From assembly GCA_913055635.1 (NCBI GenBank), contig CAJXLK010000034.1:1-52421 (forward strand): a stretch of DNA of 52,421 bases. Reading direction: 5' to 3'. Each line of letters opens with the position of its first letter. Within the stretch, counting starts at the first letter, position 1. This document shows, piece by piece, positions 1 through 52,421 of the stretch. Under the pieces are notes generated by a model. That model saw nothing but the letters and a program-made list of their open reading frames with translations. It had not been told where the DNA came from and searched no databases. The DNA is from an uncultured Bacteroidota bacterium (lineage in GTDB: Bacteria > Bacteroidota > Bacteroidia > Bacteroidales > UBA12077). The translations under genes were made by a program, and so were the position numbers.

Positions 1-74
1 ATTGACCACATAATGTCTGTTTTAAGATTCAGACCATATTGAGTTACAAACTATTAATTAAGTTATATACTTAT

Positions 75-131
75 GAAACCCTCATGCACCGACTAGCACA
101 AAAGGTAATGAATAAAACATGAGGGTTCCAT
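75..131 (+). repeat. Interspersed hairpin element, copy E1
   Basis: Imperfect inverted repeat of about 56 nt. The 5' arm GAAACCCTCATG pairs with the 3' arm CATGAGGGTTCC, and the loop contains GCACAAAAGG. It is followed by CATGGC and a spacer of about 77 nt leading into copy E2, giving a 136-bp tandem unit. The spacer (about 137-206) recurs almost identically on the minus strand near 22838-22900 and 52330-52400. In this copy the KPA-type reading frame seen in other copies is broken by a stop and a 1-nt length change. Confidence 0.8.
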
Positions 132-210
132 GGCATAGGTTACCGAGACCAACGAATTACATACTATTATTATACTGAAATACAAACTGTTAATTAAGTT
201 ATATCCTTAT

Positions 211-268
211 GAAACCTGCATCCAATAAATTACACAACAAGGACATGTTTATTTCATGCAGGTTCCAT
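211..268 (+). repeat. Interspersed hairpin element, copy E2
   Basis: Second unit of the tandem pair. The arms are GAAACCTGCAT and ATGCAGGTTCC, and the loop contains ACACAACAAGG. The arm sequence differs from E1 but is still complementary to its partner. A short frame opens at the ATG at 209-211 and runs 23 codons (begins MKPASNKLHNK). The sequence after the hairpin decays and ends in TATACGAATGAA directly at the gmhB start. Confidence 0.8.
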
Positions 269-318
269 GTGACCAATTAATTAAAAAATAAACACATGAA
301 TAAATTTTTTATATACGA

Positions 319-906
319 ATGAACCAGAACAGGGATGATCAAACGAAGCGGCGGGCCATTTTTCTCGACCGCGACGGGGTATTAAACGTGGAGAAGACCT
401 TTGTTCTTTCACCCGGACAAATGGAGTTGATGGAGGGGGCCGGGGAAGCCCTCAGGCGGATCAACGAATCGGATTATCTGGCGGTGGTGGTGACCAATCA
501 ATCGGCGGTAGCCCGGGCCTATATCACCCTGGAGGAGCTGGATGCGATTCACCGACAGATGCGACGGCAATTGGAGCAGGCCGGGGGGCACCTGGATGGG
601 TTGTATTTCTGTCCCCACCGTGAGCGGTTGGATGGGGAGCAGGGTGATCCGCAGTTCATAAAGGATTGTGCATGCCGCAAACCCAAGCCGGGCTTGCTTT
701 TTCAAGCCGCCCGGGAGCTGAATATCGACCTGAAACAATCTTTCATGATCGGTGATAGTGCGCGGGATATAGAGGCCGGTAAAAATGCCGGGTGTACCAC
801 CATTGGCGTGCGAACCGGGCATGGCCTCAAGGGGTTGACTCACCCCCCTGATCATATTTTTGATGATGTGAAAGGGGCAGTCGAATATATCCTGGGAGAT
901 ACCTGA
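319..906 (+). CDS. gmhB: D-glycero-D-manno-heptose 1,7-bisphosphate 7-phosphatase (HAD family)
   Basis: HAD-superfamily phosphatase that removes the 7-phosphate from heptose bisphosphate during synthesis of the ADP-heptose used in LPS core; cytoplasmic. The 195-residue length is normal for the family. Visible motifs are the nucleophile motif DRDG at 17-20, VVTNQS (motif II), the zinc-binding pair CPH ... CAC, the CRKPKPG loop (motif III lysine) and GDSARDIEAG (motif IV). The C-x-H and C-x-C zinc ligands favour GmhB or histidinol phosphatase over generic HADs. No other heptose or histidine gene is nearby, so substrate rests on similarity. The only usable ATG lies at the edge of the repeat element upstream, and no Shine-Dalgarno sequence is seen. 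Confidence 0.88.
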   Translation: MNQNRDDQTKRRAIFLDRDGVLNVEKTFVLSPGQMELMEGAGEALRRINESDYLAVVVTNQSAVARAYITLEELDAIHRQMRRQLEQAGGHLDGLYFCPHRERLDGEQGDPQFIKDCACRKPKPGLLFQAARELNIDLKQSFMIGDSARDIEAGKNAGCTTIGVRTGHGLKGLTHPPDHIFDDVKGAVEYILGDT

Positions 907-1056
907 TTGGGTTCCATCCCGGAAGGAGCTGTGCCCTCCCAATGATATGAACCCGGTAATGGAAATTGAATCTGTATCCCGGAAGGATCTTATTTCGGCA
1001 GAGTTTATGACTCCCAATGATAGGAATCCGGTGATGAAAAGCAAAGCGGCCAGGTA
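907..1056. repeat. Imperfect direct repeat between convergent genes
   Basis: Two related blocks, about 916-962 and 976-1036, share ATCCCGGAAGGA, then CTCCCAATGATA, then GAA.CCGGT.ATG, with a variable middle. They fill the gap between convergent gmhB and the deacetylase gene. GGGTTC and GAACCC in the first block can pair, so the region may also help termination, but there is no clear T-tract. Confidence 0.55.
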
Positions 1057-2361
1057 TTACTGTTCAAAAACCAGCCGCAGCATTTCGCGGTATACCGTTT
1101 CCCATCCTTTCCAATGGCCATGATCGCTGAGGGCTTCATTGTGCCAGATGCTGATGAACGTGCCGTTGACCCGTTTAACCTTCTCAATCAAGTCTTCTAC
1201 CATCGATATCGCTTCGGTGATGTTGTAACCTTTGTGCTGGTTGAGGGTGATGTCCATGAGCTGGAAAGGATAAACCATCAGGGAGGTTTCTTGTTCCTGC
1301 TGCAGGTCATAATAGTTAAACGGGGTGCATGTGCCGGCGCGAAAACCAATATCGGTGGCATAGCCCATGGTGTAATCTTCCTGTATGCCGGCTTTAATCA
1401 GGTTGTTGTAGGTCTCGTTGAAGTGTATTTTCAGATAGTGCTGGCGGCTTTTGGTGACCTTGCGGCCGATGATGTTTTCGAGTTTGCCAATTTCCTGGTT
1501 CAACAGTTCATAATCTTTAAAAGCACGATAGGATGGGTGCAGCCCTACATCAAAACGCCCCGCCAGGTCCCGAATTAAGTTCTGGTAGGCGGTTTTATCG
1601 ATGGATACATTGTCATCAAATTTTCCACTGTTCCCTACCAAAAAGAACCAAAGGGGGTTGATGTTGTATTTTTGATGGATGTCGAAGAAGACGTCATAGG
1701 TGTCGTAAGGATCTCTCTTGCTGGCCAGGGTTTGGTAACGGCGGATATTGTCTTCGATGTTGAGGTTCAATAGGGAGCGCAGGGTGGCCCCAAGGGTTCG
1801 GCTGATGCCTTTGAACAGGAAAGCATAGGCATTGTCAATGTCAATGGTCGAGATGTATTGGAATGCCCTGGAGCCGGGGCGAAAGCCCGGGAAATGCTCG
1901 GCAAGCATATCGGCCAGGATATAAGCCCATTGATCGATGATGGGCTCCTGAAGAAAATTGTTGTTGTAGGCCAGGCTTTGTTTGGCCTCAAACCGCCCAT
2001 GCTCATCCTGATAAAAGGGTAGGTTTTCCTCGTACCTGGATATCAGGTAAAAGGAGGCTGCAAAAAGATCGAACGGGATGTGGGAGTTGTCATCGGTCTG
2101 AAAAAAGATCTTGACGTTGTCCCATTGGGTGACAAAGGGCTCCTTGGCAGTGATGTGCTGTTCAAAGAGCAGCTCTCTGGGCCGGATAACCAAGGCATCG
2201 CCCACATCATCAACCGAGTAGTTGATTTTGGGGCCATCGTGGTTTTGAAATTTTTGTGGATCCTGGGTAAGCTCATATTCTACCTTCAGGATTTTTGAGA
2301 AGATCACCCCTGCAATATACGAGAGCCTGGATGTTATATTGTTGGTATAGAGAAGTATCAA
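1057..2361 (-). CDS. Polysaccharide deacetylase family protein (DUF7033-type N-terminus)
   Basis: Cytoplasmic-looking protein of 434 residues resembling a common Bacteroidota family: an N-terminal domain starting ILLYTNNITSRL followed by a NodB-like carbohydrate deacetylase fold. The core shows STIDIDNAY (the metal-binding Asp region), GLHPSY (His motif), GFRAGT (conserved RxGT loop) and FISIWHNEAL near the end. The likely role is de-N-acetylation in surface polysaccharide or cell-wall assembly; the substrate is unknown. The start is TTG: an in-frame TGA lies two codons upstream, no ATG follows for well over 100 residues, and the encoded N-terminus fits the family. The -7 box at 2380-2387 leaves a leader of only about 10 nt. 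Confidence 0.8.
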   Translation of the reverse strand: MILLYTNNITSRLSYIAGVIFSKILKVEYELTQDPQKFQNHDGPKINYSVDDVGDALVIRPRELLFEQHITAKEPFVTQWDNVKIFFQTDDNSHIPFDLFAASFYLISRYEENLPFYQDEHGRFEAKQSLAYNNNFLQEPIIDQWAYILADMLAEHFPGFRPGSRAFQYISTIDIDNAYAFLFKGISRTLGATLRSLLNLNIEDNIRRYQTLASKRDPYDTYDVFFDIHQKYNINPLWFFLVGNSGKFDDNVSIDKTAYQNLIRDLAGRFDVGLHPSYRAFKDYELLNQEIGKLENIIGRKVTKSRQHYLKIHFNETYNNLIKAGIQEDYTMGYATDIGFRAGTCTPFNYYDLQQEQETSLMVYPFQLMDITLNQHKGYNITEAISMVEDLIEKVKRVNGTFISIWHNEALSDHGHWKGWETVYREMLRLVFEQ

Positions 2362-2379
2362 TGGTCAAGCTATTTTTTT

Positions 2380-2387
2380 CAAATATA
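2380..2387 (-). promoter_or_regulatory. Bacteroidota -7 box for the deacetylase gene
   Basis: Reads TATATTTG on the minus strand, an exact TAnnTTTG match, in the 33-bp gap between mutS2 and the deacetylase start. No good -33 TTTG was seen at the usual spacing. It implies a very short 5' leader. Confidence 0.55.
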
Positions 2388-2394
2388 ATAAATT

Positions 2395-4902
2395 TTACTG
2401 ATCGAATTCAACCACGGTAATGCCGGCCCCCCCATATTCGACATGTTCATCCCTGAAGCTTTTAACCACTTGCACTGTACCCAGGTAATCCCTGACCAGT
2501 TGACGCAGAGCGCCCGTTCCTTTGCCATGGAGTATCCTGACCCGGGAGGTGTTGACCATAATGGCTTCATCAATGAAATCGCGTACCATCTGAAGGGCTT
2601 CATCGGCGCGCTTGCCCCGGATGTCAAGCTCCGGGCGGAACTCCATCCGCCGCTGACTCAGATTGAAACTTTGCCCTGAAAGCCCATTGCTGGTTGATTT
2701 TTCCTGCTTTTGATATTCCTGTTCGTCAATTCGTTCCAGCCGGTTTTTTTCGATGGTGGTCATCATATTCCCAAAAGCCACTAAAATGGATTTATCATTG
2801 ATATCCATCACTTCACCTACGGCATCTCGTCCTTTCAGCCTGACCTTATCACCCTGCTGAAAGGGCCTGGCCTGGTTTGCCCCCTCTGCCTTGTGGTTGG
2901 TGTTATTGGTTGGTCTCGATTCCCGGGTCCGCTCCTTTGCCAGCTTTTGCTTTTGCTGGCGTATATCCGCCTGCTTGGGGTCGTGATGGGCATTTTCTTT
3001 TTGCTGAAAAGCCCGGGTTTTGAAATTTTCAAAGGCTTTCCTGGCTTCCCGCGTTTTTTGTTTATCCGCCTGGCTCTCCTTGATTTGACGAATCGTGTTT
3101 TCAATTTTCTTGTTGGCTTCATCCAACATGGCCCGGGCTTGTTGTTCGGCCTCTTGCTTGATTTGCTTTTTTTGCTGCTCGGCCGATGCCAGTTCCCGGC
3201 TATACTGATCCAGGGTCTTTTCCAGTTTCTTTTCTTTTTCTTTGATCGACTCTCTTTTTTTCTCCCAGTATCGTTTGTCGCGGATGATGTCTTTGAGGTT
3301 TTTATCGAAGTTGATATGTTGCTGGCCAACTTTGGAAGAAGCTTGCTGGAGCACATCAGCGGGAAGGCCTATTTTTTTGGCGATTTCAAAGGCAAAAGAA
3401 CTGCCGGGTTCGCCAATGGTGAGCTGGTAAAGGGGTGACATCTTGTCAGTATCGAAGAGCATGGCTCCGTTTTCAATGCCACGGGTGGAAGAGGCAAAAT
3501 GTTTGAGGTTGGCATAATGGGTGGTAATCAGCCCCATCACTTGTTTTTGGTTGAGGCGGTCCAGAATGGCTTCGGCGATGGCACCCCCTAAAACCGGTTC
3601 GGTACCTGCTCCGAACTCGTCGATCAATACCAGTGAATGGTCGTCGGCATAGCGGATGAAATTCTTCATGTTGACCAGATGGGAGCTGTAGGTACTTAAG
3701 TCATTCTCAATGGATTGATCGTCCCCTATATTGATGAACAGGTTTTTGAAAATCCCCATCTCCGAACCGTGTTTTAACGGGACAAGCAAACCACATTGAA
3801 ACATATACTGAATCAGGCCGGTGGTGGTCAGGCAAACCGATTTTCCACCGGCATTGGGGCCCGAGATGACCAATATGCGCTGTTGATCAGGGTCCAGGGC
3901 CACATCAAGGGGAACAACCTGCCGGTTTTCTTTTTTCAAGTTGAGGTAGAGCAGGGGATGGACCGCCCGGTGCCAGCGAATGTGTGGTTGATTGACCACC
4001 GCCGGCTTGATGGCTTCAATATCGCGAGCGAATAATGCCTTAGCCCTGATAAAATCGATTGTACCCAGAAAGTCAATGGCTTGCTGTAATTCATCCAGGT
4101 AGGGGCGAATGTCATCGGCAAAAGCCGTCAGTATCCGGATGATCTCCCTTCTTACCTCATACCTCAGTTCCTTGAGTTGATTGTTGATCTCGACGATTTC
4201 CCGGGGTTCGATGTAAACGGTTTTACCTGAAGCCGACTCATCCTGAATCACCCCCTGTATCTTCCTTTTATGACGGGCATCTAAAGGTATAACCGTCCTG
4301 CCCTCCCGAATGGCCAGGGAAGAATCCTCCGCTGCGATCCCCTTTTCCTTGAGATCCTTGAATATGTGGTCAATCCGACCCGAAACACTCGATTCTTTTT
4401 CCCCGATCTCCCTGCGCAACCTTTTTAATTCCTGGGAGGCGCTGTCTTTGATCTCGCCCTTGTTGGTGAGGATCTGATCAATCCGCTCGCTGATGTAGGG
4501 ATAAACTTTTACCCTCTTTGACAGGTGGTATAAACCGGGATATTTGTCTTCTTCCCCATTCCTCTTCTTGAGAAAACCTGTGATTTGCCTGATGGTACTG
4601 AGGTTGAGCCTCAGCGCGTGTACCTCCTCTTGCTCCATATATCGGCCTTCGATCCGAATCTTTTCCAGGCCATCTTTCAGGTTGATGCAATGATCCAGGG
4701 GAAAATTTTCCTCCATTTCAATGATCTCCTTGAATTCTTCAACCTGCCCAATCAAACGTTGGATGAAACGGGCCGAGGTGGAGAATTTGATCTGATCACA
4801 CTTTTCCCTGCCCATGTCGCTGATGCAATGGGCATTTATCTTTTCACGGACTTTGTCAAACCCGACTTTCTGTTCAAAATTTTTGGGATACAGCACAGCC
4901 AT
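2395..4902 (-). CDS. mutS2: Endonuclease MutS2
   Basis: MutS-family ATPase of about 835 residues. It is not a mismatch-repair MutS: it lacks the mismatch-recognition domain and ends in an Smr nuclease domain, and family members act on branched DNA or on collided ribosomes. Visible features are a helical core and lever, Walker A GPNAGGKS near residue 345, Walker B LIDEFGAGTEP, a long charged coiled coil (about 510-620), a KOW-like stretch DKVRLKGRDAVGEV, and the C-terminal Smr domain with LDIRGKRADEAL and HGKGTGALR. The open frame extends 12 codons further upstream, but those codons overlap the -7 box at 4921-4928. The start MAVLYPKNFEQK also fits the family. Confidence 0.93.
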   Translation of the reverse strand: MAVLYPKNFEQKVGFDKVREKINAHCISDMGREKCDQIKFSTSARFIQRLIGQVEEFKEIIEMEENFPLDHCINLKDGLEKIRIEGRYMEQEEVHALRLNLSTIRQITGFLKKRNGEEDKYPGLYHLSKRVKVYPYISERIDQILTNKGEIKDSASQELKRLRREIGEKESSVSGRIDHIFKDLKEKGIAAEDSSLAIREGRTVIPLDARHKRKIQGVIQDESASGKTVYIEPREIVEINNQLKELRYEVRREIIRILTAFADDIRPYLDELQQAIDFLGTIDFIRAKALFARDIEAIKPAVVNQPHIRWHRAVHPLLYLNLKKENRQVVPLDVALDPDQQRILVISGPNAGGKSVCLTTTGLIQYMFQCGLLVPLKHGSEMGIFKNLFINIGDDQSIENDLSTYSSHLVNMKNFIRYADDHSLVLIDEFGAGTEPVLGGAIAEAILDRLNQKQVMGLITTHYANLKHFASSTRGIENGAMLFDTDKMSPLYQLTIGEPGSSFAFEIAKKIGLPADVLQQASSKVGQQHINFDKNLKDIIRDKRYWEKKRESIKEKEKKLEKTLDQYSRELASAEQQKKQIKQEAEQQARAMLDEANKKIENTIRQIKESQADKQKTREARKAFENFKTRAFQQKENAHHDPKQADIRQQKQKLAKERTRESRPTNNTNHKAEGANQARPFQQGDKVRLKGRDAVGEVMDINDKSILVAFGNMMTTIEKNRLERIDEQEYQKQEKSTSNGLSGQSFNLSQRRMEFRPELDIRGKRADEALQMVRDFIDEAIMVNTSRVRILHGKGTGALRQLVRDYLGTVQVVKSFRDEHVEYGGAGITVVEFDQ

Positions 4903-4920
4903 TCCTTTTTTTATTTTCTG

Positions 4921-4928
4921 CAAAATTA
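4921..4928 (-). promoter_or_regulatory. -7 box for mutS2
   Basis: Minus strand reads TAATTTTG, an exact TAnnTTTG match, 18 nt upstream of the ATG at 4902. It supports the shorter mutS2 start. The -33 element is weak. Confidence 0.5.
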
Positions 4929-5012
4929 ATATTTTCAAACTTCATCGGGAATGATTAACTTTCCGGGATTAATCATAACAAATTGATTTTTTACGTTGAA
5001 CCCATAAAAAAT

Positions 5013-5747
5013 ATGCGAAAAGGAGCTCTTCAACTCAACCGGCAATTTTTCTGGATTAGCCTGTTTGCTGTTTCCATGGCTTTTTTTGAGAGTGCAATCG
5101 TTATTTATATCCGGGAATTATATTACCCGGAAGGCTTTGGCTTTCCCCTGCGTCATATTGATCCCCATATAGCTGTCACCGAACTTATCCGCGAGTTTTT
5201 TTCGCTGGTTATGATTATTAGTGTGGCAGCGATGACTACCCGCAACTTTATGCAACGTTTTGCTCATTTTCTCTATGTCTTTGCCATCTGGGATATTTTT
5301 TACTACATATTTCTTAAACTGGTATTGGGTTGGCCGGCTAGTCTGCTGACCTGGGATGTGTTGTTCCTTATTCCTGTTACCTGGTCGGGACCTGTACTGA
5401 CCCCCATCCTGATTTCATTGATTATGATAGGTTTTGCTTTATTAATCCGGTTTTTTAATCATCAATCCGGCTATACTTTTTACCTGGAACCCAGAGAATG
5501 GGTGATATTGCTCGCCGGGGCGGTAGTGGTTTTCATTGCCTTTATATGGGATTTTACGCGATACATCTTTGTTCATATTGACCGGCAAATGGTTGGTAAG
5601 CCGGAAGTCCTGAGCGAATCGCTTCAGAAACTTTCTTATCAATATGAACCGGTCGCCTTTAACTGGTGGGTATTTGGCCTGGGTATCCTGCTGTTGCTAT
5701 CAACTCTGGTGATGATCTACCGACGCAATGCCAAAATGTATGGCTGA
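5013..5747 (+). CDS. Integral membrane protein of unknown function
   Basis: I do not recognise this family. The protein is about 244 residues from the ATG at 5013 (the open frame extends to a TTG at 4983). It has about six predicted membrane helices: FFWISLFAVSMAFF, FFSLVMIISVAAMT, FLYVFAIWDIFYYIFL, TPILISLIMIGFALLI, VILLAGAVVVFIAFIW and VFGLGILLLLSTLVMI. Hydrophilic loops contain YIRELYYPEGF and a region around LSYQYEPVAFNWW that probably lies outside the membrane. It is divergent from mutS2 and its stop is 1 nt before the PspC gene start, so the two are probably co-transcribed. That link hints at an envelope role but does not prove one. Confidence 0.75.
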   Translation: MRKGALQLNRQFFWISLFAVSMAFFESAIVIYIRELYYPEGFGFPLRHIDPHIAVTELIREFFSLVMIISVAAMTTRNFMQRFAHFLYVFAIWDIFYYIFLKLVLGWPASLLTWDVLFLIPVTWSGPVLTPILISLIMIGFALLIRFFNHQSGYTFYLEPREWVILLAGAVVVFIAFIWDFTRYIFVHIDRQMVGKPEVLSESLQKLSYQYEPVAFNWWVFGLGILLLLSTLVMIYRRNAKMYG

Positions 5748-5748
5748 G

Positions 5749-5949
5749 ATGGATAAATCCAAATTAAGACGCTCCAACAACAGAATGATCGGTGGGGTTT
5801 GCGCCGGCATTGCCGAATACTTTGGTTGGGATGTAACCCTGGTTCGGGTGATCTATGCCTTGATTACCTTCTTTAGCGTTGGTTTCCCTGGAGTATTGGC
5901 TTATATCATACTTTGGGCCCTTATACCTGCCAAATCGCTCAGGGGATAA
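5749..5949 (+). CDS. PspC domain protein
   Basis: Small membrane protein of 66 residues made of a single PspC domain: a basic N-terminus (KLRRSNNRMIGGVCAGIAEYF), then WDVTLVRVIYALITFF, then a second hydrophobic stretch ending YIILWALIPAK. PspC proteins act in envelope-stress responses, classically with PspB as regulators of the phage-shock response. Bacteroidota often carry such stand-alone forms without the rest of the psp operon, and no pspA is seen here. The start is the ATG at 5749, right after the stop of the preceding membrane protein. A longer frame from 5728 would overlap that gene and adds seven residues untypical of the family. Confidence 0.85.
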   Translation: MDKSKLRRSNNRMIGGVCAGIAEYFGWDVTLVRVIYALITFFSVGFPGVLAYIILWALIPAKSLRG

Positions 5950-6055
5950 ACAGCATTTGTTAGCTGAAGTGGTGATGAGGTCGGTCTAAATCATTTGCAA
6001 TGTCTGTAATGAATGGGCCCCGAATACACCATTGGGTATAATGATTCAACCCCGG

Positions 6056-6097
6056 CCAGGTGATTTGTGAGCTGTGACACACAAATTATCATCCTGG
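6056..6097 (+). other. Hairpin in the PspC-kinase intergenic region
   Basis: CCAGGTGATTTGTG pairs with CACAAATTATCATCCTGG with small bulges, leaving a loop of about 10 nt. There is no T-run, so it is not a classical intrinsic terminator. The rest of 5950-6145 shows nothing else recognisable. Confidence 0.4.
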
Positions 6098-6147
6098 GAA
6101 ACCTTCCGGATCCAATCATCCTTGAAATCTTAAAAGAACAATCAAAT

Positions 6148-6205
6148 GAAACCTGCATCTAAGAACTTACACAACAAGGACATGATTATTCCATGCAGGT
6201 TCCAT
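6148..6205 (+). repeat. Interspersed hairpin element, copy E3
   Basis: Arms GAAACCTGCAT and ATGCAGGTTCC; loop contains ACACAACAAGG. It is nearly identical to E4, exactly 90 bp downstream. It lies inside the 58-codon open frame 6146-6322. Confidence 0.8.
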
Positions 6206-6237
6206 AAGGCCAAAAAATTAAATAAAAATAACCTGAC

Positions 6238-6295
6238 GAAACCTGCATCCAAGAACTTACACAACAAGGACATGATTATTTCATGCAGGTTCCAT
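6238..6295 (+). repeat. Interspersed hairpin element, copy E4
   Basis: Same arms and loop as E3. The spacer after it ends in ATCGTATGAA, similar to the unit boundary seen at other copies, about 45 bp before the sensor kinase start. Confidence 0.8.
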
Positions 6296-6372
6296 ACGGC
6301 CAATATATTAATAAACAAATAATCGTATGAAATAGATTAAAATATTTGTTAACTTCAAACAAATTTATACCC

Positions 6373-9300
6373 ATGACCAGGGGTACTTTGCTTATTGTAT
6401 TTTTCCTTATTACCAGGCTTTTTATATGCACCGGACAGGGATTGGAAGGCATGGGTACGCCATTTTTAACCAATTATTTGCCTGCTACTTACAACCAGCA
6501 TCCCCAATCCTGGGATATTGTGCAGGGAAAGCGTGGCATTTTGTATTTTGCCAATGTCAATGGTGTTTTATCTTTTGACGGAGTTGACTGGAATCTGGTG
6601 GAGCTACCCGGAAAGACCACAGCCCGGTCTTTGGCCATTGACAGCTCAGGGCGTATTTTTGTGGGATCCAATGGTGATTTGGGTTACCTCGAACCCAATG
6701 CCCGCGGCAAACTTGGGTTTCATTCCCTGAAACATCTTATTCCTTCCAAATATAAACCTTTCTACGAGATATGGAATGTCACGGTGGTGGAAGGTCAGGT
6801 ATTTTTTCAGACATACAGAAGGATTTTTCGTTATGATGGGGAAAGCATTCATGGGGTGGAAGTTTTTGGGCGTTCGGCTTCCCAAAAGGTTGCCACGGGA
6901 TTTCGTTATGGGGGCGATTATTTCTTCATGGCCCCGGGAAAAGGTTTGTTTTCCCTGAAAAATGACACCCTGGTTCGCTGCGGATTACAGGGGGATTTGC
7001 CCCTTGAGGTGGAAACCATCACGAAGTTGAATGAGGGTTTGTTTGTTTTTGTTGGCGGTGATCGTTTGTATACTTTGGACATGGAACGAGGAAAGGTGAG
7101 CCCGTATACAACCTCTGCCGACCGCTATTTCGTGCAGAATAAGTTGTACAAAGGATTGACGCGGATCGGACCGTATCTGGTGGTGGGCACTTCAATGGGG
7201 GGTGTGGTGATCCTCAACCGCGAGGGAGAGGTGGTCAAAATCATTGATCAGGCAGAGGGGCTCAAAATTGGTTCGATATACCGACTAAAGGTCGACCGCA
7301 GCAAAAACCTTTGGATAGCCTCCAGCAACGGGGTGGCCAGAATTGACCTTTCCAGTCCCATCACCTTTTGGAATCGCCGCAACGGGCTCAGGGGCTATGT
7401 TGCTGATCTCATAAGGCAGGGCGAGCGCTTATATCTCTCCACCGAAAATGGGATTCATTACCTGGAAGCTGGCCGGATTCATCGTTTGGGCAATTATAAG
7501 GAACAATGCTGGCATTTTTACCCCTATCAGGCCCCCGATGGCTCCCGGCATCTATTGATCGGGACCCATGATGGGGTGTATGAAATAGCTGGCGACCGGT
7601 TCATCAAGATTTGGGGCAATGACAATGTATACACCCTATACAGCCCCCGTCGCAAAAGCAATCAGTTGCTGGTTGGGCTTTCCGATGGGCTGCACCGGCT
7701 GACCTATGAAGATGGGGTTTTTTTCGACCAGGAACCTGTCCGGGGCGTCCGCCACAATGTGCGAACCATTGCAGAAGACGCTGATGGGGCGATTTGGTTG
7801 TCTACCTTCCGAAACGGCGTTTACCAGTTAAAATACAATGGCTCCGGGCATTCCCCTGAAACGGTTAAATATTACGGGAAAGATGCCGGATTCGAATCCC
7901 TGCGGAACATCAATGTATATGCCTACCAGGAGAGGCCCGCCTTTACAACTGAAAATGGCCTGTATCGTTACGATTCTCAACAGCACATTTTTTATCGGGA
8001 TTCGGTTTTTATGCGTGGCCTGGCTAATCCCGATCGCTCCATATATGCCATGGATGATGATGAGACAGGAAATATCTGGATTTCCGGGTTGAACAACAAA
8101 CAGGCCCCTGTAATCGAAGGCCGTCCGAAAGGCAAAGAAGGTTTTCAATGGAATCCAACCCCCTATCAACGGATTCCCAATATGATGGTTTTGGATATTT
8201 ATGCCGATACAGGTCAGGTGGTTTGGTTTGCCGGTTCGGAGGGCTTGTTTAAATATCAGCCCAATCCCCTGTTTACCAATCGATCTTTCCCGACGCTGAT
8301 CCGTAAAGTCACCTTGAATGGCGATTCGGCCATCTTTTACGGGACCCACCCCCAAAAAGCACCCGGCAGCCATGGGGTAAGCCTCCATCAACCGGCTTCC
8401 GCCATGCCTAACGTGGATTTTAAGGACAATAGCATCGTCTTTCATTTTGCCGCCGCTGATTTGTCTTCCCCTGAAAATACCCTCTATAGCCATTACCTGG
8501 AAGGTTTTCACGATTCCTGGTCTTCCTGGCAGAAGATGAACCGCGTGCGTTATACCAACCTGAAGGCCGGTACTTATGTTTTTCATGTCAAGGCCAAAAA
8601 TATCTATGGTATCCAGGGCCAGTCAACCAGTTACCGTTTTACCATTGAGGGGCCATGGTATACCCACCCCTTTGCCATCGTTTTATATATCCTGGTGGCC
8701 CTGTTGATTTTGTGGGCTGTCCTGCGATTGTATACCGCCGGGCTGAAAAGGAAAAACTTCTCCCTGAGCAAAATGGTCGAGCAACGAACCTGGGAGATTG
8801 AACAACAAAAAGATGAAATCAGAAACCAGGCCGAACAATTGGCCCGGACCAACCGTGAACTTGAAAAGCTTTCCATCGTGGCCCGGGAAACAGATAATGC
8901 CGTGATGATCCTTGACAAAGAAGGGGCAGTGGAATGGGTCAATGAGGGCTTTACCCGACTTTACGGATATCAGCTGGCCGACTTGCAGAGCTCACCAGAT
9001 GACTCCGAACTGCTTGAGAATATTCGCGAGCCCTTGAATGCCTGTTTGCAGCAAAAACAGACTCAAACCTTTGAATGTAAAAGCAAAAACCGCCAGTCAG
9101 AAATCATTTGGACCCATACTACCCTGACCCCCATCATCGGTGCGGACGGCCAAATTGATAAAATCATTGCCATCGACAGCGATATCAGCAAAATGAAATC
9201 GGCAGAAGAAGAAATTAAAAGGCAAAAGAGCGAAATTGAAGCCCAGCGGGATTACCTGAAGGAACAAAAGGAATATATTGAACAGCAAAATCAGGAACTC

Positions 9301-10080
9301 GAGCAGCACCGGACTCAGCTGGAAAAGAAGGTGGAACAGCGTACCTACGATCTTCAGCGGGCCAAGGAACAGGCTGAAGAGGCCGATAAACTTAAAAGTT
9401 CATTCCTGGCCAATATGTCGCATGAGATCCGAACCCCGATGAACGCCATTGTTGGCTTCTCCAATTTACTGAATGACCAGGACATCAATTTCGATATCCG
9501 CAAAGAGTTGATCAATCAAATCAATATTCATAGCCATACCCTTTTAAATTTGATCGATAACATCATTGACCTGGCCAAGATCGATGCCGGGCAGCTGGAA
9601 GTAAAAAAGGTGGCCTGCCCGATGCAGGATATTCTGGAAGAGTTAAAAGATGCATTTGGGGAAACAGTGGCGTATAAAGATGTGGATCTGGCCATCCATC
9701 ATTCTGGGGATCAGCCGGATCACCAGGTAATAGGGGATCCCTACCGGGTGCGTCAGGTTTTTAATAACTTGATCGACAATGCCATCAAATTTACCGATGC
9801 CGGAAGGGTCGAGTTTGGATACAGCATTCCAATGAATGACAACACCAGTCAGGCCCTTTGCTTTGTCAGTGATACCGGCATTGGTATCAATCGCAAGCAA
9901 CAGGAAACGATATTTCAACGCTTCACCAAAGTTGAATACAACCGGGAAAAACTATACAGGGGGGCTGGTTTGGGGCTGACCATCAGCAAGACCCTGGTGG
10001 AAATGATGGGGGGCAAGATTTGGCTGCGTTCCAGGCCCCATGAGGGATCGGTGTTTTATTTTACATTGCCCCTGGGGTGA
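6373..10080 (+). CDS. Sensor histidine kinase with Reg_prop beta-propeller, Y_Y_Y and PAS domains
   Basis: Membrane histidine kinase of 1235 residues. In order: signal peptide (TRGTLLIVFFLITRLFICTG), two seven-bladed Reg_prop-type propellers (about 30-640, with repeats such as NLWIASSNGVARID and AIWLSTFRNGVYQL), a Y_Y_Y domain (about 683-754), one membrane helix (about 766-790), a coiled coil, a PAS domain (about 836-943, ending in a DISKMKSAEE linker), a second coiled coil, HisKA with phospho-acceptor His1017 (MSHEIRTPMN) and a HATPase with DNAIKF, DTGIGI and GAGLGLTISK. The layout matches hybrid two-component sensors for polysaccharides, but there is no fused receiver or AraC domain. The receiver is the next gene. 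The ligand is unknown. The start is the ATG at 6373; a TTG at 6346 is in frame but precedes the signal peptide. Confidence 0.9.
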   Translation: MTRGTLLIVFFLITRLFICTGQGLEGMGTPFLTNYLPATYNQHPQSWDIVQGKRGILYFANVNGVLSFDGVDWNLVELPGKTTARSLAIDSSGRIFVGSNGDLGYLEPNARGKLGFHSLKHLIPSKYKPFYEIWNVTVVEGQVFFQTYRRIFRYDGESIHGVEVFGRSASQKVATGFRYGGDYFFMAPGKGLFSLKNDTLVRCGLQGDLPLEVETITKLNEGLFVFVGGDRLYTLDMERGKVSPYTTSADRYFVQNKLYKGLTRIGPYLVVGTSMGGVVILNREGEVVKIIDQAEGLKIGSIYRLKVDRSKNLWIASSNGVARIDLSSPITFWNRRNGLRGYVADLIRQGERLYLSTENGIHYLEAGRIHRLGNYKEQCWHFYPYQAPDGSRHLLIGTHDGVYEIAGDRFIKIWGNDNVYTLYSPRRKSNQLLVGLSDGLHRLTYEDGVFFDQEPVRGVRHNVRTIAEDADGAIWLSTFRNGVYQLKYNGSGHSPETVKYYGKDAGFESLRNINVYAYQERPAFTTENGLYRYDSQQHIFYRDSVFMRGLANPDRSIYAMDDDETGNIWISGLNNKQAPVIEGRPKGKEGFQWNPTPYQRIPNMMVLDIYADTGQVVWFAGSEGLFKYQPNPLFTNRSFPTLIRKVTLNGDSAIFYGTHPQKAPGSHGVSLHQPASAMPNVDFKDNSIVFHFAAADLSSPENTLYSHYLEGFHDSWSSWQKMNRVRYTNLKAGTYVFHVKAKNIYGIQGQSTSYRFTIEGPWYTHPFAIVLYILVALLILWAVLRLYTAGLKRKNFSLSKMVEQRTWEIEQQKDEIRNQAEQLARTNRELEKLSIVARETDNAVMILDKEGAVEWVNEGFTRLYGYQLADLQSSPDDSELLENIREPLNACLQQKQTQTFECKSKNRQSEIIWTHTTLTPIIGADGQIDKIIAIDSDISKMKSAEEEIKRQKSEIEAQRDYLKEQKEYIEQQNQELEQHRTQLEKKVEQRTYDLQRAKEQAEEADKLKSSFLANMSHEIRTPMNAIVGFSNLLNDQDINFDIRKELINQINIHSHTLLNLIDNIIDLAKIDAGQLEVKKVACPMQDILEELKDAFGETVAYKDVDLAIHHSGDQPDHQVIGDPYRVRQVFNNLIDNAIKFTDAGRVEFGYSIPMNDNTSQALCFVSDTGIGINRKQQETIFQRFTKVEYNREKLYRGAGLGLTISKTLVEMMGGKIWLRSRPHEGSVFYFTLPLG

Positions 10081-10102
10081 AGAAAATTCAAATCCGTCGA
10101 TT

Positions 10103-10498
10103 ATGACACAACCTGAAGAAGAAATAGACTGGCAACAGAAGAGCGTTTTGATTGCTGAAGACGAGGACAGCAATTATAAATACCTGGAAATTGTTTTACG
10201 CCATACAGGTATTCGTATCTTTCGGGCTCGCAATGGTCATGAAGTACTGAGCCTTTATCAGGAACATCCCGGGATGGATTTGATTTTAATGGACATCAAA
10301 ATGCCTGAATTGGATGGACTGGAGACGACCCGCCAAATAAGGCAGGTGGATCAACAAATTCCTATTGTGGCTTTAACGGCTTATGCCATGAGCGACGACC
10401 GGGATATAAGCCTGCAGGCCGGCTGCAATGACTATATTGCCAAGCCGGTAAGGAAAAGCCGGATTATCTCTGTATTAAAGCAATACCTGGAGCCCTGA
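10103..10498 (+). CDS. Single-domain response regulator (receiver only)
   Basis: Receiver domain protein of 131 residues without an output domain. The acidic pocket is in LIAEDED (Glu19, Asp20), the phospho-acceptor is Asp64 in LILMDIKMPELDG, the switch Thr is in VALTAYAM and the conserved Lys is in YIAKPVRK. It begins 22 nt after the sensor kinase stop and is almost certainly its partner. Lacking a DNA-binding domain, it would relay phosphate to another protein or act by protein contact. The frame stays open upstream to 10040, which would overlap the kinase gene; the ATG at 10103 (MTQPEEEIDW) is preferred. Confidence 0.88.
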   Translation: MTQPEEEIDWQQKSVLIAEDEDSNYKYLEIVLRHTGIRIFRARNGHEVLSLYQEHPGMDLILMDIKMPELDGLETTRQIRQVDQQIPIVALTAYAMSDDRDISLQAGCNDYIAKPVRKSRIISVLKQYLEP

Positions 10499-10625
10499 AG
10501 CGATGGCTGTATCCCTGAATCAATCCCTTTCTTAATCCCTGACTCATTGACTCGATCATTGGATCCTGGATGCGATAGTTTGATTCCTGGCTCAATTCCT
10601 GGATCAGGGGGGCTTATATTAAATA

Positions 10626-10680
10626 CAACCCGCCTGCCGAATCCACAGCGTAAGAGGGATGGATTCATGCAGGCGGGTTA
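10626..10680. repeat. Hairpin element copy E5, possible shared terminator
   Basis: Perfect 11-bp arms AACCCGCCTGC and GCAGGCGGGTT around a 31-nt loop containing TCCACAGCG. It lies between the convergent receiver and polyferredoxin genes. The stem matches the spacing of the hairpin family but its arms carry a different sequence. On the plus strand it is followed by ATTAT, not a T-run. The DNA just upstream (10505-10605) repeats variants of ATCCCTGA and TTCCTGG. Confidence 0.6.
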
Positions 10681-10747
10681 TTATAATGATGGTTAAACCG
10701 GGTGAAGCCCCTGATGATATCATGTTGGGCAACCAGCAGCCGCCTGA

Positions 10748-12586
10748 TCAGAAGGCGAAATCTTCTTCTCCTTCTTCTTCCTCTGATTTTTTGGGCTTGG
10801 TTTGTTTTTCCTGCTGCTCGTCTCTGGGTTCTTCGGCATGCAAGTGGACCGGGTTTCCTTCCACATAGATGGCCTTGTAAGGATGGGTGGGGCAGGCGTA
10901 TTCACAGGCCCCGCAACCGATGCAAATATCCTGGTCGACCTCCGGTATGCGGAGGTCGTTTTTGTAATCGACCATATGAACGGCCTTGGTCGGGCAATGC
11001 TCCGAGCAGGAGCCGCAATCGGTGCCTTCGGTTTCCACAATGCAGTTTTCCTTAACAAAATGGGCCTTACCCAGTTGGATCCGTTTTTTATCCTTCAATG
11101 CCAGGGGAAGAATGGCCCCTGTGGGGCATACTTCGCCACAGGCTACACAGTCATAGTTACAGAAGCTGGCGTGATAATCCATCCGGGGTTGCATCAATCC
11201 TCTTAACCCATATTCGAGCAGGGCAGGCTGCAGGACATGCGTCGGGCAGGCGTTGATGCAAAGGTGACAGGCTGTGCAGGCCTGATTGAACCGTTCTGTG
11301 GATTGAGCTCCCGGCGGAGAAACCGGGTTGTCGCGCTTAACCGGCTTGGTGGCACTGTAAGAGACCAATTCCTGGGCCTTGCCAAGTTGGGTGATGCTGG
11401 CAAAGGCCACGGCTATACCAGCCAGAAACTTGCGCTTGCCCAAATCGGTGCGGCGGCTTGCAGCCGGTTGCCCCTTTCCGGGACTTTCATGTGAAGCCTG
11501 TTGAATCGTATCCCCATTTTCATGGGTCTTACCCCGGAATGGGCCCTGGGTATCGGCCGCAGTCTGGTTGTCTGCCTCCGGCTTGCTCGCTGTAGGGCTT
11601 TTACCACTTGGGTGTTTTTTTCCACGGGTTGATCCCGAGTTGACGGCCCCCGATTTGTTATTGCCTCTGGATGTATGGCTTCCCCGGGGGGTATTTCCCG
11701 GGTTGGTTTTTAGATTTGCCGGTTTATAAACATCATTCAAGCTGTATTCGGCCGCTGAAAAGGGACATACAGCCAGGCAGTTGAAACAGCCTACACACCG
11801 TGCAAAATCGACCTTCATGGTCTTGGTCTCAATGCACCCGGCCTTGCACTTTTTCTCACATATGCCGCATTTGGTACATGTTGTAGGATTTAACCGGATC
11901 TGAAAAACCGAAACCTTTGAGATCAGCCCTAAAAAAGTGCCTACCGGACAAATGGTGTTGCAGTATAAACGCCCCTGCGTGATTGACATCCATACCACTA
12001 CAATCAAGAAGGCGATCGGAGTGGCCATAACGCCTGCATGGATCGATTTCAGCTCAACCTGATACAGGGTGTAGATCCCGTGCTGGCTCAACAAAGAGGC
12101 CAGCAGGTTGTTGCCTTCAGTGACCAGTGGCCGGAACAGGTCAGAGAAAATGCGCCCAAAGGTGCTGTAGGGGTCGAACAGCGAGAGAACCAAAATGCTA
12201 CCCCCCGCCAGAAAAGCCACACTCACCACTAATATGCCATACCTTAACCACCGCATCGCCTTCAAATAACGAAACTTTTGGCGCCTGACGCTGCGACGCT
12301 TGATATAATTGACCACATCCTGTAAAATGCCCAAAGGGCATATCGTTGAACAATAGACCCGGCCAAAAAGTAAAGTCAAAATCAATACCACAATAAATCC
12401 TGTGGCCACCCAGGAAAATACGTTGAAAAACTTCAACAGGGAAGGTACAAACTGTAAAAAAACAACCCCCTGTATCAGATCGGTGTTAATGCCTCCGGTA
12501 AAATCCAGAAAGAATATACTTAAAAGGATCAGGAAAAACAGTGAGATCACGACCCTGATCCTTTTCAGAACTTTATATTTTTTCAT
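10748..12586 (-). CDS. NapH/MauN-type membrane polyferredoxin
   Basis: Electron-transfer membrane protein of 612 residues. The N-terminal half has about five membrane helices and the two NapH-type CxxxCP motifs (Cys79/Cys83 in CSTICP and Cys209/Cys213 in CNTICP). Two [4Fe-4S] motifs follow (CTKCGICEKKC about 237-247; CVGCFNCLAVCP about 264-275). A Gly/Ser/Lys-rich linker (about 290-380) and a hydrophobic segment (KFLAGIAVAFASITQLG) lead to a ferredoxin-like domain with four further Cys clusters: CTACHLCINACP, CVACGEVCP, CGSCSEHCP and CIGCGACEYACP. It presumably passes electrons between quinol and periplasmic or cytoplasmic partners. The redox partner is unknown. The DUF362 gene 281 bp upstream on the same strand is the likely associate. 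Confidence 0.85.
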   Translation of the reverse strand: MKKYKVLKRIRVVISLFFLILLSIFFLDFTGGINTDLIQGVVFLQFVPSLLKFFNVFSWVATGFIVVLILTLLFGRVYCSTICPLGILQDVVNYIKRRSVRRQKFRYLKAMRWLRYGILVVSVAFLAGGSILVLSLFDPYSTFGRIFSDLFRPLVTEGNNLLASLLSQHGIYTLYQVELKSIHAGVMATPIAFLIVVVWMSITQGRLYCNTICPVGTFLGLISKVSVFQIRLNPTTCTKCGICEKKCKAGCIETKTMKVDFARCVGCFNCLAVCPFSAAEYSLNDVYKPANLKTNPGNTPRGSHTSRGNNKSGAVNSGSTRGKKHPSGKSPTASKPEADNQTAADTQGPFRGKTHENGDTIQQASHESPGKGQPAASRRTDLGKRKFLAGIAVAFASITQLGKAQELVSYSATKPVKRDNPVSPPGAQSTERFNQACTACHLCINACPTHVLQPALLEYGLRGLMQPRMDYHASFCNYDCVACGEVCPTGAILPLALKDKKRIQLGKAHFVKENCIVETEGTDCGSCSEHCPTKAVHMVDYKNDLRIPEVDQDICIGCGACEYACPTHPYKAIYVEGNPVHLHAEEPRDEQQEKQTKPKKSEEEEGEEDFAF

Positions 12587-12605
12587 AAGATGTCTTTGTC
12601 TAAAT

Positions 12606-12662
12606 GAAACCCCTATCCAGGAACCTGCACAAAAGGTTACCTCTAAAGCATGCGGGTTCCAT
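12606..12662 (+). repeat. Interspersed hairpin element, copy E6
   Basis: Five-prime arm GAAACCCCTATCC, three-prime arm GCATGCGGGTTCC, with weak pairing between C-rich and G-rich parts; loop GCACAAAAGG is conserved. A short frame reads MKPLSRNLHKRLPLK from the ATG at 12605. It is 20 nt from the polyferredoxin start, on the opposite strand, and 131 bp before E7. Confidence 0.7.
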
Positions 12663-12736
12663 GGCGAATGTCCGATAAGATTTGATAATGGTGAATACTT
12701 TGTTGATTGCTAACCGATTAAGTCTTTATTCAAATA

Positions 12737-12793
12737 CAACCCGCATGCCGTAAATTTTCCCAGGGGGAATTGTCTAAAGCATACGGGTATCCT
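12737..12793 (+). repeat. Interspersed hairpin element, copy E7 (diverged)
   Basis: Arms CAACCCGCATGC and GCATACGGGTATCC pair with one mismatch; the loop has lost the CACAACAAGG core. The preceding spacer ends in TTAAGTCTTTATTCAAATAC, like other unit boundaries. Confidence 0.6.
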
Positions 12794-12867
12794 GCGATCG
12801 GATCAAAACCCTAAATGGCGCAGGAGTCATTATCAGACCGCACCATAATAGGTTGGACCCGAAAGCC

Positions 12868-13794
12868 TTAAATTTTAATTCGGTTGATCTTCAGTTTACT
12901 CAGGTCAGCTTCGCCATATCCCATCTTATCTCCCATCTCTATGTGGGCCACCCGTTCGTTGGGATTGAGGACTTTGGCCGAGGCAGCGTCTGCAGCTACG
13001 ATGTCGTCGGAGAGGACCATGTATTTTTTTATGGCCACATCGCTCTTTGTTTTTCCCCTGGGGCCGTTTCGGGTCATCACCCGGTAAGCGTCCACAATAT
13101 TCAGGTCAGGCTGGCGGTAAGAAGCAAAATCGGCAATGCATTGATGCAGTCCGTTGCGGTGCCAAAAAGAACGGTCATAGATAACGCCCATCAGGTTTTT
13201 CATGGCAATGGTCATCCGGGCTGAACCATGGTCCTTGAGGATGGGTACATTGATGAACACATCCGATTCCAGCATCAGTTCGTGCTCTTTGGCTTCTTTG
13301 AGCACTTTGCCCTGGGGAACATCTACATGCTGATAATAGCTCTCGGTATGTCCGGGGGCTACCGTTGCACCTGCATCTTTTGCCGCTTTTTCAATGCCGC
13401 TGGTTTGATAGGACTTTCTCCACTCATCACAGGTGTGGTCGAAAACATATACTTTTTTAGCCCCCGCTGCATAACACTGTTCAATGATCCGGGCAACCAG
13501 CTTCGGATTTGTGGTGGCTGCCAGCTCAGGCTTTACATCCCAGCCTATATTGGGTTTGACAACAACCTTTTGCCCGGGCTTGACGTATTTGCGCATGCCC
13601 CCCATCGATTCTATCGCCCGGTCAAACATCGGCACCGGCTCACCCCCCCTAATGCCTATCAGATCATAGTCAACCGCACTGTTACTGGTGGTATCAGCGA
13701 ATATCTTTCCATAGCTGCCCATCGTCAGCAGCGAACCGGTGAATACGCCCGCTCCTAAACTTTTCTTGATAAAATCTCTTCTTTTCATAATCAT
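12868..13794 (-). CDS. DUF362 domain protein with Tat signal
   Basis: Exported protein of 308 residues (306 if the third codon, also ATG, is used). The N-terminus KRRDFIKKSLGAG followed by a hydrophobic stretch is a twin-arginine signal, implying export of a folded, probably cofactor-bearing protein. The body is a DUF362 domain: VVVKPNIGWD, KKVYVFDHTCDEWRKSY, VFINVPILKDHGSARMTIAMKNLMG and DVAIKKYMVLSDDIVAADAAS. DUF362 proteins are often found with or fused to ferredoxins. Here the polyferredoxin gene lies downstream on the same strand, though hairpins E6 and E7 (plus strand) separate them. The biochemical role of the family is not established. Confidence 0.85.
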   Translation of the reverse strand: MIMKRRDFIKKSLGAGVFTGSLLTMGSYGKIFADTTSNSAVDYDLIGIRGGEPVPMFDRAIESMGGMRKYVKPGQKVVVKPNIGWDVKPELAATTNPKLVARIIEQCYAAGAKKVYVFDHTCDEWRKSYQTSGIEKAAKDAGATVAPGHTESYYQHVDVPQGKVLKEAKEHELMLESDVFINVPILKDHGSARMTIAMKNLMGVIYDRSFWHRNGLHQCIADFASYRQPDLNIVDAYRVMTRNGPRGKTKSDVAIKKYMVLSDDIVAADAASAKVLNPNERVAHIEMGDKMGYGEADLSKLKINRIKI

Positions 13795-14300
13795 TCAATT
13801 TTTTTTGTCCCTCTTATAAGAAGTTGCAAAGCATAAAGATAAAAAATCTCCCCATCTAATAAAAGAACCCCATTTATATTAAACGAGTCTAAATAATATA
13901 CCTTGAACTCTTTTTTTACCGGCCGGGATTGCTATAACCTGCTTCAAATGATGCCTGGGAGTTTTTTTCTGGATGGACCGATGGCGCAAAGCGGATTTTT
14001 ATTATTTTTATTTTTTGCCCAGCTCAGCGGTTCGTCTCCTTTATAAGGGCACCGTTTTTTGAAGCCACATGCACGGTCATCCACAACAATGCTGTCAGTA
14101 ACGCATGTGGGTTCCATGGCGGGTGTTCCGGGAGTAATAGATTAGGGTTCAATGCAATGCTGATTGATAAGCCTTAATACGTCTTTAACCGGAGAAACTG
14201 AGAATTTTGCATCCCCAAACAATGGTTTTAAAGAATTGATTTTTCAGAAAATAAACAACAGTTTAAATCAAATAGAAATCTTCAGCAAAAGCCTATTCCG
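13795..14300. other. Divergent intergenic region with one hairpin element
   Basis: About 500 bp between the DUF362 and cyanophycinase genes, with no credible ORF. It is AT-rich (13795-14040), including T-runs near 13910 and 13990-14020. On the minus strand TATGCTTTG lies about 35 nt upstream of the DUF362 start and resembles a -7 box with one extra base. Copy E8 occupies 14061-14117, and a degenerate copy of its spacer follows to about 14200. Confidence 0.5.
14061..14117 (+). repeat. Interspersed hairpin element, copy E8
   Basis: Arms GAAGCCACATGC and GCATGTGGGTTCC pair perfectly over CCACATGC. The loop contains CCACAACAATG. It is followed by CATGGCGGGTGTTCCG, the same junction as in other copies. 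A single unit upstream of the cyanophycinase-like gene and on its strand. Confidence 0.75.
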
Positions 14301-15173
14301 ATGAAAAAGTATGGTATTCTTCTATTGTTTGTGATTTTTTTTACCGCCCTTCAGGGCCAGGAGTCAGAGGAGCATGTTAGTGAAGGCCCTGAGCGGGGCA
14401 CCCTTTTATTGATCGGGGGAAATGCCAGTGACAGTTTGTTTTTGCCTGAATTCCAGGATTTGGTAGGAGGCCCCCACCAACCGGTGGTGGTCATACCCAC
14501 GGCCCGCAGTGAAGGGGCCATTGACGGGGAGGATTTTCTCTATCGCCATAAGCAGCGATTTAAAGCGCACGGATTTACCCGCGTAACGATGCTTCATACA
14601 CGTGAGCGAAGTGAAGCCGATGATCCCGATTTTGTTCAACCCTTAAGGGAGGCTGCTGGTGTGTGGTTTATGGGTGGCCGGCAGTGGCGGCTGGTTGACG
14701 CCTACATGAATACCCTGACCCACCAGGCCTTAAAAGAGGTTTTGGCCCGTGGAGGTGTTATTGCAGGCTCTTCGGCAGGGGCTACCATTCAGGGTTCCTA
14801 CCTGGTGCGGGGCGATACCCAAACCAATACCATTATGATGGGCGATCACCAGAAAGGCTTGGCCTTTCTGGAAAATGCAGCCGTCGACCAACATCTGCTG
14901 GCACGCAACCGCCACTTTGATATGTTTGAGGTTTTGCGCCATCGCCCTGAATTATTGGGCCTTGGCCTCGATGAAAATACCGGCATTGTCGTGCGCCACA
15001 ATACATTCAGGGTTGTTGGCGAAAGCTATGTGGCCATTTATGACCGAACCCGCTGGTCGGCCGAACGCGATACCGTTTACCCATTGCAGCCTGATCAGCA
15101 ACAATTTTATTTTCTGCAGGAAGGTCAGCGATATGACCTGCAAAAACGAAGGGTGATCCAGCCTGATGAATGA
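14301..15173 (+). CDS. Cyanophycinase-like S51 family peptidase, exported
   Basis: Peptidase of the S51/class I glutamine amidotransferase-like fold, 290 residues. The signal peptide (KKYGILLLFVIFFTALQGQ) sends it to the periplasm or outside. Motifs are LLLIGGNASD at the first strand, VWFMGGRQWRL, and the nucleophile elbow AGSSAGA with Ser158 as probable catalytic serine, followed by DQHLLARNRHFDM and GLDENTGIVV. Exported cyanophycinases cleave the beta-Asp-Arg dipeptide from external cyanophycin. No cyanophycin synthetase or isoaspartyl dipeptidase is present nearby, so the enzyme may scavenge polymer or act on another isoaspartyl peptide. Confidence 0.85.
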   Translation: MKKYGILLLFVIFFTALQGQESEEHVSEGPERGTLLLIGGNASDSLFLPEFQDLVGGPHQPVVVIPTARSEGAIDGEDFLYRHKQRFKAHGFTRVTMLHTRERSEADDPDFVQPLREAAGVWFMGGRQWRLVDAYMNTLTHQALKEVLARGGVIAGSSAGATIQGSYLVRGDTQTNTIMMGDHQKGLAFLENAAVDQHLLARNRHFDMFEVLRHRPELLGLGLDENTGIVVRHNTFRVVGESYVAIYDRTRWSAERDTVYPLQPDQQQFYFLQEGQRYDLQKRRVIQPDE

Positions 15174-15477
15174 TAAGAAGGGTTTAATAGCAAGACACCA
15201 TAGCAAGCTGCCATACATCCCCTGGTGCTTTTGGGGCTGAACCTTCTGACGGCCTGTTTAGGGAGGGTCGCTTATGCCAGGGCCATTAAAGGTACCAGGG
15301 AAAGTCTTGGCTTGACGCTTCCCCGGGTCACCTATATTGCTTGTGGCGAATTCACTCTAGCGTGCAGGTTTTAGTAAAACCTGCTGTGGCCTTTCTGAAT
15401 ATGATCGAATATAGCGAATTCACGGAAAAGGCTGCAGGTATTGGCCTGAGTTTTTCAAGGGTCAGGTCGAATGGCTC
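15174..15477. other. Intergenic region with palindrome and direct repeat
   Basis: No credible ORF. It contains the exact 21-nt palindrome at 15364-15384 (arms GCAGGTTTTA and TAAAACCTGC around a single G) and a direct repeat of GCGAATTCAC at 15346-15355 and 15414-15423, each followed at about 10 nt by TGCAGGT. It lies between the convergent cyanophycinase and CHAD genes, so the palindrome could help end transcription, but it has no T-run. Confidence 0.5.
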
Positions 15478-16341
15478 TTAGCTGTATTGAGGGTTCATTT
15501 CCAACAGGTTCTTCATCAGGGAGAACAGGTGCATCAACTCCGGGCGCATGTGATTGACTCCTTTTCGAATGTCTTGTCTGACCTGTTGCTGATAGCGTGC
15601 AAGGATTTCCTTTTCCTCTTCCCCGGTCTCGTCCAATGTGTTTTCATATTCTTCCAGGATCTTACGGAATTCGTCCCGGTCATGCCATTCTCCCAGCATA
15701 TCTTCAACCTTTTTGATCTCTTCAAAACTCAATTCATCCTCTACCATCTTGTGGACATCCCCTACCTTCTGGCCGATGATGAAACGGATGTGCTTGAGGT
15801 ATTTCCTGATTTGATGCAAATGAACCTCATAGCGGGGTTCAAACATGTATCGGTAACAGGCATCAACCCTTGATTTGACAAAGGTGTAGAGCTTCCTGTT
15901 TAGCCTGGCCTTTGAAATGCCCCCCAATGCCTGTTGAAGGGCTTCGGCCTGCTGGTAAAACCTGCGAAAACTCAACCCCGGCATGGATTGATGATACTCC
16001 TGCCTGCTGTGCTCCTCCATCTGTTCCAGATATTTGTAAAAACCCGGGAAATCCTCGCCAAGTTGATCCCGATGGTGTTGGTAAAGATTTTTGTGAATAT
16101 GAACTTCCCGCAACTGACCTGCTTTTTGGAAAATTTTTTTCAGTTTCTTGAGGTGGGGATAATCTTGTTTTACACGGGCAAATTTGGATTCTTCCATAAA
16201 AAGAAACAAGGCACGCATTTTTTTTATGGCCACCCGCAGGTCATGGATGGCTTCCTCATCTTCGGTATTGATGGCCCGCAGGAATTCCTTCTCGAATTTC
16301 CCGGTGTATTTTTCAAATAGCTTGTCCAGCGTTTTGGCCAC
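15478..16341 (-). CDS. CHAD domain protein
   Basis: Alpha-helical CHAD protein of 287 residues, rich in conserved His, Arg and Lys. Typical segments are EEAIHDLRVAIKKMRALFLFME, LREVHIHKNLY, YEVHLHQIRKYLKHIRFIIGQ and LGEWHDRDEF. CHAD domains bind inorganic polyphosphate through their basic faces. No CYTH partner domain is fused or adjacent. It is the last gene of a minus-strand run tex - coiled coil - CHAD, though the gaps (about 45 and 110 bp) leave co-transcription open. A link to the phosphate cluster 27 kb away is only speculation. Confidence 0.85.
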   Translation of the reverse strand: MAKTLDKLFEKYTGKFEKEFLRAINTEDEEAIHDLRVAIKKMRALFLFMEESKFARVKQDYPHLKKLKKIFQKAGQLREVHIHKNLYQHHRDQLGEDFPGFYKYLEQMEEHSRQEYHQSMPGLSFRRFYQQAEALQQALGGISKARLNRKLYTFVKSRVDACYRYMFEPRYEVHLHQIRKYLKHIRFIIGQKVGDVHKMVEDELSFEEIKKVEDMLGEWHDRDEFRKILEEYENTLDETGEEEKEILARYQQQVRQDIRKGVNHMRPELMHLFSLMKNLLEMNPQYS

Positions 16342-16386
16342 AATTCAAAAATTTAAATTGAACAATAGAGGAGAATGCCTTTGAGA

Positions 16387-16845
16387 TCAGGCGTTTTGAA
16401 GCTGCTCCAGAACCTTTTTCTGATTTTCGATTTTTTTGAGGATCTCGTTGTATTCCTTTTCTTTTTGCTGAAAATATTGATCGGCCTTCTCAAAATTCTT
16501 TTTGCTTTTTTGCATCTTCTTTTCGGCCTTCTTCAGGTCTTTTTCGGCCTTTTCTTTTTCTTTCCTGGCCTGATCCATCTCTTCCTTCCGCTTCAATAAG
16601 GTTTTGACCGTTTTGTTGATTTCTTTTGAATATTGCTTGATTTCTTCGTAAAGGTTGCTTTGCGGATCGGTGTGCTCGAGTTGTTGGGCTTCTTCCTGAT
16701 TAAGGACCTCGTTGTCCCCTTGAGGTTGACCCTGCGTTTCGTTGCCTTCTTCAGGCTTCTGGAGAGGAGATTCCTTGCTGCTGTTTTTTTGCTTTTCCTG
16801 ATCGTCTCCCTTTAGTTCCTGATGCTCTTGATTTTCCATGATCAT
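16387..16845 (-). CDS. Charged coiled-coil protein of unknown function
   Basis: Not recognised. 152 residues (150 from the third codon, also ATG). The N-terminal third is Gln/Glu/Asn-rich and probably disordered. From about residue 65 it is one continuous coiled coil rich in Lys and Glu (EEIKQYSKEINKTVKTLLKRKEEMD onward) to the end. There is no signal peptide and no membrane segment. The strong strand-specific composition supports coding. It sits between CHAD and tex on the same strand. Confidence 0.6.
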   Translation of the reverse strand: MIMENQEHQELKGDDQEKQKNSSKESPLQKPEEGNETQGQPQGDNEVLNQEEAQQLEHTDPQSNLYEEIKQYSKEINKTVKTLLKRKEEMDQARKEKEKAEKDLKKAEKKMQKSKKNFEKADQYFQQKEKEYNEILKKIENQKKVLEQLQNA

Positions 16846-16955
16846 TTGTGATTTGTTGTTAAAACCTAAAAGAACAGCATTCCAAATTATTCAATTTTAA
16901 TGACATTAACAATAGAACCAAATTAATTTTACCCCATTAGGCTTGAGAAAGGGCA

Positions 16956-19094
16956 TTAGGAGTCAACGTCCTTCAGGCTGAGCTGAATTCTGCCCCGGGC
17001 CAGGTCTACATCAAGGATTTTGACCCGCACATGTTGATGCAATGCCACCACATCGGCCGGGTTTGACACGTAGCGGTTGGCCAGGTTGGAGATATGGATC
17101 AGCCCGTTGTGTTTGATGCCAATATCTACGAATGCCCCGAAATTGGTTATGTTGTTGATGATGCCGGGCACCACCATGTCTTTTTTCAGATCTTCAATGG
17201 AGCGGATGTTTGGGTCGAACTCAAATTTTTTGATTTGCTGGCGGGGGTCACGGCCGGGTTTTTCAAGTTCGGCGAATATATCTTTTAAAGTGGGCAGGCC
17301 GGTGTTTTCAGAAATATAGCGGTCGAGGCTGATTTGAGAACGCAGTTGTTGGTTGTGGATTAACTGATGAACCGTTGTATTCAGGTCGCCTGCCATTTGT
17401 TCGACGATCGGGTAACTTTCGGGGTGCACAGCGCTATTGTCCAGGGGGTTGTGGGCATTCGGGATGCGCAGAAAGCCGGCTGCCTGCTGGAAACCTTTTG
17501 CCCCCATTCGCTTGACATTTTTCAGTTCTGCCCGCGAGGAGAAGGGCCCGCTGTCTTTTCTGTATTCGACAATATTGCCGGCCAGTTGAGGCCCCAGCCC
17601 GGATACATAGGTCAATAGGTTTTTGCTTGCGGTATTTACGTTGACCCCTACCTGATTGACACAACTTTCGACGACCTGATCCAGTTTGGTTTTAAGTTTG
17701 GCCGGATCCACATCGTGTTGATACTGCCCTACGCCAATGGATTTGGGGTCGATCTTGACCAGTTCGGCCAGGGGGTCCATCAGGCGCCGGCCTATGGAAA
17801 CAGCCCCGCGGACCGTTACATCGTAATCAGGCAGCTCTTCGCGGGCGACCTTGGAAGCGGAATAGACCGAGGCGCCATCTTCGCTGACGGTAAAGACGTT
17901 GATATCCCGGTCAAATTTGAGTTTACGGATGAATTGTTCGGTTTCCCGGCTGGCCGTTCCGTTACCTATGGCAATGGCCTGGATTTTATGGGAAGCGGCC
18001 AGGGTGGTGATTTTTTTGGCCGCTTGCCGGGTTTGCTCCTGGGGCTTGTGGGGGTAGATGGTTTCATTGTACAACAGGTGGCCTTGTTCATCCAGGCACA
18101 CCACTTTGCAACCGGTGCGGTAGCCCGGGTCGATGGCCATTACCCTTTGCTGGCCCAGGGGTGGTGCAAGCAGCAACTGGCGAAGGTTTTCAGCAAATAC
18201 CCGGATGGCCTCCTCATCGGCTTTTTCCTTGTAGTAGGCCTTCATTTCATTCTCCATCGAAGGCGCCATCAACCTTTTGTAGGCATCTTCCGTGGCTTGC
18301 TGAACCTGCCGGGAGATTTCCCCGTTGGCTTCATTCCGCACAAAAAGGTCTTCTAATAGGGCGATTGCCTCCTGCTGGTCAGGGGCAACCGATATTTTAA
18401 GGATGCCCTCCTTTTCCCCGCGCATGATGGCCAAAAAGCGGTGAGAAGGGGCTTTTCTGAGCAATTCCTGCCACTCAAAATAATCCTTGTATTTCTGGCC
18501 TTCTTCCTCTTTTCCCTTAACCAGAGCCGATTCTATTAAGGCATGCTTGTGGAAGTGTTTTCTGATGCGTTGCCTTGCCTGCTGGTCTTCGTTGATCCAT
18601 TCGGCGATGATATCCCGGGCACCTTGCAGGGCCTGTTCCGCATCGGCAATCTCCTCGTTGATATAGTCCCTGGCCCGTTGGTGGGGATCGGTTGTCTTTT
18701 GTTTGAAAAGTTCATCGGCCAGGGGCTCCAGCCCTTTCTCCCTGGCCTTGGTTGCCCGGGTGCGTCTTTTGGGCTTATAAGGCAGGTAAAGGTCTTCCAA
18801 CTCCTGGAGGGTATCGCTTTGACGGATCTGCTCCTCCAGTTGGCCGGTGAGCTGGCCCTGCTCATCAATGGTTTTGAGAATGGTTGCCCGCCTTTTGTCG
18901 AGCTCTTCCAGTTTTTGTTTTTGTTCCTCGATCCAGGTGATTTGCGCCTCATCCAGGTTGCCCGTCCTTTCTTTGCGGTAGCGGCTGATAAAGGGTATGG
19001 TTGCTCCCTGGCCCAGTAGAGACAGGGTGTTGGCGACCTGCCAGGATTCAACCTGCAGGCCATCGGCAATGCGCTTGGCGTAAGTATCGTTCAT
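16956..19094 (-). CDS. tex: Tex family RNA-binding transcription accessory protein
   Basis: Cytoplasmic nucleic-acid-binding protein of 712 residues related to eukaryotic Spt6; it influences transcription and RNA metabolism. Domains in order: N-terminal helical Tex region (ATIPFISRYRKERTGNLDEAQI), YqgF/RNase H-like domain (VMAIDPGYRTGCKVVCLDEQG), helix-hairpin-helix region (GVNVNTASKNLLTYVSGLG, ELKNVKRMGAKGFQQAAGFLRI) and a C-terminal S1 RNA-binding domain (VVPGIINNITNFGAFVDIG ... GLIHISNLANRYV). Length and order are normal for Tex. TATCTTCG at 19117-19124 on the minus strand, 22 nt upstream of the ATG, is a near match to the -7 box. Confidence 0.94.
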   Translation of the reverse strand: MNDTYAKRIADGLQVESWQVANTLSLLGQGATIPFISRYRKERTGNLDEAQITWIEEQKQKLEELDKRRATILKTIDEQGQLTGQLEEQIRQSDTLQELEDLYLPYKPKRRTRATKAREKGLEPLADELFKQKTTDPHQRARDYINEEIADAEQALQGARDIIAEWINEDQQARQRIRKHFHKHALIESALVKGKEEEGQKYKDYFEWQELLRKAPSHRFLAIMRGEKEGILKISVAPDQQEAIALLEDLFVRNEANGEISRQVQQATEDAYKRLMAPSMENEMKAYYKEKADEEAIRVFAENLRQLLLAPPLGQQRVMAIDPGYRTGCKVVCLDEQGHLLYNETIYPHKPQEQTRQAAKKITTLAASHKIQAIAIGNGTASRETEQFIRKLKFDRDINVFTVSEDGASVYSASKVAREELPDYDVTVRGAVSIGRRLMDPLAELVKIDPKSIGVGQYQHDVDPAKLKTKLDQVVESCVNQVGVNVNTASKNLLTYVSGLGPQLAGNIVEYRKDSGPFSSRAELKNVKRMGAKGFQQAAGFLRIPNAHNPLDNSAVHPESYPIVEQMAGDLNTTVHQLIHNQQLRSQISLDRYISENTGLPTLKDIFAELEKPGRDPRQQIKKFEFDPNIRSIEDLKKDMVVPGIINNITNFGAFVDIGIKHNGLIHISNLANRYVSNPADVVALHQHVRVKILDVDLARGRIQLSLKDVDS

Positions 19095-19159
19095 GAAATC
19101 GGTTTTTGCTGTCCTACGAAGATATAAAAATTCTCCCTGGTGACGAGCCCGCTTCTGAC

Positions 19160-19249
19160 GACCCCGCTTAGCGGGGTCGGGTTCAATGTTACCCCGCTTA
19201 GCGGGGTGCTATCGAGATACTTCCGCTAACGACCCCGCTAAGCGGGGTC
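19160..19249. repeat. Three copies of a GC-rich 19-nt palindrome
   Basis: The palindrome GACCCCGCTWAGCGGGGTC occurs at 19160-19178 and 19231-19249, with a slightly shorter copy at 19191-19207. The centre is TTA in two copies and TAA in one. GTGCTATC follows the second copy and recurs just past the third at the end of the CDF gene, which points to a small tandem duplication. The copies lie between the CDF stop and the tex start on the minus strand. Confidence 0.85.
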
Positions 19250-19263
19250 ATATAAGTAGGGTG

Positions 19264-20154
19264 CTATCTGGGTTCGGCATGAATGGTGGCGGTCATCTCC
19301 AGGCGCTGTTCAATCTGGTTTTCCAGTTTTTCAATGTAATCATGGGCTTCTTCCAGCGAGAGCGTCCCCTGGAGGTTGATGTGAAAGGTGAGCTCTACAT
19401 GTTGACCATAGCGATGGATATGCACGTGATGGGGTTTGGAATCGAAGCCCAGGGTTTCACGGCTGACGGTTTGGATGTTTTGAATCAGCTCAGCCGAAGG
19501 TTTTTCCCCCATCAGGGGATGCACCGCATCACGGATGATGCTGTAGGCCGCCCATCCAATCATCAGGGTGACCATAATACCCAAAACTCCGTCAATCCAC
19601 CAGAAATACGGGCTGAGGAAAATGCCGATCAGGATGACCAATGAAGAAAGGGCATCGGTTCGATGATGCCAGCCATCGGCCTTCAGGGTGTTGGAATGCA
19701 CCTTTTTTCCCGCCCATATGGCGTATTGGGCCAGCCCTTCCTTGACCGCCAAAGAAACCACCATGGCAATGATTCCAATGGTCCCATATTGAGCCGACTC
19801 ATGCGCCTGGAGCTTTGCTATGCTTTCTGTCAGAAAATTGTAGGCAATCACGGCCAATAATACCCCAATGAATAAGGAGGCAATTAACTCAGCCCGGCCA
19901 TGGCCAAAGGGATGTTCCCGGTCGGCGGGCTTTTTGGAGATCGATGCTGCAATTAGCACGATCAAGGAACTGAGCGAATCGGACAGGGTATGCCAGGCAT
20001 CGGCAAGGATCGCTACCGATCCGCTTACCCAACCTGCCCAGTATTTGAGCACAAACAAGGCGATGTTGCCAGCCAAAGACAACCATCCTTCTTGCTTAGC
20101 CAGTTTGAAGCGGTTGTATCGCATCATCATGCCATTGCTCTGGTTTGAACCCAT
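19264..20154 (-). CDS. Cation diffusion facilitator family transporter
   Basis: Inner-membrane proton/divalent-cation antiporter of 296 residues. The six-helix core carries the two metal motifs: SVAILADAWHTLSDSLSSL (HxxxD, helix II) and LKADGWHHRTDALSSLVIL (HHxxD, helix V). The C-terminal cytoplasmic domain has the CDF ferredoxin-like fold (LGFDSKPHHVHIHRYGQHVELTFHI). The HHxxD form is seen in CDFs that export iron, cobalt or zinc, so specificity is open. An internal His-rich loop, common in zinc-specific members, is absent. No metal regulator is adjacent. Confidence 0.9.
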   Translation of the reverse strand: MGSNQSNGMMMRYNRFKLAKQEGWLSLAGNIALFVLKYWAGWVSGSVAILADAWHTLSDSLSSLIVLIAASISKKPADREHPFGHGRAELIASLFIGVLLAVIAYNFLTESIAKLQAHESAQYGTIGIIAMVVSLAVKEGLAQYAIWAGKKVHSNTLKADGWHHRTDALSSLVILIGIFLSPYFWWIDGVLGIMVTLMIGWAAYSIIRDAVHPLMGEKPSAELIQNIQTVSRETLGFDSKPHHVHIHRYGQHVELTFHINLQGTLSLEEAHDYIEKLENQIEQRLEMTATIHAEPR

Positions 20155-20264
20155 AAAGTAAAAAAAAATCTGCTATCCTTCATGGGCCTGAAAAATTATT
20201 CCTGGTTTGCCCTGACACTGAATTAGACTGATCTGATCATCGATATGCCCCTGCCAGCCTTGTC

Positions 20265-22733
20265 TTACCCCTGGTACTTGAGCACATTGGCCGGGTTCAG
20301 GTTGTAGCTCTTGATGGTATTAAATGTCACAATCACAGATAGCAGGGCAAAAGTCACCAAACCGGCCAGCAAAAAAATCCAAAGGTTGATGTTGGCATGC
20401 TTTGCATAGGAATTAAGCCAGGTTTGCGCGATAATAAGGGTTACCGGCCAGGCAATCAGATTAGAGAGAATCGCCAGTTTTGAAAACTCGTTGAATATTA
20501 ATTGATTGATTTGATTCAGTTTGGCCCCGTGTACTTTCCGCAGACATATTTCCCGCTTTTTTTGATCGGCATAGAAGGAAGTTAACCCCAGCAAACCGAT
20601 TCCGGCAATAATGAGAGCCATGAATGTCAGCAGGGTGGCGAAACGCCCAAAGTTGGCCTCGTTCACGTAGAGATTGTCCAGCTGCGTTTTTAGCCTGGAG
20701 GGTTTAATCGGACGAGTGGGATTGTATTGATGCCATACTTTGCGGATGTGGGCGAGTGGCGGCTGCATATCAGAACCTCTTACCCGGACGGCAATCACGC
20801 GGGCAAATTCTTCGGGGATGCTGTACATGTCTATGATGAATTTGTTCAGTGGCTGGTGTAAGGATTGTACATGAAAGTCCTGGCAAACCCCAATCACCTT
20901 TTCTTCCCCATACTGTGAACGGATCTCTTTCCCTAAGGCTTCTTCATTGGACCAGCCCATGTCGTGGGCCATGGTTTGGTTGATGATCACCCCCCGGGTT
21001 TGGTCGTCAGGGAAAGCTTTGCTGAAGGATCTTCCCGAAAGCATCCTGATTTGAAAGGTTTCGACAAAGTCCCATTCCACCAAAAAAGTGGGAATGTAAT
21101 AATACTTACCTTTTTCCAGGCCTTCAACCTGATAGGCCCTGGTGTTGTGATTGACCCCCAGGATGTCTTCCATGCCCGTGACAGCAGTTATGTCTTTATG
21201 CTTCAAAAGTTCCTCCTTAAAATCAGAATAGTGGGAAGTTAACTTGCCTGCGCTCCTGAAGATGATCACCTGATCGGAGTTAAAACCCAACTGGGCCTTT
21301 CGAAGATATTTGAGCTGTGAGTAAGCCATCATGGAGGTGATGATCAGGGTGGTGGATATAATAAACTGGCTGGTTACCAGGATTTTCCTGGGTTGAAGTG
21401 ATCGCTTCCGGGTGATCGGCTGGTTTTTAAACAACGCCAGGGGATGATACCGCGACAGGCATAAGGAGGGATAAATGCCCGAGAGCAAATTCACCAGGAT
21501 CAGCAGTCCGGCCAGGCCAATGATTACCTGGGATGAAAACAGAAAGCCCGGGGAAATATTTTTTCCGGTGAAGTGGTTGAAAACCGGCAGGGTGAATTCA
21601 ACCAGCAGAATAGCCAGTATAAGAGAAATGGTGGTCAGGATAAGGGTCTCACCCATGAACTGTACCATTAGTTTTACAGAGGTGGCCCCGTATACTTTTT
21701 TGATGCCGATCTCCCGCGACCGGGTGAAGGAGGTTGCCGTGGTGAGGTTTATAAAATTGGTGGAAGCCAGCAGCAAAATAACGATGGCAATGACGGCCAG
21801 CAGGTAAATGTAACTGATGTTGCTGTTGGAATTCATCTCAAAATCATGATCGGAATGAAGATGAATCCTGGTAAGTGGCTGAAGATACAGGGTAACGTTT
21901 TGATTTTTCAGTTCATCGTAATGCCTCTGGTAAAATGCCCCAAATTGCGCTTCCAGCTCTTTGTGATCCACGTTGGGATAAAGCATAAGATATGTCCAGC
22001 AGGGGTTCCATACCCAGGTTTCAGGATATCGGTTGGTTTTGGTCTGACGATAGCGGGTCAGGGCCCCCAGGAGTTGTTGAGGTCCCTGCTTGCCCTGAAG
22101 CATTCGATAGGTTGAGAGAGACCCCAGTATATCAAATTGGATATGCGACTGAAGGGGAAGATCTTCCAGTACCCCGGTTACTTTCAAATCAACATATTCT
22201 TCCAGCCTCAGGATCTTATTCATTGGCGTTTCTTCTCCGAAATAACGCCGCGCTGAGGATTGGGTCAGCACAATGGAGTTGGGTTGGTCAAAGGCCCTTC
22301 GGGGATCGCCTTCCAGGAAATCGAAAGAAAAGATATTAAACACCGTCGAATCGGCCAGATAGAAACGGGCCTCGTTGTAACGTATGGTATCGGTGGGGGT
22401 CTGATATTCCAACATCATTTCAGGGAGCTGAAAGTTGAAGAATCTTACCACTTCTTCCACCAAATGGGGATAGTCAGTTTGAATGGCAGGACCGCAAGGA
22501 AAAGAACAGGTTGCTGCATCTTCATTGACTTCCTGGGTGTTGTACCATCGGTTCACCCGGTATATGCGATCGGCATGTTGATGGTGGCGGTCGAACTGCA
22601 ATTCATCCGAAATATAAAGGAATATAAAGATGAACCCGCCCATCCCTAGTGCCAGTCCACCTATGTTGATCAATGTATAGCGCCAGTAACGGAGCATGTT
22701 TCTGGCAGCCATGATCAGATTGTAGCGTATCAT
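20265..22733 (-). CDS. FtsX/MacB-type ABC transporter permease
   Basis: Large permease of 822 residues in the MacB/FtsX superfamily, duplicated form common in Bacteroidota. It has an N-terminal membrane helix (LGMGGFIFIFLYISDEL), a periplasmic MacB_PCD-like domain (about 50-280), three helices (IYLLAVIAIVILLLASTNF, LILTTISLILAILLV, VIIGLAGLLILVNLLSGIYP), a second helix and periplasmic domain, and three last helices ending with LDPANVL-like NLNPANVLKYQG. FtsX motifs include FTRSREIGIKKVYGA and KKREICLRKVHGA. Such proteins need an ATPase of the LolD/MacB type; none is encoded here. The substrate is unknown; lipoprotein or antimicrobial export are typical roles. Confidence 0.88.
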   Translation of the reverse strand: MIRYNLIMAARNMLRYWRYTLINIGGLALGMGGFIFIFLYISDELQFDRHHQHADRIYRVNRWYNTQEVNEDAATCSFPCGPAIQTDYPHLVEEVVRFFNFQLPEMMLEYQTPTDTIRYNEARFYLADSTVFNIFSFDFLEGDPRRAFDQPNSIVLTQSSARRYFGEETPMNKILRLEEYVDLKVTGVLEDLPLQSHIQFDILGSLSTYRMLQGKQGPQQLLGALTRYRQTKTNRYPETWVWNPCWTYLMLYPNVDHKELEAQFGAFYQRHYDELKNQNVTLYLQPLTRIHLHSDHDFEMNSNSNISYIYLLAVIAIVILLLASTNFINLTTATSFTRSREIGIKKVYGATSVKLMVQFMGETLILTTISLILAILLVEFTLPVFNHFTGKNISPGFLFSSQVIIGLAGLLILVNLLSGIYPSLCLSRYHPLALFKNQPITRKRSLQPRKILVTSQFIISTTLIITSMMAYSQLKYLRKAQLGFNSDQVIIFRSAGKLTSHYSDFKEELLKHKDITAVTGMEDILGVNHNTRAYQVEGLEKGKYYYIPTFLVEWDFVETFQIRMLSGRSFSKAFPDDQTRGVIINQTMAHDMGWSNEEALGKEIRSQYGEEKVIGVCQDFHVQSLHQPLNKFIIDMYSIPEEFARVIAVRVRGSDMQPPLAHIRKVWHQYNPTRPIKPSRLKTQLDNLYVNEANFGRFATLLTFMALIIAGIGLLGLTSFYADQKKREICLRKVHGAKLNQINQLIFNEFSKLAILSNLIAWPVTLIIAQTWLNSYAKHANINLWIFLLAGLVTFALLSVIVTFNTIKSYNLNPANVLKYQG

Positions 22734-22837
22734 GACTTTGGCATTAAAACCATGTTTTCAGAAGACGAAACAATAACGAAAAAAATGGGGGGCTGGTATG
22801 CAGGAAGGATTTTACCGGCAATTCATTCGTATAAAGT

Positions 22838-22963
22838 TTACTTAACAGTTTGTATTTCAGTATAATAATAGTATGTAATTCGTTGGTCTCGGTAACCTCT
22901 GCCATGGATCCCGAATGCTTGATACATGGCCTTGCTGCATAAGTCCGTGCATGCGGGATTCAT
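22838..22963 (-). other. 41-codon open frame across hairpin E9 and its spacer
   Basis: On the minus strand an ATG at 22963 opens a frame through the hairpin and the whole spacer to a TAA at 22838. It begins MNPACTDLCSKAMYQAFG, then GRGYRDQRITYYYY, and ends EIQTVK. Copy E10 upstream has a matching frame without an ATG (NPAYKQLCNKTMYQTCGIHG). Codon changes between the two are mostly non-silent, so there is no sign of selection on protein. I list it as an open frame, not a confirmed gene. Confidence 0.2.
22905..22962 (-). repeat. Interspersed hairpin element, copy E9
   Basis: Minus-strand arms AATCCCGCATGC and GCATTCGGGATCC, one mismatch; loop has TGCAGCAAGG. It is followed on the minus strand by CATGGCAGAGG and a spacer nearly identical to that at 137-206, ending in ACTTTATACGAATGAA at about 22822-22837. 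It lies upstream of, and on the same strand as, the ABC permease gene. Confidence 0.8.
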
Positions 22964-23038
22964 TGGTATAAAGACTTACTAAAGGTTATCCATTAGCATC
23001 GTATTGTGCCATAAACCATTCTTATCGGAACGCTTGCC

Positions 23039-23097
23039 ATGGATTCCGCATGTTTGATACATCGTTTTGTTGCATAACTGCTTGTATGCGGGGTTGA
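23039..23097 (-). repeat. Interspersed hairpin element, copy E10
   Basis: Minus-strand arms CCCCGCATAC and ACATGCGGAATCC; loop contains TGCAACAAAA. It is 135 bp from E9, the usual tandem unit. Its spacer (about 22966-23035) differs from the E9 spacer but aligns with the E6 and E8 spacers (GTTCCGATAAGAATGG). The rest of the 22734-23212 gap shows nothing else, apart from a 14-bp duplication CCTGGGCTTTTAAT/CCTGGGCTTTTACC at the dapB stop. Confidence 0.75.
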
Positions 23098-23212
23098 TTG
23101 GTTTATCTTTTTGCTTTTAACGGCCCATTGGAACTTATTCCGCAAGGCGGGAGTGTTATATGATTGTAGCTTAACGTTTGAGCCAGCGTTTTGATCGGGT
23201 AAAAGCCCAGGA

Positions 23213-23938
23213 TTAAAAGCCCAGGAAATCATCCATTGAAAAAACGCCCTGGCGTCCCTGGATGTATTCGGCGGCCATAACAGCTCCGAGGGCAAAACCT
23301 TCCCGGCTTTTGGCCGAGTGCTTAATCTCTATGTCATCAAAATCGGAATGGTAGATTACCCGGTGGATACCAGGGATCTCGTCCTCGCGGATGGATTTAA
23401 CCGGCAGATCCTCATCAGCCTCCGCCTTCTCTTTCTTCCATTGTTTTTTGCGGTCAAGCTTGCCCAACAAGAGTTCAGCCAGGCGTTTGGCTGTACCGCT
23501 TGGAGCATCAGCCTTATGCACATGGTGGGTTTCTTCAATCTCCATGTCATAGGCCGGATATTGATTCATGATCCGGGCCAGGTATTCGTTGACCTTAAAG
23601 AACAAATTCACCCCCAGGTTAAAATTGGGGGCGTGAAAGAAAGTGCCCTGATGTTGTTCACAATAAGCGCGAACCTTGGGAAAATCGTCGAGCCAGCCGG
23701 TGGTACCCGATACAACAGGGATTCCTGCCTTCAAAGTGGCCATGATGTTGTCGTAAGCCGCCTTTGGCAAAGTAAATTCAATGGCCACATCAGCCTGGCC
23801 GATCTTTTCAGGGGTGAGATCCCCCCGGTTGTCCTTGTCAATGGTCAGGATGATTTGATGGCCACGCTTTTGTGCAACCCGCTCTATCTCATGGCCCATC
23901 CGGCCATAGCCGATCAATGCAATCTTTAATGGTGACAT
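23213..23938 (-). CDS. dapB: 4-hydroxy-tetrahydrodipicolinate reductase
   Basis: NAD(P)H-dependent reductase of the lysine/diaminopimelate pathway, which feeds peptidoglycan; cytoplasmic. 241 residues, in the family range. The Rossmann motif is IALIGYGRMGHEIE at the N-terminus. Conserved segments are VAIEFTLPKAAYDN, GIPVVSGTTGW, APNFNLGVNLFFKVN, and the substrate-binding motif EETHHVHKADAPSGTAKRLAE with the catalytic His and Lys. The C-terminus FALGAVMAAEYIQGRQGVFSMDDFLGF is typical. It follows rplT on the same strand, but the strong terminator at 24009-24049 separates them. Confidence 0.96.
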   Translation of the reverse strand: MSPLKIALIGYGRMGHEIERVAQKRGHQIILTIDKDNRGDLTPEKIGQADVAIEFTLPKAAYDNIMATLKAGIPVVSGTTGWLDDFPKVRAYCEQHQGTFFHAPNFNLGVNLFFKVNEYLARIMNQYPAYDMEIEETHHVHKADAPSGTAKRLAELLLGKLDRKKQWKKEKAEADEDLPVKSIREDEIPGIHRVIYHSDFDDIEIKHSAKSREGFALGAVMAAEYIQGRQGVFSMDDFLGF

Positions 23939-24008
23939 GCGATGCTGTCTTTAATCTTGTAACACTAAAATGTGCTAATTTATAATTTTTCGGGCATTTA
24001 ACCGTGTT

Positions 24009-24049
24009 AAAAAAAACAAAAAAGGGGAAGGCGTTGACCGCGCTTCCCC
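24009..24049 (-). terminator. Intrinsic terminator of the thrS-infC-rpmI-rplT operon
   Basis: On the minus strand GGGGAAGCG ... CGCCTTCCCC forms a GC-rich stem directly followed by TTTTTTG and a further T-run. It lies 30 nt after the rplT stop. Confidence 0.9.
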
Positions 24050-24078
24050 GATAAATCTTTTATGATCGTCGAAAGGGT

Positions 24079-24426
24079 TCAGGACTGAACTTCATCGACC
24101 ACCGCCTTAAAAGCCTTGGGATGGTGCATGGCCAGATCGGCCAGGGCTTTGCGGTTCAGCTCAATGCCTTTTTGATGAAGCTTGCCCATAAATTCAGAAT
24201 ACGACATGCCATGCTGCCTGGTTGCTGCATTGATGCGCTGAATCCACAGGCGACGGAAATTGCCCTTCTTCTTTTTGCGGTCCTGATAGGAATACAACAT
24301 GGCCTTTTCCACGGTATTCTTGGCCACGGTATAGACGTTTTTCCGTGCCCCAAAATAACCTTTGGCCTGTTTAAGAATCTTCTTCCTGCGTTGCCGGCTG
24401 GCAACTGAGTTGGTTGATCGTGGCAT
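24079..24426 (-). CDS. rplT: 50S ribosomal protein L20
   Basis: Early-assembling large-subunit protein that binds 23S rRNA; 115 residues, normal length. Characteristic stretches are [61 protein letters not shown] and [16 protein letters not shown]. Last gene of the translation operon, 80 bp after rpmI. In other bacteria L20 represses its own operon by binding the mRNA; no such site was identified here. Confidence 0.98.
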
Positions 24427-24506
24427 AATGTTGAATTTTTTGAATGGTTAGCGGTCCCGCTCACCAGGGAACTCTTTCAGCTAAGACATTCTGTTAAACG
24501 ACTCCG

Positions 24507-24704
24507 TTATTTGATCCCCAGCAAAAGCCTCACGTTATTGCGGTCAGACTTTTTCAGGCTGGTATAGTATCCAAGATTGCGTTTGCGCTTCTTGGATTTC
24601 TTGGTCAGCAAGTGACTTTTATAGGCATGCTTTCTTCGGATCTTGCCGGAACCCGTCATCTTAAATCTTTTCTTGGCCCCGGGATTGGTTTTTGTCTTTG
24701 CCAT
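24507..24704 (-). CDS. rpmI: 50S ribosomal protein L35
   Basis: Small basic ribosomal protein, 65 residues: [19 protein letters not shown], then [21 protein letters not shown], ending in NVRLLLG. Located between infC (25 bp) and rplT (80 bp), the conserved order in most bacteria. Confidence 0.98.
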
Positions 24705-24729
24705 AGTTCTTCAATTTTTCAAAACCGAT

Positions 24730-25281
24730 TTATTTTTTCTTTTGTGCTTTGGGTGCAATAAACATGGTCATCCTTTTTCCCTCCAGCTTAGGCATTTTTT
24801 CAACCTTTCCAACTTCTTCCAAATCGCGTGCCAGTCGAAGCAAGAGGATTTCGCCTTTATCCTTAAAAAGGATCGACCGGCCCTTAAAGAACACAAAAGC
24901 CTTCACTTTGGCCCCTTCCTGTAAAAATTTCTTGGCATGGTTCAGCTTGAAATTATAATCATGCTCATCGGTATTGGGTCCAAAGCGGATTTCCTTGACC
25001 ACCACTTTGGTGGTTTTGGATTTGAGCTCTTTCTGTTTCTTTTTTTGCTGATAGAGGAACTTCTGATAATCGATAATTCTGCACACCGGCGGATCGGCCT
25101 TGGGAGAGACCTCGACCAGGTCTAATTCCTGCTGGTCGGCCATTTTAATGGCCTCCTGGATCGAATAAACGCCGGGATTATCTACATTGTCTCCAACAAC
25201 CCGCACTTCTTTGGCTCTTATTTCATTGTTGATGCGGTATTTGGGTTGTTGCTTTTGATTTTTTTGACCTTTTCTTGCTAT
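24730..25281 (-). CDS. infC: Translation initiation factor IF-3, probable AUA start
   Basis: IF-3 binds the 30S subunit, blocks premature 50S joining and checks the start codon. The N-domain begins [20 protein letters not shown], followed by [11 protein letters not shown], and the C-domain has [25 protein letters not shown] and [21 protein letters not shown]. No ATG precedes this region. A GTG start at 25206 would cut off the conserved [11 protein letters not shown] segment. The frame opens after a TAA at 25306-25308, and the best initiation site is ATA at 25279-25281, 7 nt after the Shine-Dalgarno AAGGAGGG (25289-25296). That gives 183 residues, the normal size. Rare start codons in infC are known from E. 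coli (AUU), where they allow autoregulation. Confidence 0.93.
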
Positions 25282-25288
25282 ATTACTG

Positions 25289-25296
25289 CCCTCCTT
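25289..25296 (-). promoter_or_regulatory. Strong Shine-Dalgarno that sets the infC start
   Basis: Minus strand reads AAGGAGGG, then seven bases, then ATA. Strong Shine-Dalgarno sequences are scarce in this window, so its presence here supports a dedicated start with a weak codon. Confidence 0.75.
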
Positions 25297-25322
25297 CTTT
25301 TTGGTTTACAATAACAATGGGT

Positions 25323-27266
25323 TTAACTGATATGATCAAGCTGATCATTAATCTGTTTGAGCAATGAATCCCTGAACTCCGTCAGCCCCATCGATCCCTG
25401 GTCGCCTTCGCCCTGTTTGCGGACGGAGACCAGTTCCTGATCGGCTTCTTTCTCCCCTACAATCAACAAATACGGGATCTTTTTCATCTCATTGTCCCGT
25501 ATTTTCTTGCCGATCTTTTCGTTACGTTCGTCTATCAGAGTGCGAATATCGGAATTATTTAGGAAATTCAAAACTTTTTTCGCATAATCATTGTATTTTT
25601 CGCTGATGGGCATCACCACGACCTGGTCGGGTGTGAGCCAAAGGGGGAACTTACCGGCGGTATGTTCAATCAGCACGGCCACGAAGCGCTCCATGGATCC
25701 AAAAGGTGCGCGGTGAATCATCACCGGACGATGGCGCTGGTTGTCCGAACCCACATACTCCAGGTCGAACCGCTCGGGCAGGTTGTAGTCGACCTGGATG
25801 GTTCCCAGTTGCCATTGCCGGCCCAGGGCATCTTTGACCATAAAGTCCAGTTTGGGACCGTAAAAAGCGGCTTCCCCGTATTCAATCTTGGCTTCAATGC
25901 CGGTTTGTTCTACCGTCTCCAATATGGCCTTTTCGGATTTTTCCCAGTTTTCGTCGCTGCCAATGTATTCCTCCTTCTTTTCGGGATCGCGCAGGGATAC
26001 CTGGGCGGTATAGTTATCAAAATCCAAAGCCTTGAAGATCTTCAGGATGATGTCCATCACCTTTTTAAATTCTTCCTGAAGCTGATCCGGTCGGCAGAAA
26101 ATGTGGGCATCATCCTGGGTAAACCCACGGGCGCGTGTTAACCCGTGCAGCTCACCGCTTTGTTCATAACGGTAAACCGTACCGAATTCGGCAAAGCGCA
26201 CTGGAAGGTCCTTATAAGAATACTGGGCATGGCGGTAAATCTCACAGTGATGCGGGCAATTCATGGGTTTAAGCAGAAACTCCTCGCCTTCCTCCGGAGT
26301 GGAGATGGGCTGGAAAGAATCCTTCCCATATTTGGCATAGTGCCCGGAAGTGACATAAAGCTCTTTCTGGCCAATATGAGGCGAAATCACCTGCTGATAT
26401 CCATAGTCTTTCTGGATTCGCTTCAGGTAATTCTCGAGCCGTTCCCGCAGAGCAGCCCCTTTGGGAAGCCACAGAGGCAGGCCCTGGCCCACCTTCGGAG
26501 AGAAGGAAAACAACTCGAGCTGCTTGCCCAGTTTCCGGTGATCCCTTTTCTTAGCTTCTTCCCGCATCTGGAGATATTCATCCAGCCATTTCTTTTTGGG
26601 AAAAGTGATGCCATAAATGCGGGTAAGCTGTTTGTTGGTTTCGTCTCCCCGCCAGTAGGCCCCTGCCACACCAAGCAGCTTGACGGCTTTGATATAGCCG
26701 GTGTGAGGCAAATGCGGCCCCCGGCAAAGATCGGTAAATTGACCATTGGTATAAAAGGATATCTCTCCGTCCTGGAGTTCCTCGATCAATTCAACCTTAT
26801 AGTGATCTCCCTTCTGGCGATAATAGTCCATCGCCTTTTCTTTGGGAACCTCTTCCCGCTGAAAAGCCTCTTTGCGCGCGACAATCTCCTGCATCTTATG
26901 CTCTATTTCAGGCAGTTCGGCATCGGTGATGGTGCGATCGCCAGGATCCACATCATAGTAAAAACCCTGATCAATGCTCGGTCCAATGCCAAACTTGATG
27001 CCGGGATACAGCTCCTCCAGGGCTTCAGCCATCAAATGGGCCGATGAATGCCAAAAAGCATGCTTGCCTTCCTCATCATCCCAGGTATGAAGCTTGATCT
27101 TGGCATCATGGTGAATGGGCCGGTGAACATCCCATATTTGACCGTCAACCGAGATGGCCAAAACCTCCTTGGCCAAACGGTTGCTGATGCTTTTGGCTAT
27201 ATCCAGCCCCGAAACACCCGCTTCAAATTCCTGAACCGTATTATCCGGAAAAGTTATGCGTATCAT
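25323..27266 (-). CDS. thrS: Threonyl-tRNA synthetase
   Basis: Class II aminoacyl-tRNA synthetase that charges tRNA-Thr; cytoplasmic, 647 residues, full length. Domains in order: TGS domain ([16 protein letters not shown]), editing domain with [16 protein letters not shown] and the [18 protein letters not shown] segment, catalytic core with motif 2 [16 protein letters not shown] and motif 3 region [11 protein letters not shown], and anticodon-binding domain ([15 protein letters not shown]). Zinc ligands include the Cys of [10 protein letters not shown]. First gene of the thrS-infC-rpmI-rplT operon. A -7 box lies 26 nt upstream. No T-box is visible, as expected outside Firmicutes-type regulation. 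Confidence 0.98.
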
Positions 27267-27291
27267 GGATCTTCATTTATGTTTAAGTGTG

Positions 27292-27299
27292 CAAAGATA
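27292..27299 (-). promoter_or_regulatory. -7 box for the thrS operon
   Basis: Minus strand TATCTTTG, an exact TAnnTTTG match, 26 nt upstream of the thrS ATG. The -33 element is not clear. Confidence 0.55.
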
Positions 27300-27372
27300 T
27301 AAAAAATCAACTTACCATCCAGAGATAAGTGGTGCATTCGTTTCATTAGCACCCACCCTATCACGACAACAA

Positions 27373-27481
27373 TGCCAAAAGAATTGTTCAACCTCCAAGC
27401 ATTCCAATTAGAGGGGATCACCAAAACAAAATGCCCCATCCAAGTGGAAGCTATGCCTGAACAATCCCTTCTCTTTTGGCA
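27373..27481. repeat. Long imperfect palindrome, about 109 bp
   Basis: Outer arms TGCCAAAAGA and TCTTTTGGCA pair exactly, then TTGTTCA and TGAACAA pair after a 5-nt bulge. Further in, AGCATTCCA faces TGGAAGCT, and GGGG faces CCCC. It occupies the middle of the 350-bp divergent region between thrS and the TonB receptor. It is unrelated in sequence to the hairpin family. It may be a small mobile element remnant or a structured 5' region. The remaining DNA (27482-27616) is AT-rich and shows no clear promoter. Confidence 0.65.
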
Positions 27482-27616
27482 TTTACCTATGGAGACTTTA
27501 CTTTTAAGCCCAGCAATGATCCATCATATTGAATTAATTTAAGATATTTGAGCAATAAGGCTGGTGCAAGATTCAGGGCATTATAAAGAGACTAAACCAT
27601 TAAATTTCAAACAGTT

Positions 27617-30013
27617 ATGAGGAGATCAATTGGATATTCAGGTTTTGTGGTTTTCCTGGTGATGTTAATTTTTCAGGGGGCTGTTTGGGGGCAGCATGCT
27701 GGTGAGGGGTACACCCAGACCCTTCGGGGGCAGGTGGTAGACAAGCAGAGCCAGGCGCCATTACCGGGAGCCACGGTTGTTTTGATGGATTCCCAGCCCA
27801 CCCGGGGCACCACTACGGGCCAGGATGGGTGGTTTAGCCTGCGGGAGGTACCGGTGGGGCGTGTAGATTTAAAAATCTCGTATGTAGGTTATGAAGGGCA
27901 GGTCAAGGGCAACATTTTGGTAAAGTCGGGCAAACAAACGGTATTGCATATAGAGCTGGAAGAGCGGGTTGAGCAGTTGAAGGAGGTGGTTGTACGGGCC
28001 GGGCGTAAGGACCGGCCCGAGAACAGCATGGCCAAGGTAAGCGCCCGCTCCTTTACGGTGGAAGAGACGGAAAAATATGCCGGCAGTTGGGGGGATCCCT
28101 CACGGATGGCCCGCAACTATGCCGGGGTGGTCTCGGCCGGGGACCAGCGCAATGACATCATCATTCGGGGCAATCCGCCCACCGGGTTACTTTGGCGGCT
28201 GGAGGGGATTAACATTCCCAACCCCAATCATTTTGGGGCGCTTGGGGCCACCGGCGGGCCAGTGAGCATTTTGAACAACAACCTGCTGACCAACTCCGAT
28301 TTTTTTACAGGGGCTTTTCCGGCCGAATACGGCAATGCCCTATCGGGGGTCTTTGATCTGGAGATGCGCCATGGCAACCATCAAACGACCGAATATACCG
28401 GACAGGTGGGCTTTAACGGATTCGAGCTGGGCATCGAGGGGCCGTTTGCCGACACGGGCCGGGCCTCTTACCTGGCCAATTACCGCTACTCTACCCTGGC
28501 CCTGGTCGACCAGATTGGGCTTAACCTGGGAGTGGGAGCAATACCTGAATACCAGGATTTCTCGTTCAACACCAATATCCCCCTGCAAAAAGGCAACCTC
28601 TCGGTCTTTGGCATTGGAGGAACCAGCCACATTGAACTGGGCCAGGAACGCGAAGGGGCCTCCAGCGCCTACAGCAGCCCCCAGGGCTACCGCACCGTCA
28701 ATGGTTCTGACATGGGCGTAATTGGCCTGAGTCATACCCTATGGTGGGACCAACAAACGCGCCTGGAAAACCGGATCGCCCTTTCCGGCCATGGCGTCTC
28801 TACCACCATCGATTCGCTGGGGGCCAACAGCTCCAAAAGATTCTACCATGAAGACAATTCCAAATGGAAACTGGGCTGGTACAGCGACCTGACCAAGAAA
28901 TTTAATGCCCGCAACACCCTGGAAGCCGGATTGAGCCTTGAAAATTACTCAATCCGCTATATCGACAGTCTCTACCAGGGATGGACCGATCAGCCAACCC
29001 CATCCCAGTACCTGATCCAAACCCATACCGAAGAGAATAACCTGGTCCTGCTCCAAACCTATGGTCAATATCAACATCGCTTCAACGATGCATTGTCGGT
29101 TTATGGCGGGATTCATTTTCAATTCTTCTCCTATAACCAAACCTCTTCTGTGGAACCCCGCCTCAACATCGAATACCAGTTGACCAAGAACAGGTCCTTA
29201 AGCCTGGGATACGGCCACCATGCACAACTACAACCCTTATTCCTTTATTTTGTGCAGACCTACACCGGCGGGCAAAATTATATCGAGACCAACAGCGACC
29301 TTGGCTTCACCAAAAGCAATCAATGGGTGATGTCTTATCACCATAGCTTTAAGCGGGATCTGCGTTTAAAGGCAGAAGTCTATTACCAGGATCAGTACAA
29401 TATACCGGTGGAACAAAGCCCCAGCTTCTTTTCCCTGGCCAATTACGGGGCCAGTTTTCATCAGGCCCGGATGGACAGCCTGATAAACAAAGGAACCAGC
29501 ACCAATTACGGGATTGATCTGACGTTTGAAAAATTCTTCAGCAACCGCTATTATTTTCTGATCACCGCCTCGCTGTTTGAGAGCCGGTATACCGGAAGCA
29601 ATGACATCACACGGAGCACGGCGTTCAACAGCAATTACGTTTTAAATATGCTGGGCGGATATGAGCTGCCTTTGGGCCCGCGGAGTACCCTGGCCCTCAA
29701 CCTGAGATTTGTCTGGGCCGGGGGCAAACGATACACCCCATTGGACAGAGAAAGCTCCATTGAACAAGACCAGGCCGTTTATATCAGACAGCAGGCCTAC
29801 CAGGATCAATACGCCGATTACCTGCGCCTGGACGGGCGGCTGAGTTACCGGCGCGAAGGCAAAAACATCACCCAGGAATGGGCCCTGGATGTGACCAACC
29901 TGACCGACCGGAAAAACGTATTCTCCAAAACCTATAACCGGGTTAAAAATAGGGTGGTCACTGAATATCAACAGCGCTTATTTCCCATGATGTTCTACCG
30001 GATCAATTTTTAG
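27617..30013 (+). CDS. TonB-dependent receptor with CarboxypepD_reg-like domain
   Basis: Outer-membrane beta-barrel transporter, 798 residues, energised by TonB. Signal peptide at 1-25 (FVVFLVMLIFQGAVWGQ), then a CarboxypepD_reg-like domain (LRGQVVDKQSQAPLPGATVVL ... ISYVGYEGQ), a plug domain (about 115-230, SARSFTVEETEKYAGSWGDPSRMARNYAGV and IIRGNPPTGLLWRLEGINIPNP) and a long barrel ending in LFPMMFYRINF with the terminal Phe needed for barrel insertion. No SusD-type partner is adjacent, so it is probably not a glycan SusCD pair. The ligand is unknown. Its stop overlaps by 3 bp the stop of the convergent phosphoesterase gene. Confidence 0.92.
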   Translation: MRRSIGYSGFVVFLVMLIFQGAVWGQHAGEGYTQTLRGQVVDKQSQAPLPGATVVLMDSQPTRGTTTGQDGWFSLREVPVGRVDLKISYVGYEGQVKGNILVKSGKQTVLHIELEERVEQLKEVVVRAGRKDRPENSMAKVSARSFTVEETEKYAGSWGDPSRMARNYAGVVSAGDQRNDIIIRGNPPTGLLWRLEGINIPNPNHFGALGATGGPVSILNNNLLTNSDFFTGAFPAEYGNALSGVFDLEMRHGNHQTTEYTGQVGFNGFELGIEGPFADTGRASYLANYRYSTLALVDQIGLNLGVGAIPEYQDFSFNTNIPLQKGNLSVFGIGGTSHIELGQEREGASSAYSSPQGYRTVNGSDMGVIGLSHTLWWDQQTRLENRIALSGHGVSTTIDSLGANSSKRFYHEDNSKWKLGWYSDLTKKFNARNTLEAGLSLENYSIRYIDSLYQGWTDQPTPSQYLIQTHTEENNLVLLQTYGQYQHRFNDALSVYGGIHFQFFSYNQTSSVEPRLNIEYQLTKNRSLSLGYGHHAQLQPLFLYFVQTYTGGQNYIETNSDLGFTKSNQWVMSYHHSFKRDLRLKAEVYYQDQYNIPVEQSPSFFSLANYGASFHQARMDSLINKGTSTNYGIDLTFEKFFSNRYYFLITASLFESRYTGSNDITRSTAFNSNYVLNMLGGYELPLGPRSTLALNLRFVWAGGKRYTPLDRESSIEQDQAVYIRQQAYQDQYADYLRLDGRLSYRREGKNITQEWALDVTNLTDRKNVFSKTYNRVKNRVVTEYQQRLFPMMFYRINF

Positions 30014-30870
30014 CTGGTTGGGATCACCTGTCTGCGGGCATTCTGAAGGTCATCCAAATCGAAATATACCAGGGCAAATTGTTTTTCCTCAACTGCCGCG
30101 TTAAACAGGTGGGTACTCCCCATTTTTTCCCTCCACCGGCCGGTCATGCGTGCGGCTTCATGCACATGACCGTGCAGGGTAAGCAGGGGCTGGCGGGCTT
30201 CTATAAAGCGCTGAATGGCAATGCTGCCGACATGTACATCCAGGGGCACGTAATCAATCATCTGTCCGTCCAGGGCTGCCCGGTCAAGCGAAGTCTGGTA
30301 CGGGGGGGCATGAAATAAAAAAACCGCCCGCTCCAGGCAAGCTCCGTCGGTTAACCCCTGCAGGTCCAGCTGGATATTGGAATACTCCAAATCATAATCC
30401 GGGGCTACACTGCGCATGCCTTCACCCGGATGGGTGCAGCCGGGATCCACAAACCGCGAGACATCATATTTCTCCCAGTCTTTCAAACCAAAAGGAGAAG
30501 GCGGTATAAAAGAATAACCATAAATATCATAATCACCATGCTGAACTTTACGGTGATGGATGTATTCCCACACCCCATAATCCTCCCCCAGGGCATGGAT
30601 CCTTGCTTCATTCACCCGCGGATCATCGTTGCCCAATATAATGAAAACCCGCGGATAACCTTCACCCAGCTCTTTCTGAAGCTCACGAAATCCGGTCCAT
30701 AGTACATCGCAAATAAAATCTTCCTCCTCCCTCCCGGTATAATAACCATGAGGCAAGAGATCCCCGCCCATAAACAGCAGCTCAGGGGGATCACCTCGTA
30801 ATGCTTTAAAAAGTTGATGATATCGATTGGGGTCACCGTGTAAATCCGAGACAAATAAACATTGAGACAT
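30010..30870 (-). CDS. Calcineurin-like metallophosphoesterase
   Basis: Metal-dependent phosphoesterase, 286 residues, cytoplasmic (no signal peptide). The metallophosphoesterase motifs are FVSDLHG (8-14), FMGGDLLPHG, ILGNDDPR, FHAPPYQTSLD and LHGHVHEAARMTG. The substrate cannot be told from sequence. It is the last gene of a three-gene minus-strand operon, with 1 nt between it and the nucleotidyltransferase gene. Together with that enzyme it could make and remove a nucleotidyl or phosphate group on a shared target, but that is inference. Confidence 0.88.
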   Translation of the reverse strand: MSQCLFVSDLHGDPNRYHQLFKALRGDPPELLFMGGDLLPHGYYTGREEEDFICDVLWTGFRELQKELGEGYPRVFIILGNDDPRVNEARIHALGEDYGVWEYIHHRKVQHGDYDIYGYSFIPPSPFGLKDWEKYDVSRFVDPGCTHPGEGMRSVAPDYDLEYSNIQLDLQGLTDGACLERAVFLFHAPPYQTSLDRAALDGQMIDYVPLDVHVGSIAIQRFIEARQPLLTLHGHVHEAARMTGRWREKMGSTHLFNAAVEEKQFALVYFDLDDLQNARRQVIPTS

Positions 30871-30871
30871 A

Positions 30872-31717
30872 TCAGGAGGATTTTTGACTGCGCAGCAGGG
30901 TGGCCCGGTTTTGGAGGCTGCCGATCATCGCCGCAAAACTGTTGCTTTTGTTCTGAAGTTGCTCACTGGTGATCAGGTGTAAATCGATCATCCCCGCATC
31001 GATTCGGAAGCCGGTTCGTTCATAATTGGTCTCGGCCAGGCTTTGGCTCCATCCATCGATCCAGGCCTCCAGTTTGCTTTTCTGCTGATCATTACCGGTA
31101 AAATGCACCAACAGGTCGATGTCACTGGCCGGACCGGCCTTGGCTTCCTTGGTGCTGCCGATGATATAGATGGCCTCTACCCCCATCTCCGCCATATCCA
31201 TGCCTTCAGCAAGCAACCGGGCCATCTTGTAGCGCCATCTCCAATGCTGATCGGAGCGATCGGGCAAAACACATTCGTCATCCCCGTTGAAGCCGGCCGG
31301 GTTTGATGATTCCAGCATCCGCCTTAATCGCCGGTTGAAAATAAAAATGGAAATTTGTTCGGCCAGGGTATTTAAAAGATGTTGTTCCTCTGATAAAAAA
31401 AGCGTTTGCTCATCTGCGGTGATGTTCCTGGCATAATAAACCCGGATTTCACCCAGCACGCTCTCATCTACTACAATCTCCGCCTGCTGATACCAGCGGG
31501 TGGGATGGAAATGGGGGGTTGTATACCGCCTGTTCTCAAAATCAATGCCCACCATACAAATACCCGGATATCGCCATCCATAGGGAATTTCCTTTGCCAC
31601 TGCCCTGAGAATATCCGGAGTGGCATATTCTTCCTTCCTAAGAACCTGAATTACACGGTATATGCAATTCAACTCCTTTTCGCGTTCCCGCAAGTGATGA
31701 AGATCCCTGCTGCTCAT
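30872..31717 (-). CDS. GAF-like sensor fused to a nucleotidyltransferase
   Basis: 281 residues. The N-terminal 130 residues look like the GAF-type domain found in front of some PEP/pyruvate-binding kinases: an initial helix (LNCIYRVIQVLRKEEYATPDILRAVAKEI), PYGWRYPGICMVGIDFENRRY, IVVDESVLGEIRVYYA and LSEEQHLLNTLAEQISIFI. The C-terminal part is a Pol-beta-type nucleotidyltransferase with GSTKEAKAGPASDIDLLV (Gly-Ser 187-188, Asp199, Asp201) and Asp245 in MIDLHLI as third metal ligand, so the active site looks complete. The start codon overlaps the ABC-F stop (TGATG). It may transfer AMP or another nucleotide to a protein or small molecule under ligand control. Confidence 0.75.
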   Translation of the reverse strand: MSSRDLHHLREREKELNCIYRVIQVLRKEEYATPDILRAVAKEIPYGWRYPGICMVGIDFENRRYTTPHFHPTRWYQQAEIVVDESVLGEIRVYYARNITADEQTLFLSEEQHLLNTLAEQISIFIFNRRLRRMLESSNPAGFNGDDECVLPDRSDQHWRWRYKMARLLAEGMDMAEMGVEAIYIIGSTKEAKAGPASDIDLLVHFTGNDQQKSKLEAWIDGWSQSLAETNYERTGFRIDAGMIDLHLITSEQLQNKSNSFAAMIGSLQNRATLLRSQKSS

Positions 31718-33612
31718 CAGGATTGGTTTGATTCAATGATCTCGCTCAACTCGAGATAACGGTCCGTTTTGCGGTCCAATTCATCCATGACCTCGCCCAA
31801 GCGCTGCGATCGCTCTGGCATTTGCTGGCTGTCGTACCTCCCGTTGTTCATATTATATTCAATTTCAGCCTTTTCCTTCTCAAGCCGGTCGATTTCTTCC
31901 TCCAGCCGTTGGTATTCCATCTTTTCTTTATAGGAGGCCGCCCTTCTTTTCTTTTTCTCAGGCGCCTTGCTTGTTGATGTATTCCCCTGGGAAGGGGTCT
32001 CTTTTTGAGAGGAAGCCCCGGGCGAAATAAAACTTTCCATAATTTGCCGCCTATACTGGGTATAGGTTCCGGGAAAATCCCGTATGGTACCTTCTCCCTG
32101 GAAAGCAAATATATGATCCACAATATTGTCCATGAAATAACGGTCGTGCGAGACAATAACCACACATCCCTGAAAATGGCTCAAGTAGTCCTCCAAAACG
32201 TTCAGGGTCATGATATCCAAATCATTGGTAGGCTCGTCAAGGATGAGGAAATTGGGTTTCTCCAATAAAACGGTCAATAGGTAAAGCCGCCGTTTTTCTC
32301 CTCCACTTAACTTAGCCACCCGCACATATTGCTTGTCATAATCAAACAGGAAATAATCCAGAAACTGTTTGGCCGTCAGGGTCCGGCCATCACTCATGGT
32401 AACGGCATCGGCCACCCCACGGGCAACGTCAATGACCCGCTGCTGCTGGTCAAAATGCATCCCTTCTTGGCGGTAGTAGCCTATTTTCAGGGTCTGGCCC
32501 GATTCAATCGTCCCCTGATCGGGTTGATCCCTGCCGGTGAGCAGATTCAAAAAGGTGGTCTTGCCACTGCCATTGGGACCAATCAGGCCCACCTTCTCAT
32601 TGCGGGAGAACTGGTAGGAAAAATTCCGGATCAGGGGTTGATGGCCGTATTGTTTGCTGAGGTGTTTAACCAGCATGATCTTTTTTCCCAGCCGGCGCGA
32701 TTCAAAATCCATTTTCAGATTTTCCTCTTCCCGCTTTTGGGAGGCCACTTCCTTAAGGTGGTGGTAATGATCGATCCGGTACTTGGCTTTGGTGCCCCTG
32801 GCCTTAGGCATACGCTTGATCCAGTCTTCCTCTTTGCGGAGCTGATTTTTGGCCTTTTCCACTTCCCGCTCCTGGTTGTGAATGCGCTCAGCGCGCTTTT
32901 TCAAGAAATACGAATAGTTGCCCTGATACCGGTATAAATTCTGCTGGTCAATCTCCAAAATATCGTTGCACACCCGATCCAGGAAATACCGATCGTGGGT
33001 AACCATCAGCAAGGTAGAGATGTTGTTTTTCAGATAATCCTCCAGCCACTCGATCATGCTCAGATCCAAGTGATTGGTTGGCTCGTCCAGGATCAAAAAA
33101 TCAGGTTCCTGAATCAGGACTTTGGCCAGGGCCAGTCTTTTTTTCTCCCCTCCCGAAAGGCTTTTGATCTTTCGGTTAAAATCACTCACATGAAGCCGGG
33201 TCAATATTTGTTTGACCTTCACCTCATAATCCCAGGCATCGAGGCGATCCATCTGTTCAATGCTATCGCCCAAATACTGATCGTCGTTGCTTTTAAGGGC
33301 CTGCTCATAATTGGCAATGGCCTTGATGACCAGATCGGAAGCCTGGAACACGTATTCAAGCACCGTCGATTCCTGATCCATCAAGGGTTCCTGAGCAAGA
33401 TACCCCACCTGGATGTCATTGCGGTATATCACATCGCCGGAATCCGGGGTATCGTGCCGGGCAAGTATGTCGAGTAAAGTGGTCTTACCTTTGCCATTTT
33501 TTGCTATTAAAGCGGTTTTTTGGTCTTTGGCAATTCCAAAACTCAGATCTTCAAATAATACCAGATCTCCATACGATTTGGTCAGGCCTTCGGCTTGCAA
33601 ATAACTGATCAT
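31717..33612 (-). CDS. ABC-F family ATPase (Uup-like)
   Basis: Soluble ABC protein with two nucleotide-binding domains and no membrane part, 631 residues; ABC-F proteins act on the ribosome. First domain: Walker A AKNGKGKTTL, signature LSGGEKKRLALAKVL, Walker B LILDEPTNHLD. Interdomain linker with a charged helix pair (RAERIHNQEREVEKAKNQLRKEE). Second domain: GPNGSGKTTFL, LSGGEKRRLYLLTVL, LILDEPTNDLD. A low-complexity stretch and a C-terminal coiled coil (KMEYQRLEEEIDRLEKEKAEI) follow, as in Uup. It heads the operon with the GAF-nucleotidyltransferase and phosphoesterase genes. Confidence 0.92.
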   Translation of the reverse strand: MISYLQAEGLTKSYGDLVLFEDLSFGIAKDQKTALIAKNGKGKTTLLDILARHDTPDSGDVIYRNDIQVGYLAQEPLMDQESTVLEYVFQASDLVIKAIANYEQALKSNDDQYLGDSIEQMDRLDAWDYEVKVKQILTRLHVSDFNRKIKSLSGGEKKRLALAKVLIQEPDFLILDEPTNHLDLSMIEWLEDYLKNNISTLLMVTHDRYFLDRVCNDILEIDQQNLYRYQGNYSYFLKKRAERIHNQEREVEKAKNQLRKEEDWIKRMPKARGTKAKYRIDHYHHLKEVASQKREEENLKMDFESRRLGKKIMLVKHLSKQYGHQPLIRNFSYQFSRNEKVGLIGPNGSGKTTFLNLLTGRDQPDQGTIESGQTLKIGYYRQEGMHFDQQQRVIDVARGVADAVTMSDGRTLTAKQFLDYFLFDYDKQYVRVAKLSGGEKRRLYLLTVLLEKPNFLILDEPTNDLDIMTLNVLEDYLSHFQGCVVIVSHDRYFMDNIVDHIFAFQGEGTIRDFPGTYTQYRRQIMESFISPGASSQKETPSQGNTSTSKAPEKKKRRAASYKEKMEYQRLEEEIDRLEKEKAEIEYNMNNGRYDSQQMPERSQRLGEVMDELDRKTDRYLELSEIIESNQS

Positions 33613-33681
33613 AATAACTGCCCGTGTTTAGATGCACAAAATTAACCATTAAAATAAGATTCTATGAACAATCCTTTTAAA

Positions 33682-33713
33682 TTTGTATCAGGATTTGGTT
33701 TGTATTATTTTTG
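33682..33713 (+). promoter_or_regulatory. Complete Bacteroidota promoter for the TPR sensor kinase
   Basis: -33 element TTTG at 33682-33685 and -7 element TATTTTTG at 33706-33713, separated by 20 nt, the expected arrangement. The start codon at 33767 follows about 50 nt later. Confidence 0.65.
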
Positions 33714-33766
33714 ATTTTTCATTACCTGATTCTCAAGCAAGGGAAAAAAGTTTATTGTGGGGGGCT

Positions 33767-35797
33767 ATGAAATTTGTAGTTTATACCTGTATTTTTTGTT
33801 TAATATTAACGGCGGGGGGATTGAAGGCCATTGGCAGTGGATGGGGGGATACCCTGACCATCGACCGGAAGCTCAACAGGGCTGAGTCACTTATTGAGCA
33901 AAAAAGGCTAGATTCAGCCAAAAATCTTCTTTGGGCCATATTAGAAACCGGCACCGGAGGAACGACCCAACAGCAGATTCAAACCTACAACTTGCTCTCG
34001 GAGAGTTACGAATCCGAATCCCTTTTGGACTCGGCCCTCTACTATACCAGGAAGGCCTGGAGAACAGAACAAAAGCTAGATCCTCAACAGGCCGACCGGC
34101 AGTATCTCATTGAAATAGCCTATCTTAATTGGCAGAAAGGCTCATACAGTGAAGCCCTCAGCCACGCCCAGGAAGCCAAAAGATACTTCACCCGGCATCC
34201 GGACACCTCAAGCCGGATGAATGTTAACAATGTCACGGGTTTAATCTTCCGGGACCTGGGCAATTACCAGCGGGCAGAAAACCATTTCCACAAGGCTTTA
34301 AGGCTTGCCTCTGAAATTGGGCAAGAGCACTATAAAGGCATTATCTGGGCCAACCTGGCCTCGCTTTACCAGAAGATGGACCGTTACAGCCGCGCGATCT
34401 CTTATTATGAAAAAGGAAGCAGCATAGAACTGAAGTTTCAGGATTATCAGGCGGCAGGGCGTTCTTTCGCCATCATTGGAGCATTGTACACCGAACTGCG
34501 AGAATACAATAAAGCCCTGACCAACCTGAAAAAAGCCCGCCATTATAACGAAAAAGCCGGCGACATGACCGGCCTTTGCCGCACCCGCAACGCCCTGGGC
34601 AACTATTACAACAAAAGACAGGATTATCCAAAAGCCCGCCAATACTTGCTGGAAGCAGAAAAAATGGCCCGTAAACAAGGCGCCAAAAAACAACTCATGA
34701 AAAGTTACCAGGGCCTTTATAACAATTATCAGCATACCGGCCAGTATCAACAAGCTTTTCAATATCAAAGCCGCTACCTGGAAATCTATAAACAACTCTA
34801 CAATGTCAATGAAATTGTGAAACTGGAAAATCTCCAGCACAAGCTTAACATGCAAAGAACCAAAAATCAAAATCAGCGCGAGCAACTGGAAAAACAACAA
34901 ACCATCAACCAGCTGTTGATGGCCCTGGCCATCCTCTCGGCATTGATTACCGCCCTGTTTATCTTGCTGTTTATCCGTATTCGCAAATCCCAAAAATCGC
35001 TCCGCCAAAAAAATAAGGAAATCAACGACCAAAAAGAACAGCTTGAAAAATTGAACCACAACTTGCGTACTGCTAAAAAAGAGGCCGAAAAATCAGAGGA
35101 GTTGAAAGATCAGTTTTTGCGCAATATTTCACACGAAATCCGCACCCCCCTGAATGGCATATTAGGCTTTAGTTCGATCATTGCCGAAAGCGATCTCAAA
35201 AAAGAGCAAAAAACAGAATACCAACATTTCATTAAGAAAAATGCCAACCTGTTGCTCTCCACGATCAACGATATCCTTGATATTGCCCGGATCAGGACCA
35301 AACAGGTAGAAGTCAACAAAGAATCCTTTGATGTTTATCGCCTGTTGGAGGAGATTAAAAAGATGTTCTATTTTGACGAATCTTACTACCAGGGTAAAGA
35401 CGTACATATTTTGCTGGAGCATGAGGCATTTCATCGTCAATCCAATATGAAAGTCTTTAGCGATGCAGAAAAAATCCGGCGAATCATGGCCATTCTGATG
35501 GACAACGCCCTGAAATTTACCCAGCAGGGTTTTGTAAAGATAGGGGCCCAACCCGAGGGCCAGCAGGTTACCTTTTTTGTTGAAGACACCGGCATTGGCA
35601 TTTCCCGGGAAGACCAGGAAATGATTTATGAGTGCTTCACCCAGGCTGAGCATGAGTTAAGCCGGGAGTTTGATGGTTTGGGGGCCGGATTGTCCATCGC
35701 CAAATCTTTCGTAGAACTCCTCCGTGGCAAGATATGGTTTAGGAGCCAACCCCACCAGGGCACCACCTTTTACTTCAGCATACCCGCCAACATTTAG
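33767..35797 (+). CDS. TPR-containing sensor histidine kinase
   Basis: 676 residues. Signal peptide (KFVVYTCIFCLILTAGGLKA), then five or more TPR repeats in the periplasm (about 30-345; for example YQRAENHFHKALRLASEIG and YSRAISYYEKGSSIE), a membrane helix (about 383-406), a coiled coil, HisKA with His456 (NISHEIRTPLNGILG) and a HATPase with DNALKF, EDTGIGIS and GLGAGLSIAKSFVE. No receiver or output domain is fused, and no response regulator is adjacent. TPR-type kinases of this phylum are widespread orphan sensors with unknown signals. The start is the ATG at 33767, downstream of a well-formed promoter; the longer frame from a TTG at 33683 would lie inside that promoter. Confidence 0.88.
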   Translation: MKFVVYTCIFCLILTAGGLKAIGSGWGDTLTIDRKLNRAESLIEQKRLDSAKNLLWAILETGTGGTTQQQIQTYNLLSESYESESLLDSALYYTRKAWRTEQKLDPQQADRQYLIEIAYLNWQKGSYSEALSHAQEAKRYFTRHPDTSSRMNVNNVTGLIFRDLGNYQRAENHFHKALRLASEIGQEHYKGIIWANLASLYQKMDRYSRAISYYEKGSSIELKFQDYQAAGRSFAIIGALYTELREYNKALTNLKKARHYNEKAGDMTGLCRTRNALGNYYNKRQDYPKARQYLLEAEKMARKQGAKKQLMKSYQGLYNNYQHTGQYQQAFQYQSRYLEIYKQLYNVNEIVKLENLQHKLNMQRTKNQNQREQLEKQQTINQLLMALAILSALITALFILLFIRIRKSQKSLRQKNKEINDQKEQLEKLNHNLRTAKKEAEKSEELKDQFLRNISHEIRTPLNGILGFSSIIAESDLKKEQKTEYQHFIKKNANLLLSTINDILDIARIRTKQVEVNKESFDVYRLLEEIKKMFYFDESYYQGKDVHILLEHEAFHRQSNMKVFSDAEKIRRIMAILMDNALKFTQQGFVKIGAQPEGQQVTFFVEDTGIGISREDQEMIYECFTQAEHELSREFDGLGAGLSIAKSFVELLRGKIWFRSQPHQGTTFYFSIPANI

Positions 35798-35863
35798 AAA
35801 TTGCCCAATTTTTTATAATTTTAAGGGGCATTTCAAAACCGGCCAACCGGAAAAAAACTGCAC

Positions 35864-36520
35864 ATGACGAGAAAAGAAAGGACACGGCGGGTGTTGGAAT
35901 ATTTCCAAAACCACCATCCCGTGGCAGAAACGGAACTCAAACACGACAATCCCTTTGAATTGGTGGTTGCCGTCATTTTATCGGCACAATGCACCGATAA
36001 AAGGGTGAATAAGCTGACTCCGGCGTTAATGGAACGTTTTCCCACTCCGGAAGCCATGGCCGGGGCCGATCAAAAAGAGATCCTGCCCTATATTGCCAGT
36101 TGTTCTTACCCCAACAACAAAGCCAAACATCTGGCCGGTATGGCCCGGGTATTAATGGAAGAATTCAACGGGCGGGTACCGGATGATATCAAAAATCTTC
36201 AGCGGCTTCCCGGGGTAGGTCGAAAATCGGCCAATGTCATCGCTTCGGTCATCTATGACAAACCGGCCATGGCTGTCGACACCCATGTTTTCAGGGTTTC
36301 CCGCCGGCTCGGTCTGACCCGCCATGCCCAAAACCCCCATCAGGCTGAACAGCAATTGATTGAAAACATTCCGGAATACTTGATTCCACGCGCCCATCAC
36401 TGGCTGATCCTTCACGGACGCTATATCTGCACGGCCCGAAAACCTAAATGTGATCAATGTCCATTAACAGAGCTTTGTCAATATTATCAGAACAATACCC
36501 CATCTGCCCCCCCCACTTAA
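35864..36520 (+). CDS. nth: Endonuclease III
   Basis: Base-excision-repair glycosylase/AP lyase for oxidised pyrimidines, 218 residues. The helix-hairpin-helix LPGVGRKSANV carries the catalytic Lys, followed by the catalytic Asp in AVDTHVFRVSRRLG. The C-terminal [4Fe-4S] cluster has four Cys, three visible in CTARKPKCDQCPLTELC plus spacing typical of Nth. VILSAQCTDKRVNKLTP is diagnostic. It follows the sensor kinase by 66 bp on the same strand. Confidence 0.96.
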   Translation: MTRKERTRRVLEYFQNHHPVAETELKHDNPFELVVAVILSAQCTDKRVNKLTPALMERFPTPEAMAGADQKEILPYIASCSYPNNKAKHLAGMARVLMEEFNGRVPDDIKNLQRLPGVGRKSANVIASVIYDKPAMAVDTHVFRVSRRLGLTRHAQNPHQAEQQLIENIPEYLIPRAHHWLILHGRYICTARKPKCDQCPLTELCQYYQNNTPSAPPT

Positions 36521-36581
36521 ACGATCACTAACATAAAGCATCCAATACTCAAGAATTCAAAAACATAAAATTCCATTCCTT

Positions 36582-39500
36582 ATGAACAAGAAACTATTTG
36601 TGATAATCACAGCACTAGTCTTTCTTTTCGGGGCCAAACCCAATAAGGCCCAGGAAAACGACTATTTTGTACGCTATCCTTCGCTTAACCAGGACGGTTC
36701 GAAGATAGCCTTTGTCTACCAGGGTGATATATGGGTAAAAGCCCTGGACAGCGACAACGAAGCCAGGCGATTAACCATTCATGAGGGGTATGACCAAATG
36801 CCTCAATGGAGCCCCAATGGAGAGGAGATTGCCTTCACCAGTGACCGTTACGGCCACAGCGACGTATATGTCATTGGTGCCGACGGCAATAACACCCGAC
36901 GTTTGACCTATCATTCCACGGGCGACCGCATCAGTGGGTGGAATTCAAACGATGAAGTGCTTTTTACCACCAACCGGGTTTTTGCCCAGGTTGAATGGGA
37001 AAGGGAAATCTACAAAGCTGCATTGAGTGGAGAAACCCCTCAGCGGGTGCTTGATGCCGTAGGCCATGAACCGGTACGCTCTCCCAATCAGCGTTTTATT
37101 GCTTTCGTGCGGGGTTCCTGCCGGAAAGAAAGAGAAGCCTATAGCGGACCGGCCAACCGCGATATCTGGATATATGACACCCAGAACGATGAATACATCC
37201 AGATCACCGATTACAAAGGCAACGATTTCCAACCCCGTTGGGCGGGTAATTCATCCCTGTATTTCATCAGCTCGCGCAATGGAAAGTACAACATTTTCTC
37301 CATTGCCATAGACCAGGAAGGTGAAAAAGCTGGCGCTGTGAAGCCAGCAACTCAAGCCGGGAATATGGGGATTCGCTATTTTGATGTATCGGCCAACGGC
37401 AACACCCTGGTTTATGAGAAGGGCACCAGCATTTTTGTCAAACAGGGGGCAGGCCAGGAAGCAGAAACCCTCAGTCTGAACCTTTCCCGCGACTACCGCT
37501 ACACCCCGGTTCAGCACAAGACTTATAGCAAGGAAATCAGCGATTATGCCCTCTCGCCCAATGGCAAGCTTACTGCTTTTGTGGTCAGGGGGGAAATCTT
37601 TTTGATCAACAATGAAAAAGAAAACTCCCGCACGGTAAGGCTAACCGATCATGCTTACCGTGATTTTCAGGTAGAATGGGCCAACGATTCCACCCTGTTG
37701 TTCATCTCCGACCGCAACGGGCAACGCGAGTTGTACCTGCTCAAATCAGCCGATCCTCAAAAGCCTGGCCTTTACCAGACCCTACGATATGAGCGGGAAC
37801 AACTTACCGAAAGCGACCAACCCGAGTCCAACCCGGTGGTTTCGCCCGACGGCGAGAAAGTGGTCTTTCTCCGCGGTCGAGGTGAATTGGTGATGGCGGA
37901 TCTCAATACGGAAGAACCGGGCCTGAGCAATCAAACCCTTATGCACGAAGGCTGGGCCAGTCCCTCCGGTGTGACCTGGAGTCCCGACGGCAAGTGGCTG
38001 GCCTATTCCCTGCAGGATCTGTATTTCAACTCTGAAATCTATGTTCACCGGGCCAAAGAAGATGCCCATCCCGTCAACGTGAGCATGCATCCCAAGAATG
38101 ATTACAACCCCTATTGGAGCCCCGATGGAAGCAAGCTGGGCTTCATATCGGAACGCAACAATGGCGACCGGGACGTGTGGTTCGCCTGGCTGAAGAAAGA
38201 AGACTGGCAAAAAACCAAAGAGGACTGGCAACAGATCGATGACCAGGACAAAGAAGGAAAAGAGGGTGAAGCCGAAAAACCGGCAGTGGTGATCGATACC
38301 ACCGATATTCACCAACGCCTGGAGCAGGTTACTGCTCTGCCGGGCAATGAGGCCAACCTGGTAATCTCGAAGGACGGAGAAACCTTCTATTTTACCACCA
38401 ACTCCAGGGGACGCAAAGATTATGAAGCCCCTCAGGACCTGTACAGCATCAAATGGGACGGGACCGAGAAAAAGGCCCTTACCGAGGGCGATCAGTCACC
38501 CAGAGCCGTAAAGATGAGCCATCCCAAGCAAACCCTTTATATGCTCAAGCCCGGGGGCATGCTGGCCCGGCTCAATACCAAAGACCAGGCCCTTAAGCCC
38601 GTTAGCGTCCAGGCCGAAATGGATATCCAGCTGAAAGCCGAGATGGAACAAATATTTGAAAATGGATGGGAAGTCATTCAACATGGCTTCTATGACCCTG
38701 AATTCCACGACAACGACTGGAAAGCGCTCAAAGAAAAATATAAACCCATGGCCATGGCCGCTTCCACCAAACATGATTTCCGCGATATGTTCAACATCAT
38801 GCTTGGCCAACTCAATGCCAGCCACATGGGCTTATATGGAGATGATCTCTCGGAGACGGAGGATGAACAAACCGGTTTACTGGGCATCGAAGCCGAGCCG
38901 CATCCCAGGGGAGCTAAAATTACCCATGTCGTGCCCAATTCACCAGCAGACAAAAAATTCAGCAAGCTCCATAAAGGTGAAGTCATTACACGGGTTAACG
39001 GCCAGGCCATCGAAGGGGAAAACCTCTACGCTTCCCTGATCAACAAAGCTGAAGAAGAAATTTATATGGCGGTGCGCGACACCGAAGGCAACACCCGGGA
39101 AGTCATCATCCGCCCCACCCAAAGCCTGCATCAGGAAAAGTACCGCGAATGGGTCGAAGAGCGCAAAAAGCTGACCCAGAAATACAGCAATGGCCGGCTG
39201 GGGTACATCCATATCCAGGGAATGAACTGGACCAGTTTTGAACGCTTCGAGCGGGAATTGATGGCCAGCGGCTACAACAAGGAAGGCATCATCATCGACG
39301 TGAGGTTCAACGGCGGCGGTTGGACCACCGATTACCTGATGACGGTGCTGAACGTGCGTCAGCATGCCTATACCATACCCCGTGGGGCAACAGACAACCT
39401 GGAGGAAAACCACAAAAAGTTCGATCGGTATTATCCCTATGCCGAAAGGCTGCCCCAATCCGCCTGGACCAAACCTTCGATTGCCCTGTGCAACCAAAAC

Positions 39501-39809
39501 AGTTACTCCAATGCGGAAATCTTTTCCCATGCCTTCAAAACCCTTGATCATGGAAAGCTGGTGGGTACTCCCACTTTTGGAGCCGTCATCTCAACCGGCG
39601 GACGAAGGCTGATCGACAATTCATACATCCGCCTGCCCTACCGGGGCTGGTATGTGAAAGAAACCCATAAGAACATGGAGCACGGACCGGCCGTTCCCGA
39701 TATCATCGTTCATAACCGCCCCGACAGCAAAGCTGAAGGCAAGGATGAACAACTCAAACGGGCAGTCGATGAATTGCTCCAGCAAATCAATCAACAAGAT
39801 AACCCATAA
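36582..39809 (+). CDS. Tricorn-like S41 family protease
   Basis: Exported protease of 1075 residues. A signal peptide (KKLFVIITALVFLFGAKPNKAQ) precedes a long WD40/TolB-like propeller region (about 40-600, with repeats such as GYDQMPQWSPNGEEIAFTSDR and WASPSGVTWSPDGKWLAYS). A helical C1-type segment, a PDZ domain (about 765-850, GLLGIEAEPHPRGAKITHVVPNSPADK) and the S41 domain (about 870-1060) follow. The probable nucleophile is Ser976 in NSYSNAEIF, close to the position in archaeal tricorn, with GTPTFGAVISTGG as the following loop. Archaeal tricorn trims peptides in the cytosol; this one has a signal peptide and so probably works in the periplasm. A terminator follows at 39832-39886. Confidence 0.9.
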   Translation: MNKKLFVIITALVFLFGAKPNKAQENDYFVRYPSLNQDGSKIAFVYQGDIWVKALDSDNEARRLTIHEGYDQMPQWSPNGEEIAFTSDRYGHSDVYVIGADGNNTRRLTYHSTGDRISGWNSNDEVLFTTNRVFAQVEWEREIYKAALSGETPQRVLDAVGHEPVRSPNQRFIAFVRGSCRKEREAYSGPANRDIWIYDTQNDEYIQITDYKGNDFQPRWAGNSSLYFISSRNGKYNIFSIAIDQEGEKAGAVKPATQAGNMGIRYFDVSANGNTLVYEKGTSIFVKQGAGQEAETLSLNLSRDYRYTPVQHKTYSKEISDYALSPNGKLTAFVVRGEIFLINNEKENSRTVRLTDHAYRDFQVEWANDSTLLFISDRNGQRELYLLKSADPQKPGLYQTLRYEREQLTESDQPESNPVVSPDGEKVVFLRGRGELVMADLNTEEPGLSNQTLMHEGWASPSGVTWSPDGKWLAYSLQDLYFNSEIYVHRAKEDAHPVNVSMHPKNDYNPYWSPDGSKLGFISERNNGDRDVWFAWLKKEDWQKTKEDWQQIDDQDKEGKEGEAEKPAVVIDTTDIHQRLEQVTALPGNEANLVISKDGETFYFTTNSRGRKDYEAPQDLYSIKWDGTEKKALTEGDQSPRAVKMSHPKQTLYMLKPGGMLARLNTKDQALKPVSVQAEMDIQLKAEMEQIFENGWEVIQHGFYDPEFHDNDWKALKEKYKPMAMAASTKHDFRDMFNIMLGQLNASHMGLYGDDLSETEDEQTGLLGIEAEPHPRGAKITHVVPNSPADKKFSKLHKGEVITRVNGQAIEGENLYASLINKAEEEIYMAVRDTEGNTREVIIRPTQSLHQEKYREWVEERKKLTQKYSNGRLGYIHIQGMNWTSFERFERELMASGYNKEGIIIDVRFNGGGWTTDYLMTVLNVRQHAYTIPRGATDNLEENHKKFDRYYPYAERLPQSAWTKPSIALCNQNSYSNAEIFSHAFKTLDHGKLVGTPTFGAVISTGGRRLIDNSYIRLPYRGWYVKETHKNMEHGPAVPDIIVHNRPDSKAEGKDEQLKRAVDELLQQINQQDNP

Positions 39810-39831
39810 CATCCGCCCAATTCCTGAAATG

Positions 39832-39886
39832 GCCCGCTGGTCTGGGTTTATGAATCTATTCAACCCACTGGCGGGCTTTTCCTTTT
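39832..39886 (+). terminator. Intrinsic terminator after the tricorn-like gene
   Basis: Stem GCCCGC/GCGGGC with an inner TGGGTT/AACCCA stem, followed by TTTTCCTTTTT. Confidence 0.85.
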
Positions 39887-39956
39887 TGAATGGCGATGGA
39901 TCCCTAAAAAATTGTTAATTTTTGAACATTACAACCGCTACGATGGTATATTGAAT

Positions 39957-39963
39957 AGGAGGT
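39957..39963 (+). promoter_or_regulatory. Strong Shine-Dalgarno for pncB
   Basis: AGGAGGT, four bases, then the ATG at 39968. pncA has the same feature (GAGGAGGT at 41415-41422). This contrasts with most genes in this window. Confidence 0.7.
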
Positions 39964-39967
39964 AAAA

Positions 39968-41383
39968 ATGGACATACTGAATAACCACAATGGTTTTTAC
40001 ATTGACCTCTATGAACTGACGATGGCTCAGGGGTTTTTCTATGCAGGCAAACATGAAGAGCCGGCCGCTTATGACTATTTTTTTCGCGATAACCCCTTTG
40101 GGGGAGGATACGTTATATTTACCGGTTTATGGGATTTATTGAAGTCACTGGAACATTTTCATTTCAGTGGCGATGACATTGCCTACCTGAAAAGCCAGGG
40201 ATTTAAAAAAGATTTTTTGGATTATCTGAGCTCCTTTCGTTTCACAGCCACCATCAACAGTGTGCGGGAGGGAGAGATTGTTTTTCCCCTGGAACCTGTT
40301 CTTCGCGTTACAGGTACGATGGTTGAATGCCAGTTGGTCGAGACCATCCTGTTGAATTATCTGAATTTCGAATCGCTGATTGCCACCAAGGCTTCTCGCA
40401 TCAGGCGCATTGCCGGGAAGCGGGCGGTTAGCGACTTTGGTTTAAGAAGGGCCCAGGGCCTGGGGGGGCTTCAGGCAAGCCGGGCCGCCATCATTGGCGG
40501 GGTCGATGCCACTTCCAACGTGCTGGCCGGTTATGCCTATGGGGCACAAATCACCGGTACCCTGGCCCATTCCTGGGTTCAGAGTTTTGATGACGAACTG
40601 ACTGCCTTCCGCCAATACGCTAACGTTTTTCCCGAAAACACGGTCCTGTTGGTCGACACCTATGACTCGCTCAAGCAGGGCATTCCCAACGCCATCCGCG
40701 TAGGCCGTGAGCTCAAAGAAAAAGGCTACCAGCTTAAAGCCATCCGCCTGGATAGCGGCGACCTGGCCTTTCTTAGTAAAAAAGCCCGAAAAATGCTGGA
40801 TGACGCCGGCCTGCCTGACACCAAAATACTGGTTTCCAACCAGCTCAATGAATACGTCATCCGCAGCTTGCTGGAGCAGGGAGCACCCATTGACGGATTT
40901 GGCGTAGGCACCGAGCTGATTACCGGAAAAAGTACGGCAGCCCTCGATGGGGTCTATAAACTGGCCATGAACAATGATGAACCCAAACTCAAAATTTCTG
41001 ACACCTTCGAGAAAATTTCCCTCCCCGGGGTTAAAAAAGTCTTCCGTTATTTCGATGATGCCGGCTTGTTTTATGCCGATTGCATCGCTTTGGAGGAGGA
41101 GACCAACCCCCACCGAATGCACCATCCCCATGAAGTGGCAAAAAAATGCCACCTTGAAGGGATGACCAAAGAATCGCTCTTCCACCGGGTATTTGAGAAT
41201 GGGGCCATCGTCGAGGCCACCAACGATACCCAGGCCATAAAACAATACGCCAGTCAGCGCCTGGCACGTTTGCCCATAGAGCATCAGCGGTTTGAGATGC
41301 CCCACATCTATAAGGTCGGACTTTCCGACCAGCTCAATAACCTGAGAAACCAAATCGTTGAAAAACTCAGAAAAACCATCTAA
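39968..41383 (+). CDS. pncB: Nicotinate phosphoribosyltransferase
   Basis: Converts nicotinate and PRPP to nicotinate mononucleotide in the Preiss-Handler NAD salvage pathway; cytoplasmic. 471 residues, matching the longer bacterial type. Motifs: LNNHNGFYIDLYELTMAQGF at the N-terminus, DFGLRRAQG at 156-164 (substrate loop), GTLAHSWVQSF, LVDTYDSLKQG and AIRLDSGDLAFLSK, all typical of NAPRTase. It is followed after 43 bp by pncA, which makes its substrate. Its strong Shine-Dalgarno matches that of pncA, suggesting coordinated translation. Confidence 0.95.
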   Translation: MDILNNHNGFYIDLYELTMAQGFFYAGKHEEPAAYDYFFRDNPFGGGYVIFTGLWDLLKSLEHFHFSGDDIAYLKSQGFKKDFLDYLSSFRFTATINSVREGEIVFPLEPVLRVTGTMVECQLVETILLNYLNFESLIATKASRIRRIAGKRAVSDFGLRRAQGLGGLQASRAAIIGGVDATSNVLAGYAYGAQITGTLAHSWVQSFDDELTAFRQYANVFPENTVLLVDTYDSLKQGIPNAIRVGRELKEKGYQLKAIRLDSGDLAFLSKKARKMLDDAGLPDTKILVSNQLNEYVIRSLLEQGAPIDGFGVGTELITGKSTAALDGVYKLAMNNDEPKLKISDTFEKISLPGVKKVFRYFDDAGLFYADCIALEEETNPHRMHHPHEVAKKCHLEGMTKESLFHRVFENGAIVEATNDTQAIKQYASQRLARLPIEHQRFEMPHIYKVGLSDQLNNLRNQIVEKLRKTI

Positions 41384-41426
41384 TAAAGCCAAAAACCAGT
41401 TTGCATAGCCAAAAGAGGAGGTAAAC

Positions 41427-42038
41427 ATGCGTGCATTGCTTATTGTTGACGTACAAAATGATTTTTGCCCGGGAGGTGCCCTGGAAGTGCCCAATGGCGA
41501 CAAAGTGGTTCCGGTGATCAACAACCTGACCGAACGCTTTGACAACATCATTCAAACCCAGGACTGGCATCCCCGTGGCCACTGGTCATTCGCATCTTCT
41601 TATCCGTCAAAGGAAGCCTTTGAAAGCACTGAACTCCAATACGGAGAACAGGTGCTTTGGCCTGACCACTGCGTTCAGGGAGAAAAGGGCAGTGAATTCC
41701 ATCCCGACCTGAACACCGTCCCAACACAAATGGTGATCCGGAAAGGGTTTAGAAAGTCAATTGACTCATATTCAGCCTTTTACGAAAACGATTTCCAAAC
41801 CACTACCGGCTTAACAGGTTACTTGAGCGAACGAAACCTTGATCCCATCTATATTGCTGGTCTTGCAACGGATTTTTGTGTAAAATGGTCGGTACTCGAT
41901 GGCTTAAAGGAAGGTTTTCAGGTTTATGTGGTTGAAGATGCCATCCGGGGCATCAACATCAACGGATCGGTCGATAAAGCCCTTGAAGAAATGGCCAGCG
42001 AAGGCGCCCGCTTTGTCAAGTCATATGAGGTGGAATAA
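41427..42038 (+). CDS. pncA: Nicotinamidase
   Basis: Deamidates nicotinamide to nicotinate, feeding PncB; cytoplasmic cysteine hydrolase, 203 residues. Catalytic triad Asp8 (LLIVDVQNDFCPGG), Lys106 (VIRKGF) and Cys151 (AGLATDFCVKWS); metal ligands Asp46, His48 and His52 (TQDWHPRGHWSF). Start ATG at 41427 behind GAGGAGGT. The 42039-42271 DNA after it shows nothing recognisable. Confidence 0.95.
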   Translation: MRALLIVDVQNDFCPGGALEVPNGDKVVPVINNLTERFDNIIQTQDWHPRGHWSFASSYPSKEAFESTELQYGEQVLWPDHCVQGEKGSEFHPDLNTVPTQMVIRKGFRKSIDSYSAFYENDFQTTTGLTGYLSERNLDPIYIAGLATDFCVKWSVLDGLKEGFQVYVVEDAIRGININGSVDKALEEMASEGARFVKSYEVE

Positions 42039-42271
42039 CCCTCACTTGTTGTTGACCTAATCATCTACAGGCATTCATGGGCCTATCAGGCTTATTTCCT
42101 GGCAAATTAGTGTTTAAGCACCCTGCCAAACGAAAAACGCAAACGCGCAAGGGGCTTTGGGAAGCAATTAGTGAAGGGTGATTTCGTGCACCGACACGAT
42201 CATGGCTCCAGATTGGGGCAAGGCGATTATGGAACCGGTTGTTGAAGCCGCTGAGGCTAGTAAAACAGACC

Positions 42272-42871
42272 TTAACCTGTGGATGCCCTGGCCCGAGTGA
42301 TGCGCAAGCCAATGGTGAAATAGGAATAATCCCGGGAGACAGGCTTAATCTCATATTCAATGGGATCAGGGGTGGTTTTGGCCAGAACAATCAATCCCAG
42401 TCCCCCACCGTAATGATTGGGGGAAGTGGCGCCTTTTCGAATGGCTTCGCGAAAGACTTGATCCACCTGTGATTGATTCAACTGGTTCAGATGTTCAACT
42501 CGCTCCTTGATATAACTGGCCTGGTGGGATTGCAGGAGATTGGAAGCCGTTACCACATATCCTTTGTCATCTGTCCCGACCCTAAAATCAGGAGGATACC
42601 CCTGATCACCCCCCCCTGCCCCATTATTGTCCACGGCATGTTTGGTGATGTTGTCCAAACATTCCACACAAGCCGAATAAATTCTTTTTCGCGTGAGCAG
42701 GTCCAGGTGCTGCATTTCAAGTTTACTTTGAAGGGCCATCAACAAATGGTCCATCTGCTCAACATCAATATGCCCCTGGTAATTAATGATATTAGCTGGT
42801 CTGCTCATAAACAGGCAATGACTTGCATAATACTTCATTTTAAATCCCCCTACTGACCAGATCCATGCCAT
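42272..42871 (-). CDS. SiaB-like protein kinase (DUF6272)
   Basis: Up to 199 residues; starts at 42838 or 42808 are also possible, and the shortest (MSRPANIINYQGHID) matches the family best. It has a HATPase-like fold without a HisKA domain: INYQGHI at the N-terminus, RIYSACVECLDNITKHAV (N-box with Glu/Asn) and NHYGGGLGLIVLAKT (G-box). SiaB proteins are threonine/serine kinases that oppose a PP2C phosphatase in a partner-switching module controlling biofilm or c-di-GMP output. No SiaA or SiaC homologue is encoded in this window. A -7 box TATATTTG lies at 42948-42955 on the minus strand. Confidence 0.75.
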   Translation of the reverse strand: MAWIWSVGGFKMKYYASHCLFMSRPANIINYQGHIDVEQMDHLLMALQSKLEMQHLDLLTRKRIYSACVECLDNITKHAVDNNGAGGGDQGYPPDFRVGTDDKGYVVTASNLLQSHQASYIKERVEHLNQLNQSQVDQVFREAIRKGATSPNHYGGGLGLIVLAKTTPDPIEYEIKPVSRDYSYFTIGLRITRARASTG

Positions 42872-43207
42872 CGATTCCTCGCGGTCGGTTTGACCTTATA
42901 GGGGGTAAATACCGCCTTAAAAGTTTTAATATCGAAGGCTATCCCTTCAAATATAGCAAATTCATCATCATTATGCGATCTGAGTGAGAAATTTTTCCCG
43001 TTTCCTTTTGGTGTTGCCCGTCAAAGCCCCTTCCTTTAAAGGTACCTGTGGTTTAGGGATCATCAAAACCGGAAAGAAGCAATATACAGTAAATTCAGAC
43101 AGATTTAACATAAATTTAACCCTTCCCCTTCAGTGCTATAGCCAGAAAGATTCTAGCTTTGCAGTCAACGATGCGTTCGTTCCAAATCTCTGAAAAAAAA
43201 TAAACTG
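42872..43207. promoter_or_regulatory. Divergent regulatory region, Pho box and promoter of the phosphate transporter
   Basis: A 336-bp divergent gap. Toward the kinase: -7 box TATATTTG (42948-42955, minus). Toward the transporter: a 7+4+7 direct repeat TTTAACA-TAAA-TTTAACC at 43104-43121, then -7 box TAGCTTTG at 43154-43161, 47 nt before the ATG. The repeat has the 11-bp period of Pho boxes. No ORF of note. Confidence 0.6.
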
Positions 43208-45475
43208 ATGGAAAATATTTATCTGATCATTGTAGTCGTTCTCTTCGCCCTGGCGATATCTGATTTGATTGTTGGGGTAAGCAATGACGCGGTGAACTTT
43301 TTAAACTCTTCGATTGGTTCAAAGGCAGCCCCCCGGTATATCATCATGATCATCGCCAGTGCCGGGATTGTAGTGGGCACGACTTTCTCCAGCGGCATGA
43401 TGGAAGTAGCCCGCAAAGGCATCTTTCACCCCGATTTATTTTACTTTTCAGAAATCATGATGATCTTTTTGGCGGTCATGCTCACCGACCTCTTGCTGTT
43501 GGACCTTTACAACACCTTTGCCCTGCCTACTTCCACCACGGTATCGATTGTATTTGAGCTGCTGGGGGCAGCAGTGGCAGTATCCCTGATCAAATTGGGC
43601 ACCGATGCAGAAACGGCCGGATCATTGGGGGAATACATCAACTCAACCAAGGCGCTGGCCATTATCTCGGGCATTCTGCTTTCGGTGATTGTGGCTTTTA
43701 TCATCGGGGCGATTGTCCAATTCTTTGTCCGGGTGATTTTTTCGTTCCAGTACAAAAAATACCTACGTTACTTCGGAGCCATTTGGGGCGGTCTGGCCAT
43801 CACGGCCATTACCTATTTCATCGTGATCAAAGGGGCCAAAGGCTCCTCGCTGATTACCGAAAACGGACTAACCTGGATCAAAGACAATACGGCAGCCATT
43901 CTGCTGGTCAGTTTTGTAGGATGGAGCCTGATTCTGCAGGTGCTTTACTGGTATTCAAAGGTGAATGTTTTCCGCGGGATTGTTTTGGTCGGCACCTTTG
44001 CCCTGGCCATGGCATTTGCCGGGAACGACCTGGTCAATTTCATCGGCGTGCCGGTAGCGGGTTTAAAATCCTACCAGGATTATGCCGCCTCGGGTGGGGT
44101 ATCTCCTGACAGCCTGTTAATGGACGGGTTGACCGGAAGCGTCAAGACCAACACCTTCCTGTTGCTGTCGGCCGGGATCATCATGGTGATCACTCTGTAT
44201 TTCTCGCGCAAGGCCCGTTCAGTAACCCAGACCGAAATCAACCTGAGCCGTCAGAGCGAGGGGTATGAACGGTTTGGTTCATCCGGTTTTTCGCGGATTA
44301 TAGTGCGCAAGGTCATTGAATTCAACAACACCATCAAGGCCATTACACCCGATAGTTGGCAGAGAGCCGTCAACAACCGCTTTTCACTGAACGGAGCCAA
44401 TGAAAAGAAAGCGCGCAAGGAAGATAAGGCTTATTTCGACCTGGTGCGGGCTTCGGTAAACCTTACCGTGGCCAGCATCATCATCTCTTTTGCCACCTCC
44501 CTTAAATTGCCCCTCTCCACCACTTATGTCACCTTTATGGTGGCCATGGGTACTTCCCTGGCCGACCGCGCCTGGGGAAGAGAAAGTGCGGTTTATCGCA
44601 TCACCGGTGTGATCACCGTTATTGGCGGCTGGTTTTTCACCGCCCTCATTGCCTTTACCGTAGCCTTCATCGTGGCCAACATCATCACCTACGGGGGCAT
44701 CATCGCCATTGTCGCCATGTTGTTGCTGGCCCTCTTCCTGTTGATCCGCACCCATGCCATCCATAAAAAACGCTCAGAACGCCAGAAAGAAATGGAAGCC
44801 CTCACCGAGGAAGAGATAGAAGAAGGCAACGTGGTGGAAAAATGCACCCGCGAGATCAACAACATGCTCAATAATGTGATCAATATTTTTAGTGAAACCA
44901 TCATCAGCGTTTCCAAAGAAGACCGCAAAAAACTCAAGGAAATCGATAAGAAGGTGGAAAACCTCAACAATGAGGCCAAATCCATCAAGAACAATGTCCA
45001 CTACACCCTGGCCCGCCTGGAAGAAGACGACATTGAAACCGGCCATTTCTATGTCCAGGTCACGGATTATCTCAGGGAAATGGCGCATTCACTGACCTTC
45101 ATTGCCGGGCCCAGTTACGACCACATTGCCAATCAGCATAAAAGCCTCAATGGCAACCAAATAAAAGAGCTGGAGGAACTCAACCGGCAAATTACCCTGC
45201 TTTTTACCAATACCATGCACATCATTGAGAACAATGCGTTTGAACAGGTGTACGATACCGTGGTGAAACAGCAGCAAGAAACCCTTAATCTGATCGATGA
45301 ATACCGGAAAGCCCAAATCAAACGGATCAAGAAGAAGAAAACCAGCACCAAAAACAGCATCCTCTACCTTCAGCTGCTCAACGAAATGAAAAACTTTACC
45401 CTCCACACGGTCAACCTGCTTAAAGCCCAGCGCGACTTTATTACCAACCAGGAGGAAATCGGCCAGGAAACCTGA
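43208..45475 (+). CDS. Pit-family inorganic phosphate transporter with PhoU-like C-terminal domain
   Basis: Inner-membrane low-affinity phosphate permease of 755 residues. The transporter part has about ten membrane helices with the two internal-repeat signatures GVSNDAVNFLNSSIGSKAA and the second-repeat AGNDLVNFIGVPVAG, plus LPTSTTVSIVFELLG and KLPLSTTYVTFMVAMG. After a basic linker (about 530-550) comes a cytoplasmic helical domain of about 200 residues resembling PhoU/DUF47 (LNNVINIFSETIISVSKEDRKKLKE; YVQVTDYLREMAHSLTFIAGPSYDH), a common architecture in Bacteroidota. It stands next to a PhoB-type regulator and has a Pho-box-like repeat upstream, which supports induction under phosphate limitation. 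Confidence 0.93.
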   Translation: MENIYLIIVVVLFALAISDLIVGVSNDAVNFLNSSIGSKAAPRYIIMIIASAGIVVGTTFSSGMMEVARKGIFHPDLFYFSEIMMIFLAVMLTDLLLLDLYNTFALPTSTTVSIVFELLGAAVAVSLIKLGTDAETAGSLGEYINSTKALAIISGILLSVIVAFIIGAIVQFFVRVIFSFQYKKYLRYFGAIWGGLAITAITYFIVIKGAKGSSLITENGLTWIKDNTAAILLVSFVGWSLILQVLYWYSKVNVFRGIVLVGTFALAMAFAGNDLVNFIGVPVAGLKSYQDYAASGGVSPDSLLMDGLTGSVKTNTFLLLSAGIIMVITLYFSRKARSVTQTEINLSRQSEGYERFGSSGFSRIIVRKVIEFNNTIKAITPDSWQRAVNNRFSLNGANEKKARKEDKAYFDLVRASVNLTVASIIISFATSLKLPLSTTYVTFMVAMGTSLADRAWGRESAVYRITGVITVIGGWFFTALIAFTVAFIVANIITYGGIIAIVAMLLLALFLLIRTHAIHKKRSERQKEMEALTEEEIEEGNVVEKCTREINNMLNNVINIFSETIISVSKEDRKKLKEIDKKVENLNNEAKSIKNNVHYTLARLEEDDIETGHFYVQVTDYLREMAHSLTFIAGPSYDHIANQHKSLNGNQIKELEELNRQITLLFTNTMHIIENNAFEQVYDTVVKQQQETLNLIDEYRKAQIKRIKKKKTSTKNSILYLQLLNEMKNFTLHTVNLLKAQRDFITNQEEIGQET

Positions 45476-45546
45476 GCCATCCAGCCAAACCTGGCCCCCT
45501 CCAACCTGGCTGTTAAAACGATAAACCCTGAAAGGGATCCATTCAT

Positions 45547-45580
45547 AAAAAAAGGCTGCCTTTGCGACAGCCTTTTTTTT
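45547..45580. terminator. Bidirectional intrinsic terminator
   Basis: AAAAAAGGCTG ... CAGCCTTTTTTTT hairpin with A- and T-runs on both sides, serving the convergent Pit and response-regulator genes. Confidence 0.92.
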
Positions 45581-45649
45581 ATGGATCGGATGGGTTGAAT
45601 CCTTTCATCGGCGGGTGAATAAGCCTTGTTCTGACAGGGACGGGTTTCA

Positions 45650-46348
45650 TCAATCCACGTATTTATAGCCCACCCCTTTGACGGTTTTAATGTGCTCTCC
45701 CCCAATCTTCTCGCGGAGCTTGCGGATATGTACATCGATGGTGCGATCACCCACCACCACATTTTCTCCCCAAACCCGGGTAAAAATTTCCTCCCGGGTG
45801 AATACTTTATCCGGTTTGGAAATCAACAACAGCAACAGTTCAAATTCCTTTTTGGGCAGAATAAGCTCCTTTTCTCCTTTTCGAACCAAATATTTCTCCT
45901 TATCGATGGTCAAATCCGAGGTCTCAATGATGGCATTCTCCTGGGGTACTTGCTCTTCAGATTTTTCCCGGTATCGCTTTAAAAGGGCTTTGATCCGACT
46001 GTTAAGCACTTTTGGCTTGATGGGCTTGGTGATGTAATCATCCCCCCCGGCTTCAAATCCGGCAATCTGGGAGTAATCCTCTCCGCGGGCCGTTAGAAAG
46101 GCAATAATGGTGTTGTTCAGTTGGGGATATTTGCGGATCTCCTCGCAGGTTTCAATGCCATCCATTTGCGGCATCATCACATCCAGCAAAATGAGATGGG
46201 GATTCACTTCCTTTGCTTTTTCAATGGCATCTCTCCCGTTCTGGGTGGTGTATACTTCGTAACCCGATTTTTTCAGGTTGTAACCAATAAACTCGAGGAC
46301 GTCGGGTTCGTCATCCACAAGCAAAATTCTGTGGGCTTTACTTTCCAT
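45650..46348 (-). CDS. PhoB/OmpR-family response regulator
   Basis: DNA-binding regulator of 232 residues. Receiver domain: acidic pocket LVDDEPD (Asp12, Asp13), phospho-acceptor Asp56 in LILLDVMMPQMDG, conserved Lys108 in DDYITKPIK. The winged-helix output domain (about 130-232) has LPKKEFELLLLLISKP, FTREEIFTRVWGENVVVGDRTIDVHIRKLREKIGG and the wing IKTVKGVGYKYVD. Location beside a phosphate transporter and a likely Pho-type lipoprotein/receptor pair suggests it is the PhoB of this genome. No sensor kinase is adjacent. On the minus strand the -7 box TATTTTTG (46386-46393) is preceded by TTAA repeats at 46417-46444, so the gene may control itself. Confidence 0.88.
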   Translation of the reverse strand: MESKAHRILLVDDEPDVLEFIGYNLKKSGYEVYTTQNGRDAIEKAKEVNPHLILLDVMMPQMDGIETCEEIRKYPQLNNTIIAFLTARGEDYSQIAGFEAGGDDYITKPIKPKVLNSRIKALLKRYREKSEEQVPQENAIIETSDLTIDKEKYLVRKGEKELILPKKEFELLLLLISKPDKVFTREEIFTRVWGENVVVGDRTIDVHIRKLREKIGGEHIKTVKGVGYKYVD

Positions 46349-46385
46349 GTGGCTATGGTTTTAAATCTACTATGACCAAAGTAAA

Positions 46386-46393
46386 CAAAAATA
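46386..46393 (-). promoter_or_regulatory. -7 box of the response-regulator gene
   Basis: Minus strand TATTTTTG, an exact TAnnTTTG match, 38 nt upstream of the ATG and 23 nt past the palindromic repeat region. Confidence 0.6.
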
Positions 46394-46416
46394 TATTAAG
46401 TCCAAGCTAATTTTCC

Positions 46417-46444
46417 TTTAACCCCACTTTAAGTGAAGGTTAAA
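46417..46444. promoter_or_regulatory. Palindromic TTTAACC/GGTTAAA repeat, likely Pho box shared by divergent genes
   Basis: TTTAACC and GGTTAAA flank CACTTTAAGTG, itself an inverted repeat. On the minus strand TTTAACC, CTTAAAG and GTTAAAG lie at an 11-bp period, the Pho-box geometry. It lies between the regulator and the lipoprotein genes. Confidence 0.5.
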
Positions 46445-46468
46445 TCAGTTGAAAAGATTCCAGATTAC

Positions 46469-46497
46469 TTAAAACAACATTAAACGTGAAATAACAC
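46469..46497 (+). promoter_or_regulatory. Triple 11-bp direct repeat upstream of the lipoprotein gene
   Basis: TTAAAAC-AACA-TTAAACG-TGAA-ATAACAC: three 7-mers, each followed by 4 bases. A degenerate -7 (TTCTTTG, 46518-46524) lies 20 nt after it, and the preferred ATG is at 46577. Confidence 0.5.
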
Positions 46498-46576
46498 CCT
46501 CTCATTTCAGATGGGTTTTCTTTGTATCAGCATTTCATCGAAAAACCACATGTTGAATCCAAAAATAGCAAAAACG

Positions 46577-47992
46577 ATGAAAAAAAGTATCTTCAAAATC
46601 AGTGCAGTCTTGCTGTTTTCTTTAATGATCGGCTTCACAGCCTGTGAAGAGGACAGCAGTGACGATCCCACCCCGGAAGAAGAGCCCAAATCAAGTCCAT
46701 TTGGTTGGATGGCTGCTTATGTAGAAGGCGATCACGGTTCGCTGCCTTCTGACTATGAAACCCAACTGAAGGATCATTTTCAGAACAATGGCAACGTGGT
46801 CGATTCGACCGGCATGGTGAGCTTAAACTACGACGACATCCTCAACACCATCATTCCTGCCCAGGGTGAAGCGGGTGATGGCGAGGCCCTCTCCGGCGAC
46901 CATTTCATCGAGAGCGTCTCCTACCAGGGTGCTTTTGAACCTGGAGCTTCCAGCAACTGGGCATCCTGGACCCTGACATACGGTATGGAGGATTACAAAA
47001 ACGGCAGCTACACCTACAACATCACGGATACAGACACCATCTCCTCCAACATCACTTCCGATCAAACCTGGAACAAGGAAACCCTCTATAAGCTGGACGG
47101 TTTCATCTTTGTTACAGAAGGGGCCACCCTGACCATTGAAGCAGGTACCATGATCCAGGGTCTTCCCGGCCAGCAGGAGAATGCCTCAGCCCTGATCGTT
47201 GCCCGCGACGGGATGCTCCATGCTGAAGGCTCGGCCAGCATGCCCATTGTCTTCACCGGTGAAGGCGACACCTACACCGGCACCTCTTACGGTGAAAAAG
47301 TAAGCGGCCTGTGGGGCGGACTGATCGTACTGGGCAGTGCCCCCAACAACAACCCCAGCAATGATTACCGCGTGGAAGGCATCCCCGAGGATGATGCCTA
47401 TCCGGCTCAATATGGTGGCGATGCCGCTGACGACAACTCAGGGGTGTTTAAATACATCTCCATTCGCCACGGTGGCACCAACATTGGCCAGGGCAACGAG
47501 ATCAACGGATTCACCCTTGGCTCTGTTGGAAACGGAACCACCATCGACCAGATCGAGGTGATCTCCAACGTGGACGACGGTGTCGAATGGTTTGGCGGAA
47601 CAGTCAACACCAGGCACCTCTTTGTTGCTTACTGCGGCGACGATGCCTACGACTATGACGAAGGATTCCAGGGGAAAGGCCAGTTCTGGGCAGCCATCCA
47701 GGCCGAAGGCACCGGCGGTCGCCTGGGCGAGCATGACAGCGGCGGCGACGGCGAAGGCTCCGAGCCTTACTCCAAACCGATGATCTACAACGCCACCTAT
47801 GTCGGCAACGGCGGCGACCTGATCACCTTCCGCGATGACGCCGGCGGCACCTATGCCAACTCCATCTTCTACAATACAGGCAGCGGCATAGAGATAGAAT
47901 ACCGCGAAGACAAACACAGCAGCTGGAATCAATTTGCCGATGAAGGCAACCTGGTGATCAAAAACAACATTCTCAAAAACGTTGGAAATTAA
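46577..47992 (+). CDS. Surface lipoprotein with predicted right-handed beta-helix
   Basis: Lipoprotein of 471 residues. Signal peptide KKSIFKISAVLLFSLMIGFTA followed by the lipidated Cys in GFTACEEDSSDD; the acidic residues right after it resemble the surface-export signal of Bacteroidota lipoproteins. The body is Gly/Asp/Asn-rich with repeated short strands (LDGFIFVTEGATLTIEAGTMI, GLWGGLIVLGSAPNNNPS, FKYISIRHGGTNIG, IEVISNVDDGVEWFGGTV), as in parallel beta-helix proteins. The stop is 80 bp before a TonB receptor with a hairpin between, so they form one unit. A role as the receptor's surface partner is likely. The open frame extends upstream to 46511, but that leader is not signal-like. Confidence 0.75.
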   Translation: MKKSIFKISAVLLFSLMIGFTACEEDSSDDPTPEEEPKSSPFGWMAAYVEGDHGSLPSDYETQLKDHFQNNGNVVDSTGMVSLNYDDILNTIIPAQGEAGDGEALSGDHFIESVSYQGAFEPGASSNWASWTLTYGMEDYKNGSYTYNITDTDTISSNITSDQTWNKETLYKLDGFIFVTEGATLTIEAGTMIQGLPGQQENASALIVARDGMLHAEGSASMPIVFTGEGDTYTGTSYGEKVSGLWGGLIVLGSAPNNNPSNDYRVEGIPEDDAYPAQYGGDAADDNSGVFKYISIRHGGTNIGQGNEINGFTLGSVGNGTTIDQIEVISNVDDGVEWFGGTVNTRHLFVAYCGDDAYDYDEGFQGKGQFWAAIQAEGTGGRLGEHDSGGDGEGSEPYSKPMIYNATYVGNGGDLITFRDDAGGTYANSIFYNTGSGIEIEYREDKHSSWNQFADEGNLVIKNNILKNVGN

Positions 47993-48012
47993 TCAGAAAG
48001 CTGTAGAACAAC

Positions 48013-48054
48013 AAAGAGAAGCTGGTGGCTGCAAGGTCACCGGCTTGCTCTTTT
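48013..48054 (+). terminator. Intercistronic hairpin between lipoprotein and TonB receptor genes
   Basis: AAAGAG/CTCTTT, AAGC/GCTT and TGGTG/CACCG stack into about 15 pairs with one bulge, followed by TTTT. It looks like an intrinsic terminator but stands between two genes of one operon, so it probably attenuates or protects the upstream message. Confidence 0.7.
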
Positions 48055-48071
48055 GATGAAAAAACAAGCAA

Positions 48072-50891
48072 ATGATGATGAAAAAAATTGGATTGACCCT
48101 CATCACCCTCTTTTTACTCTCTCAGGGAATGATGGCGCAAAAGGGCACTTTAAGAGGAAAAATCATGGACCGGGAAACCGGGGAGACCCTGATCGGGGCC
48201 ACCGTATCCCTTAAAGACAAACCAGTAGGAACGATCACCGATTTTGACGGCAATTACTCCCTCAAATTGTCGCCGGGTAATTACAGCATCAAGGTCTCCT
48301 ATGTCTCCTACAAAGCCAAAATATTCAACGACATACAAATCAAACCCGGAGAGGTGACCGTACTGAACACCAACCTGGCCAAGGCCAAGACAGAGATCGA
48401 ACAGGTGGTGGTCACAGCCCGGGCCCGGCAAAGAACGGAAAACGCCATGCAGCTTTTGCAAAAGAAATCGGGCCGGGTGATGGACGGCATCTCCTACGAA
48501 AAAATAGCCAAGCTGGGTGATTCGAACGCAGCAGCTGCCCTTCAGCGGGTAACCGGTGTTTCGGTGCAGGACGACAAGTACGTGTTTGTCAGGGGACTGA
48601 GCGACCGCTATACGATGATCACCCTGAACGAGTCCATCATCCCAGCCATGGACCCGGAAAAAAATACGGTGCAGATGGACATCTTTCCCTCCAACATCAT
48701 CGAAAACATTGTGGTCAATAAAACTTTCACCCCCGACATGCCGGGCAACTCCACCGGAGGCCACATAGACATAGAAACAAAAGATTTCCCGGAGAAATTC
48801 ACCTTTGAGTTCTCCACCAAGTTTGGCTACAACCCCCAGGCCAACCTGAATGATGATTTCCTGTCTTACCCGGGCGGAGACACCGATTACCTGGGTTTCG
48901 ACGACGGATCGAGACACATCCCCGGCAGGGCCCAACAGGCTCTAAACACCATGGTGCAGGAAGATCTTGGAGAAGTCACCGAGTTCACCTTCCCCGACCA
49001 GATCACGGGCATCACCGAATCGTTCACTCCCGTAATGGCACCCCGGCAGGATGATTCGTTCCTCGACCACAGCCACAAACTGTCCATAGGCAACCAGGTC
49101 GATTTCCTGGGCAAATCACTGGGATACAATGCTGCCCTGAGCTATTCCCGTGACTTTTCCTATTACAGCGACGGCATCAACGGCACATACGAGGAGAGCG
49201 TCACCCCCTCACCACTTAAGATCATGGACGACAACCAGGGCAAAGAAAAGGTGTTGCTGGCCGGCCTGCTCAACCTGAACCTCAAACTGGACAACAACCA
49301 CAAGATAGGTGCCCGCTACATGCGCAACCAAAGCGGCAACAAAGTAGCCCGCTACCAGGACGGTTACTTTTATTACGAATCCAAACAAAACACGGTGCGA
49401 ACCCTGGGGTGGATAGAGCGGGCTTTCAATTATTACCAGCTGCACGGCAAACACGTTTTCCCCTCCCTGAACAAAACCATCGTGGAATGGCAGTCGTCCT
49501 ATACGGCCATGAGCCAGGACGAACCCGACCTGAGGTTTTTCGAAAACCTTTACCAGCGCGACGACCAAACAGGCGAACCCTATGGGTGGAAAATCAAAAC
49601 CAACGACGTTCCCGTGCGCATCTTCCGCAACATGAAGGAAAACGACCTGAACGCCAAAATAGATGTCACCATCCCCTTCACCCTGTTCGAGAAAAAAGCG
49701 AGCATCCAGACCGGCGGCTCCTATATCATCAAGGAAAGGGATATGGACAACGTACAGTTTAGCCTGAACAGCTACTATACCACATTTCCAGGTGGGGATG
49801 TCCGCGATTATCTGGTCAACAACGTCTACACCGACCAGAATACCACCGGTTACAAATACAAATCGGACCACTCCAGCAACCTGACCAACAGTTACCGGGC
49901 CGAACAATCGATACTGGCCGGGTATGGAATGATCGACATGCCCATCACAGAGCAGTTGCGGCTGGTTACAGGCGCACGGGTGGAAAAATCACAAATCTAC
50001 TCCGAAAACAAGGTGGATGCCGACGACCGCAACTACCGGGAAGGTGAGCTCAACAACACCGATGTGCTGCCCTCTTTCAACCTTACCTACACCCCGGAGG
50101 AAGATATGAACCTGCGGTTGGCCTGGTCCAGGACCCTGGCCCGCCCCAAATTCCAGGAGGTTGGAACCAATTATTACGACTATGCCAGGGGCGCCTACAT
50201 CTACGCCAACCCCGATCTGAAACAAACCGCCATCTCCAATCTGGACCTGCGCTGGGAATATTTCTTCGACCGGGGGGAAAAAGTGGCTGTGACAGGTTTC
50301 TACAAAAACTTCGACAACCCTATTGAGATGCGACTCAAAACAGGCACCCAGAACTATGAGCTGGAGCCCTTCAATTCGGACCAGGCCAACCTGTATGGTC
50401 TGGAAGTGGAATTCGTCAAGGACCTGGACTTTATTCCTTTCATGAAGCATTTCAACGTAGGTGGCAATTTTACCGCCATCAAATCGGTGGTGGAGCTCTC
50501 GCAGGAAACCCTCGAGTACATCCGCCAGAGGGACTCCGACCGCAAGGACACCAGGCCCATGCTGGGACAGGCCCCTTATATCATCAATGCCTTCATGGGC
50601 TACAACAACAAGGAAGAGAGCCTCTCGGCCAACCTGGGGTTCAACATCACCGGTGAAAAGCTCTACCTGATCACCAAAGGCCGGTTGCCCTATGAATACA
50701 AGGAACCCCGACCCATGCTGAATCTCAACATCAGCAAAGGGTTCGCCTCGAATTTTACGGTGGAATTGGCCGTCGACAATATCCTGGACAGCGATTACAA
50801 AATCACCCATCATTTCGACAGCGAAGACCGTTATTCAAGGAGATACTCAGAAGGCAGAACCTACTCGGTGAGTATATCCTACTCACTGTAA
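48072..50891 (+). CDS. TonB-dependent receptor, partner of the beta-helix lipoprotein
   Basis: Outer-membrane receptor of 939 residues. Signal peptide 1-22 (GLTLITLFLLSQGMMAQ), CarboxypepD_reg-like domain (LRGKIMDRETGETLIGATVSL ... VSYVSYKAK), plug domain (about 120-235: SNAAAALQRVTGVSVQDDKYVFVRGLSDRYTMITLNESIIP and DIFPSNIIENIVVNKTFTPD), then the barrel, with conserved LRLAWSRTLARPKFQEVGTNYYDYARG and the end TYSVSISYSL. The start has three successive ATG codons. The signal peptide and neighbouring lipoprotein suggest uptake of a phosphate-linked substrate, but no ligand is identifiable by sequence. Confidence 0.92.
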   Translation: MMMKKIGLTLITLFLLSQGMMAQKGTLRGKIMDRETGETLIGATVSLKDKPVGTITDFDGNYSLKLSPGNYSIKVSYVSYKAKIFNDIQIKPGEVTVLNTNLAKAKTEIEQVVVTARARQRTENAMQLLQKKSGRVMDGISYEKIAKLGDSNAAAALQRVTGVSVQDDKYVFVRGLSDRYTMITLNESIIPAMDPEKNTVQMDIFPSNIIENIVVNKTFTPDMPGNSTGGHIDIETKDFPEKFTFEFSTKFGYNPQANLNDDFLSYPGGDTDYLGFDDGSRHIPGRAQQALNTMVQEDLGEVTEFTFPDQITGITESFTPVMAPRQDDSFLDHSHKLSIGNQVDFLGKSLGYNAALSYSRDFSYYSDGINGTYEESVTPSPLKIMDDNQGKEKVLLAGLLNLNLKLDNNHKIGARYMRNQSGNKVARYQDGYFYYESKQNTVRTLGWIERAFNYYQLHGKHVFPSLNKTIVEWQSSYTAMSQDEPDLRFFENLYQRDDQTGEPYGWKIKTNDVPVRIFRNMKENDLNAKIDVTIPFTLFEKKASIQTGGSYIIKERDMDNVQFSLNSYYTTFPGGDVRDYLVNNVYTDQNTTGYKYKSDHSSNLTNSYRAEQSILAGYGMIDMPITEQLRLVTGARVEKSQIYSENKVDADDRNYREGELNNTDVLPSFNLTYTPEEDMNLRLAWSRTLARPKFQEVGTNYYDYARGAYIYANPDLKQTAISNLDLRWEYFFDRGEKVAVTGFYKNFDNPIEMRLKTGTQNYELEPFNSDQANLYGLEVEFVKDLDFIPFMKHFNVGGNFTAIKSVVELSQETLEYIRQRDSDRKDTRPMLGQAPYIINAFMGYNNKEESLSANLGFNITGEKLYLITKGRLPYEYKEPRPMLNLNISKGFASNFTVELAVDNILDSDYKITHHFDSEDRYSRRYSEGRTYSVSISYSL

Positions 50892-51016
50892 TCGTGAGAT
50901 TTCTTTAATCATGCCTTCTTTTTCAGGACGAAATATAACCTATCAACCGGTTAATGAAATGGATCATTGCCCACATCAAACGAAATTGAAATGGCCATAT
51001 ATAAACCCGATTGGTA

Positions 51017-51058
51017 GTAACATGAACTTAACATTGAAATAACATTTTTTTAATTTTG
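51017..51058 (+). promoter_or_regulatory. Triple 11-bp direct repeat and -7 box upstream of the MORN gene
   Basis: GTAACAT-GAAC-TTAACAT-TGAA-ATAACAT at 51017-51045 is the clearest example of the repeat. The -7 box TAATTTTG follows at 51051-51058, 46 nt before the ATG. Confidence 0.6.
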
Positions 51059-51104
51059 CCGTATTCCTTACCAAGGAGGATCAAGACAAAGTAAATCCAG
51101 CATC

Positions 51105-51578
51105 ATGAAACAAATACACATCATAGCAACGCTTCTGATATTCCTTGTACCACTTCTGGCCAATGCCCAGGAGGTGACCCAAAAAGAAGGTAAATACTAT
51201 ACCGAAGAGGAGGAATTATATACCGGGGTCTACAAAAAACACTACGACAACGGGAACTTAAAAGCCAAAATCAATGTAGAAAACGGGGTTTTAGAGGGGA
51301 GATCCATGTTCTATTACCCGGATGGTTCCAAAAAAGAATTGCGTTCCTATAAAAACGGTAAGATGGATGGAATCTGGAAGACCTGGAACAAAGAGGGGAT
51401 TAAAGTAGCCCGGGCAGTCTATAAAAAAGGCAAAAAGCATGGGAATTGGAAAATATGGGATGACAAGGGCACCCTAAGGTTCAAGATGACTTATAAAGAA
51501 GGAAAAAAAGCGGGAACCTGGTACAATTACAATGCCAAGGGCAAGTTGATTGGCACCCGCGATTACGATGAACATTAA
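51105..51578 (+). CDS. MORN-repeat (YwqK-like) protein, exported
   Basis: 157 residues. Signal peptide KQIHIIATLLIFLVPLLANAQ, then four to five MORN_2-type repeats of about 22 residues (TGVYKKHYDNGNLKAKINVENG, DGIWKTWNKEGIKVARAVYKKG, HGNWKIWDDKGTLRFKMTYKEG). The repeats match proteins often annotated as YwqK antitoxin components, but there is no toxin gene nearby and a signal peptide is present, so antitoxin function is unlikely. A repeat array in the promoter ties it to the presumed phosphate regulon. Confidence 0.75.
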   Translation: MKQIHIIATLLIFLVPLLANAQEVTQKEGKYYTEEEELYTGVYKKHYDNGNLKAKINVENGVLEGRSMFYYPDGSKKELRSYKNGKMDGIWKTWNKEGIKVARAVYKKGKKHGNWKIWDDKGTLRFKMTYKEGKKAGTWYNYNAKGKLIGTRDYDEH

Positions 51579-51596
51579 GAATGGCTCAACCGGGAA

Positions 51597-52283
51597 CTAG
51601 CCCAGTTTCAAAATCAGCCGGGGATTGGGGCACAGTTCCATATACGATGCCTTTTCAGAAGGGGGTGCCACACCGAAAAAATCACCTTCATAGCCCAACA
51701 TATCGGTAATCAATTGAAAATGGAGGTGGGGCGGCCAGTGGCCGTTTTCATCGGAGGCCCCTATCGTGGCAAAATGGGTGCCCTGGGCGATGCGCTGAGC
51801 TTTGGCCAATCCCTTCAAGGAGGCAACCGACAAATGACCATACAGGGTATAAAATTCTATACCTTCCAGTTCATGCTGCAAGATGATGGTCCCCCCATAA
51901 TCGCCAAACCGGTTGTTGTTTTTAAAACTGTGTACTGTGGCGTCCAACGGGGCAAAAACTTTTGTCCCGTGTGGAACCCATACATCCGTTCCCAGGTGGA
52001 CGCTGCGCGGCTCCTTTTCCCCGTCAAACAGTTGACTCCGCCTGTAGATGAAGCGGTCCTCCCCGTAGCCGCCAATGCCTACCCGTGCATATCCGCTGAG
52101 GGCCGATTCGATATATTCAATGAACTGGTGGGTGTCATTTACATCCAGGGATTTAAGATCCTTATTCTCATCGGTAAAATCCATCTCCAGCAGATCTCCC
52201 TCCCGCATGGCCACTTTCATCACCGGGGCTATATAAGATCGATTCTTCTCCAAAATGGATTTTAACTTTTCTGCTTTGCTCAT
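51597..52283 (-). CDS. M23 family (LytM) metallopeptidase
   Basis: 228 residues. The LytM zinc motifs are present: HLGTDVWVPHGTKVFAPLDA (HxxxD) and PPHLHFQL (HxH), with YGHLSVASLKG providing a further active-site His. Such enzymes cut peptide cross-links in peptidoglycan. There is no signal peptide or membrane helix; the first 100 residues (KAEKLKSILEKNRSYIAPVM ...) are not a known domain to me. The motif region resembles the peptidase module sometimes fused to aminotransferases and phosphotransferases in other bacteria, so a non-peptidoglycan role is possible. Confidence 0.85.
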   Translation of the reverse strand: MSKAEKLKSILEKNRSYIAPVMKVAMREGDLLEMDFTDENKDLKSLDVNDTHQFIEYIESALSGYARVGIGGYGEDRFIYRRSQLFDGEKEPRSVHLGTDVWVPHGTKVFAPLDATVHSFKNNNRFGDYGGTIILQHELEGIEFYTLYGHLSVASLKGLAKAQRIAQGTHFATIGASDENGHWPPHLHFQLITDMLGYEGDFFGVAPPSEKASYMELCPNPRLILKLG

Positions 52284-52317
52284 AAAATAAAAGATTGATG
52301 TTGCAGATCAGTTTTTG

Positions 52318-52421
52318 CAACGATTCATTCGTATAAAGCTTAATTAACAGTTTGTATTTCAGTATAATAATAGTATGTAATTCGTTGGTCTCGGTAACCT
52401 CTGCCATGGAACCCCCATGCT
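52318..52421 (-). repeat. Spacer and partial hairpin element E11, cut by the window end
   Basis: Minus-strand spacer nearly identical to 137-206 and to the E9 spacer. It is followed on the plus strand by CCATGGAACCCCCATGCT, the 3' arm of another hairpin copy cut off by the window edge. The downstream boundary again ends CTTTATACGAATGAA, 35 nt before the M23 peptidase start. Confidence 0.75.

Follow-up and report, generated by a model that had tools for sequence, protein, structure and literature searches.

A mobile hairpin element bounded by ATGAA and often found at start codons in Bacteroidales genomes

The hairpin family predicted from one contig of an uncultured Bacteroidales bacterium is real, and it is larger than first described. 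It is a mobile hairpin element that forms direct repeats, is bounded by the pentamer ATGAA and often stands at start codons. The original prediction saw half of the unit and overlooked its conserved linker, its ATGAA boundaries and its link to start codons. Units of one structure have spread within and between genomes and form head-to-tail arrays; they stand at start codons where relatives have none, and their stems covary. Taken together, we think it probable that this is a non-autonomous mobile element that targets ATGAA (sometimes GTGAA) and has spread as units of hairpin plus linker.

Element copies in the window

The window, by which we mean the whole stretch of 52,421 nt analyzed here, is contig C34 of a draft genome of 4.08 Mb in 77 contigs (G000). 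Judged by MutS2, its nearest named relatives are uncultured Bacteroidetes/Bacteroidales bins, at 80% and 76% identity in the best segment, and one of them carries the label GSL. A covariance model built from 37 hairpins (R1) was used to scan both the window and the genome. It recovered eight full hairpin copies in the window, with E values from 1.6e-18 to 8.6e-11, far above chance, as well as a copy cut by the contig end at 52406-52421 (E 0.066). Eleven places had been put forward as copies; these nine hold, while those at 10626 and 12737 are without an R1 match. The spacing of 90-136 bp reported for tandem copies was reproduced (73 to 209, 6146 to 6236, 12604 to 12735 and 22904 to 23039), as was the intergenic placement, with the confirmed copies lying outside the main ORFs. 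The features, in order, are as follows.

1-72, plus strand: 3' part of a type-2 linker, its unit cut by the contig start; it recurs after other hairpins of the genome, e.g., C30:32135 and C72:4209.
73-131, plus strand: hairpin with stem CCCTCATG/CATGAGGG, 5' box ATGAA and 3' foot TTCCAT (R1 E 8.7e-17; folds).
132-208, plus strand: type-1 linker of 77 nt, ending ...TTATATCCTT before ATGAA; its length and sequence family recur in many arrays.
209-268, plus strand: hairpin with stem CCTGCAT/ATGCAGG (R1 E 8.1e-18).
269-295, plus strand: short linker GTGACC...AAACAC, then ATGAA at 296-300 (read from the sequence).
301-323, plus strand: probable remnant ...TATATACGA-ATGAA (sequence and ORF list).
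6146-6205, plus strand: hairpin (R1 E 1.6e-18).
6206-6235, plus strand: type-3 linker of 30 nt (linker typing).
6236-6295, plus strand: hairpin whose left box has decayed to ACGAA (R1 E 1.9e-17).
6296-6331, plus strand: type-3 linker (31 nt) and right ATGAA, with no start codon at this site (linker typing).
12604-12662, plus strand: hairpin, older copy (R1 E 4.7e-14).
12735-12794, plus strand: probable decayed second unit, ATACAACCCGCATGC... (position and stem only).
14058-14117, plus strand: hairpin, older copy (R1 E 2.1e-11).
22904-22963, minus strand: hairpin, then on the same strand a type-1 linker at 22827-22903 and ATGAA (R1 E 8.1e-16; linker score 0.98).
23039-23098, minus strand: hairpin, older copy, in tandem with 22904-22963 across a 75-nt linker (R1 E 8.6e-11).
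52324-52421, minus strand: type-1 linker and a hairpin truncated by the contig end, of which the 3' foot is left (blastn 93%, E 1.9e-34 over 52324-52419; R1 E 0.066).

In the linker at 269-295, the GTG behind the foot pairs with the CAC ahead of ATGAA, and the ATG at 319, inside the remnant at 301-323, is the predicted start codon of a HAD-hydrolase gene. The place at 10626 lies between the ends of convergent ORFs (10498, plus; 10748, minus), and a terminator is as likely there as a decayed unit. The place at 12737 was unmatched by R1 at E<=10; it looks like a decayed copy, as it sits where the next unit is due and begins ATACAACC. Separately, the segment 10624-10683 forms a strong hairpin between the convergent genes (-31.8 kcal/mol as RNA) and has ATACAACCCGC in common with the presumed decayed copy at 12735.

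Unit architecture and arrays

A unit consists of a hairpin of about 60 nt (ATGAA-stem-loop-stem-TTCCAT) and a conserved linker that is about 30 or 76/77 nt long, with ATGAA on both sides. The left ATGAA and the foot TTCCAT form the base of the stem, and the loop has a ACACAACAAGG-like core. The main linkers belong to types 1 and 1b (about 77 nt), 2 (76 nt) and 3 (about 30-32 nt) or to an older group related to type 1. Past the first six bases, type-3 linkers are about 61% A. Terminal inverted repeats, as in a classical MITE of a DDE transposase, were not apparent by eye at the ends of the unit (ACC... and ...ACGA or ...CGT). Tandem units have one ATGAA in common, which is kept exactly at 25 of 32 joints.

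At least 145 copies are present in G000 at E<=0.001 with R1, a lower bound because 150 of 2084 candidates were scored. Of these, 141 were read with their flanks (C50, C62:16087, C63:14143 and C77 were left out for missing sequence), yielding 32 tandem joints, 59 typed ends, 44 with another linker or cut and 6 that were too short, the last two groups being unscored. The left box is ATGAA in 104 and the foot TTCCAT in 108 of the 141 copies. They make up 113 arrays, 86 single, 22 double and 5 triple (27 direct arrays), and no opposite-strand neighbors occur within 250 nt among the 145 copies. Several contigs of G000 end within copies. Twelve identical hairpins were found among the 141; none of 129 units (hairpin plus 76 nt) were identical, the closest pair differing by 2, so that very recent movement gets no support.

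Head-to-tail arrays with a common core, a hairpin at which recombination could occur and an identical short core on either side would also suit integron-like cassettes, in which a tyrosine recombinase acts on the folded hairpin and ATGAA is the common core. Integron gene cassettes have an attC site with an R'/R'' core, GTTRRRY, and an integrase. The units here have no long ORF, however, and no recombinase-like neighbor recurs. Of the readings that we weighed, we give this one the lowest probability.

Some further features of the units deserve attention in their own right. The left ATG of G000 units opens short upstream frames, of which 26 in 108 close within 19 codons, that is, inside the hairpin. 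Loops (e.g., window 96-110 and 233-246) have, by eye, an ACAA(A)C..GG.ATGA-like core that is kept even between distant families; it may be recognized by a protein or be a very short open reading frame. A sub-family with a longer stem (ATGAAACGTCCATGACAAAATAATCATT...) stands beside a unit at loci L008 and L010 and also before C62:72 (an acyl-CoA dehydrogenase-like gene), and seems to retain the type-3 linker and the ATGAA end.

Folding, covariation and pairing

Compensatory stem changes, as originally claimed, stand out when cells are counted: in genus rows chosen with a stem filter, a bias towards pairing, 25 cells are changed on both sides against a shuffled mean of 8.9 (reached by 0 of 500 shuffles). 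Counted by pairs, the signal is weak (4 pairs, a number reached by 53 of 500 shuffles). Columns 9-52 hold CG 21 times, UA 11 and UG 3; columns 10-51 hold GC 20, CG 7, UA 3, AU 1 and UG 1. Across 44 genomes, stem positions 7-11 are paired in 193 of 220 cells (shuffled mean 141.8, maximum 163), again with a bias towards pairing, as one hairpin per genome was picked by hand and stemless or out-of-family matches were left out. The fixed ends of this set say nothing about pairing, being part of the search pattern. An alternative stem class, with tandem GA opposite AG and arms CGAGC...GCGAG, occurs in many genomes (e.g., G082, G279, G401 and G552), including 11 of the 44.

Folded as DNA, window 60-340 is mildly better than its shuffles (z -1.81, 8 of 200 as good), and single hairpins folded as RNA give z of -2.2 to -6.4. 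The copy at 73 folds better on the minus strand (-22.1 versus -15.6 kcal/mol on the plus strand) because its A-C mismatch becomes G-U.

In units with short linkers, the bases past TTCCAT pair with those ahead of the start codon in 67 of 96 cases (shuffled mean 44.9, maximum 61, p 0.0002). The same pairing is weaker with long linkers (34/112, p 0.019). In another test of this pairing, the start used for L081 and L084 lies later than the boundary read by eye. With flanks paired in this way, the CAT of the foot can pair with either the left or the right ATG. By analogy with the guide and cleavage sites of IS608, TTCCAT might act as the guide, pairing with the ATGAA of either boundary as well as that of the target. 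Where the foot reads TTCCAC, the right end is GTG in four of four copies of other genomes (L067, L080, L081 and L084); in G000, where the right end can be read for one TTCCAC copy (C10:65927), it is ATGAA and not GTG, which counts against the guide idea. The pairing of TTCCAT with ATGAA could be a palindromic protein site instead.

Placement at start codons

The right box is exactly ATGAA at 50 of the 59 typed array ends in G000. An ORF of at least 80 aa begins at the right end in 27 of the 59, and in 32 it does not. As background, the window has 27 ATGAA sites that lie between genes or at gene edges and are not part of an element, and 6 of these open an ORF of that length. The start-codon excess in G000 is about twofold. 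Because background sites also open ORFs and the excess is of this size, the target appears to be ATGAA rather than the start codon, and start codons are probably the commonest harmless place for an ATGAA-targeted insertion. ATGAA is a common start-codon context in Bacteroidota.

Placement is more regular outside G000: of 30 loci fetched from other families of the order, 22 have a right ATGAA at which an ORF of at least 60 aa starts (manual tally), and some of the remaining eight look like chance matches to the pattern. Genes at array ends in the order and family include trigger factor, RidA, SucC, GcvH, D-Ala ligase and SerC, names that were given from N-termini with no database.

Ten N-termini from G000 were used as queries against four congeners (G001-G004). 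For metG, the start codon is the same in all four orthologues, and the 190 nt examined contain no unit. G003 aligns with G000 over the 77 nt that end at the base before the ATG, and G000 has a further 452 nt of units ahead of the same start codon, the first of them decayed (ATACAACC...). Because the native DNA of G003 matches up to that base, the array was inserted precisely at the metG start. The alignment stops 21-23 nt before the ATG in G001 and G004, and metG of G002 gave no alignment clearly above shuffles.

For moxR, upstream conservation reaches to within 5-10 nt of the start in G001, G002 and G003, against 332-335 nt in G000; for priA the distance is 21 nt (G001) or 56 nt (G004), against 476 nt in G000. 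The sole strong alignment for MetF is to a G002 copy that occupies a different ATGAA, located 51 nt ahead of the start. No alignment clearly above shuffles was obtained for priA of G002 or MetF of G003, and nothing aligned above shuffles for HyuA, DUF72, ACAD, LepB and HAD, some of which had little upstream DNA. The priA of G003 and the acyl-CoA dehydrogenase of G001, where the start could not be placed, were left out, as was LarC, which had no orthologue locus.

This placement invites another interpretation, namely a cis-acting RNA switch under selection, in which TTCCAT pairs either with the left ATGAA, leaving the start free, or with the real start codon, blocking it. Two competing pairings do use TTCCAT, the second of which covaries in short-linker units; among 10 short-linker leaders folded, several have a start codon that is base-paired in the RNA prediction; and in many genomes the element stands exactly at start codons. 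The congener orthologues mostly lack the element, however, and the G002 MetF copy stands at a different upstream ATGAA. The 32 G000 array ends away from a recognized start, the absence of such a family from Rfam and the variety of downstream genes, few of which recur, also speak against a switch. Moreover, movement is needed because of the head-to-tail arrays and the 12 identical hairpins. We therefore hold a selected switch to be quite improbable, although a regulatory effect on translation may arise as a by-product of the mobile element that we favor.

For such an element, insertion at ATGAA would be tolerated because its right end rebuilds ATGAA and supplies an A-rich leader, presumably one from which genes of this phylum can be started. 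Genes of the phylum start without Shine-Dalgarno sequences, and A at -3 is favorable (PMC6847099).

Spread across genomes

Within the genus, R1 finds copies in all five genomes (139, 90, 67, 43 and 18, with 67 in G002, 43 in G003 and 18 in G004). The family's other genus has 48 copies in one genome and 0-7 in the other 17, and the family-wide run found copies in 15 of 25 genomes. A more generic pattern, ATGAAANNNNNATN{26,37}ATGNNNNTTCCAT, fixes only the ends of the hairpin. It matched 74 of 393 genomes of the order, with up to 101 matches in one of them (G082), as compared with 12 single matches for the reversed control (manual tally). In the phylum it matched 25 of 395 genomes versus 5 control matches (manual tally), and most of these 25 look like chance.

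Outside the order, six fetched loci were judged real (G515, G554, G480, G667, G706 and G552), six of six having the right ATGAA at such a start. Units with different stems but the same ends are present across the order and in another class. Viral contigs gave 0 matches with two specific patterns, and plasmids gave no match.

Search for the mobilizing enzyme

The original prediction envisioned a mobile palindromic repeat of the REP kind moved by a RAYT. A mobile structured palindrome is what emerged (at least 145 copies, empty sites, covariation), whereas the REP and RAYT part of the claim fared poorly. A Y1 gene is present in 12 of 16 element-rich genomes, which would fit a RAYT, but also in 10 of 11 element-free genomes; Y1_Tnp has no match in G002 (67 copies), G003 (43), G004 (18) and G008 (3), nor in G279, G375, G062 and G096. 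The predicted Y1 gene flanked by copies did not appear: with looser patterns, the element was found at 0 of 62 fetched transposase loci (60 Y1, 2 Y2; about 1.5 kb on each side, some cut by contig ends), while a positive control recovered 50 of 57 element loci. R1 at E<=1 found none on 30 transposase loci, and a stricter pairing filter on 30 loci revealed no association.

Atypical REPs spread by TnpAREP (RAYT) therefore seem unlikely, even when those of the Bacteroidetes subclass 2.6, with hairpins lacking GTAG, are considered. This subclass is mostly from Bacteroidetes, and its atypical flanking hairpins are described as being without GT[AG]G and having copies elsewhere in the genome (PMC6006769). 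This rival is favored by a RAYT-like N-terminal fragment (75 aa, NHFH) located where a contig of G000 ends, and the lack of inverted pairs among the 145 copies speaks against it. RAYT-like frames scored about 20-40 bits with PF01797 in these incomplete drafts; because the drafts are incomplete and PF01797 scores RAYTs low, a divergent RAYT, especially of subclass 2.6, could have escaped detection.

The RAYT-like piece is worth describing for itself: it lies at L031:1-227 (contig C51 of G000), is cut by the contig end and has the NHFH motif within its 75 aa. Beside it, at L031:480-575, are CCCCGCTAAGCGGGG palindromes, and similar ones come after the hairpin at C28:29180. The gene may thus belong with a second family, one that is REP-like.

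Other kinds of enzyme were considered. An IS91-like Y2_Tnp was rejected as the mover, having matched in just 2 of 19 genomes (G001 and G325). Reverse transcriptase RVT_1, found in 7 of the 19, was likewise rejected, being absent from element-rich G000, G002, G003, G019, G082, G279, G325, G368, G062 and G096. An all-against-all comparison of 1151 ORFs beside copies gave 9 clusters spanning two or three genomes; one contains an ABC ATPase, and none is a transposase or recombinase by reading of sequence starts. Related ATPase-like proteins, beginning MKRVTRDLQ and MKTISRDLQ, were seen near copies in two species of the genus, at L029 (on C11 of G000, past the copy at 55063) and L076 (G003); these are perhaps simply orthologues.

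A structured RNA had also been offered as an explanation. For known families, Rfam, HEARO included, gave 0 matches in the window at gathering score and no relevant match at E<=1 in 12 element loci. An existing named family that fits the copies, which would have refuted the original prediction, was not found in what was searched, and the open-access literature searched held no recognizable account of start-codon elements of this kind.

Comparison with known systems

The element resembles both REPs and the ends of IS200/IS605 in kind. Like REP, BIME and REPIN sequences, it consists of small, numerous, intergenic hairpins that spread within genomes; E. coli REPs also retain a stem mismatch (PMC8266576), comparable to the A opposite C here. 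REPs, however, have GTAG or CGTC at the foot, whereas this element has ATGAA/TTCCAT, and no GTAG or CGTC tag is among the commonest boxes listed for the 141 copies. Its arrays are direct and never inverted, and each hairpin comes with a conserved linker (about 30 or 77 nt). REPs are found mainly downstream of coding regions (PMC3733652), while this element lies before genes, often at their start codons. Classical REP membership was rejected on three tested defining features: the tag, inverted pairing and a copy-flanked tnpAREP.

The REP-like hairpins of TnpAY1 subclass 2.6 come from the same phylum, have no GTAG tag and are unusual hairpins copied in the genome (PMC6006769). Those hairpins flank the tnpAY1 gene in that account, whereas this element was at none of the 62 transposase loci. 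The two, compared here by description, may nevertheless be identical.

The IS200/IS605 ends (IS608, ISDra2) and their derived MITEs have a fixed short target on one side, an end hairpin and guide-target pairing (PMC6006769), to which ATGAA, the hairpin and TTCCAT may correspond here. This element differs in having one hairpin per unit, with one guide-like foot for both boundaries, and TnpA was undetected in several element-rich genomes. A MITE of this origin has a target of 4-5 nt next to one end and does not duplicate it; with ATGAA on both sides of the present unit, a target duplication and an end box in common look alike. The TAACTGA repeats of Beggiatoaceae and some Bacteroidetes likewise lie just upstream of start codons of genes without a common function (PMC4679880, abstract); they are direct repeats of a heptamer, and that abstract describes no hairpin or insertion boundary.

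Outlook

If the preferred reading of a non-autonomous, ATGAA-targeting element is correct, a candidate enzyme would act in trans, and the unit might move as folded single-stranded DNA, a step of which we are less sure. A broader proposal, which we offer tentatively and consider rather less probable, is that the element represents a phylum-wide class of mobile DNA, guided by pairing to ATGAA and thereby specialized in start codons, which supplies its own leader, rebuilds the start codon and depends on a kind of recombinase not yet linked to such repeats. Should the enzyme be new, the element is possibly more than a variant of the REP or IS200/IS605-end kind.

Several consequences would follow if these ideas are right. 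Many 5' leaders in some Bacteroidales genomes would be mobile DNA inserted exactly at the start codon, bringing with them a leader structure able to hide or expose it. The hairpin, foot and target would provide a defined substrate with which to hunt for the enzyme. More generally, the element would offer a testable case of selfish DNA that avoids harm by restoring the very feature that it interrupts.
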